Origin: Streptomyces sp. HUAS CB01
GTDB taxonomy: Bacteria; Actinomycetota; Actinomycetes; Streptomycetales; Streptomycetaceae
Direction of reading: 5' to 3'
NCBI RefSeq assembly: GCF_030406905.1
Contig: NZ_CP129137.1
Location: forward strand, 4,484,001 to 4,548,000
Length of the DNA: 64,000 nt
The notes beneath the pieces were generated by a model. That model searched no databases and was not told the DNA's origin. It was given only the letters and a program-made list of their open reading frames with translations. This document shows positions 1 to 64,000 of the stretch, in pieces. Made by a program: the position numbers and the translations under genes. Within the stretch, counting starts at the first letter, position 1. The number at the start of each line of letters is the position of its first letter.

Positions 1-1
1 G

Positions 2-175
2 CCGCTGCCGACGAAGTGGACGATCCAGTTCGGTGAGCCGATTCCGACGGACGGCTATCCGCCGGAGGCGGCCGAGGACCCGATGCTGATGTTCAACCTC
101 ACCGACCAGGTGCGGGAGCAGATCCAGCACACGCTGTACAAACTGCTGGTGCAGCGGCGGTCCGTCTTCTTCTGA
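2..175 (+). CDS. Lysophospholipid acyltransferase family protein, C-terminal fragment (5' end outside window)
   Basis: Only the last 57 codons are visible, reading from LPTKWTIQFGEPIPTDGY to a TGA stop. The tail, with the PMLMFNLTDQVRE segment and the basic LLVQRRSVFF end, resembles the C-terminus of streptomycete PlsC-like 1-acyl-glycerol-phosphate acyltransferases, membrane-associated enzymes that add an acyl chain during phospholipid synthesis. The catalytic HX4D region lies outside the window, so the family call rests on recollection of the tail. The gene is convergent with rsbN, and a strong hairpin separates them. Confidence 0.6.
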   Translation, partial: PLPTKWTIQFGEPIPTDGYPPEAAEDPMLMFNLTDQVREQIQHTLYKLLVQRRSVFF

Positions 176-213
176 TCGTCCTGGTCACGGCCGCCCGGAT
201 CGGTCCCTGACGC

Positions 214-260
214 AAGGGCGGGGGCCGGATACGCGTCGAGCGTATCCGGCCCCCGCCCTT
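214..260. terminator. Bidirectional intrinsic terminator
   Basis: A perfect 21-bp inverted repeat (214-234 and 240-260, starting AAGGGCGGGGGCC) with a 5-nt loop lies between the convergent acyltransferase gene and rsbN. It is GC-rich without a long T tract, as is usual in streptomycetes, and could serve both transcripts. Confidence 0.85.
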
Positions 261-289
261 TGCCTGTCACCGGCCCGGGGCCCACCGGG

Positions 290-1489
290 CTACGGCATGT
301 CCTCGCTGTCGAGACCCAGGCCCGGCAGGAGCCCCGGCAGCAGCGGCGGGATCGTCACGTCCGGTACCGGCGCGGCCGGGTCCGGGAGCCTGCCGGACGG
401 CGACGGGGAGGCGCTGTTCTGCGGAGGGTCGAGCAGGCCGCCCGTGGTGCCCCCGATCAGCTGGTCGTCCTCCACGGCGCCCGAGCCGGACGGCTGGGGC
501 CGGTTGTCGCCGTCCGGGCTGCCGGTGGACGGTGAGGAGGCCGCCGAGGGATGCGTCTCCGAGGAGCCCGAGGAGTCCTGCGGGGACGATCCGGGCTGAC
601 TGGACCCCCGGCGCTCCGCCTCGGGAGCACTCGGCAGCAGCGAACGGAGCGGACCGACCTCCTGGTCTATGGCGTCGAAGACCGAGCTCACCTCGTCGCC
701 GACGTCCGTCAGCTGGGCGGGCAGCCGGTCCCGCAGCCCGTTCCACACGTCGCGGTGGCTGTTCGCGAAGGAGGACAGGGTGGCGATGGGACCGAGCGAG
801 CCGTCGCGCTCGTACGCCTGGTGGAGCAGCCGGTGGCCCTCGGAGGCGTCGTGGCGCATCCCGCTGAGGGTGTGCCTGACCTCGTTCACCGACTCGGTGT
901 CCAGCTCACCGGCGCGGCCGCGCTCCATGAGCCGGCGGGCCTCGTTCAGCCGGGTGGAGGCCTGGTCGAGGTAGAGCCCGCCGCGGTCCGCGTCGTCGTC
1001 GGCCATACCGAGTTTCAGGTCCTCCATGCCCCGCTTCAGCCCGTAGAGGGAGTCACCGGGGAGGGCGTCGGAGCTGGCGGCCGCCACGCCGCCGAAGGCG
1101 CCGGCTGCCACTCCGACGGTCAGTCCTCCGGCCGCGAGGCCCTTGGACCACCGGGAACGCGGGCGGAGTTTCCGGAGCGGGGAGGCCCGATGGGCGCCGC
1201 GGCGGGAGCTCCGCTGCTCCGGGACGGTAGGGCCCCCGGACGCGGAGCCCTCCGCGAGCATGGCTTCCATGGCGGCCACGAGCTGGGCTCGCTGCACCAC
1301 CTTCACATCGGGATCCAACTCCGGCTTCGGCAGCTCACCGAGGCCGTTCGCCAGGGCCAACAGCTGCCCCTGTTCGGCCCGCTCGGCCGAACTCTCGGGC
1401 TGCTCGGCCTCCGCGCCCCGGAGCGTTTGCGTCTCCAGGGCCTGGGCGAAGGCGTTCGCCCGCCGGTGTGCCGAAACGTTCGCGATCAC
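290..1489 (-). CDS. rsbN: Anti-sigma factor RsbN (DUF5667-type membrane protein), cognate to sigma-BldN
   Basis: About 399 residues. The N-terminal ~120 residues are cytoplasmic and presumably hold the sigma-binding segment. One membrane helix follows (GLAAGGLTVGVAAGAFGGVA, near residue 120), and then a DUF5667-like helical domain starting around DALPGDSLYGLKRGMEDLK. The C-terminal third is a low-complexity Ser/Pro/Gly-rich outer region ending PGLGLDSEDMP. I chose the GTG at 1489 because GAGGAG lies 9 nt before it; the GTG at 1498 would directly abut that site. It lies downstream of bldN on the same strand. From knowledge of the family, RsbN inhibits sigma-BldN, and its gene is transcribed from a sigma-BldN promoter; a matching promoter is visible at 1620-1648. 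Confidence 0.85.
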   Translation of the reverse strand: MIANVSAHRRANAFAQALETQTLRGAEAEQPESSAERAEQGQLLALANGLGELPKPELDPDVKVVQRAQLVAAMEAMLAEGSASGGPTVPEQRSSRRGAHRASPLRKLRPRSRWSKGLAAGGLTVGVAAGAFGGVAAASSDALPGDSLYGLKRGMEDLKLGMADDDADRGGLYLDQASTRLNEARRLMERGRAGELDTESVNEVRHTLSGMRHDASEGHRLLHQAYERDGSLGPIATLSSFANSHRDVWNGLRDRLPAQLTDVGDEVSSVFDAIDQEVGPLRSLLPSAPEAERRGSSQPGSSPQDSSGSSETHPSAASSPSTGSPDGDNRPQPSGSGAVEDDQLIGGTTGGLLDPPQNSASPSPSGRLPDPAAPVPDVTIPPLLPGLLPGLGLDSEDMP

Positions 1490-1619
1490 TGGCGGCACCT
1501 CCTCTCGTCATGACGGTCGACTCCCCGGGTGGTCCGGAAGGTTGCACGACTTGAGCACATCCACACGAAAGAGTGAGTGGCTGCGCGCACGACGTGACCG
1601 CAGGGAGCCTGCATTGCGC

Positions 1620-1648
1620 ACAACGAGCGGTTCGGCAGTTGGGTTACG
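1620..1648 (-). promoter_or_regulatory. Candidate sigma-BldN promoter of rsbN
   Basis: On the minus strand, CGTAAC (1643-1648) and CGTTGT (1620-1625) are separated by 17 bp. The sigma-BldN consensus, as I recall it from bldM, is CGTAAC at -35 and CGTTGA at -10, so this is a match at 11 of 12 positions. It sits about 130 bp upstream of the rsbN start, within the 292-bp gap between bldN and rsbN. It fits the known feedback in which sigma-BldN makes its own anti-sigma factor. Confidence 0.75.
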
Positions 1649-1781
1649 CGCGGAGGATGATCGGACCAGTGCGTCATCAAGTGCTCACGGATGGTGAGTT
1701 GAGGGTGGACGGGCCGGGGACGGGCGCGTGGGGGAGGGGTGGTGCCGGTGGGGGTGCGGGGGGCGGTCGGAGCGACGGGCG

Positions 1782-2618
1782 TCAGCGTGCGTCGTCGGGC
1801 AGGAGCCGGGCCAGGGTGCGGACGGCCCGGTACTGGAGGGTCTTGATCGCGCCCTCGTTCTTGCCCATCACGCGGGCGGTCTCGGCGACCGAGAGGCCCT
1901 GGAGGAAGCGGAGGGTGACGCACTCCTGCTGCTGCGGGTTGAGCTTTCGGACGGCTTCGAGCAGTGCGGCGTTGGAGAGCGACTCCAGTACCGACTCCTC
2001 GGGGCTGCGCTCCACCTCGTTGGCGTCGAGCATCTCGCCGGTGGTCACTTCCAGCCGGAACCGGCTCGATTTGAAGTGGTCGGCGACCAGATTGCGGGCG
2101 ATCGTGACCAGCCAGGCGCCGAAGTCGCGGCCCTGCCAGGTGAACGTGGAGATGCGCCGCAGGGCGCGGAGGAAGGTCTCGCTGGTGAGGTCCTCCGCCG
2201 TCGCCTTTCCGCCGACGCGGTAGTAGATGTAGCGGTAGACGGTGTCGCTGTACTGGTCGTAGAGCCGGCCGAAGGCCTCGGCCTCGCCGGCCTGGGCGCG
2301 TTCGACCAGTTCCATCATCCGCGCGCTGTCGCTGTCGGCACTCGGCCTGCGGGCGGTGGTCGAGGTGGCGGCGTGCCGGCCGCCTCGTCTGCCCACCTCT
2401 CGCTCGCCGGCCCGCCCGTCGACCACGCCGCTGCGGGCCGGCACCTTCTCGATGCGGTCGGCCAGGGCGTAGCAGGGACCGGCAGGGCCGAGGGCGGCAG
2501 GGCTCGCGGCGAAGGCAGGGACGGCGTACGCGGTGGGGACGAAACCGCGCAGGTGGTCGAGGACCACTGCGCGGAGCGTAGCCAGGCCCGAGGCGTCAAC
2601 CCCGACGTGTGGGTACAC
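1782..2618 (-). CDS. bldN: ECF RNA polymerase sigma factor BldN (proprotein)
   Basis: 278 residues, GTG start preceded by GGGAG. The protein has an unusual ~95-residue N-terminal extension (MYPHVGVDASGLATL...) before the ECF core. Sigma region 2 runs from about residue 100 (MMELVERAQAGEAEAF, RYIYYRVGGKATAEDLTSETFLRAL), and region 4 from about 215 (LNPQQQECVTLRFLQGLS, GAIKTLQYRAVRTLARLL). In Streptomyces, sigma-BldN is made as a proprotein whose extension is removed, and it drives aerial hyphae genes (chaplins, rodlins, bldM). The extension and the downstream anti-sigma gene make the identification firm. Confidence 0.93.
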   Translation of the reverse strand: MYPHVGVDASGLATLRAVVLDHLRGFVPTAYAVPAFAASPAALGPAGPCYALADRIEKVPARSGVVDGRAGEREVGRRGGRHAATSTTARRPSADSDSARMMELVERAQAGEAEAFGRLYDQYSDTVYRYIYYRVGGKATAEDLTSETFLRALRRISTFTWQGRDFGAWLVTIARNLVADHFKSSRFRLEVTTGEMLDANEVERSPEESVLESLSNAALLEAVRKLNPQQQECVTLRFLQGLSVAETARVMGKNEGAIKTLQYRAVRTLARLLPDDAR

Positions 2619-3097
2619 GGGACTCCCAGAGGCAGAGCTTCCATCACGTGCTGTGCGGGACCGTTCACTCGTCGTGGCGACGTGTGGGGGTCCATGTGCG
2701 TCTGAGGAGAATAACGCTTCGTACAGGCAGTGCTACACCCAGTTGCTCAAATCATCGAATCCGTCGCTTCTGTTACGGCAAAGCAGCACATTCAGTCGCA
2801 GATTGTGATCGCTTGCTGATCGGACTACTTCGCCATCTGCTGGAGGGCGTGATGGGTTGTGTTCGTCTGGGCGCATCACGACTGGCGGGCGGCGTGACGG
2901 GGTAAGGGCCTCGGATTGCCGGGTGCCGTCCGTCGCGCGTCGTCGCAGGACAGCGGGTGGCGGGGTGCGGAACCGCTGCGGCGGAGCCGGGGGGCGCGGC
3001 CGTCGTGTCCGTGGCGCGGTCCCCGGACACGCAGAGTGGCGGCGCGGATGTACGGAGGCCCGGATGCCGCCGGGCGCGCTCGTCCGGTGGCGAGCGG
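2619..3097. other. Intergenic region upstream of bldN
   Basis: No credible gene. The stretch nearest bldN (about 2700-2850) is markedly AT-richer than its surroundings, as expected for a controlled promoter region. In other streptomycetes BldD represses bldN, but I could not assign a convincing BldD box by eye. Confidence 0.5.
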
Positions 3098-4045
3098 TCA
3101 GCGGCGGCGCCGGTGGAGGGCCACGGCGGCGGCCGTGCCGCCCGCGAGTGCCCCGACTCCCGCGGCGGCCGGGATGCCGACCTTCGCCGCCTTGCGGCCG
3201 GTGCGGTAGTCGCGCAGCCGCCAGTCGCGCTCCCGGGCGTGCTTGCGCAGCTTCGTGTCCGGGTTGATCGCGTACGGGTGTCCCACGAGCGAGAGCATGG
3301 GGATGTCGTTGTGCGAGTCGCTGTAGGCCGCACAGCGCGACAGGTCGAGGTTCTCGGCGCCCGCGAGGGCCCGCACCGCCTCGGCCTTGGCCGGGCCGTG
3401 CAGCGGCTCGCCCACGAGCTTGCCGGTGTAGACGCCGTCGACGGACTCGGCGACCGTGCCGAGCGCGCCGGTCAGCCCGAGCCGGCGGGCGATGATCGTC
3501 GCGGTCTCCACCGGTGCGGCGGTGACCAGCCACACCTTCTGGCCCGCGTCGAGATGGGCCTGGGCGAGGGCGCGGGTGCCCGGCCAGATGCGGTCCGCCA
3601 TGTACTCGTCGTAGATCTCCTCGCCGATCGACATCAGCTCGGAGACGCGGTGGCCCTTGACGATGGACAGCGCCGACTCCCGCACGTCCTGCATGTGCTC
3701 GGGATCCTCGACGCCCGCGATCCGGAACCACGTCTGCTGCCAGGCGAACCTCGCCAGCTCCCGGCGCTGGAAGAACTTCCGCTTGTACAGGCCGCGGCCG
3801 AAGTGGAAGATCGCGGCGCCCTGCATGACGGTGTTGTCCAGGTCGAAGAACGCGGCGGCGCTGACGTCCCCGACCACGGGGAAGACGGGCTCGGCCGGCG
3901 CGGTGTCTGCGTCGGTCCGGGCCCGGGCGTCCGCCTCGAACTGCTGTGACGTCTTGCGTGCTGCCTCGGCTGCGGCCTCGCCGGCGAGGACGCTCCGGGC
4001 GGTCGAGGAGCGCCTACGGGGAGTGAGCCATCCCAGTGCGGCCAT
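3098..4045 (-). CDS. HAD-superfamily (subfamily IB) hydrolase
   Basis: 315 residues. HAD motif I is FFDLDNTVMQ at about residue 62 (two Asp, nucleophile and acid/base). Motif II lies around VWLVTAAPVE, and motif III/IV is the AAYSDSHNDIPML segment with the metal-binding Asp pair. This arrangement is that of phosphoserine-phosphatase-like IB enzymes (SerB/CicA type). The C-terminus ends in a Gly/Ala-rich stretch (AAAGVGALAGGTAAAVAL) that could be a membrane anchor, followed by HRRRR. The substrate is not predictable. TATGCT just upstream of ATG suggests a leaderless transcript. It is divergent from the glutaredoxin gene. Confidence 0.85.
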   Translation of the reverse strand: MAALGWLTPRRRSSTARSVLAGEAAAEAARKTSQQFEADARARTDADTAPAEPVFPVVGDVSAAAFFDLDNTVMQGAAIFHFGRGLYKRKFFQRRELARFAWQQTWFRIAGVEDPEHMQDVRESALSIVKGHRVSELMSIGEEIYDEYMADRIWPGTRALAQAHLDAGQKVWLVTAAPVETATIIARRLGLTGALGTVAESVDGVYTGKLVGEPLHGPAKAEAVRALAGAENLDLSRCAAYSDSHNDIPMLSLVGHPYAINPDTKLRKHARERDWRLRDYRTGRKAAKVGIPAAAGVGALAGGTAAAVALHRRRR

Positions 4046-4163
4046 GTCGTGAGCATAGCCAGTCCGTTCGGCGGTTCCGGACTCGCCGGGATGCGAAGGC
4101 GTGAACTCTCCGCGGCCGGATTGTTAAAGGGGGCCATTCGGGCGTGTCGCGCCCGGGCGGAGA

Positions 4164-4448
4164 ATGGAGGGCATGAGTCCTCTGCTGCGGCGTAGCAAGA
4201 AGAAGGCCGGTGACCGCGTGGTGACCCTGATCGGAAAGCCCGGATGTCATCTCTGTGACGACGCGCGCTCCGTGATCGAGCAGGTGTGTGCCGAGACGGG
4301 CGCGGCCTGGGAGGAGAAGGACATCACCCAGGACGAGGAGCTGAACAGGGCGTACTGGGAGCAGATCCCCGTGGTGCTGGTGGACGGGGAGCAGCACACG
4401 TTCTGGCGCGTGGACGCCGGCCGGCTCCGTCGCGAACTGGGGGCCTGA
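4164..4448 (+). CDS. Glutaredoxin family protein (DUF836-like)
   Basis: 94 residues. A single thioredoxin-fold domain with the redox motif KPGCHLCDDA (CxxC near residue 29) and a cis-Pro region IPVVLVDGEQ. The C-terminal part (FWRVDAGRLRREL) is typical of the short actinobacterial glutaredoxin-like proteins encoded before rex. A second ATG nine bases downstream, with GGAGGG just before it, is an alternative start. The role is presumably thiol-disulfide exchange; the substrate is unknown. Confidence 0.85.
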   Translation: MEGMSPLLRRSKKKAGDRVVTLIGKPGCHLCDDARSVIEQVCAETGAAWEEKDITQDEELNRAYWEQIPVVLVDGEQHTFWRVDAGRLRRELGA

Positions 4449-4628
4449 CCGCAAAGGCGGCTACCATCATGGGCGTTTTGTTGGGGTCTCGGGGGCGTGG
4501 CCGTGAGGAGTGTGTACTGCTTTGCCCCCTTCCGATCTTCAACGCGTGCCGGCCGTTCACGGTTCCGGAATGGCGCGATCGGCTCGCGTGACCCCGGTCA
4601 CTTTGCACGGACAAAACGGACACCATCT

Positions 4629-4646
4629 TTGTGCACGCGTTCACAA
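4629..4646 (+). promoter_or_regulatory. Rex operator (ROP) in the rex-hem promoter
   Basis: TTGTGCACGCGTTCACAA matches the published Streptomyces Rex operator core TGTGAACGCGTTCACA at all but one position and is nearly palindromic. It lies 74 bp upstream of the rex start. In S. coelicolor Rex represses rex-hemACD and cydABCD when NADH/NAD+ is low and leaves DNA when NADH rises, so this operon is expected to be autoregulated by redox state. Confidence 0.93.
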
Positions 4647-4719
4647 AGACATAGCCTGCTCTCGACGGGGCGGTCCTGGGACGCATGGCCGCCAGCCTCG
4701 CTCATCCCGCAGGAGCACC

Positions 4720-5493
4720 GTGGCAACTGGCCGAACTCACCGACCGGCGACTCGCAGCCGAGGAATCCCCGAGGCCACCGTCGCCCGGCTTCCGCTGTAT
4801 CTGCGCGCACTGACCGCACTGTCGGAGCGCTCCGTGCCGACCGTCTCCTCCGAGGAGCTCGCGGCCGCCGCGGGAGTCAATTCCGCGAAGCTGCGCAAGG
4901 ACTTCTCGTACCTCGGCTCCTACGGGACCCGCGGCGTCGGGTACGACGTGGAGTACCTCGTCTACCAGATCTCCCGCGAGCTCGGCCTGACCCAGGACTG
5001 GCCGGTTGTGATCGTCGGTATCGGTAACCTCGGCGCCGCGCTCGCCAACTACGGCGGCTTCGCCTCCCGCGGCTTCCGCGTGGCAGCGCTGATCGACGCG
5101 GACCCGGCGATGGCCGGCAAGCCGGTCGCCGGCATCCCCGTCCAGCACACGGACGAGCTGGAGAAGATCATCTCGGACAACGGCGTGTCCATCGGGGTCA
5201 TCGCGACCCCCGCGGGCGCCGCCCAGCAGGTGTGCGACCGGCTCGTCGCCGCCGGTGTGACGTCCATCCTCAACTTCGCCCCCACCGTGCTCTCGGTGCC
5301 GGACGGCGTGGACGTGCGCAAGGTCGACCTCTCGATCGAGCTGCAGATCCTCGCGTTCCACGAGCAGCGCAAGGCCGGCGAGGAGAGCGAGGGCGAGGCC
5401 GCCGTGCCGCCGGTCGCCCCGACCGGCACCTCCGCCACGGCCGACGGCCGGAAGGGACCCGACGGGGACGTGCCCGCCGTGATGCCGGCATGA
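4720..5493 (+). CDS. rex: Redox-sensing transcriptional repressor Rex
   Basis: 257 residues from a GTG with AGGAG five bases upstream; the longer reading frame runs through the promoter and operator. The N-terminal winged helix (about 15-85) contains RLPLYLRAL and SEELAAAAGVNSAKLRKDFSYLGSYG. A Rossmann fold follows with GIGNLG at residues 100-105 for NADH binding, and the C-terminal helix SIELQILAFHEQ makes the dimer swap. Rex senses the NADH/NAD+ ratio. It is the first gene of rex-hemA-hemC-hemD: its stop overlaps the hemA start (ATGA). The C-terminal tail (GEESEGEAAVPPVAPTG) is a disordered extension. Confidence 0.97.
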   Translation: MATGRTHRPATRSRGIPEATVARLPLYLRALTALSERSVPTVSSEELAAAAGVNSAKLRKDFSYLGSYGTRGVGYDVEYLVYQISRELGLTQDWPVVIVGIGNLGAALANYGGFASRGFRVAALIDADPAMAGKPVAGIPVQHTDELEKIISDNGVSIGVIATPAGAAQQVCDRLVAAGVTSILNFAPTVLSVPDGVDVRKVDLSIELQILAFHEQRKAGEESEGEAAVPPVAPTGTSATADGRKGPDGDVPAVMPA

Positions 5494-6845
5494 GCCTCCT
5501 CGTCGTGGGCCTCAGCCACCGCAGCGCCCCCGTCAGCGTCCTGGAGCGGGCCTCGCTCTCCACGGACACGCAGGGCAAACTGCTGCAGGACGCCCTCGCC
5601 GCGGAACCCGCGGCGGAAGCGGCCGTCCTCGCCACCTGCAACCGCATCGAGCTCTACGCCGACGTGGACAAGTTCCACGCGGGTGTCGCCGAGCTGTCGA
5701 CGCTGCTCTCCCAGCACAGCGGCGTCGGCCTGGAGGAGCTCACCCCCTATCTGTACGTGCACTACGAGGACCGGGCCGTCCACCATCTGTTCTCGGTGGC
5801 CTGCGGGCTGGACTCGATGGTCGTCGGCGAGGGGCAGATCCTCGGCCAGATCAAGGACTCGCTCGCGCTCGGCCAGGAGCTGCACAGCGCGGGCCGACTG
5901 CTGAACGACCTGTTCCAGCAGTCCCTGCGGGTCGGCAAGCGCGCCCACAGCGAGACCGGGATCGACCGGGCCGGGCAGTCGCTCGTCACCTTCGGGCTGG
6001 AGCAACTGGCCGACGGCACGCCGACCGAGGAGTGGGCCGCGGGCAAGAGCGCCCTCGTCATCGGCGCGGGCTCGATGTCCTCGCTCGCCGCCGCCACCCT
6101 GGCGCGCGCCGGCGTCGCCGAGGTCGTCGTCGCCAACCGCACCCGTGAGCGCGCCGAACGGCTGGTGCAGATCCTGACCGAGCCCGGCGGGACGGGCGTC
6201 CGCGCCCGGGCCGTCGACATGGCCTCCGTCGGCGACGAACTGACACGTGCCGACGTCGTCGTCTCCTGCACGGGCGCGACCGGGCTGGTGCTCAGGGCGG
6301 AGGAGGTCGAGGCCGCCATCGCGGGCCGCGAGGGACGGCCGGCGCTGCTCGACCTCGCCATGCCCAGGGACATCGACGCCGCCGTCCACCGGATCGACGG
6401 TGTCCGGCTCGTCGACATCGAGTCGCTCGCCGAGGCGTCCGCGGACGCCCCCATGGCAGCCGACGTCGACCGGGTGCGGACCATCGTGGCCGCCGAGGTC
6501 GCCGCGTTCGGCGCCGCCCAGCGTGCCGCGCACATCACGCCGACCGTGGTCGCCCTGCGCGCCATGGCCGCCGATGTCGTGGCGGGCGAGATCGCCCGGC
6601 TGGAGGGCCGGCTGCCCGATCTCGACGAGCGCCAGCGCTCCGAGGTATCCCAGACGGTCCGCAGGGTCGTCGACAAGCTCCTGCACGCGCCCACCGTGCG
6701 GATCAAGCAGCTCGCGGCCGAACCCGGCGGCGCCGGGTACGCGGACGCGCTGCGCACACTCTTCGACCTCGACCCGGAGACGGTCGCCTCCGTCAGCCGG
6801 GCCGACGTCACCGACGCCGACATCAAGAACCGAGGGCGAGTATGA
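5490..6845 (+). CDS. hemA: Glutamyl-tRNA reductase
   Basis: 451 residues. It reduces glutamyl-tRNA(Glu) to glutamate-1-semialdehyde with NADPH, the first committed step of the C5 haem pathway; hemL, the next enzyme, is at 40.0 kb. The catalytic Cys50 lies in ATCNRIELY. A GAGSMSSL Rossmann motif marks the NADPH domain, and the C-terminal dimerisation helix ends in a DIKNRGRV tail. The start is fixed by ATGA overlap with rex, and the stop overlaps hemC in the same way, so the four genes are translationally coupled. Confidence 0.97.
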   Translation: MSLLVVGLSHRSAPVSVLERASLSTDTQGKLLQDALAAEPAAEAAVLATCNRIELYADVDKFHAGVAELSTLLSQHSGVGLEELTPYLYVHYEDRAVHHLFSVACGLDSMVVGEGQILGQIKDSLALGQELHSAGRLLNDLFQQSLRVGKRAHSETGIDRAGQSLVTFGLEQLADGTPTEEWAAGKSALVIGAGSMSSLAAATLARAGVAEVVVANRTRERAERLVQILTEPGGTGVRARAVDMASVGDELTRADVVVSCTGATGLVLRAEEVEAAIAGREGRPALLDLAMPRDIDAAVHRIDGVRLVDIESLAEASADAPMAADVDRVRTIVAAEVAAFGAAQRAAHITPTVVALRAMAADVVAGEIARLEGRLPDLDERQRSEVSQTVRRVVDKLLHAPTVRIKQLAAEPGGAGYADALRTLFDLDPETVASVSRADVTDADIKNRGRV

Positions 6846-7819
6846 CCGAGAGGGCATCGGGGACCGAGCGGCCCCTGCGGCTCGGAACCAGGCGCAGCAA
6901 GCTCGCCATGGCCCAGTCCGGGCATGTGGCGGAGGCGGTGCGACAGCTGACCGGCCGCTCCGTCGAGCTGGTGGAGATCACCACGTACGGCGACACCTCG
7001 CGCGAGCAGCTGGCGCAGATCGGCGGCACCGGTGTGTTCGTCACCGCGCTGCGCGACGCGCTGCTCGCGGGCGAGGTCGACTTCGCGGTGCACTCGCTGA
7101 AGGACCTGCCGACCACGCAGCCGGACGACCTCGCCCTGGCCGCGATCCCGCGACGCGAGGACCCGCGTGACGTCCTGGTCGCCCGGGACGGGCTGACGCT
7201 CGACCGGCTCCCGCACGGCGCCCGGGTGGGCACCGGCTCGCCGCGCCGGATGGCTCAGCTCAACGCGTACGCCCGCTCGCACGGGCTGCAGATCGAGACC
7301 GTGCCGATCCGCGGGAACGTCGACACCCGCATCGGTTTCGTGCGGAACGGGGAACTGGACGCGGTGGTTCTCGCCGCGGCCGGTCTGAACCGCATCGGCC
7401 GGATCGACGAGGCGACCGACTTCCTGCCGGTCGACGCGATCCTGCCCGCCCCCGGTCAGGGGGCCCTGGCGGTGGAGTGCCCGGCGGCCGACACCGCCCT
7501 CGCCGCCACGCTCGCCGAGCTCGACGACCCGTACACCCGGGCCGCCGTGACCGCCGAGCGGTCCCTGCTCGCCGCACTGGAGGCCGGCTGCAGTGCGCCC
7601 GTGGGCGCGCTGGCCGACCTGCCGGCCGACGAACAGGCTGTTCATGAGATGCGCCTGCGGGGCGTCGTCGGTACCACCGACGGTTCCACGCTGGTGCAGC
7701 TGTCCATCACCGGTCCCGTGCCCTCTTCGCACGACGAAGCGGTGGCACTCGGGCGCGAACTCGCCTCCGAGATGCTCGCCAAGGGCGCGGCCGGTCTTAT
7801 GGGGGAGCGAGCACTTTGA
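6842..7819 (+). CDS. hemC: Porphobilinogen deaminase (hydroxymethylbilane synthase)
   Basis: 325 residues. It condenses four porphobilinogens into hydroxymethylbilane. RLGTRRSKLAMAQS opens domain 1, HSLKDLP carries a catalytic Asp region, and Cys250 in EAGCSAPVGAL attaches the dipyrromethane cofactor. The overlapping ATGA with hemA and the TTGA overlap with hemD show coupling in the rex-hem operon. Confidence 0.97.
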   Translation: MTERASGTERPLRLGTRRSKLAMAQSGHVAEAVRQLTGRSVELVEITTYGDTSREQLAQIGGTGVFVTALRDALLAGEVDFAVHSLKDLPTTQPDDLALAAIPRREDPRDVLVARDGLTLDRLPHGARVGTGSPRRMAQLNAYARSHGLQIETVPIRGNVDTRIGFVRNGELDAVVLAAAGLNRIGRIDEATDFLPVDAILPAPGQGALAVECPAADTALAATLAELDDPYTRAAVTAERSLLAALEAGCSAPVGALADLPADEQAVHEMRLRGVVGTTDGSTLVQLSITGPVPSSHDEAVALGRELASEMLAKGAAGLMGERAL

Positions 7820-9474
7820 GCCCCACCACCTCGAACGTCCCGGCTGGTCCCGTACACGGGCAGGTCACCTTCCTCGGCGCCGGTCCCGGTGATCCGGGCC
7901 TGCTGACGCTGCGCGCCGTCGAGGCGCTGGCGGGCGCGGACGTACTGATCGCCGAGCCGGAAGTCCTCGACGTCGTTCGCGGCCACGCGCGCGCCGGAGT
8001 GAGCACGCCTGAGCTGACGGTTGTTGACGATGCCTCAACAACCGCCGGTGTCCCGGTGTTGAGGGACGCGGCCAATCTTGTCATGGAGGCCGTGCGGGGC
8101 GGCAAGCGGGTGGTCCGTGCCGTGAGCGGGGACCCCGGACTCGACGGCGACGCCGGCGCCGAGATGCTCGCCTGCGCCGCCGAGGGCATCCCCTTCGACG
8201 TCGTGCCGGGTGTGGCGACCGCCGTGGGCGTGGCCGCCTACGCGGGTGTGCCCCTGCGGGACGCCCAGGGCACGGACGTGCGGTTCATCGACGCCAGGAC
8301 GGCGGACGCCCGCTGCTGGACCGAGGTCGGTGCCTCCGACGGCACCGTCGTCGTGTCGACGACGCTGGACGCCGTGGCGTCCGCGGCCGGGGAGCTGGTG
8401 ACGGCCGGGCGCAAGCCCGACACACCGCTGACGGTGACGGTGGCCGGTACGACGACGCGGCAGCGGACCTGGACGGCGACGCTCGGCACGATCGCCCAGG
8501 TCTTCAAGCAGGGCAAGGTGCTGCCGTCGCCCGAGGGCCATCGGCCGGTCATAGCCGTGGTCGGTGAGCGCAGCGCCGCGGCGCAGCGCGACCAGCTCGC
8601 CTGGTTCGAGTCCAAGCCGCTGTTCGGCTGGAAGGTGCTCGTGCCGCGCACGAAGGAGCAGGCCGCTTCGCTCTCCGACCAGCTCAGGTCCTACGGCGCC
8701 GTGCCGCACGAGGTTCCGACGATCGCCGTCGAGCCGCCTCGTACGCCGCAGCAGATGGAGCGCGCGGTCAAGGGACTGGTGACCGGCCGCTACGAGTGGA
8801 TCGCCTTCACCTCGGTCAACGCCGTGAAGGCGGTGCGGGAGAAGTTCGAGGAGTACGGGCTGGACGCCCGCGCCTTCGCCGGGATCAAGGTCGCGGCCGT
8901 GGGCGAGCAGACGGCGAGGTCGCTGATCGAGTTCGGCGTCAAGCCGGATCTGGTGCCGAGCGGTGAGCAGTCGGCAGCGGGGCTGCTGGAGGACTGGCCG
9001 CCGTACGACCCGGTGTTCGACCCGATCGACCGGGTGTTCCTGCCGCGGGCCGACATCGCCACCGAGACCCTGGTGGCGGGACTGATCGAGCTGGGCTGGG
9101 AGGTCGACGACGTCACGGCCTACCGGACCGTGCGGGCCTCGCCGCCGCCGGCGGAGACCCGGGAGGCGATCAAGGGCGGCGGTTTCGACGCCGTGCTCTT
9201 CACCTCGTCGTCCACCGTGCGGAACCTGGTCGGCATCGCCGGCAAGCCGCACAACGTGACGGTGATCGCCTGTATCGGCCCCGCGACCGCGAAGACGGCG
9301 GAGGAGCACGGGCTGCGGGTCGACGTGCTGTCGCCCGAGCCGTCGGTGCACAAGCTGGCCGAGGCGCTCGCCGAGTTCGGGGCGCGGCGCCGGGAGGCCG
9401 CGCTGGAGGCCGGCGACCCGGTGACGCGGCCCAGCGAGCGGCGTCCGGGAGCGCGCAGACGCCGCACGACGTGA
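7816..9474 (+). CDS. hemD: Uroporphyrinogen-III synthase fused to a uroporphyrinogen-III methyltransferase-like domain
   Basis: 552 residues from a TTG overlapping the hemC stop. The N-terminal ~250 residues have the SUMT/CobA fold, opening [22 protein letters not shown] and containing [12 protein letters not shown] and [18 protein letters not shown]. The C-terminal half (from about 272, [21 protein letters not shown]) is a HemD domain, with FTSVNAV and [14 protein letters not shown] strands. HemD closes and isomerises hydroxymethylbilane to uroporphyrinogen III. In the methylase half the usual FGRGGEE-type loop reads LDGDAGAEM, so methylation activity toward sirohaem or cobalamin precursors is doubtful. 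Confidence 0.93.
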
Positions 9475-9638
9475 GGTCGTGGGACGTGATCGGAAAGGGG
9501 TCATGGGGTTGTTCCCCGTGGCCCCTTTCCGCTCGTTCCCGTTCGCTCCGGGCCGGACCGCGCCCGGAGCGGTCCGGCTGCTCTCCGGGGACAGCCTGTC
9601 GGCAAAAGCGGTCCGCCCACGGGCGTAGCGTGGTGGGC

Positions 9639-10637
9639 ATGACTGTGTACGGATCCTTCCCCGGATCGCGGCCGCGACGGCTGCGGACCACCCCCGCGAT
9701 GCGGCGCATGGTCGCCGAGACGCGGCTGCACCCCGCCGATCTGATCCTTCCCGCCTTCGTGCGGGAGGGCGTCAGCGAGCCCGTGCCGATCGGGGCGATG
9801 CCCGGGGTCGTGCAGCACTCGCTGGACACGCTGCGGAAGGCCGCGGTCGAGGCCCGGGAGGCAGGTGTCTCCGGGATCATGCTCTTCGGCGTGCCGGAGG
9901 ACGCGAAGAAGGACGCCGCCGGTACCGCGGGCACCGACCCGGACGGGATCCTCCAGGTCGCCGTCCGCGCGGTGAAGGAGGAGGTCGGCGACGACCTCGT
10001 CGTCATGTCCGACCTGTGCCTGGACGAGTACACCGACCACGGCCACTGCGGGGTGCTCGACGCGGACGGCCGGGTCGACAACGACGCGACGCTGGAGCGG
10101 TACGCCGAGATGGCGCAGGTCCAGGCGGACGCGGGCGTCCACGTCGTCGGCCCGAGCGGGATGATGGACGGCCAGGTCGGGGTGGTCCGGGACGCGCTCG
10201 ACACCATCGGCAAGGAGGACGTGGCGATCCTCGCGTACACCGCGAAGTACTCGTCGGCCTTCTACGGGCCGTTCCGCGAGGCGGTCGCCTCCTCCCTGAA
10301 GGGCGACCGCAAGTCGTACCAGCAGGATCCGGCGAATCTCCGGGAGTCCCTGCGGGAGCTGGCGCTCGACCTCGAGGAGGGCGCGGACATGGTCATGGTC
10401 AAGCCGGCGGGTCCCTACCTCGACGTGCTGGCGAAGGTGGCGGAGTCCGTGGACGTGCCCGTCGCCGCGTACCAGATCAGCGGCGAGTACGCGATGATCG
10501 AGGCCGCCGCGGAGAAGGGCTGGATCGAGCGCGACAAGGCGATCCTGGAGACCCTCACCGGGATCCGGCGCGCGGGCGCTCGGATGATCCTGACGTACTG
10601 GGCGACGGAGGTCGCGCAGAAGCTCGCCCGCGACTAG
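9639..10637 (+). CDS. hemB: Delta-aminolevulinic acid dehydratase (porphobilinogen synthase)
   Basis: 332 residues starting [16 protein letters not shown]; the frame extends upstream but lacks homology there. It condenses two aminolevulinates into porphobilinogen. [23 protein letters not shown] is the N-terminal arm and barrel entry. The two Schiff-base lysines lie in [15 protein letters not shown] and [11 protein letters not shown]. The metal loop is [17 protein letters not shown], which keeps two Cys but has Asp where zinc enzymes have the middle Cys. It sits 164 bp after hemD and is followed immediately by an inverted repeat. Confidence 0.97.
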
Positions 10638-10638
10638 G

Positions 10639-10679
10639 TGTATTGATCACGAGCGCCGACAACGTTCGTGATCAATACA
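10639..10679. terminator. AT-rich 14-bp inverted repeat directly after hemB
   Basis: Arms TGTATTGATCACGA (10639-10652) and TCGTGATCAATACA (10666-10679) are perfect complements with a 13-nt loop, starting one base after the hemB TAG stop. Its position suggests a terminator. Its AT content is unusual for streptomycete terminators, and the TGATCA cores also look like a protein-binding palindrome. Confidence 0.7.
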
Positions 10680-10791
10680 ACGAGGGCAGCCCGCGGCCGG
10701 GTGTCCCCACCCGGCCGCGTTCAGCCGTCCGGGCTCGCTCGACGGCCCGGCCGGGCGCCCTCGCCGGAGGCACGCCGGGTCGGCGGGCCGG

Positions 10792-11598
10792 TCACACCGA
10801 GGGCCGGTCCCAGCAGAAGGTCCAGACCGGGGCTCCCAGGAGCAGTTGGGCGTACGCGCCGAGACGGGGGCGGGGCCCCTGCCGGAGGTTGTCCGGGCAG
10901 AAGGCGAAGTGCTCGGCCGCGAGCGCCTCGGCGTCCGCCGTCGTGGTGGGTGGCGCGGCCACGGAGACGACCAGTTGGTCGAAGGAGAGCCCGACGACCC
11001 GTATGCCGAAGCGGTCCTCCCACGACCGCAGGACCGAACAGAGGCGGGCCACGTCGTTCTCGTGGTCGAGCGGGCCGGACCAGCCGATGGCCGCCGGTAT
11101 GTCGGCGCTGCGGCGGGCGCGGACCAGTGCGGGGCGGGCGCCCTTCCACACGTCGCCGTGTTCGCCGGCCGACAGCGCGTCCACGGCCTCGCCGGCGAGC
11201 CGGTCGGGATCCTCCGGGAGCGTGCCGCCCGGGGCCGGTCCGGGCCACTCGCCGTCGGTGTCCGGCTCGTCAGCCGCACAGGACTCCCAGAACTCCTCGA
11301 GCACCTCTTCGGCGTCGTGGTCCCCCGGGTACGACACCCGCTGCGGCGACAGCTCCCACGCGTGGGGGCCGTCGGCGCCGCCGATCAGCACGGGATGCAG
11401 CCCGCCCGCCCTGCGGGCGGGGAGGAGCCGGTCCCAGGTGCCGGGAGCGGCCGGTTCGTCGCCGTACCAGAGCAGGGGCTCGTGCCACGGGCCGTCGGCC
11501 GTAGTGTCCACCAGCCGGCCGGGAGGCAGATCGAGGCCCAGGGTCCGGCCGGTGGGGTCGGTGGCCAGGGTCGGCAGGGGGTTGGGAAGCATCGCCAT
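10792..11598 (-). CDS. DUF4253 domain-containing protein
   Basis: 268 residues, soluble, acidic, no signal peptide. The C-terminal part, from about residue 175 (GWSGPLDHENDVARLCSVLRSWEDRFGIRVVGLSFDQL) to the end, carries the DUF4253 pattern, including AAPPTTTADAEALAAEHFAFCPDN. The function of this family is not known. The gene is monocistronic and points toward hemB. Confidence 0.8.
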   Translation of the reverse strand: MAMLPNPLPTLATDPTGRTLGLDLPPGRLVDTTADGPWHEPLLWYGDEPAAPGTWDRLLPARRAGGLHPVLIGGADGPHAWELSPQRVSYPGDHDAEEVLEEFWESCAADEPDTDGEWPGPAPGGTLPEDPDRLAGEAVDALSAGEHGDVWKGARPALVRARRSADIPAAIGWSGPLDHENDVARLCSVLRSWEDRFGIRVVGLSFDQLVVSVAAPPTTTADAEALAAEHFAFCPDNLRQGPRPRLGAYAQLLLGAPVWTFCWDRPSV

Positions 11599-11629
11599 GG
11601 TCCGAAGGTAGGCGCCGTCACTGACAACG

Positions 11630-11657
11630 GAGGCCGCCGTGCGGGAACGGCGGCCTC
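11630..11657. terminator. Intrinsic terminator after the dehydrogenase gene
   Basis: A perfect 11-bp stem (GAGGCCGCCGT / ACGGCGGCCTC) with a 6-nt loop lies between the DUF4253 start and the end of the dehydrogenase gene. It would terminate the latter on the minus strand. Confidence 0.75.
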
Positions 11658-11691
11658 ACGCCCGGGCACGCGCGGTCGGCGGGGTGCGGGC

Positions 11692-12618
11692 TCAGCTCCT
11701 GGAGCCGAGCAGATCCGTGAGACGGGAGAGGCCGTCGGCAGCGTGGCCCTCGTCGATCGCGCGGTCGAGGAGGGCCTGGAACGGCTCGAACAGCTCAGGG
11801 CTGACGCCCTGGTCGCGGAACGTCGCCGTGAAGTTGGGGAACGCGGCCTGGTTGACGGCGAGGCTGGAGACATCGGTCCGGTGCCGGCCCGTGTCCACGG
11901 CCCGGCCCATCTCCGGGACGCCGGCGAGCATGGCGCCGACCCAGGGGACCAGGAGGTCCGAGAACTCCTCGGCCTGGATGCCCTCCGTGCGGACCAGGGC
12001 GAAGGCCTGCAGGACGCCGAGCAGCATTCCGTACATGCCCGTGAGCAGAGCCAGGTCGTACAGGGCCGCCCTGCCCGGGTCGGTGCCCGTCCACCGGGTG
12101 CCGCCGAAGGCCGCGAGGGTGGCCCGATGGGTCGCGTACGCCCCCTCGTCGCCGCTGTAGAGGACGTAGGCGTCCGGGCCGGCGATCATCTGCGGGACGG
12201 CCATGATGCCGCCGTCGAGGTACCGGGCGCCGCGCCCCGCCGTCACCGCCGAGAGTTCCCTGGCCTGGACCGGGGTGCCGTTGGTCAGATTGACCACGGT
12301 CTTCCCCGCGACCGCGTCGCCGAGGCCGTCGAGAACCTCGCGGACGGCGTCGTCGGCCAGCAGGCACACGACGAGGAGAGGGCTTGCCGCGGCCGCGTCG
12401 GCGGGGGTGGCGGCCGGGACCGCGCCTCGCGCCACCAGCGGGCCGGCCTTCGCCGGGGAGCGGTTCCAGACGGTGACGTGGTGGCCCGCGCCCAGGAGCG
12501 CGGCGGCGAGCGCGGAACCCATCATGCCGAGACCGAGGACGGTCACGGGTGCGGCGACGGGCGAGCCGCCGCTCGCGGTCACGGGTGTTGCTCCGGGCAC
12601 GGATGCTTCTCCGGGCAT
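11692..12618 (-). CDS. NAD(P)-dependent oxidoreductase, 6-phosphogluconate dehydrogenase/imine reductase type
   Basis: 308 residues; the ATG at 12618 is chosen because GGAGG lies 7 nt before it. The N-terminal Rossmann fold has VTVLGLGMMGSALAAALL at about residue 26 and an NRSP motif that suits NADPH. The C-terminal helical domain (from about 185, LALLTGMYGMLLGVLQAF) resembles streptomycete imine reductases and beta-hydroxyacid dehydrogenases. The residue after the Rossmann domain that normally marks beta-hydroxyacid dehydrogenases is not obvious, so an imine reductase is somewhat likelier. A GGTACT/AGTACC palindrome lies in its promoter. Confidence 0.8.
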   Translation of the reverse strand: MPGEASVPGATPVTASGGSPVAAPVTVLGLGMMGSALAAALLGAGHHVTVWNRSPAKAGPLVARGAVPAATPADAAAASPLLVVCLLADDAVREVLDGLGDAVAGKTVVNLTNGTPVQARELSAVTAGRGARYLDGGIMAVPQMIAGPDAYVLYSGDEGAYATHRATLAAFGGTRWTGTDPGRAALYDLALLTGMYGMLLGVLQAFALVRTEGIQAEEFSDLLVPWVGAMLAGVPEMGRAVDTGRHRTDVSSLAVNQAAFPNFTATFRDQGVSPELFEPFQALLDRAIDEGHAADGLSRLTDLLGSRS

Positions 12619-12686
12619 GGGTGATCCTCCGGTCAGGGGCTGCTGGGGCTCGCCCCTGATCCTCGCCGGGCCCACAGAGGCGAACA

Positions 12687-12711
12687 AGTACCGACTTTCT
12701 GCTCAGGTACT
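12687..12711 (-). promoter_or_regulatory. Possible operator before the imine-reductase-like gene
   Basis: AGTACC (12687-12692) and GGTACT (12706-12711) form an inverted repeat with a 13-bp spacer, about 70 bp upstream of the dehydrogenase start. TACT/AGTA half-sites like these are bound by HxlR/MarR-type redox regulators in other bacteria. No such regulator gene is adjacent. Confidence 0.4.
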
Positions 12712-12837
12712 CACCTTTCGGTGCGTGGGGGCCCGGGCCGCGGCGTGCACGGGGCATGGGGCGGCGTACGGGAGAGGTGGTGATCAGCCTGCGGTCGGCG
12801 CACCCTGAGAGGGGTACCGCTGTGGAGGTGATCCGTC

Positions 12838-13110
12838 ATGCAGACTCTCGTCGGCTGGCACGTCGAGATGGAGTTCCTCGAAGAGGGCGACAAGACCAAG
12901 GCGGCCGCGATGCTCCGGCTCGCCGACGGCTCGGAAGTGCGCGGCCACGGGCACGCCAGCCGTCATCCGTCCGACCCGGCCCAGCTGCGGGTCGGCGAGG
13001 AGATCGCCGGTGCTCGGGCGCTCATGGACATCGCACAAACACTGCTGAAGAAGGCCCACGACGAGATCGAGGAGACCACGGGAAGGCCGGCGCACCCGCT
13101 GAACCACTGA
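12838..13110 (+). CDS. DUF1876 domain-containing protein
   Basis: 90 residues, beginning MQTLVGWHVEMEFLEEGDKT with GGAGGTGATC before the ATG. One small alpha/beta domain fills the protein (AAMLRLADGSEVRGHGHASRHP, VGEEIAGARALMDIAQTLL). The family is widespread in actinobacteria and has no established function. It is monocistronic, between the dehydrogenase gene and argS. Confidence 0.9.
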   Translation: MQTLVGWHVEMEFLEEGDKTKAAAMLRLADGSEVRGHGHASRHPSDPAQLRVGEEIAGARALMDIAQTLLKKAHDEIEETTGRPAHPLNH

Positions 13111-13132
13111 CCAGGTGACGCGAGGCGAACGC

Positions 13133-13171
13133 CGGACCGCCCCCGGCGGTTCGATCGCCGGGGGCCGTCCG
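13133..13171. terminator. Bidirectional terminator between DUF1876 gene and argS
   Basis: A GC-rich stem (CCCCCGGCG / CGCCGGGGG core, extended by five or so pairs with one mismatch) and a 7-nt loop lie between two convergent genes. Confidence 0.8.
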
Positions 13172-13226
13172 TGCCGGATGTGCCTGATGGGCCGGGCGCG
13201 CAGCGTCCGGGAGCGCCGTGCGTGCG

Positions 13227-14987
13227 TCAGAGACGCGCGGGGGTGCCGATGCCCAGGAGGGCCATGCCCTCATGGAGCGTGCGGGCGGTCAGGTCGCACA
13301 GGAAGAGCCGGTTCTCGACCTGGGCCGGGGTGTCCGCCTTGAGCACCGGGCACTCCGAGTAGAACGTCGTGTACAGCGACGCCAGCTGGTACAGGTACGC
13401 GGCCAGCTTGTGCGGCTCGTAGGAGGACGCCGCCTCCTCGACCGTCTCGCCGAACCGGTCGATGTGCAGGCCGAGCGCGCGCTCGGACGGAGCCAGCCCG
13501 ATCTCCGCGTGGGCCTGCGGCTTCGCGTCCCCGGCCTTGCGCAGGATCGACTGGATACGGGCGTACGCGTACTGGAGGTACACCGACGTGTCGCCGTTCA
13601 GGGACACCATCTGGTCGAGGTCGAACTTGTAGTCCCGGGCCGCCGACGTCGAGAGGTCCGCGTACTTCACGGCGCCGATGCCGACCTGGGCGCCCCGCTC
13701 GGCGATCTCCTCCTCCGACAGGTCCTGGGCCTTCTCCCGGACGACGGCCGAGGCCCGCTCGATCGCCTCGTCCAGCAGGTCGACCAGCCGCACCGTCTCG
13801 CCCTCACGGGTCTTGAACGGCTTGCCGTCCTTGCCGAGGACGGTGCCGAAGGCCAGCTGCACGGCCTTGACCTTGTCGTTCAGCCAGCCGGCCCGGCGGG
13901 CGGTCTCGAAGACCATCTTGAAGTGCAGGGACTGGCGGGCGTCCACGACGTAGATCAGGCTGTCCGCGCCGAGGTTCTGCACCCGGTCCCGGATCGCGGA
14001 GAGGTCGGTCGCCGCGTAGCCGTAGCCGCCGTTGGACTTCCGCACGATGAGCGGGACGGGGTTGCCGTCCGGGCCCTTCACGTCGTCGAAGAACACGCAC
14101 AGCGCGCCCTCGGAGCGCACGGCGACACCGGACTCCTCGAGGATGCGGCAGGTCTCGTCGAGCATGTGGTTGTAGCCCGACTCGCCCACGACGTCGGGGT
14201 CGCGGATCTCCATGTCGAGCTTCTTGAAGACGGAGTAGAAGTAGATCTTCGACTCGTCGACGAACCTCTGCCAGAGGGCGAGGGTCTCCTCGTCGCCCGA
14301 CTGCAGGTCCACCACCCGGCGCCGGGCCCGCTCCTTGAATTCCTCGTCGGAGTCGAAGAGGGCACGCGAGGCCTTGTACAGCCGGTTCAGGTTGGACATG
14401 GCCTCCTCGCCGGAGACGGCGGCCTCGTCCTTGTGGTCCAGCTCGTGCGGGTGCTCGATCAGGAACTGGATGAGCATGCCGAACTGGGTGCCCCAGTCGC
14501 CGATGTGGTGGCGCCGGACCACCTTCTCGCCGGTGAACTCCAGGATCCGCACCATGGCGTCGCCGATGACGGCGGAGCGGAGGTGGCCGACGTGCATCTC
14601 CTTGGCGACGTTCGGCTGCGCGTAGTCGATCACCGTCGTGCCGGTGCCGTCGGCGAACGGCACGCCGAGGCGGTCGTCAGCGGCCCGTGCGGCGAGCGTC
14701 CCGGTGATCGCCTTGTCGGAGATCGTGATGTTCAGGAAGCCGGGGCCCGAGACCTCGATCTCCCGCAGCACGTCATCGGCCGGGAGGGACTCGACGACCT
14801 TGGCGGCGAGCTCACGCGGATTGCCCTTGAGCTTCTTGGCGAGCGCCAGGATGCCGTTGGCCTGGAAGTCGGCCCGGTCGCTGCGTCGCAGCAGCGGATC
14901 CGCGGAGCCGGCCTCCGGCAGGGCTGCCGAGAGGGCGTCCGCGAGGCGCTGCTGCACGGTCGAGGCGAGGGAAGGGACCGAGGCCAT
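13227..14987 (-). CDS. argS: Arginyl-tRNA synthetase
   Basis: 586 residues, class I synthetase that charges tRNA(Arg). The N-terminal additional domain for tRNA D-loop recognition (about 1-115) precedes the catalytic domain with the HIGH equivalent HVGH, in [20 protein letters not shown] at about 125-144. [17 protein letters not shown] occupies the KMSKS-like loop position, the pattern of ArgRS lacking a canonical KMSKS. The C-terminal DALR anticodon-binding domain ends [12 protein letters not shown]. It is divergent from lysS across a repeat-rich intergenic region. Confidence 0.97.
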
Positions 14988-15104
14988 GAGCTTCCGTTTC
15001 CTGTGAGTGGGGCGTCGTGGGTCGTCGGGGAGTGATCAGCGCTGCCAATTCAGTGGTCAAGTCTCCCACGGGGGAGCAACCTGTTTCTCCCACGGGACCC
15101 CGGA

Positions 15105-15193
15105 CCTGTGGACAACCGGCGCCTGTGGACAACCGGCGCCTGTGGACGACGGGGGGCGGGACCTCGGGGCGGTCGGCGTGGGCCTGTGGACAA
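15105..15193. repeat. Cluster of DnaA-box-like repeats between argS and lysS
   Basis: TGTGGACAA, the complement of the streptomycete DnaA box TTGTCCACA, occurs exactly at 15107-15115, 15124-15132 and 15185-15193, with a one-base variant (TGTGGACGA) at 15141-15149. The first copies form 17-bp direct repeats, CCTGTGGACAACCGGCG. Just upstream, TCTCCCACGGG occurs twice (15062-15072 and 15085-15095). All lie in the shared argS/lysS promoter region. Confidence 0.75.
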
Positions 15194-15272
15194 CCAACGG
15201 GCGCGCTGTTCCGTCTGGGAGAATGGCAGACGCCAGCTTCGACAGACTCAAGCAATCAAGGACGTGCCGATC

Positions 15273-17000
15273 GTGGCTCAGAGCAGCACCGAGACCGACT
15301 GGGTCTCCCGTTTCGCGGACGATGTCATCGCCGAGTCGGAACGGCGTGCGCCCGGGAAACCGGTCGTGGTTGCGTCTGGCCTGTCCCCGTCCGGGCCCAT
15401 CCACCTGGGCAATCTGCGTGAGGTCATGACCCCCCACCTGGTCGCGGACGAGATCCGCCGCCGGGGCCACGAGGTCCGGCACCTGATCTCCTGGGACGAC
15501 TACGACCGCTACCGCAAGGTGCCCGCCGGCGTCGAGGGCGTCGACGACACCTGGGCCGAGCACATCGGCAAGCCGCTGACGTCCGTGCCCGCGCCCGCCG
15601 GCTCGCCGCACCCGAACTGGGCGGAGCACTTCAAGGCCGCGATGGTCGAATCGCTCGCCGAGCTCGGCGTGGAGTACGACCCGGTCAGCCAGACCGAGCA
15701 GTACACCTCGGGTGCCTACCGCGAGCAGATCCTGCACGCCATGAAGAACCGCGCCCGGATCGACGGCATCCTCGACCAGTACCGGACGAAGGCGAAGGTC
15801 CAGGCGAAGAAGCAGCAGAAGCCCCTCGACGAGGCCGAGCTGGAGGCCGCCGAGGGCTCCGGCGCCGCCTCGGAGGACGACGGCAGCGGCGGCAAGGCCG
15901 GCTACTTCCCGTACAAGCCGTACTGCGGCAACTGCGAGAAGGACCTCACGACCGTCACGGAGTACATCGACGCGACCACGGAGCTGACGTACTCCTGCAC
16001 GGCGTGCGGCTTCTCGGAGACGGTCCGGCTGAGCGAGTTCAACCGCGGCAAGCTGGTCTGGAAGGTCGACTGGCCGATGCGCTGGGCGTACGAGGGCGTG
16101 ATCTTCGAGCCCAGCGGTGTCGACCACTCCTCCCCGGGGTCGTCGTTCGTCGTCGGCGGTCAGATCGTCCGCGACGTCTTCGACGGAGTCCAGCCGATCG
16201 GCCCGATGTACGCCTTCGTCGGCATCTCGGGCATGGCCAAGATGTCGTCGTCGCGCGGTGGGGTGCCGACGCCGGCGGACGCACTGAAGATCATGGAGGC
16301 GCCCCTGCTGCGCTGGCTGTACGCCCGCCGCAAGCCCAACCAGTCGTTCAAGATCGCCTTCGACCAGGAGATCCAGCGGCTCTACGACGAGTGGGACAAG
16401 CTGGAGTCCAAGGTCGCCGACGGCAGCGTGCTCCCGGCCGACGCCGCCGCGTACGCCCGCGCCGCCCGCACCGCCGCGGGTGAGCTGCCGCGCACGCCGC
16501 GCCCGCTGCCGTACCGCACGCTCGCGTCGGTCGTCGACATCACCGCCGGGCACGACGAGCAGACGCTGCGCATCCTCAGCGAGCTGGACCCGGCGAACCC
16601 GCTGTCCTCGCTCGACGAGGCCCGGCCCAGGCTGGACCGCGCGGAGAACTGGATCACGACGCAGGTCCCCGCCGACGCCCGCACGGTCGTGCGTTCCGAG
16701 CCGGACGCGGAACTGCTCGGCTCCCTCGACGACGAGGCGCGCGAGTCGCTGCGCCTGCTGCTGGAGGGGCTGGACACCCACTGGTCGCTGGACGGTCTGA
16801 CGACCCTCGTCTACGGAGTGCCGAAGGTGATGGCGGGCCTGGAGCCGGACGCCAAGCCGACGCCGGAGCTGAAGGTCGCCCAGCGTTCGTTCTTCGCGCT
16901 GCTCTACCGGCTCCTCGTGAGCCGCGAGACCGGCCCGCGCCTCCCCACGCTGCTCCTGGCGGTCGGGGCGGACCGGGTGCGCAAGCTGCTGGCGGCCTGA
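15273..17000 (+). CDS. lysS: Lysyl-tRNA synthetase, class I
   Basis: 575 residues from a GTG with AAGGA about 10 nt upstream; the longer frame reads through the repeat cluster. It is the class I type, unrelated to the common class II enzyme. The HIGH motif is HLGN (residues 44-47, in SPSGPIHLGNLREVM), and the KMSKS motif is KMSSS at about 323. A zinc-knuckle-like segment (YCGNCEKD and SCTACGF) sits at about 220-250, between the two halves of the catalytic region. The C-terminal helical anticodon-binding region ends VGADRVRKLLAA. A charged, low-complexity insertion (EAAEGSGAASEDDGSGGK) at about 190-208 is likely a disordered loop. Confidence 0.96.
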   Translation: MAQSSTETDWVSRFADDVIAESERRAPGKPVVVASGLSPSGPIHLGNLREVMTPHLVADEIRRRGHEVRHLISWDDYDRYRKVPAGVEGVDDTWAEHIGKPLTSVPAPAGSPHPNWAEHFKAAMVESLAELGVEYDPVSQTEQYTSGAYREQILHAMKNRARIDGILDQYRTKAKVQAKKQQKPLDEAELEAAEGSGAASEDDGSGGKAGYFPYKPYCGNCEKDLTTVTEYIDATTELTYSCTACGFSETVRLSEFNRGKLVWKVDWPMRWAYEGVIFEPSGVDHSSPGSSFVVGGQIVRDVFDGVQPIGPMYAFVGISGMAKMSSSRGGVPTPADALKIMEAPLLRWLYARRKPNQSFKIAFDQEIQRLYDEWDKLESKVADGSVLPADAAAYARAARTAAGELPRTPRPLPYRTLASVVDITAGHDEQTLRILSELDPANPLSSLDEARPRLDRAENWITTQVPADARTVVRSEPDAELLGSLDDEARESLRLLLEGLDTHWSLDGLTTLVYGVPKVMAGLEPDAKPTPELKVAQRSFFALLYRLLVSRETGPRLPTLLLAVGADRVRKLLAA

Positions 17001-17037
17001 CCACCGGGGCCCGAGGGCAGCCGGCGGAAGGACGGAA

Positions 17038-17069
17038 GAAGGGCTCTCCCTCTCGTGGGAGAGCCCTTC
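17038..17069 (+). terminator. Intrinsic terminator after lysS
   Basis: GAAGGGCTCTCCC (17038-17050) and GGGAGAGCCCTTC (17057-17069) form a perfect 13-bp stem with a 6-nt loop 37 bp after the lysS stop. Confidence 0.88.
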
Positions 17070-17203
17070 GGCGTCGCCGCGTCGCTGGCCGTCGGGCGAC
17101 CGCCCGGCCGTGCCGTCGGGCCCGGCGGTTCGCGGTGCCGCCTCGACGTGCCGGTCCAGGCGGGAGCCGGCCCCAGGGACCACCCGGTGGGGACGCCGGC
17201 CCC

Positions 17204-18496
17204 TTACGCGATGTGGTCTTCCAGCAGCTCGTTGTTGAAGCGGGTCGCGAACCGGTCCATGTACTGGTTCACCTCACGCGACTGGAGGCGCAGTCCGTAC
17301 GCGGCCTCGACGTTCGATGCGAAGGCGCCGGGCGTCGGCATCCCCTCGCCCTCTATCGAGCGCCGGAACACCTGGTACAGGTTCTCGTCCGACGGCAGTG
17401 CCTCCTGCACGCCCTCACCCAACGGCCGTATGCCGCCCGCCCCGTTCGGCACCTGGAACTTCGGCTCCGGGTCCCGGGCCGCCGGCGGTTCGGGATCCGT
17501 GGCCTGCGGCTGTGCCACCGTCTCGGGCTCCGCCGGGTGCGGCTGCGGCAGCGCCTCGGGCTCCGCCGCGCGCGGCTGCGGCACCGGGACGTGCTGCGGC
17601 TGCCCCTCGTACCAGGCCTGGTGGTCCGGCCCGGGGACGTACGTGGGCGGCTCGTAGTCCGGGTCGTAGTCGCCCTGGTACCGCACGTCCTGCGGAGTGG
17701 CGAACCACTGGCTCGGCTCGTCTCCGGCGGCCGCCGGCGGCTCCTGCGCCCGGGCGGGCCGGGTGGGTTCCAGCTCAGGTGCCGCGGGCTGCGGCGGCAG
17801 CAGCATCGGCTCGATCCCGGCCGCGGCCAGCCCCGCCGGCGCGGTCTCCGCCAGCGGCACTCCGTACTTCGCGAGCCGCAGCGGCATCAGCGCCTCGACC
17901 GGGGCCTTGCGGCGCCACGCCCGCCCGAAACGGGCCTGCAGCCGGGCCTGGTAGATCAGCCGGTCCTGCTCCAGCTTGATGACCTGCTCGTAGCTGCGCA
18001 GTTCCCACAGCTTCATCCGCCGCCACAGCCGGAACGTGGGCACCGGGGAGAGCAGCCAGCGGGTGAGGCGCACACCCTCCATGTGCTTGTCCGCGGTGAT
18101 GTCCGCGATCCTGCCCACCGCGTGGCGCGCGGCCTCCACGGACACCACGAACAGGACCGGGATGACGGCGTGCATACCGACGCCGAGCGGGTCCGGCCAG
18201 GCGGCCGCGCCGTTGAAGGCGATCGTCGCCGCCGTGAGCAGCCAGGCCGTCTGGCGCAGCAGGGGGAAGGGGATGCGGATCCAGGTCAGCAGGAGGTCGA
18301 GGGCGAGCAGCACACAGATGCCCGCGTCGATGCCGATCGGGAAGACCAGGGAGAACTGGCCGAATCCCTTCTTCTCGGCGAGCTCGCGCACGGCGGCGTA
18401 CGACCCGGCGAAACCGATCGCGGCGATGATCACCGCACCGGCGACCACCACGCCGATGAGTATGCGGTGCGTGCGTGTCAGCTGCATCGCGGCCAC
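17204..18496 (-). CDS. DUF2637 domain-containing membrane protein
   Basis: 430 residues from a GTG preceded by GGGAGGGG (an ATG three codons later is the alternative). Four membrane helices fill the first ~150 residues: ILIGVVVAGAVIIAAIGFAG, IGIDAGICVLLALDLLLTWI, TAWLLTAATIAFNGAAAW and HAVIPVLFVVSVEAARHA. Two adjacent helices with Asp/Glu inside the membrane are typical of DUF2637, relatives of the SpdB transfer-associated proteins of actinomycete plasmids. Then comes a cytoplasmic helical part, a long Pro/Glu/Ala-rich linker (about 230-350), and a conserved tail (LYQVFRRSIEGEGMPTPGAF, RLQSREVNQYMDRFATRF). The tail looks like a small DNA- or protein-binding domain. Function unknown. Confidence 0.85.
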   Translation of the reverse strand: MAAMQLTRTHRILIGVVVAGAVIIAAIGFAGSYAAVRELAEKKGFGQFSLVFPIGIDAGICVLLALDLLLTWIRIPFPLLRQTAWLLTAATIAFNGAAAWPDPLGVGMHAVIPVLFVVSVEAARHAVGRIADITADKHMEGVRLTRWLLSPVPTFRLWRRMKLWELRSYEQVIKLEQDRLIYQARLQARFGRAWRRKAPVEALMPLRLAKYGVPLAETAPAGLAAAGIEPMLLPPQPAAPELEPTRPARAQEPPAAAGDEPSQWFATPQDVRYQGDYDPDYEPPTYVPGPDHQAWYEGQPQHVPVPQPRAAEPEALPQPHPAEPETVAQPQATDPEPPAARDPEPKFQVPNGAGGIRPLGEGVQEALPSDENLYQVFRRSIEGEGMPTPGAFASNVEAAYGLRLQSREVNQYMDRFATRFNNELLEDHIA

Positions 18497-18560
18497 CGCG
18501 ATCCCCTCCCTTTTCTGTTCATGGCGCCCGTGGCGCGGCCCAAGCCTGGCACATGGATAC

Positions 18561-18592
18561 GGAGTCCGGCCCTCCGGGGAGGGCCGGACTCC
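18561..18592. terminator. Strong hairpin after the first DUF3558 lipoprotein gene
   Basis: GGAGTCCGGCCCTCC (18561-18575) pairs perfectly with 18578-18592. It lies between the DUF3558 gene (18711-19442, minus) and the DUF2637 start and would separate their transcripts. Confidence 0.8.
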
Positions 18593-18710
18593 GGCCGGGT
18601 GCCGGGCCGCCGGGGCCGTCCAACAGATCGTGCGGGGTGCGGTCACCGTGCCGTGGTGCGTGAGCACCGCGGCACGGGGCGCGGCAGGAACGCCGGGCCC
18701 CGTGCCGGGC

Positions 18711-19442
18711 CTAGTTGGCCTTGGCGACGGAGGCCGTGGCCTCCTTGGCCGCGGTCACCGCTTCCTTCATCAGCTGCGCCGGGTCCGGGTTCTTGGCGCC
18801 CGCGAAGCCCGTACCGTTGTAGCCCAGGGTCACCACGACATTGCCCGTGCGGGCCACGATCGTTGCGTATTTGAAGTCCTCGCCGGACTTGGTGAGGCCG
18901 AAGCTGATCGCGGTGGCCTCCTCCCCGACACCCGCCGCGGGTGAGGAGTTGACGCTCTTGGCCTTCTCCGTGGCCCGGACAGCGGCCACTTCCTTCTTGT
19001 AGGCGTCCTTGGCACGCTCCTCGCCGCTGCCGAGGCCGGACTCGGACTCGAAGCGCTGGAAAGACACGTCGAGCCAGCGGTAGTTCGAGCCCTTGACGCC
19101 CTTGTCCTCCAGACCGTTCCAGGAGCAGCTGCCGCGGGCCCCCGTGTCGTTGGAGGTGCCGGCCGTGCCGGACTTGTTCTTCACCTTCGGCACCAGCTCC
19201 TCGACCGTCTTGGAGGTCAGTGCCTTGCAGGGCTGGGGCAGCTTGGCGTACTTCGCCGGCTCCACGGCCGGCTGCGACTGCTCGCCGCCGCCGAGGGCGG
19301 AGGCCTCGGACGAGGAGGACGAGCCGCTGTCCGAACCCGAGCCCTTGCTGTCGGAGTCCGACGAGCAGCCGGCGACGACGAGCATGACCGGGACGGCGGC
19401 GCAGGCGAGTATGCGGGTGAGTCGCGGAGCTGATCGGTGCAT
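18711..19442 (-). CDS. DUF3558 family lipoprotein
   Basis: 243 residues. A signal peptide with lipobox (ILACAAVPVMLVVAGC, Cys at about 26) is followed by a Ser/Gly/Asp-rich linker and then the DUF3558 domain (about 65-235). The domain has a conserved Cys pair, LPQPCKALTS and GSCSWNG, that may form a disulfide. It is predicted to be anchored on the outer face of the membrane. A paralogue lies directly upstream in the same orientation. Function unknown. Confidence 0.85.
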   Translation of the reverse strand: MHRSAPRLTRILACAAVPVMLVVAGCSSDSDSKGSGSDSGSSSSSEASALGGGEQSQPAVEPAKYAKLPQPCKALTSKTVEELVPKVKNKSGTAGTSNDTGARGSCSWNGLEDKGVKGSNYRWLDVSFQRFESESGLGSGEERAKDAYKKEVAAVRATEKAKSVNSSPAAGVGEEATAISFGLTKSGEDFKYATIVARTGNVVVTLGYNGTGFAGAKNPDPAQLMKEAVTAAKEATASVAKAN

Positions 19443-19472
19443 GGTTCCTTCAGTCGGTTGTCGTACGGTCCT

Positions 19473-19506
19473 CCGGAGAGCCGGACCCGGGGTCCGGGTC
19501 CTCCGG
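19473..19506. terminator. Hairpin between the two DUF3558 genes
   Basis: Nested palindromes, an outer CCGGAG / CTCCGG and an inner CCGGACCC / GGGTCCGG, lie in the 181-bp gap. It could end the upstream (19624-20436) transcript or attenuate into the next gene. Confidence 0.45.
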
Positions 19507-19623
19507 GCGGACGGTCCGGTGTTCCCGGGCGGCCACGGTACGCCGACACGGTACGACGCCGGGGTCGTCCGACGGGACCGACCGGCGGAACAGCCGGGTC
19601 CCGCCGGCGGCCCGGCGGGCCTG

Positions 19624-20436
19624 TCAGTCGTTGAACCGCTCCGCCAGCTTCCGGGCCAGTCCCTGGGCCTTTTCCTGCAGTTCCTTGCTGTCCGGGATCT
19701 CCGTCACACGGGCGGGCTGCTCGCCGTACTCGACGGTCACGATCACGTTGGATGTGCGGAACACCACGCTCACCGTGCGGTGCTGGGCGGTGGAACCGGC
19801 CCGGGCGAGGACGTCGTCGAGGAACGCGGCGTCGCCGAGGCCGTCGAGCACGCGCGGCTCCAGGCCCTCGGGGGCGCCCGGGGAACCGGAGGCGGTTCCA
19901 CCGGAAGGTGCGGGGGCGCCCGAGGGCGAGCCGGTTCCGGCTGCCGGGGAGCCCGTCACGGGGGCACCGGCGCCGCCCTGGCCGCCTGCGGCGGGCGCCG
20001 GGAGCTCGGCGACATCCTGCTTCCGCGTGTACACCTCGAGGGCGCGCTGGTCGTCGCTGACGTCCTGGGCGTAGGACACCACCCGCTCGACGTCCACGCG
20101 AAGGTGGTGCGAGGCGTCGGGGGAGTCCGCCTTCCAGCTGCAGCCGACGCGGCGGTCCGTGTCGTACGTGACGGCGGCGGTACCGCGGAAGATCTTCTCC
20201 TGCTGCTCCTCGGGCAGCTCGGCCGCGCCGGGGAGCAGGTCCCTGAGCATCGAGCGCTCGACCGCGCCGCAGGGCTCGTAGAGCGTTCGGTACTTTCCGG
20301 GCGCGGCGACGGGACCTGCGGTCTCGCCGGCCTTGGCCTCGGTGGCGGTGCCACCGTCGGTGGATCCGCCGGTGCAGCCGGTGACGAGCGCCGCGAGAAG
20401 CGTCGCAACGCCGGGTACGTACCCCTTTCGCCGCAC
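19624..20436 (-). CDS. DUF3558 family lipoprotein (second copy)
   Basis: 270 residues from a GTG (VRRKGYVPGVATLLAALVTGC); the reading frame continues far upstream but there is only antisense of rtcB. Lipobox LVTGC puts the lipid-modified Cys at about residue 21. The DUF3558 domain holds the Cys pair YEPCGAVE and RVGCSWKAD. It is interrupted by a Gly/Ala/Pro-rich insert (about 150-195, GAPVTGSPAAGTGSPSGAP) before the last part (LGDAAFLDDVL, VSVVFRTSNVIVTVEYG). Divergent from rtcB. Confidence 0.85.
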   Translation of the reverse strand: MRRKGYVPGVATLLAALVTGCTGGSTDGGTATEAKAGETAGPVAAPGKYRTLYEPCGAVERSMLRDLLPGAAELPEEQQEKIFRGTAAVTYDTDRRVGCSWKADSPDASHHLRVDVERVVSYAQDVSDDQRALEVYTRKQDVAELPAPAAGGQGGAGAPVTGSPAAGTGSPSGAPAPSGGTASGSPGAPEGLEPRVLDGLGDAAFLDDVLARAGSTAQHRTVSVVFRTSNVIVTVEYGEQPARVTEIPDSKELQEKAQGLARKLAERFND

Positions 20437-20664
20437 GTTCCCAGGCTCCCTTCTCTGCCGTCCTGCGTTTCCGGCCCGGCCCTGTCGCCCGCCGGCTCCG
20501 GTCCCGGTCGTGGCCGCTCGCGGCGAAAACGTGTTGCCGCCCGATGCGCGCCGATGGACACAATGTGTATCGCACGCGCAGCTGTGAACGCCGGTTCGAT
20601 ATCCCTTTTCTTGAGCCTGGCGCCGGTTTTGCGTTATCTGGCCTTTGGGGGGAATCGAGAAGGT

Positions 20665-21858
20665 ATGTCGTATGTAGAGGTGGCCGGCGCCAAGGTCCCG
20701 ATCCGGATGTGGACGGATCCGGCGACGGTCGAGGACGGCGCCATGCAGCAGCTGCGGAACGTCGCGACGCTGCCCTGGATCAAGGGGCTCGCCGTGATGC
20801 CGGACGTGCACTACGGCAAGGGCGCGACGGTCGGTTCGGTCATCGCGATGCACGGCGCGGTCTGCCCGGCGGCGGTCGGCGTCGACATCGGCTGCGGGAT
20901 GTCGGCCGTGAAGACCTCCCTCACCGCGAACGACCTGCCCGGCGATCTCTCCCGGCTCCGGTCCAGGATCGAGCGGGCGATCCCGGTCGGCCGCGGCATG
21001 CACGACGACCCGGTGGACCCCGGGCGGGTGTACGGGTTCCCGTCGACGGGCTTCGACGACTTCTGGTCGGGGTTCGACGGCGTCGCCGACCCGGTCAAGT
21101 TCCGCCGGGAGCGTGCGGCCAAGCAGATGGGGACGCTCGGATCCGGGAACCACTTCATCGAGTTCTGCCTGGACGAGACCGGTTCGGTCTGGCTGATGCT
21201 GCATTCCGGCTCGCGGAACATCGGCAAGGAGCTCGCCGAGTACCACATCGGCGAGGCCCAGAGGCTGCCGCACAACCAGGGACTGGTCGACCGTGATCTC
21301 GCGGTGTTCGTCTCGGACACCCCGCAGATGGCGGCCTACCGGAACGACCTGTTCTGGGCGCAGGAGTACGCCAAGTACAACCGCGCGATCATGATGGGGC
21401 TGTTCCAGGAGGTCGTCCGCAGGGAGTTCCGGAAGGCGAAGGTGGCCTTCGACCCGGTCATCTCCTGCCACCACAACTACGTGGCGGAGGAGCGGTACGA
21501 GGGCATGGACCTGCTGGTCACCCGGAAGGGAGCGATCCGGGCGGCGTCCGGCGACTTCGGGATCATCCCCGGCTCGATGGGCACGGGCTCGTACATCGTG
21601 AAGGGCCTCGGGAACGAGAAGTCGTTCAACTCGGCCTCGCACGGCGCCGGCCGCCGGATGAGCCGCAACGCGGCGAAGCGGCGGTTCTCGACCAGGGACC
21701 TGGAGGAGCAGACGCGCGGCGTGGAGTGCCGGAAGGACTCGGGGGTCGTGGACGAGATCCCCGGCGCGTACAAGCCGATCGAGAAGGTGATCGACCAGCA
21801 GCGGGACCTCGTGGAGGTCGTCGCGAAGCTGAAGCAGGTCATCTGCGTGAAGGGCTGA
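20665..21858 (+). CDS. rtcB: RNA-splicing ligase RtcB
   Basis: 397 residues. RtcB joins 2',3'-cyclic phosphate (or 3'-phosphate) RNA ends to 5'-OH ends using GTP and Mn2+. Metal-site signatures are present: MPDVHYGKGATVGSV, GVDIGCGMSAVKT (metal Cys77), LGSGNHFIEF and SCHHNY. The nucleotidyl-accepting His at about 326 is in NSASHGAGRRMSR. At ~400 residues it is the short bacterial RtcB form. The start MSYVEVAGAKVP follows GAGAAGG. No archease or rtcA is adjacent. Role presumably RNA repair. Confidence 0.95.
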   Translation: MSYVEVAGAKVPIRMWTDPATVEDGAMQQLRNVATLPWIKGLAVMPDVHYGKGATVGSVIAMHGAVCPAAVGVDIGCGMSAVKTSLTANDLPGDLSRLRSRIERAIPVGRGMHDDPVDPGRVYGFPSTGFDDFWSGFDGVADPVKFRRERAAKQMGTLGSGNHFIEFCLDETGSVWLMLHSGSRNIGKELAEYHIGEAQRLPHNQGLVDRDLAVFVSDTPQMAAYRNDLFWAQEYAKYNRAIMMGLFQEVVRREFRKAKVAFDPVISCHHNYVAEERYEGMDLLVTRKGAIRAASGDFGIIPGSMGTGSYIVKGLGNEKSFNSASHGAGRRMSRNAAKRRFSTRDLEEQTRGVECRKDSGVVDEIPGAYKPIEKVIDQQRDLVEVVAKLKQVICVKG

Positions 21859-21878
21859 GCACCAGCGCACCAGTGCAT

Positions 21879-21914
21879 CGACGGGTCCTGGCGGAGGCAG
21901 TTCAGGACCCGTCG
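21879..21914 (+). terminator. Intrinsic terminator after rtcB
   Basis: CGACGGGTCCTG (21879-21890) pairs perfectly with CAGGACCCGTCG (21903-21914), 12-nt loop, 20 bp after the rtcB stop. Confidence 0.85.
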
Positions 21915-22230
21915 CTGTGCCGACGGTCACTCTGCGCGCGATTCCCTCGGACAAGGTTGTCCTTCATCTGGGAGCCCTTTCCAGGCTCACGAGCCCGTTG
22001 CCTTACCCGCCGGCTGACGCGCACCATCGATGTCCGGCAGCGGCATCGAGGAAACCAGCTTTACCTCGTGCGCAGCGCAGACGGCACGACGTCCCGTCGA
22101 CCCAGTCCCACCCAATGAAGGTGCCCGGCATCTGTACTCGTCGGGCAGCCGGAGCAGGACTTGGGATGGCCGCCCACTCAGCCAGCGTGGTGGGCTTCCT
22201 GAGGCTCCTTGCTCCGGATTTTTCATTTTT
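21915..22230. other. Intergenic region between rtcB and the FG-GAP gene
   Basis: No gene with recognisable similarity or convincing start was found; the short frames here are unsupported. Base composition is less GC-biased than the core genes, which fits an acquired or eroding patch. Confidence 0.4.
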
Positions 22231-22259
22231 GGGAGGAATGGCATGAAGCAAAGGCGGCC

Positions 22260-23114
22260 GTGATCGTGGGCGCTGCTGTCGTTGTGGCCGCATCACTGCT
22301 TGCGGGGTCTGCGTCAGCGGCCACCGCCCCGGGCTGGCGCGACTTCTCCGGACCGGCGGACGGGTACGGCGACCTTGTTGTCATCAACCCCGACAGCAGC
22401 GCTTCCTTTTTCTGGGGATCGGGCTCCGGTGGCCTACGCACCCATCCTGTCTACTCGGGTGAAGGAGTCGGATTCAACCACTTCGTACCCTTCAGCGACC
22501 TCACCGGGGACGGGTGCAACGATCTCCTCAGCCGCCGGCAGAACGGCGACCTGTACCGGGAGGAGACTCTCTGCTCTCCCGGTATGGGCGGCCAGTTCGA
22601 GACGAGCCGGCGCCTGGGCACCGGCTGGAACCAGTTCAACGTCCTGACCTCACCGGGGGACATGACTGGTGACGGCCGCGCCGATCTGGTCGCCCGCCAG
22701 GCCGTTACCGGTGACATGTACCTGTATGCGAACGACGGGGCGGGCACCCTCAAGGCGAAGGGCCGCATCGGTACCAACTGGAAGATTTACCGCGCCGTGT
22801 TGGGAGCCGGCGACATCAACGGGGACGGCATCGGTGATGTTCTCGCGGTCGACCGGGACAACTCGCTGTGGCGATACGACGGAACAGCCGCCGGAACGCT
22901 CAAGCCTCGCGCACTGGTGTTCAGCAACCAATGGGCCACCGGCCGCAACGCGTTCGTGGGCGTTGGCGACATTACCGGAGACGCACAACCTGATCTGATT
23001 TCCCGGAACGCGCAGGGGCAGTTGTTGCGCAATACCGGGACAGGCACCGGCACGTTCCGCTCCACCGTCAAGATCGCCACCGCTGGCTGGGACCGCTTCA
23101 AAGGACTCTTCTGA
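22260..23114 (+). CDS. Secreted FG-GAP/VCBS repeat protein, apparent frameshift in the signal peptide
   Basis: 284 residues from the in-frame GTG. The start is doubtful. The best ribosome site (GGGAGGA, 22231-22237) precedes an ATG at 22243 whose frame encodes MKQRRP and then stops. Adding one G after 22260 would join it to VIVGAAVVVAASLLAG, giving a classic signal peptide cleaved near SASAAT. The mature part has about five FG-GAP-like blades with calcium-type DxTGDG loops: DLTGDGCNDLL, DMTGDGRADLV, DINGDGIGDVL and DITGDAQPDLI. Such proteins are secreted beta-propellers of unknown role in streptomycetes. The frame continues in register for 26 codons after the TGA. Confidence 0.6.
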   Translation: MIVGAAVVVAASLLAGSASAATAPGWRDFSGPADGYGDLVVINPDSSASFFWGSGSGGLRTHPVYSGEGVGFNHFVPFSDLTGDGCNDLLSRRQNGDLYREETLCSPGMGGQFETSRRLGTGWNQFNVLTSPGDMTGDGRADLVARQAVTGDMYLYANDGAGTLKAKGRIGTNWKIYRAVLGAGDINGDGIGDVLAVDRDNSLWRYDGTAAGTLKPRALVFSNQWATGRNAFVGVGDITGDAQPDLISRNAQGQLLRNTGTGTGTFRSTVKIATAGWDRFKGLF

Positions 23115-23250
23115 CCAAAGTCCGTCGTGCGGGGCAACGACATCGGGTACCTGCTGCCTCAGGGCGAGGTCCTGCACTACGGGCCTGCCAACACGTGAGT
23201 CCTGGCCGGGCGCGGGTGATCGTCGGAGCCTGGTGCCAGCATGGCGCGCC

Positions 23251-23600
23251 ATGGACGTGGAGGAGTTCTGGAGCCTCATCGGGTCGGCGCGTAGGGACGA
23301 CCGGCCGTTCGCCGAGGCGTTGACGGAACGGCCGGCAGCGACGTCGGCGGAGCAGATCCTGGCGTTTCAGGAGCGGTTCGATGCCCTTGACGGCGCTGTG
23401 TGCCGACGCTGGGACGTCTGGGCAGCGGCGTACCTCCCAGGCAGTGGATGCTCCGATGACGGCTTCATGGACTTCCGCGCCGGGCTGATCGCACTCGGTC
23501 GTGCTTGGTACGAGAGGGCGATCAGCTCGACGGGCAGTCTCGCCGACCACCCGGACGTGAGGGCCGGCGTGGGGAAGTACGGCCAGGGCGTGACTGAGGA
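23251..23600 (+). pseudogene. Truncated DUF4240 domain protein
   Basis: From ATG 23251 (MDVEEFWSLIGSARRDD) the frame matches the N-terminal two-thirds of DUF4240 proteins, through DVWAAAYLPGSGCSDDGFMDFRAGLIALGRAWYERA and SLADHPDV (to about 23560). The expected acidic C-terminal part is missing. Instead the frame runs without a stop into DNA antisense to the ABC permease gene (to 24336). I read this as a gene truncated where the 3' end of the transporter operon was joined to it. The end coordinate is approximate. Family function unknown. Confidence 0.6.
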
Positions 23601-23630
23601 AGCGGAAAAGTGCGCACGGCGTGCGGGTTC

Positions 23631-25997
23631 TCACTCCGTGCGTAGTCCGTCCGGGCGGGTCATGCGCCACAGCGGCGGCAGGCTGAGGAGCGTTACCAGC
23701 AGGATGAGGCCGGCGCCGACTCCGATGATGGGCAGGAACGCCCACCAGTCGGTGACCTGTTTGTCGACCATGTTCAGCAGTGTGAGGCCGAGGCCGATGC
23801 CCGTGGTGACCGCCAGGGCGAGTCCCATCACGACGGGGATGGCCGTCTGCCAAAGGACGGACCAGCTCAGGGTGGTGCGCCGGGTGCCGAAGGCGACGAG
23901 GACCGACAGCAGCTGTTTGCGTTCTCGCAGTTGTTGCAGGGTGGAGACGAGCATGGATGCGGCGACCACCAGCATCGTCACGGCGGCACCGACGAATACC
24001 CCGGTGAGGACGCTTGAGTACCGACTGTCCCGTTCGAAGTTCTGCATTGTCTGGACATCGGTGACGGGGTCGATGGCGGCTGCGGTGTTGCGGGCGTACT
24101 CGGCCGCGTCCGGGACCTTCGGGTCGAGCCTGATCATCGCCGTGGTCGTGGCATCGTGCAGTTTCGACACGTCGATGGCGGACGGCGTGGCCAGGATGCC
24201 GTCGAGGGGCAGCCGCCCCATCGGGTGGCTTCGGGTCTGCGCGGTCCTGGCCGAGGCGGGGATGCGCCACAGTTCAGGTTCGGCCTTCTTCACCGTTCCG
24301 CTCGGCGTGCTCTCCTGCAGGCTGAGGTCGACCTGAGCGCCGGGCTGCGCCGGATCCTCGTCCTTCGGCCGCAGCTTGCCGTTCTTGGTGGCGATGAAGA
24401 CGTCGCCGTCCTTGCAGGAGGGCAGCTTCGCCAGCTCCCGCAGCGACGGACAGTCGCCCACGGTGAGCCCGGTGACGGGGACCCAGCGCTCGCCGGACCG
24501 CTGCGGGCCGGGTCGTTCGGCGTAGGTCTCGATGATGCCGATCACACCGGAGACGCCCTTGGTCGCCGAGTACTTCTCGATGATCTCGCGGCCCGAGGTG
24601 GCGTCCGCGCCGGGTGCGGACGTGAACAGCTGGGCGCGGGCGGTGTCCATGCCGGTCGGCTTCATGAAGTCGCTCTGCATGGAGGCGACAAGCATCTGCA
24701 GGGCGATGCCGCCGGCTGCGGCGACCATGATGCCGGTCACGGCGCGGGCCGCAGTGCCGCTGCTCAGCTGGAGCCGACGCACGGCCAGTTGCCAGGAGAC
24801 CGGGCCGCCGTGCAGCCGGCCGACCACGGCTTCCACCAGCCACGGCAGCAGGGCGGTGATTCCGATCAGCACCAGCAGCGCGCCGCCGGAGATCTGGTAG
24901 GTGGCGATGTCGGTGTCGTCGTTCATGCCGACCTGGCCCGCCTGGGGCAGCAGCAGGGCGAGTCCCGCGACCGGCAGCAGCACGCGCCACCAGAGCCGGC
25001 GCCGCCGTGGCGCCGTGTTCCGTACGACGCCGAGCGGCTCGATCGCCACACCGCGCAGGGTGAACAGGGTGACCGCGATCGCGCAGACCGGTACGGAGAC
25101 GATGATCAGCGCCGTCAGCGCCGGGTTCGGCGCGACGTCGGAGGGGAAGGCGTTGATGTCCCAGATCGTCACCGAGCCGAGGAACTGCCGTACCAGCATG
25201 AAGGTGCCGGCGCCCGCGGCCAGTCCGAAGAGCGCCTCGCAGAAGGACTCACCGGCCGCGATCCGCCGTGTCATCGCCCGGTCTGAGCCGACCAGACGCA
25301 GCGCGGCCAGCCGTCGGTCGCGCTGCTCGCTGCCGAAGCGCGCGGCGGTGGCGATGAACACGGCCACCGGCAGGAGCAGGACCACACACGCCATCACGAC
25401 GATGAGGAGAAGCCCCGCGTCCATCGGGACACGGCTGTCGGAGCCCCCATCGAAGCGGTCGGAACGCTCGACGGCAGAGGCTTTGAGCGTGTTGCTGCCC
25501 GCGTAGTAGAAGAGTTCGCCGGGGCCGACCAGACCCTGGTCCCCGATGGTGGCGGTGATCCGGTACGGCAGGCGGTCCTTCAGCAACGCCCCTTCGGGGG
25601 AGACGAGGAGATCCGCGAGTGCCGGGGAGACGGCCATCTCGCCGGGCCCCGGCAACTTCGTCAGCCCGGGTGGTGCGGGGGCGCGCCCGCCGTCGGGACG
25701 GACCACCATGCCCTTGACCGTGTCCCCGCGGTAGAGAGTGCTGGTCTCCGCGTAGAGGAAGGAGCGCTCGGAGGGCTTCACCTCCGGATGAACGACCGGG
25801 AAGGCGGTACGGCCCGCCACGCGGTCGTCGCGGCTGTCCAGCAGGTGGGGCACCGAGGCAGCGGCCAGCAGCAGGCAGACGCCCAGGCCGACGCCGATGG
25901 CGGTGAGGCTCGTGCGGGTCCAGCCGCGGCGGCCGCCGGTGACGGCGAAGCGGGCGCCCAGGGCGAGGTCACGGACCCAGGTACGGACTCGGCTCAC
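23631..25997 (-). CDS. ABC transporter permease, FtsX/MacB type with two FtsX domains
   Basis: 788 residues from a GTG overlapping the ATPase stop (GTGA). A first membrane helix (TAIGVGLGVCLLLAAASV) is followed by an extracellular domain. The first FtsX domain has three helices from about 200 (LLIVVMACVVLLLPVAVFIATAA), then central helices and a long second extracellular domain (about 450-640). The second FtsX domain follows (VFVGAAVTMLVVAASMLVSTLQQLRERKQLLSVLVAFG) up to the cytoplasmic end WRMTRPDGLRTE. Such permeases pair with LolD/MacB-type ATPases to move peptides, lipids or antibiotics from the membrane, or to drive cell-wall enzymes. Third gene of the padR operon. Confidence 0.9.
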   Translation of the reverse strand: MSRVRTWVRDLALGARFAVTGGRRGWTRTSLTAIGVGLGVCLLLAAASVPHLLDSRDDRVAGRTAFPVVHPEVKPSERSFLYAETSTLYRGDTVKGMVVRPDGGRAPAPPGLTKLPGPGEMAVSPALADLLVSPEGALLKDRLPYRITATIGDQGLVGPGELFYYAGSNTLKASAVERSDRFDGGSDSRVPMDAGLLLIVVMACVVLLLPVAVFIATAARFGSEQRDRRLAALRLVGSDRAMTRRIAAGESFCEALFGLAAGAGTFMLVRQFLGSVTIWDINAFPSDVAPNPALTALIIVSVPVCAIAVTLFTLRGVAIEPLGVVRNTAPRRRRLWWRVLLPVAGLALLLPQAGQVGMNDDTDIATYQISGGALLVLIGITALLPWLVEAVVGRLHGGPVSWQLAVRRLQLSSGTAARAVTGIMVAAAGGIALQMLVASMQSDFMKPTGMDTARAQLFTSAPGADATSGREIIEKYSATKGVSGVIGIIETYAERPGPQRSGERWVPVTGLTVGDCPSLRELAKLPSCKDGDVFIATKNGKLRPKDEDPAQPGAQVDLSLQESTPSGTVKKAEPELWRIPASARTAQTRSHPMGRLPLDGILATPSAIDVSKLHDATTTAMIRLDPKVPDAAEYARNTAAAIDPVTDVQTMQNFERDSRYSSVLTGVFVGAAVTMLVVAASMLVSTLQQLRERKQLLSVLVAFGTRRTTLSWSVLWQTAIPVVMGLALAVTTGIGLGLTLLNMVDKQVTDWWAFLPIIGVGAGLILLVTLLSLPPLWRMTRPDGLRTE

Positions 25998-26674
25998 ACC
26001 ACACCTGCTACGTCGCGCACCTTGCCGTCGCGGACGACTATCTCGCGGTCGGAGTACGCCGCGACCCGGGCTTCGTGGGTCACCAGGACGACCGCGGCAC
26101 CGGTGTCCCTGGCGGCGCCCGTGAGCAGTTGCATCACGCGCTCGCCGTTGAGCGAGTCCAGAGCGCCGGTCGGCTCGTCGGCGAAGAGCACCCGCGGGCC
26201 GGTGACGAGGGAGCGGGCGACGGCGACGCGCTGGCCCTGGCCGCCGGAGACCTCGCCGGGACGCTTGTGCCCAACCTCGGCGACCTCCAGACGCTCCATC
26301 CACTCCAGAGCCAGACGCTCGGCTTCCTTGCGCTTGACGCCGTTCAGTCGCAGGGGCAGAGCGACGTTCTCGAGGCAGGTCAGCTCCGGTACGAGCTGGC
26401 CGAACTGGAAGACGAAGCCGAAGTCGCCGCGGCGCAGGGCGCTGCGTTCCGCGTCCCTCATCGCCGACAGCTCACGGCCGTCGTAGGTGATGGTCCCCGA
26501 GTCGGGGGTGACGATTCCGGCGAGGCAGTGCAGCAGGGTCGACTTGCCGGACCCGGAAGGGCCCATGACGGCGACGATCTCGCCGGCGTCGACCGCGAAC
26601 ACGGCGCCGTCGAGGGCGGCGGTGGGCCCGTACGTCTTGTGCAGTGCGGTCGCGTGGAGCAGAGGCTCGCTCAC
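25994..26674 (-). CDS. ABC transporter ATP-binding protein, MacB/LolD type
   Basis: 226 residues from a GTG overlapping the padR stop. It has all nucleotide-binding motifs: Walker A GPSGSGKST at about 36-44, Q-loop FVFQFGQLVP, signature VSGGQGQRVAVA, Walker B RVLFADEPTGALDS, and the His switch VLVTHEARVAA. It is coupled at both ends by 4-bp overlaps (padR stop, permease start), so the three products are made together. Confidence 0.95.
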   Translation of the reverse strand: MSEPLLHATALHKTYGPTAALDGAVFAVDAGEIVAVMGPSGSGKSTLLHCLAGIVTPDSGTITYDGRELSAMRDAERSALRRGDFGFVFQFGQLVPELTCLENVALPLRLNGVKRKEAERLALEWMERLEVAEVGHKRPGEVSGGQGQRVAVARSLVTGPRVLFADEPTGALDSLNGERVMQLLTGAARDTGAAVVLVTHEARVAAYSDREIVVRDGKVRDVAGVV

Positions 26675-27195
26675 CTGGCGATCTCCTTCGCCAGCTGGTC
26701 GAGCCGGGCCGCGGTCAGTTCCAGCCAGCGCAGGTCCGCTTCGAGGTGGAACAGGGCGTGGTCGCAGATGAGCTGGTCGGCCAGGTCACCGCCCTGCTTG
26801 CGGCGGGTGAGCTCACGCATCAGCCGCAGGTGCTCCGCGCGCTGGGTGTCGAGGAGTTCGGCGGCGCTGCGGCCGGTGAGGAGGGCGAGGACGACCTTGG
26901 TGTACAGGGTCGACTGAAGATACGGTTCCGGCTTCTCGGGCTGCGCCAGCCACTGTGATACGTCGGTGATGCCGGCTTCGGTGATGGCGTACCGCTTGCG
27001 CTCAGGCCCGCCGCCGGCCTCTACGGCGTCGACCTCGACAAGGCCGTTCTTCAGCAGCCGTGACATCGTCGCGTAGACCTGGCCGTAGGCGAGAGGCCGG
27101 TCATGACCGAATTTCTCGTCGAAGGCGCGCTTGAGGTCATAGCCGTGACGTGGGCCGGACTCAAGCAGCCCGAGCAGTGTGTGACCGATGGACAT
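26671..27195 (-). CDS. PadR family transcriptional regulator
   Basis: 174 residues from ATG 27195 (GTG at 27204 is the alternative). The N-terminal winged helix (IGHTLLGLLESGPRHGYDLKRAFDEKFG, AYGQVYATMSRLLKNGLVEVD) is followed by the PadR C-terminal dimerisation helices (YLQSTLYTKVVLALL, LRWLELTAARLDQL). The promoter has TATAGT seven bases before the ATG, so the message is probably leaderless, and a 19-bp palindrome overlaps it. PadR-ABC operons are usually repressed by the regulator until a toxic ligand binds. It overlaps the ATPase gene by 4 bp. Confidence 0.93.
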   Translation of the reverse strand: MSIGHTLLGLLESGPRHGYDLKRAFDEKFGHDRPLAYGQVYATMSRLLKNGLVEVDAVEAGGGPERKRYAITEAGITDVSQWLAQPEKPEPYLQSTLYTKVVLALLTGRSAAELLDTQRAEHLRLMRELTRRKQGGDLADQLICDHALFHLEADLRWLELTAARLDQLAKEIAR

Positions 27196-27203
27196 GGCGA
27201 GCA

Positions 27204-27222
27204 CTATACATGCGGTGTATAT
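27204..27222 (-). promoter_or_regulatory. PadR operator site 1, overlapping the padR promoter
   Basis: CTATACATGCGGTGTATAT is an imperfect 8-3-8 palindrome covering the -10 element of padR. Its AT-rich half-sites stand out in this GC-rich DNA, and the same motif recurs at 27449. Confidence 0.75.
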
Positions 27223-27448
27223 ACGGCATGCACAGTCGATCTCCCGCGAGCAGGGGGTCGCTCCGCAGGTGGGAGCCTCGGTGACGTGCTTGTCGGGTGG
27301 TTGCGTCGACCGGCTCGCCGCCCGACCGCGGTGAAGTGCGCCGCGGATGGCCTCGACGGAGTGCGGGGAACGCGGGTGTCGAACCTCGCGTGGCTCCTGA
27401 TCTGGATGTTCGCGACTGATGTCCGGTTCGGGTTGCTAGTCGTTGAGT
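27223..27448. other. Spacer between the padR and deacetylase promoters
   Basis: No gene found between the two palindromes; the divergent promoters lie at its ends. Confidence 0.5.
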
Positions 27449-27467
27449 GTATACATCGCATGTATAC
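27449..27467 (+). promoter_or_regulatory. PadR operator site 2, in the deacetylase promoter
   Basis: GTATACATCGCATGTATAC is a perfect 8-3-8 palindrome matching site 1. A further half-site (TGTGTATAG) and a likely -10 TATAGT (27476-27481) follow, about 100 bp before the deacetylase start. Confidence 0.75.
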
Positions 27468-27580
27468 GTTCTGTGTATAGTCGTCTCTGTGCGCCCGCCC
27501 GATCGGTTCCCGGCACCCGCCGTACCCCGTGGCGCGCCCACATCGACAGGACCAGCCCGCTCTATGGGGGAAGCGCCACC

Positions 27581-28444
27581 ATGCCCGAAATACCCGGAAC
27601 CACGACCACCACCAGGCCCACCAGGACAGGCCGGACCCGGCCCAGGGTCGCCTCCGCAGTCGCCGCGATGTCCCTCGCCGCGCTCGCCCTCACCGGCTGC
27701 GCGACGGACCGCGTCTCGCCCTCCGAGGCCCGCGCGGACGCGCTGGAGAACCCCGCAGCCTCGACCGGAGGCGACGGGAAGGCGGCGAAGGCGGGTTCTG
27801 CCGGACGCAACGCGGCCGGCGCGAAGGTGCCGGTCGACTGCGAGAAGACCAAGTGCATCGCTCTGACCTTCGACGGCGGCCCCGGGAAGGCCACACCTGC
27901 ACTCCTCGACATCCTCAAGAAGGAGAAGGTCCACGCCACCTTCTTCCTGCTCGGCAAGAACCATGTGCTCAAGTACCCGGAGACCGTCCGCCGCCTCGCC
28001 GCCGAGGGCCACGAGGTCGCCAACCACACCTGGACCCACGAACGGCTCGACACGCTCGACAAGGACGCCATACGCGAGGAACTGGGCCGTACTCAGGACG
28101 CCATCGCCGAACTCACCGGCAGGAAGCCGACCCTGATGCGCCCGCCCCAGGGCCGCACCAACGACGACGTCACGGCCGTCAGCAAGGAGCTCGGACTCTC
28201 CCAGGTGCTGTGGAGCACCACCGCGAAGGACTTCTCCACCACGGACTCAGCCCTGATCGCCGAGCGCACCCTCGACCAGGCGGGCCGGGACGGCATCATC
28301 CTTCTCCACGACATCTACGACGGCACCGTCCCCGCCGTGCCCGCCATCATCACCGAGCTGAAGAAGCGCGGCTACACCTTGGTCACGGTCACCGAACTCC
28401 TCCACCCGGCCCAGCCGGTTCCCGGAGCCGTGTACGACCAGTGA
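27581..28444 (+). CDS. Polysaccharide deacetylase (CE4) lipoprotein
   Basis: 287 residues. Lipobox AALALTGC (Cys at about 39) predicts a membrane-anchored outer lipoprotein; a linker precedes the NodB domain (about 88-280). CE4 motifs: TFDGGPG (motif 1), HTWTHERL (H-x3-H metal ligands, motif 2), RPPQG (motif 3), and ILLHD (motif 5). Motif 1 normally reads TFDDGP; here the second Asp, a metal ligand, is Gly, so metal use or activity may differ. Likely substrate is peptidoglycan or another N-acetylated polymer. Its promoter carries a PadR-type palindrome shared with the divergent transporter operon. Confidence 0.9.
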   Translation: MPEIPGTTTTTRPTRTGRTRPRVASAVAAMSLAALALTGCATDRVSPSEARADALENPAASTGGDGKAAKAGSAGRNAAGAKVPVDCEKTKCIALTFDGGPGKATPALLDILKKEKVHATFFLLGKNHVLKYPETVRRLAAEGHEVANHTWTHERLDTLDKDAIREELGRTQDAIAELTGRKPTLMRPPQGRTNDDVTAVSKELGLSQVLWSTTAKDFSTTDSALIAERTLDQAGRDGIILLHDIYDGTVPAVPAIITELKKRGYTLVTVTELLHPAQPVPGAVYDQ

Positions 28445-28479
28445 AGCCAACAGCCGTGCGGTGCCCGTCGACCGCGGAC

Positions 28480-30108
28480 TCAGGGCGCGACGCCGGCCAG
28501 CCCTCCGCCACCGGTGGCGATGCCGCCGCTGGGCCGGGGCGTGGAGAAGGGGGGCGTGGTCGGCCGGCACGTCGTCCCGGGTGGAGGGAGCGTGCCGTCG
28601 ACGAAGTAGCGGCTTTCGTGCTCCTGTACGCAACTGCTGCGGTTGACCAGCGCGGTGTGCCCGTACCCGTCATGGGTGAGCAGACGGGCGTTCGCCAGTT
28701 CTCGGGCCATGGCCTGCGCGTTCGCGTACGGGGTGGAGGGGTCGTAGATGGTGCCGACCACCAGGACGGGATGGGCCGTCGGCCTGTTCCACGGGCCGGT
28801 GTAGCGGTCCGCTGCGACCGTCGGCCAGGTGGCACATCCCTCGGCCGCCCATGTCCAGAAGCGTCCGACGTCGCCCGCGCGGACGGCGGCGGCCTCCTCC
28901 AGCGCGTGGTAGTCCCCGGGGTCACGGGGGTTGGGGCTGTCGCCGCAGAGGACGGCGGACGCCTGCTCCTCGCCGACGTACGGATCCGGGTGCGGGACCG
29001 GCGGCGGGGGCGGCAGCGGGGCGGGCTCCGGGGCGCGGCCCTGCCACAGGTCCTGGAGCCTGCCGGCGAGGTCCGTCCAGCCGGGGTGGACGACGTAGAG
29101 GCCGTTCACGACGTCGCCCATGGTGCGGCCGTAGGTCCACGGGCCCACGGGACGTTCACGGAGCCGCTGCAGCAGCCGGCCGAACTTGTCCCGGGTCGCC
29201 TGCGGGCTCCCGGCGGAGAAGGCGCAGCGGGAGACGGTGGTGGACCCGCACAGACCGAGGAACCTGTCCAGGGTCGCGGCGGCGGTGCGGTCCGAACCCA
29301 TGCGCAGGAACGTCGTGAGCCGGGCGTCGTCCGAGGCGTCGTTCGTCCAGGCCCGCGGGTCGATGTTGCTGTCGAGGGCCATGGCCCGGACCTTGCCCGG
29401 GAACAGGTTGGCGTAGGTGGCTCCGAGGATCGTCCCGTACGACATCCCGAGGTACGAGAGCTGCCGGTCGCCGACGGCATGCCGGAGCAGGTCGAGGTCG
29501 CGTGCGGTGTCGGTGGTCGACACATGGCGCAGCAGTTCGGGGTCGCGTTGCTGACAGCGCCGGGACAGGTCCTTGTACGCGGCGATCCACTCCGCCCGCT
29601 CCCGTGCACCCACCGGGAAGCCGGCCGGCTTCCCGGCGGCCCAGGCGTCCGCCTCCTCGCGACTGCCGAAGCAGTTCACCGCGGTGCTGCTCCCGATACC
29701 GCGGGGGTCCCAGCTGACGATGTCGAACCGTTCCCGCACCTCCTGCGGGAACGACTCGTAGTTCTGCGGCATCTGGACCGTCCCGGGCCCTCCGGGGCCT
29801 CCGGGGTTGAAGAACAGGGTGCCGATGCGGCGTCCGGGGTCGGTCGCCTTCCGCCTGATGACGGCCAGTTCGATCGTGCGGCCACGGGGATTCGCGTGGT
29901 CGAGCGGCACGTTCGCCGTCGCGCAGTCGAACGGACTGCCCGGGACACAGGGGGTCCAGTCCAGCTTCGGGGCGGGCGCCGCCCGAGGGGGCGTGTCACC
30001 GCCGGCCGGGGCGATGTCCGGCCCGATGAACAGCGTCGAGCAGAACAGCGTTGCGGCGAGGGCCGCCGCATGATGCCGGCGGCCCGCCACGTGCCCGGGT
30101 ATGTGCAT
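28480..30108 (-). CDS. Secreted alpha/beta-hydrolase, peptidase family S33 (tripeptidyl aminopeptidase type)
   Basis: 542 residues from ATG 30108 with GGAAGGGCGGAG before it. A signal peptide (AAALAATLFCSTLFIG) is followed by a catalytic alpha/beta-hydrolase fold. RIGTLFFNPGGPGGPG is the oxyanion region, the nucleophile Ser is in LSYLGMSYGTILGATYA, the Asp is in VGTIYDPSTPYA and the His in LTHDGYGHTAL. The C-terminal TAP-like cap domain (CATWP, SSCVQEHESRYFVDGTLPPPGTTC) is typical of the streptomycete Slp/Tap proteases, which remove N-terminal tripeptides from secreted proteins. Convergent with the deacetylase gene. Confidence 0.92.
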   Translation of the reverse strand: MHIPGHVAGRRHHAAALAATLFCSTLFIGPDIAPAGGDTPPRAAPAPKLDWTPCVPGSPFDCATANVPLDHANPRGRTIELAVIRRKATDPGRRIGTLFFNPGGPGGPGTVQMPQNYESFPQEVRERFDIVSWDPRGIGSSTAVNCFGSREEADAWAAGKPAGFPVGARERAEWIAAYKDLSRRCQQRDPELLRHVSTTDTARDLDLLRHAVGDRQLSYLGMSYGTILGATYANLFPGKVRAMALDSNIDPRAWTNDASDDARLTTFLRMGSDRTAAATLDRFLGLCGSTTVSRCAFSAGSPQATRDKFGRLLQRLRERPVGPWTYGRTMGDVVNGLYVVHPGWTDLAGRLQDLWQGRAPEPAPLPPPPPVPHPDPYVGEEQASAVLCGDSPNPRDPGDYHALEEAAAVRAGDVGRFWTWAAEGCATWPTVAADRYTGPWNRPTAHPVLVVGTIYDPSTPYANAQAMARELANARLLTHDGYGHTALVNRSSCVQEHESRYFVDGTLPPPGTTCRPTTPPFSTPRPSGGIATGGGGLAGVAP

Positions 30109-30481
30109 GCTCCGCCCTTCCTCGCTCACGGCTGAGTACCCGAAGCCGCCCAGGTCCTGGACGTCGGTACACGACCGCCTCCACACCATCGCGGCCGGAC
30201 GGGGCACGCCAGCGGACCGCGGCTGAATGGCCGAGCCGCCGGATCGCGGTGGCCCGGCCACGGGACCGGGCCGGGGCCGGGCCGTCGATCCGTCCTCGAT
30301 CGCACGGCCGGCTGGTCTGCGAGGTCGGGGTCCCTTTCACCGACGGCAGGGGCCAGGCGAGGGGGCCAGGCGAGGGGGCGAGGGGAGAGGGCGTGGGGGA
30401 GGGGAGGGCGAGTGGTGCGAGGGCGTGGGCCGGAAGGCACCGGCCCGGAGGGGGCCGGCGCGCCGTCGGGGCCGGGCCGGG
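30109..30481. other. Intergenic region with a G-rich purine tract
   Basis: No gene. From 30347 to about 30420 the plus strand is a run of G blocks separated by A or C, with a 13-bp duplication of GGGGCCAGGCGAG. It lies downstream of the SDR gene and upstream of the S33 peptidase gene (both minus strand). Confidence 0.55.
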
Positions 30482-31249
30482 TCAGCGCTCCCGGTGGACC
30501 TTCGTGTTCGACGCCTGGGCCCGGGGGCGGACGATCAGCAGGTCGATGTTGACGTGGGCCGGGCGGGTGACCGCCCAGGTGACGGTCTCGGCGACGTCCT
30601 CGGCGGTGAGCGGTTCGGCGACGCCCTCGTAGACCTTGGCGGCCTTCTCGGTGTCGCCCCGGAACCGCGTGGTCGCGAAGCCCTCTGTCTTGACCATGCC
30701 CGGGGCGATCTCGACGACGCGGACCGGTGTGCCGACGATCTCCAGACGAAGGGTCTCTGCGAGGACGTGCACGCCGTGCTTCGCGGCGACGTAACCCGCG
30801 CCACCCTCGTACGTGGCGTGCCCGGCCGTGGACGAGAGGATCACGACCGTGCCGTCGCCACTGGCGGTGAGCGCGGGGAGCAGCGCCTGGGTGAGGTTCA
30901 GCGTGCCGATGACGTTGACCTCGTACATCTGGCGCCAGTCGGCCGGGTCGCCGGTCGCGACGGAGTCGGCGCCGAGGGCTCCGCCCGCATTGTTGACCAG
31001 GACCTTCACGGGGCCGGAGCCTTCGAGGGAGGAAGCGAAGGCGTCAACGGCGGCGCGGTCGGTGACGTCGAGGGGATGGGCCGTGGCCGGGTGCCCGGCG
31101 TCCGTCAGTTCGGCGGCGAGGGCTTCCACCCGGTCCTTGCGACGGGCGGTGAGGACCACGTGGTAGCCGGCCGCGGCGAGACTCCGCGCGGTGGCGGCGC
31201 CGATTCCGCTGCTCGCTCCGGTGACGACGGCGATGGGCGTGGCGGTCAT
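30482..31249 (-). CDS. SDR family NAD(P)-dependent oxidoreductase
   Basis: 255 residues, classical short-chain dehydrogenase. Cofactor motif TGASSGIG (residues 10-17), the Arg pair in LTARRKDR suggesting NADPH, VLVNNAGG, and catalytic Ser/Tyr/Lys in ILSSTAGHATYEGGAGYVAAKHG. The closest general type is the YdfG-like serine/3-hydroxy acid dehydrogenases; substrate unknown. ATG preceded by GAGGAG. Confidence 0.92.
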   Translation of the reverse strand: MTATPIAVVTGASSGIGAATARSLAAAGYHVVLTARRKDRVEALAAELTDAGHPATAHPLDVTDRAAVDAFASSLEGSGPVKVLVNNAGGALGADSVATGDPADWRQMYEVNVIGTLNLTQALLPALTASGDGTVVILSSTAGHATYEGGAGYVAAKHGVHVLAETLRLEIVGTPVRVVEIAPGMVKTEGFATTRFRGDTEKAAKVYEGVAEPLTAEDVAETVTWAVTRPAHVNIDLLIVRPRAQASNTKVHRER

Positions 31250-31300
31250 GACGGCTCCTCGGTCAACTGATCGTTACCAGTGGTCAGGATAGGCAGAGGC

Positions 31301-31636
31301 TCACCGGCCGCGCGGCGCGTACATGATCACGGCCATGCCCGCCAGGCAGATCAGGGCGCCCAGGACGTCCCAGCGGTCGGGACGGTAGCCGTCGGCCACC
31401 ATGCCCCAGGCGATCGAACCCGCGACGAACACCCCGCCGTAGGCGGCGAGGACCCGTCCGAAGTCGCCCTGCGGCTGGAACGTGGCCACGAACCCGTACG
31501 CACCGAGGGCGAGGACCCCCGCGCCGATCCAGATCCAGCCCCGGTGCTCCCGCACACCCTGCCAGACCAGCCAGGCACCGCCGATCTCGAAGACGGCGGC
31601 GACGGCGAAAAGGAACACGGAGCGGGCGACGACCAT
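31301..31636 (-). CDS. YnfA family (UPF0060) small membrane protein
   Basis: 111 residues with four membrane helices: [56 protein letters not shown] and [16 protein letters not shown]. The motifs FEIGGAWL and [10 protein letters not shown]...[12 protein letters not shown] are those of YnfA, a relative of small multidrug resistance efflux proteins. The physiological substrate is uncertain. It is 51 bp downstream of the SDR start, on the same strand. Confidence 0.93.
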
Positions 31637-31741
31637 GACGCCAGCCTGGCACGTCGAGGTGCGGCACCCGCGACACGGGACGGTGTGCGGTCCGCGCCGG
31701 GCCGGCGCCGCGCATCCCGCGTTCGCCGCCGAGTCCCGTGC

Positions 31742-33178
31742 TCAGTCCCGCGCCCACGCGATGTATCCGTCCGGGCGTACCAGGACTGCCGAGCGGTTCG
31801 CGTCGCACCAGTGGGCCCTGGCGACGGGGCCGGGCGCCGAAGGCGGCTCCGTGTCGGCTCCGTCCGGTGCCACGAGGACGAACTCGCCCCTGCGCAGCAG
31901 TTCGTAGAGCCGGCCCTCCCTGAGGGAGAGGTCGGGCGCGCGCCTGCCGGTCAGTCGGTGGGCGCCGCGCGGGGCACCGTAGGAGAGACCTGTGCCCGAG
32001 ATCATGCCCATCGCCTTGTCCGCGGCGGGCCGGGCCGCATTCAGGAAGCTGGTCGCCAGGGCGCGGGTGAGGCGCTCGAGGGGTGTGTGCGCCATGGCGA
32101 GGCGCACGATCGCCCCGCTGCTGCGCACCACCTGGGCGCCCACCGGGTGGCGCTCGGAGTGGTAGGTGTCGAGGAGTCCGTCGGGGTCCGGGGCGTGGTT
32201 CCGCAGGGCGGCGACGAGCTTCCAGGACAGGTTCGCCGCGTCCTGCAGGCCGGTGTTCATCCCCTGGCCTCCGGCGGGAGAGTGCACATGCGCGGCGTCC
32301 CCGGCGAGGAAGACCCTGCCCCGGCGGTACTCGGGGACCTGGCGTTCGTCGCTGTGGAAGCGGGAGAGCCAGCGGGCGTCCCGCATGCCGTAGTCGGTGC
32401 CGAGCGCCTGGCGGGCGACCTCGCGCACCTCGTCCAGGTCTACTGGCCGGTCGTCCGGCTGCGTGCGGTCGCGCCGCCACCCCATCACCCGGTACCAGCC
32501 GTCACCGAAGGGGGCTATGAAGGCGAAGGCCCGGCCCGTGCCGTTGACGGTGAGCAGATTCTCCGGTTCCTGGTCGAGCCGCACGTCCGCGAGCAGGATC
32601 GAGCGGATGGCCGAGACCCCGGGGAAGGGCAGACCGAGCGACTGCCGCACCGAACTGCGCATCCCGTCCGTGCCGACGAGGTAGCGGGAGCGCAGTTCCG
32701 TGCCGGCACCGTGCTCGTCGCGGATCTCGGCGGTGACCGATCCGGCGTCCTGCCGCAGGCCGCGCAGCTCCGTGCCGTACCGGAAGTCGGCCCCGGCGGC
32801 GCGTGCACGGCGCTCCAGCAGCCGCTCCACCTCGTACTGCGGCGCTATCAGCAGATAGGGGAAGCGGGAAGCCAGCCGGGACAGATCGAGGGAGAGCCGG
32901 CGGAACAGTCGCAGGCCGGTGATGGGTGTACCCCTCGCCACCAGTTCGTCCGCCAGATCCCTGGCGTCGAGGAGCTCCAGCGTGCGTGCGTGCACCCCGA
33001 AGGCCCGGGTCAGATTGCTCCTCTCCGGCGGCCGGCGTTCGACCACGGTGATGCGGACACCGGCCGCCGCGAGGTCGCCCGCGAGCAGAAGCCCGGTGGG
33101 CCCCGCCCCCACGACCGTCACGTCCGTCTCCGTGGGGGCGGGGGTGGTGGTGCTCCGGTCGGCGGTCTGGTCGGTCAT
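31742..33178 (-). CDS. FAD-dependent aromatic hydroxylase-type monooxygenase
   Basis: 478 residues from ATG 33178 with AGGAGG seven bases upstream. Class A flavoprotein monooxygenase: FAD-binding VTVVGAGPTGLLLAGDLA at the N-terminus, ERRP for the ribose, the central GTDGMRSSVR (DG motif), and VFLAGDAAHVHSPAGGQGMNTGLQDAANLSWKL for FAD phosphate binding. The family hydroxylates phenols, polyketides and rifamycin-like antibiotics. Divergent from a TetR gene, with operator repeats between them, so it is probably induced by an aromatic compound, perhaps for detoxification. Confidence 0.93.
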   Translation of the reverse strand: MTDQTADRSTTTPAPTETDVTVVGAGPTGLLLAGDLAAAGVRITVVERRPPERSNLTRAFGVHARTLELLDARDLADELVARGTPITGLRLFRRLSLDLSRLASRFPYLLIAPQYEVERLLERRARAAGADFRYGTELRGLRQDAGSVTAEIRDEHGAGTELRSRYLVGTDGMRSSVRQSLGLPFPGVSAIRSILLADVRLDQEPENLLTVNGTGRAFAFIAPFGDGWYRVMGWRRDRTQPDDRPVDLDEVREVARQALGTDYGMRDARWLSRFHSDERQVPEYRRGRVFLAGDAAHVHSPAGGQGMNTGLQDAANLSWKLVAALRNHAPDPDGLLDTYHSERHPVGAQVVRSSGAIVRLAMAHTPLERLTRALATSFLNAARPAADKAMGMISGTGLSYGAPRGAHRLTGRRAPDLSLREGRLYELLRRGEFVLVAPDGADTEPPSAPGPVARAHWCDANRSAVLVRPDGYIAWARD

Positions 33179-33259
33179 GACGGTGCCTCCTGTCGGCACT
33201 CGGGCGCCCGAGGGACGGCCGGGTTTCCCCTGCCGGGCCACGGGTCGGGCGCTTGAAGG

Positions 33260-33371
33260 TCAACGAGCGTGGGCCTACGAGTGTGGGTCAACGCATGTTG
33301 GCCAACGCTTGTAGGCAACGTTAGGTCCGGTCCGACTGGTCTGTCAACGCCCGTTGGCCTACATTTGTTGG
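33260..33371. promoter_or_regulatory. Tandem array of six 14-bp TetR-type operators
   Basis: Four 14-bp units abut without spacers: TCAACGAGCGTGGG (33260), CCTACGAGTGTGGG (33274), TCAACGCATGTTGG (33288), CCAACGCTTGTAGG (33302). A half unit CAACGTTAGG follows, and two more units lie at 33344 and 33358, the last ending one base before the tetR ATG. The shared form is YCWACG, three bases, then GTTGG-like. Each unit is a partial palindrome and they alternate as pairs. Confidence 0.8.
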
Positions 33372-33372
33372 C

Positions 33373-33963
33373 ATGACTTCGGAGCCCTCTCCCACCGCGC
33401 GCCGCTCGGACGCCACCCGCGCCGCCATCCTCGAAGCCGCCCGTGAACGCTTCGCCGCCGACGGGTACGAGCGGGCCACGATCCGCGCCATCGCCAAGGA
33501 CGCGGGGATCGACCCGTCGATGGTGATGCGGTACTACGGCAACAAGGAGGGGCTCTTCGCCGCGGCCTCCGAGATGGACCTGCGGCTTCCCGAACTGGGT
33601 GCGATGCCCGGGCAGCACATCGGCGCCGTGCTCGTGTCCCACTTCCTCGACCGGTGGGAGCACGACGAGGTGCTGACGGCGATGCTCCGGGTCGGTGTCA
33701 CCAACGCCGCCGGTGCCGAGCGCATGACGGAGGTGTTCCGGGGGCAGTTGCTGCCCATCGCCGAAGGGGTGTGCCCCGTGCGCGACGAGGTGCCGCGCCG
33801 GGCCGCGCTCGCCGCCTCGCAGATCCTGGGAATGGCCCTCGCCCGCTATGTGCTCCGGATCCCGCCGGCGGTCGAGATGACCCGGGACGAGGTGATCGCG
33901 TGGCTCGCCCCGACGATCCAGCGGTATCTCACCGCGGAGAGTCCTCAGCCGTACCGGTCATGA
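33373..33963 (+). CDS. TetR family transcriptional regulator
   Basis: 196 residues. The helix-turn-helix is in the first ~60 residues (TRAAILEAARERFAADGYERATIRAIAKDAGIDPSMVMRYYGNKEGLF). The C-terminal TetR_C-like domain (LLPIAEGVCP, ALAASQILGMALARYVLRI) is ligand-binding and dimerising. No ribosome site: an operator unit abuts the ATG, so the transcript is probably leaderless. Likely represses itself and the divergent monooxygenase through the array at 33260-33371. Confidence 0.93.
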   Translation: MTSEPSPTARRSDATRAAILEAARERFAADGYERATIRAIAKDAGIDPSMVMRYYGNKEGLFAAASEMDLRLPELGAMPGQHIGAVLVSHFLDRWEHDEVLTAMLRVGVTNAAGAERMTEVFRGQLLPIAEGVCPVRDEVPRRAALAASQILGMALARYVLRIPPAVEMTRDEVIAWLAPTIQRYLTAESPQPYRS

Positions 33964-34021
33964 CCACGGTGACCCTCGCCGAAGCGATGACCGGGTGCAC
34001 CTGACGGCCCGGCGAGTGCGG

Positions 34022-34756
34022 TCAGGCGACCGCGCCGCCGAACTCGCGCAGCGCGTCCTCGACGATCGTCTGCAGCCGGGCGTGGTGGGCGCCGCGCCAG
34101 TAGACCCGCTCACAGGCCGTGCACTGCGCGAACACGTCGTACGAGCGCTGCGTGCCCTGCTCCAGGTGGTGCTCCACCGCTGCCTTGTCCGTGTCGGCGA
34201 GGCGGCCGTTGCAGGCGGTGCAGCGGGTCCAGGGCTCGAGGGCGGGCGCGAAGCGCTCCAGCACGTCACGGAGCTGGTCGTCGGGGCGGTCGCTGTAGAC
34301 GTACGCCCCGGCCCAGAGCTCCCGGCGGCGCAGCAGCCCCCGGTCCCGGGACAGCATCACGCGCTGCTCGCGCGCCGAGAACGCGGCGAGGGCGGCATCG
34401 CCGATGTCCTCGCTCTCGTACGCGGCGTCGACGCCCAGGAGCCGGAGCCGCCGGGCGAGGGTGCCGAGATGGACGTCGAGGAGGAACCGGAGAGGGGCGC
34501 CCGGCACCCGCTGGGGGCGCTCGACGCCCAGGACCTGGACGTGCTCGCCCTCGGCGGGGACGTACGAGGTCTCGACCCGGCTGCCGTCCACCAGCAGCCG
34601 CCCGGCCTCGGTGAGCGGGACCCCGAGCGACTCGACGACGTGCCCGAGGCTCGACGAACCGTCCGTGACGAGGGGCGTCCGTCCGTCCCGGCGCTCCGCC
34701 GGGACGAAGAGCCGCAGCTCAGGGGCGAAGCTGATGTGGATCTCCGGTCCGTTCAC
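34022..34756 (-). CDS. Mut7-C RNase domain protein with N-terminal ubiquitin-like domain
   Basis: 244 residues from GTG 34756. The N-terminal ~85 residues (IHISFAPELRLFVPAERR, GHVVESLGVPLTEAG) form the Mut7-C-associated ubiquitin-like beta-grasp domain. The rest is Mut7-C, a PIN-like RNase fold (FLLDVHLGTLARRLRLLGVDAAYE, LSRDRGLLRRRELW). It ends in a zinc ribbon with two CxxC pairs, RCTACNGRL and QCTACERVYWRGAHH. It is presumed to cut or bind RNA; no activity is known for bacterial members that I can cite. Monocistronic. Confidence 0.9.
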   Translation of the reverse strand: MNGPEIHISFAPELRLFVPAERRDGRTPLVTDGSSSLGHVVESLGVPLTEAGRLLVDGSRVETSYVPAEGEHVQVLGVERPQRVPGAPLRFLLDVHLGTLARRLRLLGVDAAYESEDIGDAALAAFSAREQRVMLSRDRGLLRRRELWAGAYVYSDRPDDQLRDVLERFAPALEPWTRCTACNGRLADTDKAAVEHHLEQGTQRSYDVFAQCTACERVYWRGAHHARLQTIVEDALREFGGAVA

Positions 34757-35058
34757 GCCGCCAGCATGCCATCGGGCGCACGGCCCCAGCCAGCGGTTTC
34801 CGCCGGGTCCGCGGCATGCCGCGCCACCGTGTCGGCCGCGTTCGCGCCGGAACGCCGGAACGCCGTCCGGGAACCACGTCGTCCGGAACGCCGGCCCGAG
34901 CCTCGCGGCCCGGACTCCGGCCGGACGCACGCCTCTGACGAGGGACCGCGCCTGTGGACCGTCCCTGCGCGGCCCGCTCGCGGAACGACCCCGCCCGACG
35001 CCCGGACCGGCCGCCTCCGCCCCGTACCGAGGCGTCCCGCGCTCGGACCGGGCCTGCC
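34757..35058. other. Intergenic region before the Mut7-C gene
   Basis: No gene recognised. It contains the direct repeat CCGGAACGCC three times between about 34847 and 34900, otherwise nothing notable. Confidence 0.4.
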
Positions 35059-35646
35059 TCAGGGCCTGCCGCCGGTCACGAACCGGTCGTCACCCCTCGG
35101 ATCCGGCTCGGCCCCGCCCGACTCCGGATCGCCGAGATCGAGTCGCCAGTCGTTGCTGCGCAGCGGCGTGCCGGGCGGGTACTCGAAGTCGCACTCCCCG
35201 AGCAGCGAGAAGCCCGCCTTGCGGCACACCGCGTTCGACGGAAGGTTGTCGACGGACGGAAAGGCGTGCAGATGGCGGTGCTCGGACGCCGCGCGGGCCT
35301 CCTCGACGACGGCCAGCGTGGCCGCCGTCGCGATCCCGCGCCCCTGGAAGCCGGGAAGGACGCTCCAGCCCGTCTCCCAGACCTTCCCGCCGCGCCAGGA
35401 CTTCTCCCAGAACCCGATCGAACCGACCGGCTCCCCGCCGTCAGTCAGCACCACGCGGTACATCCGCCCCGCCCCGGACCCGTCCGCGCTCAGGGCCACA
35501 TAGCGCCGGTGCCGCTCGGTGAGCTTCGCCTCCGGCTCGGGTCCTCCGAGGTGCGCCGTCAACTCCGGCGCGTTGAGGGCCCGCAGCAGCTCGAAGTCGT
35601 CGTCCGACCAGGGCTCGATCCGCACAACCGGTGTCGCGTCGTCCAT
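35059..35646 (-). CDS. GNAT family N-acetyltransferase
   Basis: 195 residues starting MDDATPVVRIEPWSDDDFELLRALNAPE. The RimJ/RimL-like GNAT core shows VGSIGFWEKSW, the acetyl-CoA loop VLPGFQGRGIATAATLAVV and FPSVDNLPSNAVCRKAGFSLLGE. The C-terminal tail is low-complexity. Substrate unknown. 47 bp downstream of the AraC gene's stop, same strand. Confidence 0.9.
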   Translation of the reverse strand: MDDATPVVRIEPWSDDDFELLRALNAPELTAHLGGPEPEAKLTERHRRYVALSADGSGAGRMYRVVLTDGGEPVGSIGFWEKSWRGGKVWETGWSVLPGFQGRGIATAATLAVVEEARAASEHRHLHAFPSVDNLPSNAVCRKAGFSLLGECDFEYPPGTPLRSNDWRLDLGDPESGGAEPDPRGDDRFVTGGRP

Positions 35647-35692
35647 GTCCCGCACGGTACGCCACCGGACCGACAACGCCCGGAGCAGCGGC

Positions 35693-36676
35693 TCACCCGG
35701 GCGTCCTGGTCGCCGCGTACGCCGTGGGCGGCACACCGACCGTCGCGGTGAAGTCGCGTACGAGGTGGGCCTGGTCGCTGTAGCCCAGTTCCGCCGCGAG
35801 GGCCGCCCAGTCGGGCTCGGCGCCCCGGGAACGGGGGCCGGCTCCGTCCGCGCCCGGCTCGGCGGTGCGCCCGGCACCACCCGCGGCCCGGCTGTCCGCC
35901 TCCGCCCGCTCCAGGGCCTCGTGGATGCGGTAGCGCAGGACGACCCACTTGGGTCCGACGCCGACGTACGCGGCGAAGAGCCGTTGCAGGGTGCGCGGCG
36001 ACACACCTTCCGCCGCGGCGAGTTGGGCGACCCTGCGGATCGTGCGGTCCGTACGCACCCGTTCCACCAGGGCCATCGCGTGGTCCGCCCGCGGATCGGG
36101 TTCCGGCCGCAGGGCGAGGAGGAAGGCGTCGAGGGCGGCCACCCGGGCGTCCTCCTCGTCGGGGACGACGACGGCCGCGACGTCCACCGGTGCCGGCCCG
36201 CCCGAGGGCCCGACGGAGGCCGCCGTGAAGACGTCCGCAGCGGCCACCCGGCGGCCCGTCCACGCCGACACCGGCCGTCCCGGCGCGAACGGGCGGAACC
36301 CGCCGGGCCGGAACTGCACACCGCAGACCCGCCCGCGCCCCTCCAGCTTCCGGGTGAAGAGGCCGGGACCGATGCCGGCGACCTCGCCCCACGGTTCCTC
36401 GTCCCCGTACCGCTGGAAGACGGCGTTCACCGACGGATGGGGGACGACGTGCGTGACGTACGGCTCGGGAAGGTCCCAGTCGACGAGCCAGTAGTGCTCC
36501 AGATAGGGGCGGAGGGGAGGGGCCGGCGTGCGGCGCCGGAACCGTACGCGTGCGAACAGCTCCGGCGCGTCCACGATCCCCCGGGTGTCGCGCCGCGGCT
36601 CCGGTGCCCCGGCCCCGCGCGCCCCGCCGGCGGGCCCCGGCCCGTCGAACCCTCCGGGCCCGCTCCTGGTCGCCAT
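35693..36676 (-). CDS. AraC family transcriptional regulator (DUF6597-type sensor)
   Basis: 327 residues. After a Gly/Pro-rich start, a sensory domain runs from about 50 (PLRPYLEHYWLVDWDLPEPYVTHVVPHPSVNAVFQ). The AraC HTH follows (about 212-320: RRVAQLAAAEGVSPRTLQRLFAAYVGVGPKWVVLRYRIHEALERA, then AALAAELGYSDQAHLVRDFTATVGVPPTAYA). Between the two helix-turn-helix units an extra Ala/Gly-rich insert (GGAGRTAEPGADGAGPRSRG) is present, longer than usual. Divergent from the 36738 gene, a possible target. Confidence 0.9.
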   Translation of the reverse strand: MATRSGPGGFDGPGPAGGARGAGAPEPRRDTRGIVDAPELFARVRFRRRTPAPPLRPYLEHYWLVDWDLPEPYVTHVVPHPSVNAVFQRYGDEEPWGEVAGIGPGLFTRKLEGRGRVCGVQFRPGGFRPFAPGRPVSAWTGRRVAAADVFTAASVGPSGGPAPVDVAAVVVPDEEDARVAALDAFLLALRPEPDPRADHAMALVERVRTDRTIRRVAQLAAAEGVSPRTLQRLFAAYVGVGPKWVVLRYRIHEALERAEADSRAAGGAGRTAEPGADGAGPRSRGAEPDWAALAAELGYSDQAHLVRDFTATVGVPPTAYAATRTPG

Positions 36677-36737
36677 GCCCGGATCCTATGTCGCGTTTGT
36701 TCAAGACGCCCGGGCCCAGCGGTGCCACCGTTGCCGC

Positions 36738-37307
36738 ATGAAGACCATCAGTGAACTGCTCGCCGCGACCACCGAGCGCGCGCTTCCCGTCGTGCGCGGG
36801 GTGACCGACGACGCGCTCACCGCACCGACCCCCTGCCCCGAGTACGACGTCCGCGCGCTGATCAACCACCTGTTCCAGGTCGTGGTCAACTTCCAGGCGC
36901 TGGCGGCCAAGCAGGACACCGACTTCTCCGAGACGCCCGACCGCACGGCGGAGCGGGACTGGCGGGAGAGCTTCGCCGACGAGACCGCGCGCCTGGCCAA
37001 GGCCTGGGCCGAGCCGGGGGCGGAGGAGGGGGCCACGGGTTCGCTGGGCCTCCCCGCGAGGACCGTGGGGCACATGGTGCTGGCCGATCTGACCGTGCAC
37101 GTATGGGACCTGGCGCGTGCGACCGGTCAGGAGTACGCACCTGACCCCGGGGTGGTGGCGGAACTCGGCCCGGCGGTCGAGGAGATGGCGCCGCAGGCGC
37201 GTCGCTACGGGGCGTTCGGTGAGCCGGTCAGTGTTCCGGCGGACGCGTCACCGTTCGCGCGGGTGCTGGCCGTGACGGGCCGTGATCCGCGGTGGAGTCG
37301 GCGCTGA
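36738..37307 (+). CDS. TIGR03086 family metal-binding protein (DinB/maleylpyruvate isomerase-like)
   Basis: 189 residues: four-helix DinB-like bundle with the conserved entry TPCPEYDVRALINHLFQVV and the later TVGHMVLADLTVHVWDLARATGQ. The His residues of these segments are the expected metal ligands. Proteins of this family may act as mycothiol-dependent transferases or isomerases, not shown for this one. Its 3' end overlaps the convergent membrane-protein gene by 80 bp. Confidence 0.88.
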   Translation: MKTISELLAATTERALPVVRGVTDDALTAPTPCPEYDVRALINHLFQVVVNFQALAAKQDTDFSETPDRTAERDWRESFADETARLAKAWAEPGAEEGATGSLGLPARTVGHMVLADLTVHVWDLARATGQEYAPDPGVVAELGPAVEEMAPQARRYGAFGEPVSVPADASPFARVLAVTGRDPRWSRR

Positions 37308-37647
37308 CGGGGTCGGCGCTCGGCTCGGCACCGACGTCGGCGCCCGTGTCGCCGTTCGCGCCGGCGTCCGGGCCGGCGCAGGCGCCGTCGTACAGCCAGG
37401 CCAGCTTGGCGTAGGCCTCGTCGACGATCTCCTCCGCCGCGGTGAGCATGTCCCGCTCCGCGAGCCGGGCTCCGGCGTGCGCGCGGGGGTGCTCGTAGGC
37501 GTAGACGTAGGAGCACACGCCCGGATACAGGTGACGCGGTTGCACCGCACCGCGCCTGCGTCGTCGCCACCAGCTGTCGCACACCGCGTAGAGACCGCTC
37601 GCGAAGAGCGTCAGCGGGATGCACAGAGCCAGCAGGACGTCAGCCAC
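37228..37647 (-). CDS. Small membrane-anchored protein of unknown function
   Basis: 139 residues from a GTG with GAGGAGG six bases upstream. One N-terminal membrane helix (VLLALCIPLTLFASGLYAV) is followed by a basic WWRRRRRG stop-transfer. A conserved-looking domain comes next (PRHLYPGVCSYVYAYEHPRAHAGARLAERDMLTAAEEIVDEAYAKLAWLYDG), then a low-complexity Ala/Asp/Gly-rich tail. I do not recognise the family. The last 80 bp overlap the end of the convergent DinB-like gene. Confidence 0.65.
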   Translation of the reverse strand: MADVLLALCIPLTLFASGLYAVCDSWWRRRRRGAVQPRHLYPGVCSYVYAYEHPRAHAGARLAERDMLTAAEEIVDEAYAKLAWLYDGACAGPDAGANGDTGADVGAEPSADPVSADSTADHGPSRPAPARTVTRPPEH

Positions 37648-38106
37648 GCCGGACCTCCTCGGGCTCGGGAAACTCGTGTCTCGTGTCAGGACCGTCACGG
37701 CACGTCGGAGCGACTCACGACGGGCGCAGTCCGGACATCGGCAGCCAGGGCGCCCGGCTGGAGTTAGTTCACCGTTCAAAAGGATGTCCGGCAACGGCGC
37801 GTACCCGGCCCGAAGGTGGCCGGGAACGCAGGGTCACCCCAGGACCCTCACCGGACTTTCGCCGTTCGGTTCCGCCGCCTGGCCCCGCGCCGGTGTCCCG
37901 CGCCAGGGGCGTGGCGTGGGGCACCTACCGCGGCCATCGGTCGGCACCGCTCCGGTCGCGTACGCGGGCACGCGCCCTCAGGCCGCCGGTCACGTTCGCG
38001 GACGCCGCTCGTCGGGCTTCCGCGCACCGCCCGTCATTTACAAGCGACTTCCCGTTCGAGAGGCTGGCCGGGGAAGCACCACCCCCTGTCCGTCCGGGAG
38101 TCCGCG
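37648..38106. other. Intergenic region upstream of corA
   Basis: 459 bp without a convincing gene. I looked for a magnesium-responsive leader or riboswitch fold and could not support one by eye. Confidence 0.4.
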
Positions 38107-39228
38107 TTGTCGATGATCCGCACCCTCGGTCGCGCGGTACGCCGCGCCTACCGTCGCACGGTCGACCTGAGCCATCCGGCCCGGTCGCCCCTCGGCAGCG
38201 CGGTCGTCAACTGCGTGGGCTACGCGGACGGAGTGCGGCAGGCCGGGAACTGCCCGGCCGCGGAGGCGCTGCGACGGGTCCGCAAGGAGAACGGCGCCGA
38301 CCCCACGAGCAACAGCTTCGTCTGGCTCGGGCTGCACGAGCCCTCCCGCGAGGAGTTCGAGGAATTCGCCGAGTTGTTCGGGCTGCACCCGCTCACGGTC
38401 GAGGACGCCGTCGACGCGCACAGCAGGCCGAAGGTCGTGCCGTACGACGACACCCTGCTCGCGGTCTTCAAGACGGTCGGGTACGCCGAGCACGCCGAAC
38501 TGACCTCCACCAGCCAGGTGGTGGAGACGGGCGAGATCACGGTGATCACCGGCCGGGACTTCGTGATCACCATCCGGTACGGACGGCACGGCTCGCTCGG
38601 CCCGCTCCGCGAGGCGCTCGAGACCGTTCCCGAACAGTTGGCCAAGGGCCCGTCATCGGTGCTGCACGCCGTGGCGGACTTCGTCGTGGACGAGTACCTC
38701 GCCGTCGCGGACGCCGTCCAGGACGACATCGACGCGGTCGAGTCGGCCGTCTTCTCGGGGCACGCGGGCCGCGGTGCCGCCGGCCGGGGCGAAGCGGGCC
38801 GGATCTACCAGCTCAAGCGGGAACTGCTGGAGTTCAAGCGGGCCATGTCCCCGCTCAGCCGCCCGCTGGCGGCCCTGGCCCACCAGCCCGCGTCGCTGAT
38901 CGCACCGGAGACCAGGCCGTACTTCCGTGACGTCTCCGACCACCTGGCCAGGGCCGGTGAGCAGATCAACGGCTACGACGCGCTGCTGGACTCGATCCTC
39001 CAGGCGCACCTGGCCCAGATGACCGTCGCCCAGAACGAGGACATGCGCAAGATCACGGCGTGGGCGGCCATCGTCGCCGTGCCGACGATGGTCTGCGGGG
39101 CGTACGGGATGAACTTCGAGCACATGCCGTTGACCGGCTCGGTCTACGGCTATCCCCTCGTGATCGCGGTCATCGCCGTCGCCTGCTATGTGATCCACCG
39201 GGGCTTCCGCCGCAACGGCTGGCTCTGA
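38107..39228 (+). CDS. corA: CorA family magnesium/cobalt transporter
   Basis: 373 residues from a TTG with GGGAG six bases upstream (ATG two codons later is the alternative). A long cytoplasmic funnel domain (LHPLTVEDAVDAHSRPKV, FVITIRYG, a long helix with LKRELLEFKRAMSPLSRPL) leads to two C-terminal membrane helices. The signature YGMNFEHMP (GMN at about 334-336) lies between ITAWAAIVAVPTMVCGA and YPLVIAVIAVACYVIHRGF. Uptake of Mg2+ as a pentamer; Co2+ and Ni2+ are possible. Confidence 0.95.
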   Translation: MSMIRTLGRAVRRAYRRTVDLSHPARSPLGSAVVNCVGYADGVRQAGNCPAAEALRRVRKENGADPTSNSFVWLGLHEPSREEFEEFAELFGLHPLTVEDAVDAHSRPKVVPYDDTLLAVFKTVGYAEHAELTSTSQVVETGEITVITGRDFVITIRYGRHGSLGPLREALETVPEQLAKGPSSVLHAVADFVVDEYLAVADAVQDDIDAVESAVFSGHAGRGAAGRGEAGRIYQLKRELLEFKRAMSPLSRPLAALAHQPASLIAPETRPYFRDVSDHLARAGEQINGYDALLDSILQAHLAQMTVAQNEDMRKITAWAAIVAVPTMVCGAYGMNFEHMPLTGSVYGYPLVIAVIAVACYVIHRGFRRNGWL

Positions 39229-39337
39229 GCCGCGCCGACCCGTCCCGCCGGGCCGGCGCCCCCGCCGGGGCCTCCACGGCCGCCGGTTCGGCGCCCCGGT
39301 CCCCGTCGGTCTCCCGGTCCTGCGCCGTTGACCTTGC

Positions 39338-39775
39338 TCAGGGCCAGACCAGGCAGTACGGCTGATGCCCCGCCTCGTGCAGACGATGGCTGAAATCCTG
39401 CCATTCGTGCAGCAGCTGGTAGACGTTGAACGCGTCCCGCGGGCCCCCGCGGTCCGGGACGGTGGACCAGATGAACGCGGCCGCGCCCACCGATTCCTCG
39501 CCGATGTCGCGGAGCGGGTCGACGACCGTCATCGGGAGTTTCACCACGGCGTAATCCGGGTGGAGGACCACGAGCTCGAGCGGGGGCACCTTGTGCAGCG
39601 GCATGCCCTGAATACCCGTGAGAACCATGGCGGCTATCGTCTCGGGTTTGATCTTGGTGAACATTCCGCCCATGCCGAGCTCGTCACCGCCCAGCTCCTC
39701 CGGACGCATGGAAATCGGCACTCGGGCGGCCGTCGCGCCGTCCGGCGCGCCGAAGTACTTGTAGGTCACCCCCAT
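39338..39775 (-). CDS. Conserved actinobacterial hypothetical protein
   Basis: 145 residues from ATG 39775 ([13 protein letters not shown]); the frame extends upstream without similarity. Single soluble alpha/beta domain with many conserved-looking segments ([68 protein letters not shown]). I know it only as a conserved streptomycete protein near hemL; function unknown. Divergent from hemL. Confidence 0.75.
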
Positions 39776-40027
39776 ACCGCGGCCACCTCTGTTCTCCACG
39801 GGCTCGGGCGTACCCGCCTCGTGCCGCCGGTGCCGCCCACGCCGGGCAGGGTCGGGACCCAGGTCGTCAGTCCCCTCGCCCAGTCCGCCACCGCGATGCA
39901 TATCTCCACCCGACTGCTTTTAGGACGCACGGCCCCCGCCGCGCAACCCGATCATCGTGACAGTGACCTCCCCCACGGACGTGTGGTGAAACACCTGTCC
40001 GCAAGAACGTCCCGTGCCTCTGACACC

Positions 40028-41344
40028 ATGGATTCCGTGAGCTTTCCCTATGACGCCCCAGTTTCGCAGACGCTTTTCGACCGCGCGTCCCTCGTGACGC
40101 CCGGCGGCGTGAACTCTCCCGTCCGGGCCTTCCGCGCCGTGGGCGGTACACCCCGGTTCATGGTGTCCGGTACCGGCCCGTACCTGACCGACGCGGACGG
40201 CCGCGAGTACGTGGACCTCGTGTGCTCCTGGGGTCCGATGATCCTCGGCCACGCCCACCCCGAGGTCACCGCGGCCGTCCAGGAGGCCGTCGCACGCGGC
40301 ACCTCGTTCGGCACGCCCGGTGAGGGCGAGGTCGCGCTCGCCGAGGAGATCGTGGCCAGGGTCACCCCGGTCGAGCAGGTGAGACTCGTCTCGTCCGGCA
40401 CCGAGGCCACCATGTCGGCGATCCGGCTGGCGCGCGGGTTCACCGGGCGGGCCAAGGTGATCAAGTTCGCCGGCTGCTACCACGGGCACGTGGACGCGCT
40501 GCTGGCGGCGGCCGGCTCCGGCGTGGCCACCTTCGGGTTGCCGGACACCCCCGGTGTCACGGGAGCGCAGGCGGGGGACACGATCGTGCTGCCGTACAAC
40601 GATCCGGACGCGGTCCGCGCGGCCTTCCGGGCGCACCCCGGCGAGATCGCCTGTGTGATCACGGAGGCGTCGCCGGGCAACATGGGCGTGGTGCCGCCGC
40701 TGCCCGGCTTCAACCAGAGCCTCAAGGACGCCTGTGCCGAGAACGGCGCGCTGTACATCTCCGACGAGGTCATGACCGGTTTCCGTACGTCGAAGGCCGG
40801 CTGGTACGGCGTCGACGGCGTCGTACCGGACCTGATGACCTTCGGGAAGGTCATGGGCGGCGGGTTCCCGGCCGCGGCGTTCGGCGGACGTGCCGACGTC
40901 ATGGGGCACCTCGCCCCGGCCGGGCCGGTCTACCAGGCCGGCACCCTCTCCGGGAACCCGGTCGCGACCGCCGCGGGCCTCGCCCAGCTGCGGCTGCTGG
41001 ACGACGCCGCGTACGAGAAGGTCGACGCGGTCTCCACGGTCGTGCGGGGCCTGGTCACGGACGCGCTGGCCAAGGAGGGCGTCGCACACCGGCTGCAGAC
41101 GGCGAGCAACATGTTCTCGGTGTTCTTCACCGACGGCGAGGTCCGGGACTACGAGGACGCGAAGCGCCAGGAAGCCTTCCGCTTCAACGCCTTCTTCCAC
41201 TCGATGCTCTCCCAAGGGGTCTACCTTCCGCCGTCCGCCTTCGAGTCCTGGTTCGTGTCGACCGCCCACGACGACGCGGCCGTCGAGCGGATCGCCGCCG
41301 CGCTGCCCGCCGCCGCCCGTGCCGCCGCGGAGGCCACGGCATGA
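40028..41344 (+). CDS. hemL: Glutamate-1-semialdehyde 2,1-aminomutase
   Basis: 438 residues from ATG 40028 (GTG at 40037 is an alternative). PLP enzyme of class III aminotransferase fold that makes 5-aminolevulinate from the HemA product. [17 protein letters not shown] is the PLP phosphate cup. [14 protein letters not shown] and [12 protein letters not shown] (Asp to the pyridine nitrogen) follow, and the Schiff-base Lys274 is in [18 protein letters not shown]. Its stop overlaps the next gene (ATGA). It is the only C5-pathway gene here outside the rex operon. Confidence 0.97.
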
Positions 41345-42033
41345 CCGGTACGGGGATCAATACGGAAAGGACCGTCGTCCATCTCATCCGGCACGGCGAA
41401 GTGGACAATCCGGACGGCGTTCTCTACGGGCGCCGTCCCGGCTACCACCTCTCCGAGCTGGGGCGCCGGATGGCCGACCGCGTCGCCGAGCACCTCGCCG
41501 ACCGTGACGTGACCCACGTCGTGGCCTCCCCGCTGGAGCGGGCGCAGGAGACGGCCGCGCCGATCGCCAAGTCCCACGGTCTGACCCTGGACACGGACGA
41601 GCGGCTGATCGAGGCGGCGAACGTCTTCGAGGGCAAGACCTTCGGGGTCGGCGACGGCGCGCTGCGCAAGCCGGGCAACTGGCGGCACCTGACGAATCCG
41701 TTCCGGCCGTCCTGGGGCGAGCCGTACGTGGACCAGGTGGTGCGCATGATGGGCGCGCTGGGATCCGCCCGGGACGCCGCACGCGGCCACGAGGCGGTCC
41801 TGGTGAGTCACCAGCTGCCGATCTGGATCGTGCGCAGCTATGTGGAGCAGCGCCGGCTCTGGCACGACCCGCGCCGCCGGCAGTGCACGCTCGCGTCGCT
41901 GACAACCTTCACCTTCCAGGGCGACAGGATCGCCTCGGTGGCGTACTCGGAGCCCGCGCGCGATCTCGTTCCGGCGCACCTTCTCGCCGGCGCCAAACCG
42001 GTCAAGGGAAAGTCGAAGGCCTTTGGCGCATAG
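41341..42033 (+). CDS. Histidine phosphatase superfamily protein
   Basis: 230 residues. The RHG motif [27 protein letters not shown] gives the phosphorylated His (about 18). [14 protein letters not shown] and the second catalytic His in [15 protein letters not shown] complete the site. Phosphoglycerate-mutase-like fold; substrate unknown. Translationally coupled to hemL. Confidence 0.92.
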
Positions 42034-42148
42034 CCGTCTGGCTGTTCCGCACCCTCCGTGCTAGCCCCTGGAACCTTCGCGTACCGCATGCCATCTCACT
42101 CCATGGGAGTACGTACGGGGACGCGACAGGGAAACGGGGACGGTCGGC

Positions 42149-43396
42149 ATGCGCAACATCACCCGAAGGAACCTGCTGGGAGCGGGACTCGGTGCCGCCG
42201 CAGCCCTCGGCGCCGCGGGCTGCGGCGTCGGTTCGGGCGGCGGCGGGAAGCCGGGGCGGAGCGGAAGTGACGCGGGCGGCGACGGCAAGCCGCCCGGCCC
42301 GGCGAAGAAGCCGGTCCGTCTCATAGGCGACGGCTCGACCGCCGACACGGGAGAGCAGCCGAATCAGCCCGAGACCCCGGTGCCGCTCGAACCGGGGCAG
42401 ACCCCGCCGCAATTCGTGATCTTCTCCTGGGACGGCGCGGGTGAGGTCGGCAACGGCCTCTTCCCGCGTTTCCTGCAACTCGCCAAGGACCACGACGCGG
42501 CGATGACGTTCTTCCTCTCCGGGCTTTATCTGCTGCCCGAGTCCAAGAAGTCGCTCTACCGCCCGCCGAACAACCCGGCCGGCGCCTCCGACATCGGCTA
42601 TCTCACCGACGCGCACATCAAGGACACCCTCACGTACGTCCGCCGGGCGTGGCTCGAAGGGCATGAGATAGGCACCCACTTCAACGGGCACTTCTGCGGC
42701 GGATCGGGTTCCGTCGGCAACTGGACGGCCGCCCAGTGGGAGAACGAGATCGACCAGGCTGTGTCCTTCGTCACGCAGTGGAAGAGCAACAGCGGCTGGA
42801 CGGAACTCGATCCGCTCCCCTTCGACTACCGCAAGGAACTCGTGGGTGCCCGCACCCCCTGTCTGCTCGGCCAGGACAAACTCCTGCCGACCGCGAAGAA
42901 GCTGGGCTGGCGCTACGACGCGAGTTCCCCGGGCGGCCGTCAGAAGTGGCCCGAGAAGCGCGGCGGCCTCTGGGACCTGCCCCTGCAGGCCGTGCCCTTC
43001 CCCGGCCACTCCTTCGAGGTCCTCTCGATGGACTACAACATCCTCGCCAACCAGTCCGGGAATTCGACGAAGGGTGTTCCCGCGCGTTACCCGGGCTGGC
43101 GCAAGCAGGCCACCGAGGCCTATCTCAACGGATTCCGGCGGGCCTACGAGTCCAATCGTGCGCCGTTCTTCATCGGCAACCACTTCGAGCAGTGGAACGG
43201 CGGCATATACATGGACGCCGTCGAGGACGCACTGAAGTCGATGGCCGGGAAGAAGGACGTGCGACTGGTGTCGTTCCGGCAGTTCTGCGACTGGCTGGAC
43301 GTGCAGGATCCGAAGATCCTCACCAGGCTCCGCACCCTCGAGGTCGGACAGTCCCCGGAGGGCGGCTGGAACGCCTTCCTGAAAACCGCCGCGTAG
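42149..43396 (+). CDS. Exported polysaccharide deacetylase-like lipoprotein
   Basis: 415 residues. The twin-arginine signal (TRRNLLGAGLGAAAALG) ends in lipobox AAGC (Cys at about 25), so it is probably a Tat-exported lipoprotein. After a Gly-rich linker the domain opens QFVIFSWDGAGEVGNGLFPRFLQLAKDHDAAMTFFLSG, in the manner of CE4 deacetylases with WDG in motif 1. GHEIGTHFNGHFCGG holds a His pair, followed by GARTPCLLGQ and FIGNHFEQWNGGIYMDAV. The metal triad is only partly recognisable, so catalysis is uncertain. It lies between the haem and cytochrome c genes. Confidence 0.85.
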   Translation: MRNITRRNLLGAGLGAAAALGAAGCGVGSGGGGKPGRSGSDAGGDGKPPGPAKKPVRLIGDGSTADTGEQPNQPETPVPLEPGQTPPQFVIFSWDGAGEVGNGLFPRFLQLAKDHDAAMTFFLSGLYLLPESKKSLYRPPNNPAGASDIGYLTDAHIKDTLTYVRRAWLEGHEIGTHFNGHFCGGSGSVGNWTAAQWENEIDQAVSFVTQWKSNSGWTELDPLPFDYRKELVGARTPCLLGQDKLLPTAKKLGWRYDASSPGGRQKWPEKRGGLWDLPLQAVPFPGHSFEVLSMDYNILANQSGNSTKGVPARYPGWRKQATEAYLNGFRRAYESNRAPFFIGNHFEQWNGGIYMDAVEDALKSMAGKKDVRLVSFRQFCDWLDVQDPKILTRLRTLEVGQSPEGGWNAFLKTAA

Positions 43397-43520
43397 CCGC
43401 GCGGGGAAAGCGGCACGCGGATCCGGCGCGCCACGCTCCTTAACCACTCCTGACAAGGGGCGTTACGGGCAGCAAGGGGGGCGGCCAAGATCTCCTGAAC
43501 CCTCATGCGAAACTTTTCAC

Positions 43521-44123
43521 ATGAGCCTTGTCCGTGCCCCTCGACGCACCCTGCTCGCCGCCGGCGCCCTCGCCGCCGCGCTCACGCTGTCGGCGTGCAC
43601 CGGCGACTCCAACGGCAGGTCCGGCGGCGGCGGTGACACCAACTTCGTCACCGGCACGGGCGGGATCTCCACGGCCCCCGAGGGCAAGCGCATGGCGGCC
43701 CCCCTGCTGTCCGGCAAGGATCTGACGGGCAAGCCGCTCGATCTCGCCGACTACCGGGGCAAGGTCGTCGTGCTGAACCTGTGGGGCTCGTGGTGCGCGC
43801 CCTGCCGCGCCGAGGCGCCCTATCTGACCAGGATCGCCGAAGAGACCCGGAGCAAGGGCGTGGAGTTCGTCGGGATCAACACCCGCGACCCGCAGACCGG
43901 CCCGGCGCTCGCCTTCGAGAAGGACTACGAGGTCCCGTACCCGAGCTTCCACGACCCCATCGGCAAGCTGATCCTGAAGTTCCCCAAGGGCAGCCTCAAT
44001 CCGCAGGCCATCCCGAGCACGATCGTCATCGACCGTGAAGGGAAGATCGCGGCCCGGGCGCTGACGGCACTCGACGACAAGCAGCTCCGCTCCATGATCG
44101 ACCCCGTGCTCGCGGAGAAGTAG
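43521..44123 (+). CDS. TlpA/ResA-like thiol-disulfide oxidoreductase lipoprotein
   Basis: 200 residues. Lipobox LTLSAC anchors it to the outer face of the membrane; the thioredoxin fold starts about residue 55. The active site WCAPC has Cys92 and Cys95 in VVVLNLWGSWCAPCRAEAPYL, and the cis-Pro region is AIPSTIVIDREG. In system II cytochrome c maturation such a protein reduces the CxxCH cysteines of apocytochrome c with electrons from CcdA. First gene of the ccdA-resB-ccsB cluster. Confidence 0.93.
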   Translation: MSLVRAPRRTLLAAGALAAALTLSACTGDSNGRSGGGGDTNFVTGTGGISTAPEGKRMAAPLLSGKDLTGKPLDLADYRGKVVVLNLWGSWCAPCRAEAPYLTRIAEETRSKGVEFVGINTRDPQTGPALAFEKDYEVPYPSFHDPIGKLILKFPKGSLNPQAIPSTIVIDREGKIAARALTALDDKQLRSMIDPVLAEK

Positions 44124-44125
44124 GG

Positions 44126-44866
44126 ATGCAGAACGAGACGGTCATGAGCGGCGCGATGCTGCTCGCGCTCCCCGTCGCCGTCCTGGCGGGCCTGGTGTCC
44201 TTCTTCTCCCCCTGCGTCCTGCCGCTGGTCCCCGGCTACCTGTCCTACGTGACGGGTGTCACCGGCACCGATCTGGCGGAGGCCCGCAAGGGACGGATGG
44301 CCTCCGGGGCCGCGCTCTTCGTGCTCGGCTTCTCCGCCGTCTTCGTCTCCGGCGGGGCCCTCTTCGGCTTCTTCGGCTGGACCCTCCAGGAGCACCGCGA
44401 GGTCCTCACCACGGCCCTCGGCGTCCTCATGATCCTGATGGGCGTGTTCTTCATGGGCCTGATGCCCTTCCTCACCCAGCGCGAGTTCCGCTTCCACAAG
44501 CGGCCCGCGACGGGGCTCGTGGGGGCACCGTTCCTGGGCGCGCTGTTCGGCATCGGCTGGACCCCCTGCATCGGCCCGACCCTCGCCTCGGTGACGGCGC
44601 TCTCCGCACAGCAGGGCAGCGCCGGCCGGGGGGCGCTGCTGACCGCGGCGTACTGCCTCGGCCTCGGACTGCCGTTCGTGCTCGCGGCCGTCGCCTTCCG
44701 CAAGGCGCTCGGTGCGTTCGGCTGGGTCAAGCGGCACTATGCCTGGGTGATGCGGATCGGCGGCGGCATGATGATCGCGACCGGCGTACTGCTGCTCACA
44801 GGTGCGTGGGACATCCTCGTGCAGGAGATGCAGAGCTGGTCCAGTGGCTTCCAGGTGGGAATCTGA
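44126..44866 (+). CDS. ccdA: Cytochrome c biogenesis protein CcdA
   Basis: 246 residues with six membrane helices. The redox cysteines sit in FFSPCVLPLVPGYL (helix 1) and IGWTPCIGPTLASV (helix 4). It passes reducing equivalents from cytoplasmic thioredoxin to the extracytoplasmic TlpA-like protein encoded 2 bp upstream. It is followed after 3 bp by resB. Confidence 0.95.
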   Translation: MQNETVMSGAMLLALPVAVLAGLVSFFSPCVLPLVPGYLSYVTGVTGTDLAEARKGRMASGAALFVLGFSAVFVSGGALFGFFGWTLQEHREVLTTALGVLMILMGVFFMGLMPFLTQREFRFHKRPATGLVGAPFLGALFGIGWTPCIGPTLASVTALSAQQGSAGRGALLTAAYCLGLGLPFVLAAVAFRKALGAFGWVKRHYAWVMRIGGGMMIATGVLLLTGAWDILVQEMQSWSSGFQVGI

Positions 44867-44869
44867 TCG

Positions 44870-46630
44870 ATGAGCGACACCGACACGACGACGGAGACCG
44901 ACGCCTCGGGGGCCGGCCAGGAGGCCGCCGACCTCGGCAGGGCGGGTGAGCAGCTGTCCACCGCCCCCCAGGAGCGGGCCGTGCCCGGCTCGTTCGGCGG
45001 ACGGCGCGCCCCGGGTCTCGCCGGCGCGCTCTACTGGGGCTTCCGCGAGACGACCGGCTGGATCCGCTGGTTCTGGCGCCAGCTGACCTCCATGCGCGTG
45101 GCGCTGATCCTGCTCTTCCTGCTCTCGCTGGGCGCGATCCCCGGTTCCCTCATCCCGCAGAACAGCGTGGACGAGGTGAAGGTCCGCACCTGGAAGACGA
45201 ACAACGAGTTCTGGACGCCGGTCTTCGAGAAGCTCCAGCTCTTCGACGTCTACAGCTCGGTGTGGTTCTCCGCGATCTACATCCTGCTGTTCGTCTCGCT
45301 GATCGGCTGCATCGTCCCGAGGACCTGGCAGTTCGTCGGCCAGCTCCGCGGCCGCCCGCCGGGTGCGCCCAAGCGCCTCACCCGGCTGCCCGTGTACGCG
45401 ACGTGGCGTACCGAGGCCGGGCCCGAGGCGGTCCGCGAGGCCGCGCTCGCACTGCTGCGGAAGCGGCGGTTCCGGGCCCATGTCGCCGGGGACGCGGTGG
45501 CCTCCGAGAAGGGCTACCTCCGCGAGGTCGGCAATCTCCTCTTCCACGTCGCCCTGATCGTGATGCTCGTGGCCTTCGCCGTCGGGCAGCTCTTCAAGTC
45601 CGAGGGCGGCAAGCTGATCGTCGAGGGTGACGGCTTCGCGAACACCCTCACGCAGTACGACGACTTCAAGTCCGGTTCGATGTTCGACATCGAGAACCTG
45701 GCGCCGTTCAGCTTCACCCTGGACCAGTTCACGGGCACGTACGAGCCCAGCGGCCCCCAGAAGGGCACGGCCCGCACCTACGAGGCCGCGGTCACCTACG
45801 CGGAGGGCGCCGAGGGCAAGGACCGGAAGGCCGTGATCCGGGTCAACGAGCCGCTCGAGATCGACGGCTCCAAGGTCTATCTGCTCGCCCACGGCTACGC
45901 GCCCGTCGTCACCGTCCGCGACGGCAAGGGCCAGGTCGTCCACAGGGCCGCCGTGCCGCTGCTGCCGATCGACAACAACGTCAGCTCCACCGGCGTGATC
46001 AAGGTGATGGACGGCTACCGCAACAAGGACGGCAAGAAGGAACAGCTGGGCTTCCCGGCGTTCTTCGTCCCCACCTACGCGGGCAAGGGCCACGGCCAGA
46101 TGTTCTCCCAGTTCCCGGCCCTGGTCTTCCCGGCGCTCAACCTCAGCGCGTACCACGGCAGTCTCGGCGTCGACTCCGGCGTCCCGCAGAACGTGTACCA
46201 GCTGGACACGCGCAAGATGAAGCCCTTCAAGGACGCCAAGGGCGAGGTGTTCAAGCAGACCCTGCTGCCCGGCGAGACGATGAAGCTCCCCGGCGGCGCC
46301 GGCTCGATCACCTTCGAGAAGGAGATCAAGGAGTGGGCGAGCTTCCAGGTCTCCCAGCAGCCGGGCAACGGACTCGCCCTCGCCGGTGCCGTCGCCGCGA
46401 TCACCGGGCTCGTCGGCTCCCTGTTCATCCAGCGCCGCCGCGTCTGGGTGCGTGCCGTGCGCGGGGAGGACGGCGTGACCGTCGTCGAGATGGCGGGGCT
46501 GGGCCGGAGCGAGTCCGCCGGGCTCCCCGAGGAGCTGGCCGAACTGGCCGCATCGCTCAACGCCAAGGCGCCCACCGCGCCGGATCCCGAACCGTCCGAA
46601 GCTGTTCCTGCCGAAGGGGCTGAGAAGTGA
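44870..46630 (+). CDS. resB: Cytochrome c biogenesis protein ResB
   Basis: 586 residues. An acidic N-terminal extension (~65 residues) precedes helices MRVALILLFLLSLGAIPGSLIPQ and FSAIYILLFVSLIGCIVPR, then NLLFHVALIVMLVAFAVGQLF. A large outer domain follows, and a last helix ALAGAVAAITGLVGSLFIQRRRVWVR. ResB (Ccs1) forms the haem delivery and ligation complex with CcsA/CcsB, encoded next. A cytoplasmic tail with E/A-rich low complexity ends the protein. Its stop overlaps the ccsB start (GTGA). Confidence 0.95.
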   Translation: MSDTDTTTETDASGAGQEAADLGRAGEQLSTAPQERAVPGSFGGRRAPGLAGALYWGFRETTGWIRWFWRQLTSMRVALILLFLLSLGAIPGSLIPQNSVDEVKVRTWKTNNEFWTPVFEKLQLFDVYSSVWFSAIYILLFVSLIGCIVPRTWQFVGQLRGRPPGAPKRLTRLPVYATWRTEAGPEAVREAALALLRKRRFRAHVAGDAVASEKGYLREVGNLLFHVALIVMLVAFAVGQLFKSEGGKLIVEGDGFANTLTQYDDFKSGSMFDIENLAPFSFTLDQFTGTYEPSGPQKGTARTYEAAVTYAEGAEGKDRKAVIRVNEPLEIDGSKVYLLAHGYAPVVTVRDGKGQVVHRAAVPLLPIDNNVSSTGVIKVMDGYRNKDGKKEQLGFPAFFVPTYAGKGHGQMFSQFPALVFPALNLSAYHGSLGVDSGVPQNVYQLDTRKMKPFKDAKGEVFKQTLLPGETMKLPGGAGSITFEKEIKEWASFQVSQQPGNGLALAGAVAAITGLVGSLFIQRRRVWVRAVRGEDGVTVVEMAGLGRSESAGLPEELAELAASLNAKAPTAPDPEPSEAVPAEGAEK

Positions 46631-47706
46631 ATCTCGCCGCCGCCAACAACGAGAGCCTCGCCGAGTTCAGCAACGTGCTGATCTACTCGGCCATGGCCGT
46701 GTACACCCTGGCCTTCCTCGCGCACATCGCCGAGTGGACGTTCGGCAGCCGCAGCAAGGTCGGCCGTACCGCCGCCGCCCTCACGGCGAACGGCAAGGCC
46801 GCCGCTCCGAAGATCCAGGTCGCCCGCAAGGGCGGCGGCACCGCCGTGCTGGACCGCCCCGAGGTCGTCACCCGGTCGTCGGCCGGTGCCCGGGACGTGC
46901 CCGACGGCCCCGGCGCGGCCGGCGGCGACCAGCAGGGCGACATGTACGGCCGGATCGCGGTCTCGCTGACCGCCCTCGCCTTCCTGATCGAGGCCGCCGG
47001 CGTCGTCACCCGCGCCGTCTCGGTGCAGCGCGCCCCCTGGGGCAACATGTACGAGTTCTCCACCACCTTCTCCACGGTGGCGGTCGGCGCGTACCTCGGT
47101 TTCCTCCTCGCCAGGAAGAACGTGCGCTGGATCGGTCTGCCGCTGGTCACCACGGTCCTGCTGGACCTGGGCATCGCGGTCACCTGGCTCTACACGGAGA
47201 GCGACCAGCTCGTCCCGGCCCTGCACTCGTACTGGCTGTGGATCCACGTCTCCACCGCGATCTTCTGCGGCGCGGTCTTCTACCTGGGCGCGGTCGCCAC
47301 CCTGCTGTACCTCTTCCGGGACTCCTACGAGAACAAGCTCGCCGACGGCGGCGACCCCGGCTCCTTCGCCCGCTCGGTGCTGGAGCGGCTGCCGGCCGCG
47401 GCGTCCCTGGACAAGTTCGCGTACCGCATCAACGCCGCGATCTTCCCGCTGTGGACGTTCACGATCATCGCCGGCGCGATCTGGGCGGGCGACGCCTGGG
47501 GCCGCTACTGGGGCTGGGACGCCAAGGAGGTCTGGTCCTTCATCACCTGGGTGGCGTACGCCGCGTACCTGCACGCCCGCGCCACCGCCGGCTGGAAGGG
47601 CCGCAAGGCCGCGTACATCGCGCTGGTCGCCTTCGCCTGCTTCCTCTTCAACTACTACGGCGTCAACCTCTTCGTGAACAGCCTCCACGGCTACGCGGGC
47701 GTCTGA
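46627..47706 (+). CDS. ccsB: c-type cytochrome biogenesis protein CcsB (CcsA/ResC type)
   Basis: 359 residues from a GTG overlapping the resB stop. After one N-terminal helix and a cytoplasmic linker come the conserved helices of the haem-handling protein. WGNMYEFSTTFSTVAVG and HSYWLWIHVSTAIFCGAVF carry external His ligands, and the tryptophan-rich haem motif is WGRYWGWDAKEVWSFITW. Partner of ResB in joining haem to cytochrome c. Confidence 0.95.
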   Translation: MNLAAANNESLAEFSNVLIYSAMAVYTLAFLAHIAEWTFGSRSKVGRTAAALTANGKAAAPKIQVARKGGGTAVLDRPEVVTRSSAGARDVPDGPGAAGGDQQGDMYGRIAVSLTALAFLIEAAGVVTRAVSVQRAPWGNMYEFSTTFSTVAVGAYLGFLLARKNVRWIGLPLVTTVLLDLGIAVTWLYTESDQLVPALHSYWLWIHVSTAIFCGAVFYLGAVATLLYLFRDSYENKLADGGDPGSFARSVLERLPAAASLDKFAYRINAAIFPLWTFTIIAGAIWAGDAWGRYWGWDAKEVWSFITWVAYAAYLHARATAGWKGRKAAYIALVAFACFLFNYYGVNLFVNSLHGYAGV

Positions 47707-47717
47707 GCCGCCCGCCG

Positions 47718-47749
47718 CTGCCGGGACGTCCCACGGGGCGTCCCGGCAG
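47718..47749 (+). terminator. Terminator after ccsB
   Basis: CTGCCGGGACG (47718-47728) and CGTCCCGGCAG (47739-47749) form a perfect 11-bp stem 11 bp after the ccsB stop. Confidence 0.82.
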
Positions 47750-47806
47750 GCCCCGACTGGCCGAGACACGGTAGCGGCCCCGGCCCGCGCGGGTGACGCT
47801 GGTGCC

Positions 47807-48337
47807 ATGACGGAAGCGATCCCGTACGGCACCAGTGAGACCCGCGCCGGCGACGACGGCCCGGTCCACGTCCTGCACTACGTGCTCCATCTGCCGCACC
47901 CCGTGGTGCGGGTCTGGGCCGCCGTGGCCACGCCCGAGGGGCTGCCGCAGTGGCTGGCCGCCGCCGATCTGCTGGAACCCCAGCTCGGCGGCGCGGTGAC
48001 GCTCCGTTGGCTGAACGCGGAGGAGAGCGTCGAAGGGGCCGTGGTCTCCGGACGGGTCACCGCCTGGGACCGGGAGGCCGTCGCGGAGTACACCGTGGGG
48101 ACGCACGGCCGCATCCGCTTCCACATGGAGCCGGCGCCCGCCGACTCGCTCGCCACCGTGCTGCGCTTCACCAACGAGTTCTCCGGCCCGGACGGGCGGC
48201 GCCTCGACAACCTGGCAGGCTGGCACCAGCACTTCGAGTACCTGTCGGACGCTCTCGACGGGCGGCCCGCGGACTGGTCCGCCTGGACGCCGGAGCGCTT
48301 CGAGCAGCTGCGCGCGGAGTACGCCGCGCGCTCCTGA
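47807..48337 (+). CDS. SRPBCC (AHSA1/START-like) domain protein
   Basis: 176 residues: a single hydrophobic-cavity fold with HYVLHLPHPVVRVWAAVATPEGLPQWLAAADLLEPQLGGAVTLRW and the C-terminal helix LDNLAGWHQHFEYLSDALDG, which is the usual AHSA1 pattern (WH..L..L). Ligand unknown. Convergent with the deaminase gene. Confidence 0.9.
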   Translation: MTEAIPYGTSETRAGDDGPVHVLHYVLHLPHPVVRVWAAVATPEGLPQWLAAADLLEPQLGGAVTLRWLNAEESVEGAVVSGRVTAWDREAVAEYTVGTHGRIRFHMEPAPADSLATVLRFTNEFSGPDGRRLDNLAGWHQHFEYLSDALDGRPADWSAWTPERFEQLRAEYAARS

Positions 48338-48356
48338 CCGGACGGCGCCGGCGCGG

Positions 48357-48812
48357 TCAGCCGTCCTCGCCGATGTCCTCGTGCCACAGGTCCGGATGGC
48401 CGGCGACGAACTCCCGCATCATCGCCGTGCACACGGGATCGTCCAGGACCACCACCTCCACGCCGTGCGCCTCGAGCCAGCCGTGGGCGCCGTGGAACGT
48501 CTCCGCCTCGCCGACCACGACCCGCGAGATGCCGAACTGCCGGACCAGCCCCGCGCAGTACCAGCAGGGGGAGAGGGTGGTCACCATCGTCGTCCCCCGG
48601 TACGACCGCTGCCGCCCCGCGGCCCGGAACGCGTCCGTCTCCGCGTGCACCGAGGGGTCGCCGTCCTGGACCCGGCGGTTGTGCCCGCGGCCGAGGAGCG
48701 AGCCGTCCGCCCCGTACAGCGCGGCGCCGATGGGGATGCCGCCCTCCGCGAGGCCCGCGCGCGCCTCGTCGACGGCGGTGGACAGCCACTGCCGTGCCGT
48801 CTCCCGGTCCAT
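48357..48812 (-). CDS. Nucleoside/cytosine deaminase family protein
   Basis: 151 residues, zinc-dependent CDA fold: HAETDAF (zinc His and proton-shuttle Glu) and SPCWYCAG (two zinc Cys). The general layout, with an extended C-terminal VVVLDDPVCTAMMREFVAGHPDLWHEDIGE, is most like yeast-type cytosine deaminases. GGGAGGG precedes the ATG. Confidence 0.9.
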   Translation of the reverse strand: MDRETARQWLSTAVDEARAGLAEGGIPIGAALYGADGSLLGRGHNRRVQDGDPSVHAETDAFRAAGRQRSYRGTTMVTTLSPCWYCAGLVRQFGISRVVVGEAETFHGAHGWLEAHGVEVVVLDDPVCTAMMREFVAGHPDLWHEDIGEDG

Positions 48813-48833
48813 GACCCGGCCCTCCCGTCGTCG

Positions 48834-49160
48834 TCAGGACGTGCCCGGGTCCTCGTCGCGCTTCTGGTCCTTCGTCCGGTCCCGGGACTGCCCCGGCTTG
48901 CCCTCGTCGTCCAGGGACTTCAGGAACTCGGGGTTGTCGTCGGGAGCCACCCAGCCGCCGCGCCGCGCAGGACGCGGCGTGCCGCGGTCCTTCCCGGCGA
49001 TCAGCCAGGAGATCGAACCGACGAGCGGGAAGAGCAGCACGAGGATCGCCCAGAGCGGCTTGGGAATGTGCCTGATCTCCTTCTCGTCCGTGGAGATGCA
49101 GTCGATGAAGGCGTAGATGCTGAGCGCCAGCGGCACCAAGAACATCAGTACCCGAAGCAT
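48834..49160 (-). CDS. Phospholipase D nuclease N-terminal (PLDc_N) domain membrane protein
   Basis: 108 residues with two helices, [20 protein letters not shown] and [22 protein letters not shown]. The spacing and the [18 protein letters not shown] motif are typical of PLDc_N proteins of actinobacteria. A charged, disordered C-terminal tail follows. No catalytic PLD domain. Function unknown. Confidence 0.9.
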
Positions 49161-49246
49161 GGGCGGCCCCCTGCGTGCGGAGATACGGGGCCGTGGAACG
49201 GCCCCCGTGACAAGTCCAGCGTAGCGAGTGGCCGATACTGGACGGC

Positions 49247-50698
49247 ATGGCTTACGACGATCTTCGCTCGCTGCTCCGGGCGCTGGAGCGCGAGGGCGAC
49301 CTCAAGCGCATCAAGGCCGAAGTCGACCCGTACCTGGAGGTCGGGGAGATCGTCGACCGGGTCCAGAAGTCCGGCGGCCCCGCGCTGCTCTTCGAGAACG
49401 TGCGCGGCTCGTCCATGCCGCTCGCGATGAACGTGTACGGCACCGACCGCCGGCTGCTGAAGGCGCTCGGACTGAAGTCGTACGACGACATCAGCACCAA
49501 GATCGGCGGGTTGCTGAAGCCGGAGCTGCCGCACGGCTTCGTCGGCGTGCGCGAGGCGTTCGGCAAGCTCGGCGCGATGACGCACGTGCCGCCGAAGAAG
49601 GTCAAGGACGCACCGGTGCAGGAGGTCGTCCTGCGCGGGGACGAGGTCGATCTGGACCGGCTGCCCGCGCTGTTCACCTGGCCCGAGGACGGCGGCTCCT
49701 TCTTCAACCTCGGCCTCACGCACACCAAGGACCCGGACACCGGGGTGCGCAACCTCGGCCTGTACCGCCTCCAGCGCCACGACAAGCGCACCATCGGCAT
49801 GCACTGGCAGATCCACAAGGACAGCCGCAACCACTACCAGGTGGCCGCGCGGCGCGGTGAGAAGCTGCCGGTCGCGATCGCCTTCGGCTGCCCGCCCGCC
49901 GTGACGTACGCCTCGACCGCACCGCTGCCCGGGGACATCGACGAGTACCTGTTCGCCGGCTTCGTGCAGGGCAAGCGGATCGAGATGGTCGACTGCAAGA
50001 CGGTGCCGCTCCAGGTGCCCGCGCAGGCCGAGGTGGTCCTGGAGGGCTGGCTGGAGCCGGGCAAGATGCTTCCCGAGGGTCCGTTCGGGGACCACACCGG
50101 CTTCTACACGCCGCAGGAGGACTTCCCCGCGCTGACGATCGACTGCGTGACGATGCGCAGGCGCCCGCTGCTCCAGTCGATCGTGGTGGGACGGCCCCCG
50201 ACGGAGGACGGCCCGCTCGGCCGGGCGACGGAGCGCTTCTTCCTCCCGCTGCTCAAGATCATCGTGCCGGACATCGTGGACTACCACCTGCCCGAGTCGG
50301 GCGGCTTCCACAACTGCGCGATCGTCTCGATCGACAAGAAGTACCCGAAGCACGCCCAGAAGGTCATGCACGCCGTCTGGGGCGCGCACATGATGTCGCT
50401 GACCAAGCTGATCGTCGTCGTGGACGCCGACTGCGACGTCCACGATCTGCACGAGGTGTCGTGGCGGGCGCTCGGCAACACCGACTACGCCCGCGACCTG
50501 ACGGTCGTCGAAGGGCCGGTGGACCACCTCGACCACTCCTCCTACCAGCAGTTCTGGGGCGGCAAGGCGGGCATCGACGCGACGCGGAAGTGGCCCGAGG
50601 AGGGCTACACCCGGGACGGGGGCTGGCCGGAGATGGTCGTCTCGGACCCGGACACGGCTGCGCTGGTCGACCGCCGGTGGAAGGAGTACGGCCTGTGA
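49247..50698 (+). CDS. UbiD-type menaquinone biosynthesis decarboxylase (futalosine pathway)
   Basis: 483 residues. UbiD family ([30 protein letters not shown]; prenyl-FMN site around [27 protein letters not shown] with the catalytic Glu region; [30 protein letters not shown]). It is expected to remove the carboxylate of the naphthoate intermediate in menaquinone synthesis, with the prenylated flavin made by UbiX (52423). Overlaps the prenyltransferase gene by 4 bp. Confidence 0.93.
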
Positions 50699-51597
50699 GC
50701 GCGTCCGCGGCGGCCGTGCCCGGACCCGGCCGGACCAAGGCGTTCCTGCGGCTGGTGATGATCGAGCACTCGGTCTTCGCGCTGCCGTTCGCGTACATCG
50801 CCGCACTCACCGCGATGTTCGAGAGCGACGGGCGCGTCGACTGGGTCACGCTGCTGCTCGTCACCGTCGCCATGGTGGGCCTGCGGACCTTCGCGATGGC
50901 CTGCAACCGGATCATCGACCGCGAGATCGACGCCCGCAACCCGCGCACGGCCGGCCGCGAGCTGGTGACCGGAGCGGTGTCGGTGCGGTCCGCCTGGACC
51001 GGGGCGGGCATCGCCGTCGTGGTCTTCCTCGGCGCCGCCGCCCTGCTCAACCCGCTGTGCCTGGCGCTCGCGCCGGTGGCGGTCGTCCCGATGGTGGTCT
51101 ATCCGTACGGGAAGCGCTTCACGAACTTCCCGCACGCGATCCTCGGACTCGCCCAGGCCATGGGCCCCGTCGGGGCGTGGCTCGCGGTCACCGGGACCTG
51201 GTCCTGGGACGCGGTGATCCTCGGGCTGGCGGTCGGGGTGTGGATCGGCGGCTTCGACCTGATCTTCGCCTGCCAGGACGTGCGGGCAGACCGCGCCCAC
51301 GGCGTGAGGTCGGTACCGGCCCGCTTCGGCATCCCGGCCGCCCTGTGGGGCGCCCGGGCCTGCCACGTCCTGACGATGGCCCTCTTCGTCTGGTACGCCC
51401 TGGCCACCGGCGCCGGGCTCTTCCTCTGGCTGGGCCTGGTGGTCGTCGCGATCGCGTTCGTCTACGAGCACACGATCGTGACGCCGCACGACCTGTCCCG
51501 GCTGAACCGTGCGTTCTTCACCGTCAACGGCTTCATCGGCATTGCCCTGTTCGTGTGTGCGCTGACCGATCTGGCCGTTCGGGGCCTCACCCCGTAG
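50695..51597 (+). CDS. mqnP: UbiA-family prenyltransferase of menaquinone synthesis
   Basis: 300 residues, GTG start overlapping the UbiD stop. About eight membrane helices. First Asp-rich motif NRIIDREIDARNPRTAGRELV and second DVRADRAHGVRSVPARFG bind Mg2+-polyprenyl diphosphate. It adds the isoprenoid tail to the naphthoate ring. Its position between UbiD and UbiX and near mqnE points to the futalosine pathway rather than to ubiquinone, which actinobacteria lack. Confidence 0.93.
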   Translation: MSASAAAVPGPGRTKAFLRLVMIEHSVFALPFAYIAALTAMFESDGRVDWVTLLLVTVAMVGLRTFAMACNRIIDREIDARNPRTAGRELVTGAVSVRSAWTGAGIAVVVFLGAAALLNPLCLALAPVAVVPMVVYPYGKRFTNFPHAILGLAQAMGPVGAWLAVTGTWSWDAVILGLAVGVWIGGFDLIFACQDVRADRAHGVRSVPARFGIPAALWGARACHVLTMALFVWYALATGAGLFLWLGLVVVAIAFVYEHTIVTPHDLSRLNRAFFTVNGFIGIALFVCALTDLAVRGLTP

Positions 51598-51730
51598 CCA
51601 CCGTGCGGCCCACCGTCGAGTGCGTGGACGGGGACGTCGATGTGACTGTCACCGAGGACTCCCCGTGGATCCCGCGGCCCGGTCCTGAGCACGCCGCGCC
51701 CCGGCCCGTGCCCGGCCCTGGCCGGCCCCG

Positions 51731-52333
51731 TCAGGCCGTGGTCGCGGCCGGCCTGCGGCGGCGGAACACGAAGGCCGCCACGACGCCCGCCACCAGGCCG
51801 ATGAGGTGTCCCTGCCAGCTGACGCCCGTGTCGGTGGGGGAGAGGCCCAGCAGGATCGAGCTGCCCCACATCATGCCGATCAGCAGGCCGACGCCGATGT
51901 CCAGCGGCCGCCGGTCCACGAAGCCGCGGACCACCAGATAGCCGAAGAGACCGAAGACGAGACCGGACGCGCCCGCCGTGTTCGAGCCCGGCGGCGATAT
52001 CAGCCAGACGCCGATGCCGTCCGCGACGATGATCAGCGCCGCCACGGCCAGGAAGCGGCGGACGCCGCCGAGCGCGGCGAGGAAACCGAAGACCAGCAGC
52101 GGGACGGTGTTCGACGCCACATGGCCGAAGCCGAAGTGGAGGAAGGACGCCGGGACGACGTCCGCAAGCTCACCGGGCTCGCGCGGTGAGATCCCGTACG
52201 CGTCGAGCCTGTGGCCCGTGACGTGGTCCACCGCCTCCAGGGCCCACAGCAGCGCCACCCAGGCCAGCATCAGCTTGCCGGCCGCCTTCGCCCGGTCGGT
52301 CCGGCCCGGCTCGATCGAGGTGGTCGACATCAT
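51731..52333 (-). CDS. Rhomboid family intramembrane serine protease
   Basis: 200 residues, six membrane helices. HFGFGHVASNTVPLLVFGFLAAL has the helix-2 His/Asn. The catalytic Ser is in TAGASGLVFGLFGYLVVRG (GASG), and the His in VSWQGHLIGLVAGVVAAFV. Substrate unknown. It is on the opposite strand between the prenyltransferase and ubiX. Confidence 0.93.
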   Translation of the reverse strand: MMSTTSIEPGRTDRAKAAGKLMLAWVALLWALEAVDHVTGHRLDAYGISPREPGELADVVPASFLHFGFGHVASNTVPLLVFGFLAALGGVRRFLAVAALIIVADGIGVWLISPPGSNTAGASGLVFGLFGYLVVRGFVDRRPLDIGVGLLIGMMWGSSILLGLSPTDTGVSWQGHLIGLVAGVVAAFVFRRRRPAATTA

Positions 52334-52422
52334 GGCCCCCTGTGATTGCCGCGTCTCCCCACGGAAACGTCCGGGGTACCTGACTCAGTTCCGCCACCCG
52401 GTGGCCGGATAGGCTCAATCCC

Positions 52423-53088
52423 ATGAACGACGCCAACCGCACCCCGTGGGTCGTCGGGGTCTCCGGGGCGTCCGGGACTCCCTACGCCGCAGCCGTACTG
52501 CGCGGTCTGCTCGACGCGGGTGAGAGCGTCGACCTGGTGGTGTCGCGGGCCTCGCGGCTCACCCTCCTCGACGAGACGGGGATCGCGTTCCGGGACGCGC
52601 ACTGGGAGGACGATCTCCGCACCTGGCTGGAGCGGGGCGCGGACGGCAAGCCCGGGACCTTCCGGGTGGACGTGAGCGCGGTGCGCCACTGGGCGGCCGG
52701 GGACCTGGCCGCCGGACCGTCGTCGGGGTCGTACCCGGTGAAGGGCATGCTGATCGTGCCGGCGTCCACCGCCTGTGTCGCGGGAGTGGCGCTCGGGCTG
52801 TCCAAGGACCTGCTCCAGCGGGCGGCGAGCGTCACGCTCAAGGAGCGCCGGAGGCTCGTCGTCGCCGTGCGCGAGACCCCGCTGGGCGGTCAGACCCTGC
52901 GGCACCTGGTGGCGCTCGACGAGGCGGGCGCGGTGGTCCTGCCCGCGTCCCCCGCCTTCTACGCGGGAGCGACGCACATCCAGGACCTGGTGGACTTCGT
53001 GGCAGGGCGGGCGCTGGACGCGGCGGGTGTCGCGCACGGCCTGTACCGCCGCTGGGAGGGAGAGCTGGGGGGCTCCAGGGCCGACTAG
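52423..53088 (+). CDS. ubiX: UbiX-type flavin prenyltransferase
   Basis: 221 residues. VVGVSGASGTPYAAAVLRGLLDAG is the FMN site. GSYPVKGMLIVPASTACVAGVALGLSKDLLQRAASVTLKERRRLVVAVRETPL holds the dimethylallyl-phosphate-binding residues. It makes prenyl-FMN, the cofactor for the UbiD enzyme encoded at 49247. Confidence 0.94.
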   Translation: MNDANRTPWVVGVSGASGTPYAAAVLRGLLDAGESVDLVVSRASRLTLLDETGIAFRDAHWEDDLRTWLERGADGKPGTFRVDVSAVRHWAAGDLAAGPSSGSYPVKGMLIVPASTACVAGVALGLSKDLLQRAASVTLKERRRLVVAVRETPLGGQTLRHLVALDEAGAVVLPASPAFYAGATHIQDLVDFVAGRALDAAGVAHGLYRRWEGELGGSRAD

Positions 53089-53158
53089 CCGACCGACTGC
53101 GAGGGGACCGCGGCGGTCGGCGGGAGGGCTGTCCGCGGCCCCGACGCCCCCCGTCGTC

Positions 53159-53202
53159 CCCGAACGTTCGGGACACGCATGGGCAGCGCGGGGTGTACAC
53201 CC
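53159..53202. promoter_or_regulatory. Two perfect palindromes upstream of the Lrp/AsnC gene
   Basis: CCCGAACGTTCGGG (53159-53172) and GGGTGTACACCC (53191-53202) are perfect palindromes 18 bp apart in the 176-bp gap before the Lrp-type gene. Candidate operators; neither has a loop suitable for a terminator. Confidence 0.5.
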
Positions 53203-53264
53203 TGCATGCCTTGGATTTCACACGTAAAATTGCGGTAGCGATGAATAATGGAAGGCTCAGGCAT

Positions 53265-53720
53265 ATGGACGCCGTGGATAGGCAGCTCATCCAGGCCCTG
53301 CGCGAGAACGGCAGGGCCTCGTACGCCGAGCTCGGCCGGCTCGTGGGACTCTCCGGTCCCTCCGTCACCGACCGCATCAACCGCCTGGAGGCCGCCGGAG
53401 TCATCACCGGCTACCGGGCGACCGTCGACGCCGCCTCCCTCGGGCTCGGTGTCACCGCGCTGATCGGCATCTCCCTCTCCGACGCCGCCGACCACGAGGA
53501 CGTGGCACACCGGCTGCGCGACCTCGCGGAGATCGAGGACTGCTGGTTCATCGCGGGCGACGACTCGTACATGCTCAAGGTGCGCGCCAGCGACGTCGAC
53601 GGACTGGAGAAGACGATCCGCCGGCTGTCGGGGACGAAGGGCGTCTCGCGGACCCGTACCACCATCGTGCTGTCCACGAAGTGGGAGAACCGGGTCGGGG
53701 ACCTGCCCGAGGAGGTCTAG
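53265..53720 (+). CDS. Lrp/AsnC family transcriptional regulator
   Basis: 151 residues from ATG 53265, with GGAAGG about 9 nt upstream; ATG 53241 is an alternative. The N-terminal HTH is MDAVDRQLIQALRENGRASYAELGRLVGLSGPSVTDRINRLEAAGVITGY. The RAM/AsnC ligand-binding domain follows (LGVTALIGISLSDAADHEDVAHRL, CWFIAGDDSYMLKVRASDVDGLEKTI). It sits between ubiX and mqnE; a role in that cluster is plausible but unproved. Confidence 0.93.
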   Translation: MDAVDRQLIQALRENGRASYAELGRLVGLSGPSVTDRINRLEAAGVITGYRATVDAASLGLGVTALIGISLSDAADHEDVAHRLRDLAEIEDCWFIAGDDSYMLKVRASDVDGLEKTIRRLSGTKGVSRTRTTIVLSTKWENRVGDLPEEV

Positions 53721-53814
53721 GCGTACCGTGGGTGGGGCCTCCGGCGATCCGGGGGCACACCCGGGAAAAGGCCCTGGGGCAAGCGCAGTACGAGGACATC
53801 TGGGAGGCGGCCGC

Positions 53815-54978
53815 ATGGACGCGGGGCTCAAGCGCGAGCTGGAGGAGAAGGTCCGGGCCGGCGAGCGGCTGAGCCGCGAGGACGGCATCGCCCTGTACGA
53901 GTCGGACGACCTGGCCTGGCTGGGCGGCCTCGCGCACGAGGTCCGTACGCGCAAGAACGGTGACGTGGTCCACTTCAACGTCAACCGCCACCTCAACATG
54001 ACGAACGTCTGCACGGCGTCGTGCGCGTACTGCTCGTTCCAGCGCAAGCCGGGCGAGAAGGACGCGTACACGATGCGCATCGAGGAGGCCGTCCGCCTCG
54101 CCAAGGCGATGGAGAGCGACAACCTCACCGAGCTGCACATCGTCAACGGGCTCCACCCGAACCTCCCCTGGCGCTACTACCCCCGGTCGCTGCGCGAACT
54201 GAAGCAGGCGCTGCCGAACGTCTCGCTGAAGGCCTTCACCGCGACCGAGATCCACCACTTCGAGACCATCTCCGGGCTCACCGCCTCGGAGATCCTGGAC
54301 GAGCTCATCGACGCCGGGCTGGAGTCACTGACCGGCGGCGGTGCCGAGATCTTCGACTGGGAGGTGCGCCAGCACATCGTGGACCACCGCACCCACTGGG
54401 AGGACTGGTCCCGGATCCACCGCCTCGCGCACGAGAAGGGCCTGAAGACCCCGTGCACGATGCTGTACGGGCACATCGAGGAACCCCGCCACCGCGTGGA
54501 CCACGTCCTGCGGCTGCGTGAACTGCAGGACGAGACCGGCGGCTTCCAGGTCTTCATCCCGCTGCGGTACCAGCACGACTTCGTCGACATGAAGGACGGC
54601 AAGGTCCGCAACAGGCTCCAGGCCCGGACGACGATGGCGACGGGGGCGGAGGCCCTGAAGACCTTCGCCGTGTCCCGGCTGCTGTTCGACAACGTCCCGC
54701 ACGTGAAGGTCTTCTGGGTGATGCACGGTGTGCAGACCGCGCAACTGGCCCTTCAGCACGGCGCGGACGACATGGACGGCTCGGTCGTCGAGTACAAGAT
54801 CACCCACGACGCGGACAACTACGGCACGCCGAACAAGCTGACGCGCGACGACCTGCTGGAGCTGATCCGCGACGCGGGCTTCCGCCCGGTGGAGCGCAAC
54901 ACCCGCTACGAGGTCATCCGCGAGTACCCCGGCCCCGACGGCGACCGCCGCGAGTCGCCGCAGCCCATGCGCGTCTGA
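53815..54978 (+). CDS. mqnE: Aminofutalosine synthase MqnE (radical SAM)
   Basis: 387 residues from ATG 53815 with GGGAGG upstream. Radical SAM cluster CTASCAYC (Cys66, Cys70, Cys73) in NRHLNMTNVCTASCAYCSFQ. The pattern LHIVNGLHPNLPWRYYPRSL, TATEIHHFETISG and LTGGGAEIFDWEVRQHI is that of MqnE/MqnC-like enzymes. It joins an enolpyruvyl benzoate to adenosine (from SAM) in the futalosine route to menaquinone. Confidence 0.95.
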   Translation: MDAGLKRELEEKVRAGERLSREDGIALYESDDLAWLGGLAHEVRTRKNGDVVHFNVNRHLNMTNVCTASCAYCSFQRKPGEKDAYTMRIEEAVRLAKAMESDNLTELHIVNGLHPNLPWRYYPRSLRELKQALPNVSLKAFTATEIHHFETISGLTASEILDELIDAGLESLTGGGAEIFDWEVRQHIVDHRTHWEDWSRIHRLAHEKGLKTPCTMLYGHIEEPRHRVDHVLRLRELQDETGGFQVFIPLRYQHDFVDMKDGKVRNRLQARTTMATGAEALKTFAVSRLLFDNVPHVKVFWVMHGVQTAQLALQHGADDMDGSVVEYKITHDADNYGTPNKLTRDDLLELIRDAGFRPVERNTRYEVIREYPGPDGDRRESPQPMRV

Positions 54979-54984
54979 CCCGTC

Positions 54985-55003
54985 CGGCCCCGTACGGGGG
55001 CCG
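54985..55003 (+). terminator. Small hairpin after mqnE
   Basis: CGGCCCC (54985-54991) pairs with GGGGCCG (54997-55003), starting 7 bp after the mqnE stop. Confidence 0.55.
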
Positions 55004-55047
55004 AGTCCGAGGCCGTGGCGCCCCGGTCCCACCCGCCCGCGAGGGCG

Positions 55048-55076
55048 TGCCCGGCCCCTTCGGGGCCACCCGGGCA
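55048..55076. terminator. Nested hairpin before the GNAT gene
   Basis: Inner stem GGCCCC / GGGGCC with loop TTC is flanked by TGCCC / GGGCA pairing. Probably a second terminator for mqnE. Confidence 0.55.
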
Positions 55077-55105
55077 GGGGCCGGGGCGTTGTTATCGTCG
55101 GGGTC

Positions 55106-55630
55106 ATGGCTCTGCAGTTCACGCTCGATCCGCCCGTCGACCCCGCGCTCCGTGACGGGATCCTGGGGCTCTGGACCGACGTGAGCAACGCCGACGGGGC
55201 CGTGGGGTTCGTACCGCCGGTGAGCACGGAGGACGTACGGCCCGAACTGGTCCGGCACCTGGCGGCGATGGCCGAGGGACGGACGCGGCTGCTCGTCGGG
55301 CGCGACGAGGACGGCGAGGTCGCCGCCGCCGCGTTCCTCACGCACAACGCGCACCGGCTGATGCGTCACCGGATCTGGCTCTACACGGTGATGGTGCATC
55401 CCCGGCACCAGGGCAGGGGCTACGGCCGGGACCTGCTCGCCGAGGCCGCCGGCGCCGCACGCGGGATGAGCGGGATCACGGCGATACGGCTGACCTGCCG
55501 CGGCGGCGCGGGACTGGAGCGGTTCTACGCCTCGTGCGGCTACAAGGAGGTCGGCCGGGTGCCCGACGCGATCCGCGTCTCCGACGGCGACTTCCGCGAC
55601 GACATCACGATGCTGCTCCCGCTCGTCTGA
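55106..55630 (+). CDS. GNAT family N-acetyltransferase
   Basis: 174 residues. RLLVGRDEDGEVAAAAFLTHNAH, then the acetyl-CoA motif VMVHPRHQGRGYGRDLLAEAAGAARGM and RGGAGLERFYASCGYKEVGRVP. Substrate unknown; monocistronic. Confidence 0.92.
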   Translation: MALQFTLDPPVDPALRDGILGLWTDVSNADGAVGFVPPVSTEDVRPELVRHLAAMAEGRTRLLVGRDEDGEVAAAAFLTHNAHRLMRHRIWLYTVMVHPRHQGRGYGRDLLAEAAGAARGMSGITAIRLTCRGGAGLERFYASCGYKEVGRVPDAIRVSDGDFRDDITMLLPLV

Positions 55631-55635
55631 TCCTC

Positions 55636-55653
55636 CCCGGAGCGCACTCCGGG
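55636..55653 (+). terminator. Terminator after the GNAT gene
   Basis: CCCGGAG / CTCCGGG, 7-bp stem with 4-nt loop, 5 bp after the stop. Confidence 0.55.
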
Positions 55654-55736
55654 CCGGACCGGCCGGAGCCGCCGAATGGACCACGGTCGGGACGTGCTTC
55701 ACTGGACGGGCGACTCAGTGAAGGAAAGGGGCCGTC

Positions 55737-56027
55737 GTGTCCGACAGCAAGACGAGCGCCACGCTCCGGTACACCCTCATGCGGCTCGGCGTCTTCGCCG
55801 GCTGCTTCTTCGTCCTGTGGGGGCTGGTGTACCTGCGCGTACTGCCGCGCGGCCTGGGCGACTCCAACCTGCTGTGGGTGCTCGTCCTTTCCGTCCTCAT
55901 CTCGGCGCCGCTGAGCTTCGTCCTGCTGCGCAAGCAGCGCGACGCGATGTCCGAGCAGATCGTCGCGAAGGTGGACCGGGCCAAGACCCGCCTGGAGGCC
56001 AACCGCACCCGCGAGGACGTCCAGTAG
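55737..56027 (+). CDS. DUF4229 domain-containing membrane protein
   Basis: 96 residues from GTG 55737. Two helices (LGVFAGCFFVLWGLVYLRVL and NLLWVLVLSVLISAPLSFVLL) are followed by the basic, helical cytoplasmic tail RKQRDAMSEQIVAKVDRAKTRL typical of DUF4229. The family is common in actinobacteria near menaquinone genes. Function unknown. Confidence 0.92.
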   Translation: MSDSKTSATLRYTLMRLGVFAGCFFVLWGLVYLRVLPRGLGDSNLLWVLVLSVLISAPLSFVLLRKQRDAMSEQIVAKVDRAKTRLEANRTREDVQ

Positions 56028-56059
56028 CGCGCGACGCCGTCCTCCGGCTCCGCCGGTGG

Positions 56060-56079
56060 ACGTGACCTTCGTCACGTCG
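56060..56079. terminator. Hairpin after the DUF4229 gene
   Basis: GACGTGAC / GTCACGTC, perfect 8-bp stem, loop CTTC, 32 bp after the stop. Confidence 0.55.
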
Positions 56080-56169
56080 AACTCCGCAGACCCCGCCGCC
56101 CCGGCCGGGAGCACAGCGCTCCCGCGCTGGGGCAGTGCCGTTTCCGGACGCTCGATGGCGCGATCCAGA

Positions 56170-56199
56170 CTCAAAGTCCGACTTTGAGGGTCTCAAAGT
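56170..56199. promoter_or_regulatory. Alternating CTCAAAGT inverted repeats at the leader-peptide promoter
   Basis: CTCAAAGTCCGACTTTGAG (56170-56188) is a perfect 8-3-8 inverted repeat. It is followed after GGT by a third half-site CTCAAAGT (56192-56199), so that the second and third half-sites also pair (7-3-7). The block overlaps the likely -35 element. Confidence 0.7.
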
Positions 56200-56213
56200 T
56201 CAAGTGTTAACGT
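56184..56213 (+). promoter_or_regulatory. Likely promoter of the leader peptide/symporter transcript
   Basis: TTGAGG (56184-56189) and TTAACG (56207-56212) are 17 bp apart. Transcription would begin about at the A of the leader ATG (56220), giving a leaderless mRNA. Confidence 0.55.
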
Positions 56214-56219
56214 GTGGCC

Positions 56220-56351
56220 ATGACGACAGCAGTGTGCCCCGAAACGGTCATGAGCCCCCCGCTCGTGACGCGCCTGCACGTCGACGCACCTTGCTGCGCT
56301 CGCGCCGGGACCTCCCCCGGCATGTCCGCAATCTGTCGCCGTTCGGTCTGA
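56220..56351 (+). CDS. Putative cysteine-containing leader peptide (attenuator)
   Basis: 43 codons from an ATG at the expected transcription start, ending in TGA. The peptide holds TRLHVD, then Cys-Cys (25-26), and ends MSAICRRSV. The pattern RLHVD followed by a spaced SAxC is what I know as the streptomycete 'putative leader peptide' family, usually found before sulfur and cysteine metabolism genes. It lies 89 bp before the symporter start in another frame. Adjacent Cys codons are suited to sensing charged tRNA(Cys) by ribosome stalling. Too short and too odd to be enzyme; four Cys in 43 residues. Confidence 0.7.
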   Translation: MTTAVCPETVMSPPLVTRLHVDAPCCARAGTSPGMSAICRRSV

Positions 56352-56440
56352 CCCGGCGTCACAGAGCGGCCTCCCCCGAGCGAACGGGCGCCGCATCCCC
56401 GTCCCCCCGCCTTTCCGATACGCCTCACCGGAGTGTGTCC

Positions 56441-57778
56441 GTGTCCGCGAACTCCGCGACGCCCGCCCACACCAGCCGCATACCGAAGGTCCCGTTCTGG
56501 GCCCAGATAGTCGCCGGTCTGGTCGCCGGCGTCCTGCTCGGCTGGCTGGCCCGCAGTCAGGACGTCACCTGGCTCCGCACGACCCTGGAGCAGGTCGGCG
56601 ACATCTTCGTCCAGCTGCTGAAGCTGGCCGTCGCGCCGCTCGTGTTCTTCGCGATCCTGGTGTCGATCACCAATCTGCGGAAGGTCAACAACGCCGCACG
56701 GCTGGCCGGCCGCACGCTGCTGTGGTTCATGATCACCTCGCTGATCGCCGTGGCGATCGGCCTGGCGATCGGTCTGCTCACCGACCCCGGGGCGGGCACC
56801 GGCCTCACCCGGCAGGACGGCGAGAAGCCGGAGAAGGCAGGCTCCTGGATCGACTTCCTCACCGGGATCGTTCCCACGGACGTCGTCACGCCCTTCACCG
56901 AGCTGAACGTCCTCCAGATCGTCTTCATGGCCGCCGTCGCCGGTGTCGCCGCGCTCCAGCTCGGCGACCGCGCCCAGCCGGTCCTCGCCTTCAGCGAGTC
57001 CGTGCTGGAGCTGCTGCAGAAGGCCCTGTGGTGGGTCATCCGGCTGGCCCCGATCGGCACCGTCGGCCTCATCGGCCACGCGATCGCCGACTACGGCTGG
57101 GACCTCATCGGCAAGTACGCCACCTTCACGGCCGACGTCTACGTCGGCTGCGCGCTGGTCCTGTTCGGCGTGTACCCGCTGCTGCTGGCGACCGTCGCCA
57201 GGGTCAACCCGCTGCAGTTCTTCAAGGGTGCCTGGCCGGCCATCCAGCTCGCCTTCGTCTCCCGCTCCTCGGTCGGCACGATGCCGGTCACCCAGAAGGT
57301 CACCGAGCGTCTCGGCGTTCCGAAGGAGTACACCTCCTTCGCCGTGCCGTTCGGCGCGACGACGAAGATGGACGGCTGCGCCGCCGTCTACCCGGCGCTG
57401 GCAGCGATCTTCATCGCGCAGATCTTCGAGGTCCAGCTCGGCGTTCAGGACTACCTGCTGATCGCCTTCGTCTCGGTCGTCGGATCCGCCGCCACGGCGG
57501 GTCTCACCGGCGCGACGGTCATGCTGACGCTGACCCTCTCCACGCTGGGCCTCCCGCTGGAGGGCGTGGGACTGCTGATGGCGATCGACCCGATCCTGGA
57601 CATGATGCGGACCGCGACGAACGTCGCCGGCCAGACCGTCGTGCCGGTGATCGTCGCCGCTCGCGAGAAGATCCTCGACCGCGACGCGTACGACGCGGCG
57701 AAGCCGTCGCCGATCGACGACGTGGACGCGGACGCCCGCGAGACCGAGCGGAAGGTGGCGGTGCCGGCCACCGCGTGA
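56441..57778 (+). CDS. Dicarboxylate/amino acid:cation symporter (DAACS family)
   Basis: 445 residues from GTG 56441, with GGAG seven bases upstream. About eight membrane helices plus two re-entrant loops, as in glutamate transporter homologues: GDIFVQLLKLAVAPLVFFAILVSI, the serine-rich HP1 loop AFVSRSSVGTMPVTQKV, TTKMDGCAAVYP (the NMDGT-like motif of helix 7), and the HP2/helix 8 region ATAGLTGATVML ... DMMRTATNVAGQTV. NMDGT reads KMDGC here, and the substrate Asp/Arg position in helix 8 is RTATN. The substrate could be a dicarboxylate or cystine; the Cys-rich leader upstream favours cystine (inference). Confidence 0.9.
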   Translation: MSANSATPAHTSRIPKVPFWAQIVAGLVAGVLLGWLARSQDVTWLRTTLEQVGDIFVQLLKLAVAPLVFFAILVSITNLRKVNNAARLAGRTLLWFMITSLIAVAIGLAIGLLTDPGAGTGLTRQDGEKPEKAGSWIDFLTGIVPTDVVTPFTELNVLQIVFMAAVAGVAALQLGDRAQPVLAFSESVLELLQKALWWVIRLAPIGTVGLIGHAIADYGWDLIGKYATFTADVYVGCALVLFGVYPLLLATVARVNPLQFFKGAWPAIQLAFVSRSSVGTMPVTQKVTERLGVPKEYTSFAVPFGATTKMDGCAAVYPALAAIFIAQIFEVQLGVQDYLLIAFVSVVGSAATAGLTGATVMLTLTLSTLGLPLEGVGLLMAIDPILDMMRTATNVAGQTVVPVIVAAREKILDRDAYDAAKPSPIDDVDADARETERKVAVPATA

Positions 57779-57808
57779 GGGCCGCAGGCCCCCGACCCAC
57801 CGCGAGCG

Positions 57809-57835
57809 GGCCCCGGATCCGACGGATCCGGGGCC
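57809..57835. terminator. Terminator after the symporter gene
   Basis: GGCCCCGGATCC / GGATCCGGGGCC, perfect 12-bp stem with loop GAC, between convergent genes. Confidence 0.82.
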
Positions 57836-57869
57836 TCCGTCGTCGGGGGGCGACGCGCGGGGCCGCCGG

Positions 57870-58235
57870 TCACCGCCGGGCGGCGTCCAGGCGCGCGAAG
57901 CGCCGGGGCGCCAGCCCCCGGCCCCGGCCCGCGAGGCCCAGTGCGAGCCGGCCCTCGGACCACGTGCCGCGCACCTCGATCTCCTCGTCTCTCAGGTGGC
58001 CTCGCGTGAACGCGACGCGCTCCCCGTGCTGCTCGTAGCGTGCCGTGTGCACGCCCGGAGTGGGCAGTTCGCGCCGCAGCCACGTGGCGATGGTCGCGGC
58101 GTTCTCGGGCCGGGGAGCGGGACGTACGAGTACGTCGAGGACGGTGCCGTCCGGGTAGAACCGGAACACCTGCACGTCCGCGCTGAAGATGCCGCTCAGC
58201 CGAACGGGCCTCTGGCGGCGGTTCCGACGGGTCAC
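57870..58235 (-). CDS. Conserved hypothetical protein, function unknown
   Basis: 121 residues from GTG 58235. A basic N-terminus is followed by one small beta-rich domain (SGIFSADVQVFRFYPDGTVLDVLVRP, ATIATWLRRELPTPGVHTARYEQHGERVAFTRGHL, GTWSEGRLALGL). No membrane segment or signal peptide. I do not recognise the family, but the reading frame has normal streptomycete codon use and ends at a clear terminator. Confidence 0.6.
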   Translation of the reverse strand: MTRRNRRQRPVRLSGIFSADVQVFRFYPDGTVLDVLVRPAPRPENAATIATWLRRELPTPGVHTARYEQHGERVAFTRGHLRDEEIEVRGTWSEGRLALGLAGRGRGLAPRRFARLDAARR

Positions 58236-58442
58236 TGGGCCCCCGGGTGTTCGGCGATCGTGGCCCGGTCACCGGCCCTACCGGTGGACCGTCCCGGTCC
58301 CGGGCGCTTCGCGTGCCCGGCTCGTGCGGCCTCTGGCCGGAGGGGAAAGGCGCCGTGTCGGCGGGCTGTGCGTGCGGAGCGGGAGCGCCCGCCCTAGACT
58401 GGCAAGATCATCGTTTTCGTCCGGAAGCGGGAGATTCGCACC

Positions 58443-58517
58443 ATGTCGAAGCGAGGCAACAAGCGGCGGGCCAGGAAGAAGAGGAAGGCGAATCACGGCA
58501 AGCGTCCCAACGCCTGA
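58443..58517 (+). CDS. 50S ribosomal protein bL37
   Basis: 24 codons: a very basic peptide beginning MSKRGNKRRARKKRK and ending ANHGKRPNA. The C-terminal ANHGKRPN block and the length match bL37, the small actinobacterial ribosomal protein first seen in mycobacterial 50S structures. GGGAG lies 10 nt upstream of the ATG. A promoter-like TAGACT is at 58395, and a strong terminator follows, so it is a complete single-gene unit. Genes of this size are commonly missed. Confidence 0.88.
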   Translation: MSKRGNKRRARKKRKANHGKRPNA

Positions 58518-58562
58518 CCGCCCCCCGACCCCGACCGTACGCGCCGATCCGGCGCAGCCCAC

Positions 58563-58602
58563 CCGAGGACCGGTCCGCGGAACCGTGCGGACCGGTCCTC
58601 GG
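58563..58602 (+). terminator. Strong terminator after the bL37 gene
   Basis: CCGAGGACCGGTCCGC (58563-58578) pairs perfectly with GCGGACCGGTCCTCGG (58587-58602), 8-nt loop. Confidence 0.9.
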
Positions 58603-58630
58603 CGTTTCCGCCCCGCGGCGGGCCTTAGGC

Positions 58631-58644
58631 TTACCGAACAGTAG
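58631..58644 (+). promoter_or_regulatory. Candidate operator TTAC-N6-GTAG before the TetR gene
   Basis: TTACCGAACAGTAG lies 32 bp upstream of the TetR start and shares the TTAC-N6-GTA form with the palindrome before fabG (61740). Suggests autoregulation; weaker palindrome than the fabG site. Confidence 0.45.
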
Positions 58645-58675
58645 ATCGGTGGCCAGGGCCGGGAGGACGTCTGAC

Positions 58676-59323
58676 GTGGAAGGTGCCGGTAGGACCAAGC
58701 GGATGCCGCGTGCCGTGCGGGAGCAGCAGATGCTCGACGCCGCAGTGCAGACGTTCGGGCAACGGGGGTACCGCGCTGCGTCGATGGACGAGATCGCGGA
58801 GCTCGCCGGCGTGTCCAAGCCGCTGGTCTACCTCTACCTGAACTCCAAGGAGGACCTCTTCACCGCCTGCATCCGGCGGGAGTCCGCGGCGCTGGTCGCG
58901 GCCGTGCGGGCGGCGGTGGACCCGGGGCTGCCGGCGGACCGTCAGCTGTGGGAGGGCCTCACCGCGTTCTTCGGGCACACGACGGAGCACCCGGACGCGT
59001 GGGCCGTGCTGCACCGGCAGGCCCGTACGCACGGGGAGCCGTTCGCCGCCGAGGTGTCCGTGATGCGGAACGAGATCGTGGCGTTCGTGACGGGGCTGAT
59101 CGGGGTGGCGGCGCGCGAGTCCCTCGGGGACGGCGAACTCGCCGACAAGGACGTGGCGGGTCTCGCCCAGGCGCTCGTCGGCGCGGCGGAGTCGCTGGCC
59201 GGATGGGCCAACGACACACCGGGCGTCTCCGCGCGGGAGGCGGCCGCGACGCTCATGAACTTCGCGTGGGAGGGCCTGGGGAACCTCATGAAGGGCGAGC
59301 GCTGGTCACCGTCCTCCCGGTGA
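58676..59323 (+). CDS. TetR family transcriptional regulator
   Basis: 215 residues from GTG 58676, with GGGAGG nine bases upstream. The HTH is in MLDAAVQTFGQRGYRAASMDEIAELAGVSKPLVYLYLNSKEDLFTACI, and the remainder is a ligand-binding helical domain (WEGLTAFFGHTTEHPDAWAVLHRQARTHG). Its end overlaps the convergent MaoC gene by 38 bp. By position it probably controls the MaoC/FabG genes and the thiolase remnant, a fatty-acid-type set. Confidence 0.92.
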   Translation: MEGAGRTKRMPRAVREQQMLDAAVQTFGQRGYRAASMDEIAELAGVSKPLVYLYLNSKEDLFTACIRRESAALVAAVRAAVDPGLPADRQLWEGLTAFFGHTTEHPDAWAVLHRQARTHGEPFAAEVSVMRNEIVAFVTGLIGVAARESLGDGELADKDVAGLAQALVGAAESLAGWANDTPGVSAREAAATLMNFAWEGLGNLMKGERWSPSSR

Positions 59324-60362
59324 GGTGCACCCGGCCTTCGCCGTCGGCGCCGCGCAGCTCGAAGACCCCGTCGGCCCGGTCCGTGCGGACGCCGGCGTAG
59401 ACGACGGTGCCGGGAAGCAGCACGGGCGCCTTGAACACCGCTTCCGCACGGCGGAGTTCCCGGGGGTCCCGCTCGGCCAGGCAGCGGGCGAAGGTCCACA
59501 TGCCGTGGGCGATCGCGCGGGGGAAGCCGAAGGCGCGTGCGGTCGCCGCGTACAGGTGGATGGGGTTGCGGTCCCCGGACGCGGCGCCGTAGCGGCGTCC
59601 GAGGTCGGCATCGAGCCGCCATCGCGCGCGCTCCTCCGGCGCCGGGGTCCGTTCCGCGGGGCCGTCGTCCTCCCGAACGGCCCGCGGAGGACCGTCGCCC
59701 GCTGGGCTGTCGGCCGGAGGGCCGTCGTCGGGCGGCGGTGTGCCCGCCGCGGGGCCGTCGTCGGGTGCGGGCCCGGCGGTGACCCCCCGGCCGCCCGCGT
59801 CGCGCATCGCGGACGGCCCGCACGCGGGCGTGTCCCCCGTACCCGCTCCGGACGGCCCGGCCGCTCCCGGGTGCCGTGCGTGCCGGGAGAGGTACGTGCT
59901 GTCCGACTCCCACACGAGTTCGCCGTCGAGCCGGGCCTCGGTCACCAACGTCACTTCCGTGCCGCGCCGGTGCGGCCGCAGCCAGGCCGCGTGGACGGAG
60001 ATCTCCGGCCGGTCGTCCGGCCCGATGTCCCGGTGCCGGGTGATCGCGATGCGGGTGTGGACGAGCCCCGGCAACGGCAGGGGGAAGCCGCGGTCGGCCA
60101 TCAGCCGCATGGCGAGCGGGAAGCCGAGGACGTGCGGGTACGTGATCGGCAGCGGCCCGGCGGCCTCGAAGCCGCACACGCGGGCGTACGCGGCCAGACG
60201 CGACGGCTCGACGGCCGCTCCCGGCAGCACGAGCCGGGTCCGCGGGAGCCGGTCGCCCACCGCGGCGCCGGGGAGGGCCCGCCGGCGGAACGGCGAGGCG
60301 AGGACGCCGCGCAGCAGGGCGGGCCAGAGGGCGGGCGGTGCGGACAGGGTCCGGGTCTCCAT
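59286..60362 (-). CDS. MaoC-type dehydratase with a low-complexity insert between hot-dog domains
   Basis: 358 residues from ATG 60362, with GGAAGGAGA upstream. The N-terminal FAS1-like hot-dog half (about 30-160, PITYPHVLGFPLAMRLMADRGFPLPLPGLVHTRIAI) precedes a C-terminal MaoC hydratase (about 240-355). That domain has the hydratase motif RRYGAASGDRNPIHLYAATARAFGFPRAIAHGMWTFARCLAE (Asp and His catalytic). Between them lies a ~70-residue Pro/Asp/Gly repeat, DDGPAAGTPPPDDGPPADSP. It probably hydrates enoyl-CoA or enoyl-ACP. 27 bp after the fabG stop, so same operon. Confidence 0.88.
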   Translation of the reverse strand: METRTLSAPPALWPALLRGVLASPFRRRALPGAAVGDRLPRTRLVLPGAAVEPSRLAAYARVCGFEAAGPLPITYPHVLGFPLAMRLMADRGFPLPLPGLVHTRIAITRHRDIGPDDRPEISVHAAWLRPHRRGTEVTLVTEARLDGELVWESDSTYLSRHARHPGAAGPSGAGTGDTPACGPSAMRDAGGRGVTAGPAPDDGPAAGTPPPDDGPPADSPAGDGPPRAVREDDGPAERTPAPEERARWRLDADLGRRYGAASGDRNPIHLYAATARAFGFPRAIAHGMWTFARCLAERDPRELRRAEAVFKAPVLLPGTVVYAGVRTDRADGVFELRGADGEGRVHLTGRTVTSARPS

Positions 60363-60388
60363 GGCGGGTCTCCTTCCGTGCGGGGGCG

Positions 60389-61708
60389 TCACGCGCCGAG
60401 GAGCGACTGCCCGCAGACACGTACGACCTGGCCGTTCACGGGCCCCGACGCCGGGTGGGCCAGCCAGGCCGTCGTCTCCGCGACGTCCTCCGGGAGGCCG
60501 CCCTGGGCCAGTGAGTTCATCCGGCGGCCCGCCTCGCGGATCAGCAGCGGCACGGCCGCGGTCATCCTCGTCTCGATGAAGCCGGGCGCGACGGCGTTGA
60601 CCGTGACGCCGTGCTCGGCGGCGGCGCGGGGGGCGAGCGAACGCACCAGGCCGATGATCCCGGCCTTGCTCGCGGCGTAGTTCGTCTGACCGGCGTTGCC
60701 GGCGATGCCCGCGATGGAGGCCGTCGCGACGATCCGGCCGCCGTTCGCCAGCACTCCGGCCTTCAGCAGCGTGTCCGTGATGTCGAGCACCGACGACAGG
60801 TTCACGTCCACCACGGAACTCCAGCGCTCCGAGGGCATGTTGGCGAGCCTGCGGTCGCGAGTGACGCCCGCGTTGTGGACGAGGACGCCCAGCCCGTCGG
60901 GAAAGGCGTCGGCGATGCGCTCCGCCGCGTCGTCCGCCGTGATGTCCAGCGGGAGCGCCGCCGCGCCGAGCCGTTCGGCGGTGCGGCCGAGTTCGTCCCG
61001 GGCCCGGGGTGTGTCGAGGCAGACGACGCCGGCGCCGTCGCGCACGAGGGTGGCGGCGACGGCCGCGCCGATCCCGCGTGCAGCGCCGGTGACGAGCGCG
61101 GTGCGGCCGGCGAGCGGACGGGACCAGTCGTCGGGAGCCGCCTGGGCGGAGTCGCCCACCTCGACCGTCTGCCCGCTGATGTAGGCCGACTTGGGGGAGA
61201 GGAGGAACCGCAGCGTCGACTCGGCGGCGCGGGCGCCGCCGGCGATCCGCACCAGGTTCACGGTCCTGCCCCGGCCGATCTCCTTGCCGAGGGAGCGCAC
61301 GAACCCGTCCAGCGCCTGCTGGGCGGCGGCCTGGTGGTGGTCCGTCGCGGAGAGCGGGGCGCCGAGGACCACGATCCGGCCGCTCGCCGCGACGGACCGC
61401 ACGACGGGGTGGAGCAGGGCGTGCACTCCGGCGAGCCCTCGCGCGGACGCGACGCCCGTCGCGTCGAGCACGACCGCTGCGGGGTCGGCGGCCGCGGCGG
61501 CCACCGGCAGACCCGTCGAGGCGAGGACCGCGGCGAGGTCCGCTCCTGCGACCGTGGACGAACCCACCGTCAGATGCGCCAGCTCGCCGTCGAGCGTGGG
61601 GTGTTCGGGTGTCCAGCGGTGCAGCGCGGCCGGTTCCGGGAGTCCGAGGCGGCGCGTGAGGAAGCGGCCGGGCGCGGTGTGGGTGAAACGCAGATAGCGG
61701 TCGGCCAT
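60389..61708 (-). CDS. 3-oxoacyl-ACP/CoA reductase, FabG4-like large form
   Basis: 439 residues, about 190 longer at the N-terminus than ordinary FabG. The N-terminal domain (up to about 205) is a degenerate Rossmann unit with a flavodoxin-like start. The C-terminal SDR domain has the cofactor motif TGAARGIGAAVA, the NAG motif LVHNAGVTRDR, and catalytic Ser/Tyr/Lys in SIAGIAGNAGQTNYAASKAG. This is the two-domain FabG4 type of mycobacteria, NADH-dependent and linked to CoA-thioesters. With the MaoC gene and the adjacent thiolase remnant it suggests a beta-oxidation or acyl-chain modification set. Confidence 0.92.
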   Translation of the reverse strand: MADRYLRFTHTAPGRFLTRRLGLPEPAALHRWTPEHPTLDGELAHLTVGSSTVAGADLAAVLASTGLPVAAAAADPAAVVLDATGVASARGLAGVHALLHPVVRSVAASGRIVVLGAPLSATDHHQAAAQQALDGFVRSLGKEIGRGRTVNLVRIAGGARAAESTLRFLLSPKSAYISGQTVEVGDSAQAAPDDWSRPLAGRTALVTGAARGIGAAVAATLVRDGAGVVCLDTPRARDELGRTAERLGAAALPLDITADDAAERIADAFPDGLGVLVHNAGVTRDRRLANMPSERWSSVVDVNLSSVLDITDTLLKAGVLANGGRIVATASIAGIAGNAGQTNYAASKAGIIGLVRSLAPRAAAEHGVTVNAVAPGFIETRMTAAVPLLIREAGRRMNSLAQGGLPEDVAETTAWLAHPASGPVNGQVVRVCGQSLLGA

Positions 61709-61739
61709 GGTCGTCCGGACTCCCTGCTGGGTCGTGGAT

Positions 61740-61753
61740 TTACTCCAGAGTAA
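61740..61753 (-). promoter_or_regulatory. Palindromic operator TTACTC-CA-GAGTAA in the fabG promoter
   Basis: A perfect 6-2-6 palindrome 32 bp upstream of fabG, with a second half-site TTACTCAGAGG at 61756. It resembles TetR operators (TTAC-N6-GTAA) and may be shared with 58631. It also lies in front of the remains of the thiolase gene. Confidence 0.65.
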
Positions 61754-61794
61754 GGTTACTCAGAGGTCAGGAGTTGGTCGAGGTGTAACTCGGA

Positions 61795-63039
61795 GAGGTC
61801 CGCAGGGTCGCGATCGTCGGGGCAGCCGTACTCCGTTCGCCGGTTCCGACGGCCCCTGCGCACCACCGCCTCCGACCAGGAGGTGCCCGCCGCACGGGAC
61901 GGGATCGTCGAGCGGTACGGCTGCGGGAACCGGGCGCGGTGGGCGTTCGTGGCCGGCGCGGTCCTCGAGCGCATTCGGGACCCAACCTCGCCCGCGAGAC
62001 CGTCCTCGGCTCGGGCCTGGATCCGCGCACCCCGGCCTACGACATCCAGCAGGCCTGCGGCACGGGCGTCTCGGCGGTCGTCGCAGCCGACACGATCGCG
62101 CTCGGCGCCGCCCACTCCGCCGTCGCGGGCGGCGCCGACACGGCAAGCGACGCGCCCCTCGCCGTCGAGGACGACCTGCGCGGGGCAACGGTTCGCCGCC
62201 CGGCGCGCGAAGGGACTCGGTGGCCGCCTGAAAAGACGCTGTCCGGTGTGCGCCCCTCCCCACGCGTGCCCGACATCCCGCGCAACGCCGAACCCCGCAC
62301 GGGCCTCTCCATGGGCGAGCACGCCGCGATCACCGCCCGGAAGCGGGGGACCACCCGCGAGGACCAGGACGCACTCGCCGCCGGGAGCCGCCGGCGTCTG
62401 GCCGGCCGCCTACGAGCGGGGGTTCCTGCGCGATCGCCGCGCCGTTCCGGGGAGTCGCCCGGGACCAGAACCTGCGCCCCGGTTCGACGGCCGCGAAACT
62501 CGCCGCGCTCAAGCCGGTGTTCGGCACGGACCACGACAACCCGACGACGACCGCGCGCAATTCGACGCCGCTCACCGACGGGGCGGCGGTCGTGCTGCTC
62601 GCCATTGAGGGGTGGGCGGAGGCCCGCGGGCGTGAGGTCCTGGCCCGTCTCACGGCGTACGAGACGGCAGCGGTGGACCGCGTGGACGGGACGCGGGGCT
62701 GCTGACGGCGCCGGCCCGCGCGGTCCCCGCGGATGCTGGAGCGCACCGGTCCGGGGACGGAGGACTTCGACCTCGTCGAGATCCACGAGGCCGTCGCCCC
62801 GCAGGTCCTCGCCACGCTCGCGGCCCGGGAGGACCAGGGACTCGCCCCGGTGGACCGCGCGAGGCTCGATGTCGCGGGGCCTCGCCGGCGACCGGCCACC
62901 CGTTCGCGGCCACCGGCGCCCGGATCGTCGCGACCCCTCGCCACGCTCCTCGCGGAGCGGGAGGGGCCCGGCCCGCGGGCTGATCTCGCTCTGCGCGGCG
63001 GGCGGGCAGGGCGTGACGGCGATCCTGGAACGGCCGTAG
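61795..63039 (+). pseudogene. Acetyl-CoA acetyltransferase (thiolase) pseudogene, many frameshifts
   Basis: Thiolase similarity runs the whole length but jumps between all three frames. DGIVERYGCGNRARWAFVAG (near 61900) is in one frame; ETVLGSGLDPRTPAYDIQQACGTG (Cys nucleophile, near 62005-62080), SAVAGGADTASDAPLAVEDD and RNAEPRTGLSMGEHAAITA in a second. AAYERGFLRD is back in the first frame, and TPLTDGAAVVLLAIEGWAEARG (62570) and EDFDLVEIHEAVAPQVLATLAA (active His) in the third. The end RGLISLCAAGGQGVTAILER returns to the second frame. At least six shifts are needed. Divergent from fabG. Natural decay is likely, but sequencing errors in very GC-rich DNA must be ruled out. Confidence 0.82.
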
Positions 63040-63182
63040 CACCTCGGGGCCGGGTGCTCCGAGGGTCCTCCGGTGTCCTGGGCTCGGGTCAGTGCCCGGC
63101 GGGTCGTCCCGGGCCGGGGGCTCGGTGGGTCCTCCGGCGCCCGGATCGGCCGGGGCCCGGGGCCTCACTGGTCCTCCGGTTT

Positions 63183-63280
63183 CCGGGATCCGGGGTGGGG
63201 CCTCCCGGGTCGTCCGGGGCCCGGGATCCGGGGTGGGGCCTCCCGGGGCCCGGGATCCGGGGTGGGTCCCCCGTCGTCCG
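63183..63280 (+). repeat. Imperfect tandem repeats of a GGGATCCGGGGTGGG unit
   Basis: The block CCGGGATCCGGGGTGGGGCC recurs at about 63183, 63221 and 63260, the last with one base changed near the end. Spacing is 38 and 39 bp. It lies in the gap between the thiolase pseudogene and the DUF1992 gene, where no gene is present. Confidence 0.65.
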
Positions 63281-63299
63281 GGACCCGGCGGACGTGCGG

Positions 63300-63698
63300 T
63301 CAGCCCCGCCGGAGCCGCCACTCCCGGAGGACCTCGTCCACGTCGTACGGCCTGCGTCCGAGCGGCGGACCCGGCGGCGGCATCATCAGCATCCGGGTGA
63401 TCCTCTCGTTGATCTCCGTGACGATCCGGCGCACCGCGGCCTCCGACGGGGCTCGGTACGCCTTCTCCAGCGCGTCCTCGGCCTCCTTGCGCAGGGCGAG
63501 AGCGGGCGGCAGGACGGCGATGCCTTCCTTGTGCATCTTGCCCTTGACCCACCACAGCTCGTCGTACGGCGCCAGGTCGTCGGGCAGGGGCTTGCCGAGG
63601 CCCGGCAGCTCCTCGAACTCCCCGCGTTCCCTCGCGTCGCGGATCTGCTTGTCGACCCACGACTCGAAACTGACGCCCGGGGGCTTGCGCTCGGTCAT
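63300..63698 (-). CDS. DUF1992 (DnaJ homologue subfamily C member 28-like conserved domain) protein
   Basis: 132 residues from ATG 63698. The conserved signature FESWVDKQIRDARERGEFEELPGLGKPLP at about 10-38 is that of DUF1992, the domain found in DNAJC28-like proteins but here without a J domain. DEEWWVKGKMHKEG-like sequence (ELWWVKGKMHKEGI) and ALRKEAEDALEKAYRAPSEAAVRRIVTEINERI follow. Function unknown. Divergent from the GNAT gene at the window edge. Confidence 0.9.
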   Translation of the reverse strand: MTERKPPGVSFESWVDKQIRDARERGEFEELPGLGKPLPDDLAPYDELWWVKGKMHKEGIAVLPPALALRKEAEDALEKAYRAPSEAAVRRIVTEINERITRMLMMPPPGPPLGRRPYDVDEVLREWRLRRG

Positions 63699-63755
63699 GC
63701 CTTCCAGGGTACGGATGTGCGAGGGCGCCGGTGAGGGCTCTGGGACACTTGAACC

Positions 63756-64000
63756 GTGCTGATCAGAGAGGCGACCGCGCAGGACTGGGACCGCATCTGG
63801 CCCTTCTGGAGAAGGATCGTGTCCGCCGGCGACACCTACGCATGGGATCCGGACACCGACGAGCCCGCCGCACGCGCGCTGTGGATGGCGCCCTCCCACC
63901 GGGTGTTCGTGGTCGAGGACGAGGACGGCACGCTGGTCGCGTCGGCGTACGTGCGGCCCAACTACGGCGGCCCCGCCGCGCACATCGCCAACGCGGGCTT
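63756..64000 (+). CDS. GNAT family N-acetyltransferase, partial (3' end outside window)
   Basis: 81 codons from GTG 63756: VLIREATAQDWDRIWPFWRRIVSAGDTYAWDPD and later VFVVEDEDGTLVASAYVRPNYGGPAAHIANAG, the first two strands of a GNAT fold up to the start of the acetyl-CoA region. No ribosome binding site stands out. Confidence 0.85.
   Translation, partial: MLIREATAQDWDRIWPFWRRIVSAGDTYAWDPDTDEPAARALWMAPSHRVFVVEDEDGTLVASAYVRPNYGGPAAHIANAG

Follow-up and report, generated by a model that had tools for sequence, protein, structure and literature searches.

A Cys-codon leader and an operator shared with cds1 precede a probable cystine importer gene in Streptomyces

The symporter gene and its surroundings

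The window analyzed here is a 64,000-nucleotide stretch of the 8.1 Mb genome of Streptomyces sp. HUAS CB01. It contains a symporter gene preceded by a short leader ORF and a palindromic promoter region, with the following features.

56170-56177, + strand: outer (left) half-site CTCAAAGT, of which relatives keep CAAAG
56182-56198, no strand: operator core CTTTGAG-GGT-CTCAAAG, a conserved 17-bp palindrome over the -35 and spacer, common to cds1 promoters
56184-56189, + strand: possible -35 hexamer TTGAGG, read from the sequence, 18 nt before the -10
56208-56213, + strand: -10 hexamer TAACGT (TAnnnT consensus), with transcription predicted to begin at or beside the ATG at 56220
56220-56351, + strand: leader ORF of 43 codons from the ATG at 56220, with homologous frames in 80 of 80 relatives (best 80 of 572)
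56286-56321, + strand: 12 codons between RLHVD and MSA (4 in canonical leaders) with a Cys-Cys pair inside, delimited by comparison with L003, L006, L007, L160, and the canonical L161
56366-56394, + strand: post-leader hairpin GCGGC...GCCGC, which folds in the window and has a homologous hairpin in 57 relatives
56417-56439, + strand: hairpin GATACGC...GTGTGTC with the Shine-Dalgarno sequence GGAG (56430-56433), from the window fold
56441-57778, + strand: DAACS symporter ORF (SDF, PF00375), 445 aa, with a GTG start at 56441 and the signature KMDGCAAVYPA

A preliminary description of this DNA had reported a 43-codon peptide with a Cys-Cys pair and an RLHVD motif, 89 bp before a DAACS symporter and behind an alternating operator and a promoter. 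Every coordinate in it was correct, including those of the peptide and both ends of the gap, which measures 89 nt from the leader stop to the GTG at 56441. Conservation was assessed in the best 80 of 572 encoded relatives, and those with named records were all Streptomyces. Because only the best 80 were kept, this sample is biased toward close relatives. The gene surroundings are conserved in the best 80 of 572 loci, as tblastn found a DUF4229 gene in 79, a GNAT gene in 78, an mqnE-like gene in 76, a TetR gene in 56, and an Lrp gene in 47; the outer neighbors were often missed in these counts because the flanks were at most 3 kb.

The symporter scored 357.1 bits against PF00375 (SDF; cut-off 27.9), which places it in the DAACS family, as had been proposed. 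In BLASTP comparisons to E. coli carriers, it scored 151 bits with TcyP, 162 with GltP, 151 with DctA, and 67 with SstT; because TcyP, GltP, and DctA score alike, the substrate cannot be read from overall similarity. The NCBIfam models for DctA (220.1 bits against a cut-off of 513 and 182.2 against 570), GltP (168.8 against 638), and SstT (114.6 against 308) all stayed below their cut-offs. The genome's only other SDF protein scored 453 bits to DctA (cut-off 513).

The symporter has an inserted residue, DG-C-A, that only TcyP shares among the four E. coli DAACS carriers, and in the alignment with TcyP (one TcyP was compared) the insertion is followed by x-x-YPA. E. coli TcyP (YdjN), a cystine/sulfocysteine:cation symporter, is likewise a DAACS protein, with 31% identity and the ..GCA-x-YPA insertion, but its neighboring motif, compared by sequence, reads GQNGC rather than KMDGC. 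GATTKMDGCAA[I/V]YP[A/S] was present in 79 of the 80 orthologues (best 80 of 572). This TcyP-like signature bears out the suggested tie to the family that includes cystine carriers, and the protein is a probable cystine (or cystine/sulfocysteine) importer. Alternatively, it could carry another amino acid or a dicarboxylate (Asp/Glu-like), with the signs of cysteine being indirect through sulfur amino acid balance. In favor of this, the top-scoring PDB entry is an aspartate transporter (262 bits), and the GltP score is slightly higher than that of TcyP; the motif DMMRTATNV is similar to that of aspartate carriers, though just as similar to that of TcyP. We consider such a substrate unlikely, given that the inserted Cys of KMDGCA-x-YPA occurs in TcyP and is absent from GltP, DctA, SstT, and the aligned aspartate carriers of the PDB, and that a cysteine leader and a cds1-type operator lie at the locus. 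The Arg of DMMRT, which we take to be the substrate carboxylate site in GltPh, is kept in the window symporter and likewise in TcyP and GltP.

The leader ORF and the RNA that follows it

The window leader has its RLHVD motif at 56271-56285 and Cys codons 6, 25, 26, and 39 at 56235, 56292, 56295, and 56334. When other streptomycete DAACS loci were checked for the same leader, as had been proposed, an RLHV[D/G] frame was found before the orthologous symporter in 80 of 80 Streptomyces relatives (best 80 of 572). It had the canonical form (RLHVDLCRCMSAVC type) in 77 of these best 80, defined by the pattern R-[LR]-H-V-[DG]-L-C-[RL]-[CR]-[MVTA]-S-A-[VAT]-C; the non-canonical leaders, L003, L006, and L007, are among the window's nearest relatives. 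Within the same best 80 of 572, a first Cys after RLHV[D/G]L was present in 78 and a second in 66, while a Cys after SAx was present in 78 and Cys-Cys at that place in 62. The leader was also found in 18 of 20 further, more distant loci picked from weaker matches, including G025, G027, and G030 of other families, and was not found in the other two, G018 and G051. Judging from this conservation, the leader before this symporter is not there by chance.

The codons for Ser (TCC), Ala (GCG), and the last Cys (TGT) were identical in 77 of 77 canonical leaders (best 80 of 572), an unusual codon choice; of the 151 Cys codons counted across the 80 symporter genes, 3 are TGT. The fixation of UGU as the last conserved Cys codon, against its rarity in the symporter genes, is graded as suggestive because the leader sequences are related. 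The strong conservation of RLHVDLCRCMSAVC could also be that of a functional small protein and not of a sensor. This is very improbable, as the length of the C-terminus differs between leaders, the search of G018 and G051 found no leader, L006 is frame-shifted, and the identical Ser, Ala, and last Cys codons are as expected for a cis element.

Two canonical leaders of this locus matched NF042934 (cis_reg_atten) over residues 15-31 of 35 with 25.8 and 24.4 bits, under the 27-bit cut-off, and NF042936 (Ms4527A, Cys-rich leader) weakly with 14.2 and 15.4 bits; the L003 leader scored 13.8 bits with NF042934. The locus differs from these families in its downstream gene, a DAACS symporter. The window leader matched no NCBIfam leader model (0 families at E<=1) and was absent from the 22 NF042934 matches listed in its own genome, for which 150 of 289 candidates were scored. 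These comparisons place it as a divergent representative of a known leader type. The earlier expectation that RLHVD-type leaders precede sulfur genes agreed with the own genome, where nine leaders exceeded the NF042934 cut-off (150 of 289 candidates scored). Four lie next to clear sulfur genes (ThiS plus PALP, cysteine dioxygenase, NIR_SIR, and rhodanese), four next to generic but compatible ones (NMT1_2, NMT1, luciferase-like monooxygenase, and GST C-domain), and the ninth next to a short ORF without a family. Four of the nine are within 26 kb (8.02-8.05 Mb), close to an end of the 8.07 Mb contig, and the next genes of these leaders (L111, L113, L114, and L117) are NMT1-type, luciferase-like, and, in one case, without a family.

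Cysteine-responsive attenuators with leaderless short ORFs have been described in mycobacteria (Canestrari et al. 2020, doi 10.1111/mmi.14498, as cited in PMC9031893 and PMC13236596). They resemble this locus in that a short ORF of leaderless type containing Cys codons comes immediately ahead of a gene linked to cysteine; in contrast, the Cys codons here are mostly spaced, the frame contains RLHVD, an extra DNA operator is present, and the evidence comes from sequence. Conserved Cys codons in a short ORF were found in the relatives, and the window's four are partly at other places. Table 4 of PMC8079986, within the part available, holds eight S. lividans leaders, and the symporter leader is not among them. 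In the literature covered, which included the available parts of PMC8079986, PMC9094748, PMC13236596, and PMC9031893 and few subscription journals, neither this operator nor the pairing of leader and symporter was described, and RLHVD had no match in the literature searched.

The window leader carries extra sequence after RLHVD, as do those of four close relatives, L003, L006, L007, and L160; the L006 leader is frame-shifted and stayed unclosed within the 80 codons read. The extra sequence arose within the window's subclade, judging from G280 (L160), which shares this kind of addition, and G228 (L161), whose leader is canonical. Members of the subclade have conserved Cys codons shifted or missing, and in the window, Cys 25, 26, and 39 come after RLHVD. 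The peptide with its Cys-Cys pair had been read as cysteine-sensing, and this was not supported as stated, the pair being lineage-specific and the subclade leaders looking degenerate. Cysteine sensing by the window copy is, on these alignments, less certain than the preliminary description implied.

For the post-leader RNA, 57 of the 67 relatives within length limits were aligned; near-identical loci (L011, L012, L015, L019, and L024) and those with a different post-leader region (L044, L045, L048, L056, and L080) were left out. The post-leader hairpin is supported by three measures in this alignment. Across the 57 relatives, 92.7% of cells were paired, which was reached by 0 of 500 shuffles, and both-side changes occurred at 3 of 7 pairs (5 cells; 1 of 500 shuffles). 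Two other measures were not above shuffles (355/500 and 185/500). The Shine-Dalgarno hairpin has four consensus pairs (columns 253-256 with 270-273 of alignment A2).

In 52 of 79 loci, leader codons, mostly Cys-Arg-Cys-Met, offer the region of the post-leader hairpin's 5' arm an alternative pairing of at least 11 nt, in the style of a classical attenuator. The long form of this pairing is absent in the window. Shuffles reached the duplex length in 4-47 of 200 cases for seven examples (L003, 200 of 200), in 67-200 of 200 for seven more distant loci, and in 25-199 of 200 for the genome's nine other leaders, so the duplex is not above chance in the distant loci and the nine other leaders. Covariation in the relatives did not support the duplex, which is treated as a hypothesis. 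RNA state modelling showed no consistent change in Shine-Dalgarno accessibility upon stalling: the opening energy, free minus stalled, was above 0.5 kcal/mol in 42 of 79 loci and below -0.5 in 12 of 79, and stop minus stalled gave 31 versus 19 of 79 loci. In the window's rows of this modelling, the Cys codons are C6 and C39 only, and row C24 is Pro. For a three-state Shine-Dalgarno switch, the opening-energy difference was small and mixed, with no clear difference in accessibility. Because state modelling shows no clear switch, attenuation of the symporter by the Cys-codon leader is put forward by analogy with the mycobacterial Cys leaders. A scan of the region for U-tract terminators found none, and the one sub-threshold Rfam match, MIR1846 (23.4 bits against a cut-off of 77.5), was taken as chance.

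In this strain, the leader could be vestigial, with the 43-codon ORF a decaying relic of the canonical form and the operator alone controlling the symporter. Several observations fit: the added sequence that follows RLHVD in the window leader and those of its four relatives, with the frame shift in L006; the shift or loss of conserved Cys codons while the promoter block stays; the missing long pairing in the window; and the leader-minus locus G018. The window ORF is nevertheless open, with a conserved start and four Cys codons including the Cys-Cys pair, and the post-leader hairpin is retained. We regard a vestigial leader as possible, although on the doubtful side.

An operator shared with cds1

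The half-sites described as alternating over the -35 region are present at 56170-56177, 56181-56188 (ACTTTGAG), and 56192-56199 (CTCAAAGT, + strand). A half-site alone is ordinary, with 12 window matches at up to one mismatch against 12.13 expected. The palindrome, by contrast, is unusual, with one exact site in its own 8.1 Mb genome, which is that of the window; allowing two mismatches gave 5 more sites, against 5 for a reversed control. A check of other streptomycete DAACS loci, also proposed earlier, found CTTTGAG-N3-CTCAAAG before the symporter with 0 mismatches in 62, 1 in 15, and 2 in 3 of the best 80 of 572 relatives (at most one in 77). The half-site block stood in part: its core at 56182-56198 is conserved, but the outer half-site is kept as CAAAG and not as the full CTCAAAGT. 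In 73 of 80 relatives (best 80 of 572), CAAAG precedes CTTTG by exactly 5 nt.

The proposed spacing of the promoter to the ATG at 56220 agreed with a predicted -10, TAACGT, 6 nt before it. This hexamer fits the streptomycete consensus TAnnnT, as given in the available part of PMC8079986. An E. coli-type promoter scan of the region found no promoter. Among the best 80 of 572 relatives, an in-frame start codon (71 ATG, 9 GTG) came 21-22 nt after the operator in all 80, GTGTT came 5 nt after it in 79, and a GTGTTAACGT-type block was present at the -10 in 78. In G018, an exact operator and the sequence through the -10 are present (L094 1501-1800) with no leader, and the ATG located 22 nt behind the operator begins the symporter frame itself. 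Where the start codon lies, in G018 as well, supports a leaderless start.

Among 17 more distant Streptomyces loci, the lowest mismatch count of any site was at most 1 in 3, 2 in 5, 3 in 4, 4 in 2, and at least 5 in 3 (G053, G059, and G137, all with the leader). The outgroup loci G025, G027, and G030 (0.85-0.9 kb each) have the leader, and their best operator site has 5-6 mismatches. No operator-like site (up to 2 mismatches) was found near any of the genome's nine other leaders. The two control layers are therefore separable, as G018 has the operator without the leader and the outgroup loci have the leader without the operator, and the 'dual control' suggested earlier is matched by two separable elements. 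By this distribution, the leader is the more widespread of the two.

Over 41 genomes, sites with up to one mismatch numbered 24 against 18 for the reversed control, so their number proves nothing alone; their position carries the argument. The 20 non-window sites with a locus lay before the symporter in 9 cases, before a PALP enzyme in 7, and before neither in 4. G007 and G013 have an exact site before the PALP enzyme and no symporter at the threshold used. The G007 enzyme matches the L-cysteine desulfhydrase Cds1 (NF052478, 604.8 bits, cut-off 600), of which M. tuberculosis has a published counterpart (PMC8389258). A search of 343 Streptomyces genomes with BCTTTGAGNNNCTCAAAGV, its ends chosen to omit most symporter sites, gave 73 exact sites in 67 genomes, and the reversed pattern occurred in 1 genome. 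All 73 sites were classed, with 49 before cds1, 23 before the symporter, and 1 before neither, indicating that the exact site marks two genes, although the 49:23 ratio is no frequency because of the end letters. The single site outside both genes (L213 in G105) is in a coding stretch that we take to be recA, possibly with an intein.

At cds1, a TAnnnT hexamer (mostly TATGAT) follows the operator by 37-39 nt at 49 of 49 sites, and in most loci some 95-101 nt separate the operator from the beginning of the cds1 match, with a different sequence after the palindrome. The same 17-bp operator is thus further upstream of the inferred promoter than at the symporter, where it spans -38 to -22 relative to the predicted start. 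Near -60, the cds1 operator would be in an activator position, and that of the symporter in a repressor position. The palindrome overlaps a plausible -35, and conservation extends over the entire block to the -10, as it would if it were a promoter shape and not a protein-binding operator. The recurrence of the palindrome before cds1, with other sequence behind it and at its own distance from TAnnnT, makes this hard to credit. The cds1 promoters (L092, L097, and L196-L268) also carry a conserved TTTATGCAGGTGAG-type block.

The cds1 orthologue of the window's genome (89%) has a degenerate site with 5 mismatches. The preliminary description missed that cds1 has this operator too in many Streptomyces, which ties the operator to cysteine independently of the leader. 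From the sites compared here, the shared operator is a stronger result than the leader and is the new part. Cysteine uptake and breakdown may share one putative regulator.

Putative control of cystine uptake

Free cysteine is toxic, and to our knowledge, cysteine handling in Streptomyces is poorly described. Our best reading, which we hold as moderately probable, is that a cystine importer is under a cysteine-related transcription factor plus a Cys-codon attenuator. In the first layer, a putative dimeric transcription factor would bind CTTTGAG-N3-CTCAAAG over the -35 and spacer of a promoter starting at the leader ATG. This factor would most likely read cysteine or a cysteine-derived signal because the same site lies upstream of cds1 in many Streptomyces. 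Its positions suggest repression of uptake and activation of cds1 where the site is kept. In the second layer, low Cys-tRNA would slow the ribosome on the leaderless Cys-codon ORF, the post-leader RNA fold would change, and the refolded RNA would raise symporter expression. In the window strain, the first layer is, by its sequence, intact at the symporter and degenerate at cds1, and the second, altered by the extra sequence, may be weak or lost. The earlier interpretation as a whole is partly supported: the leader type, the TcyP-like signature, and the dual elements found support, and cysteine sensing by the peptide with the Cys-Cys pair, as stated, did not.

The regulator could be dedicated to cysteine homeostasis with essentially two targets, shutting the importer and turning on the desulfhydrase at high cysteine, with the Cys-codon attenuator acting at low cysteine. 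Lineages would then have dropped either layer, G018 the leader and the outgroup loci the operator. We hold both parts tentatively, at a little under an even chance.

Control by both layers would bring a probable cystine importer under the known Cys-leader attenuation and, via the shared operator, link this importer to cysteine breakdown. With the 17-bp site as bait, two genes as targets, and natural variants lacking either the leader or the operator, the regulator should be directly findable. None was found here, and neither DeoR nor Lrp/AsnC is claimed as the palindrome's regulator because, by eye, neither gene has the site in front. In all four regions examined (L187, L188, L269, and L270), one of them from the window's genome, a DeoR-family gene is found near cds1. 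In the window, an Lrp/AsnC-type gene is located at 53193-53720, just before the mqnE-like gene and four genes upstream of the symporter.
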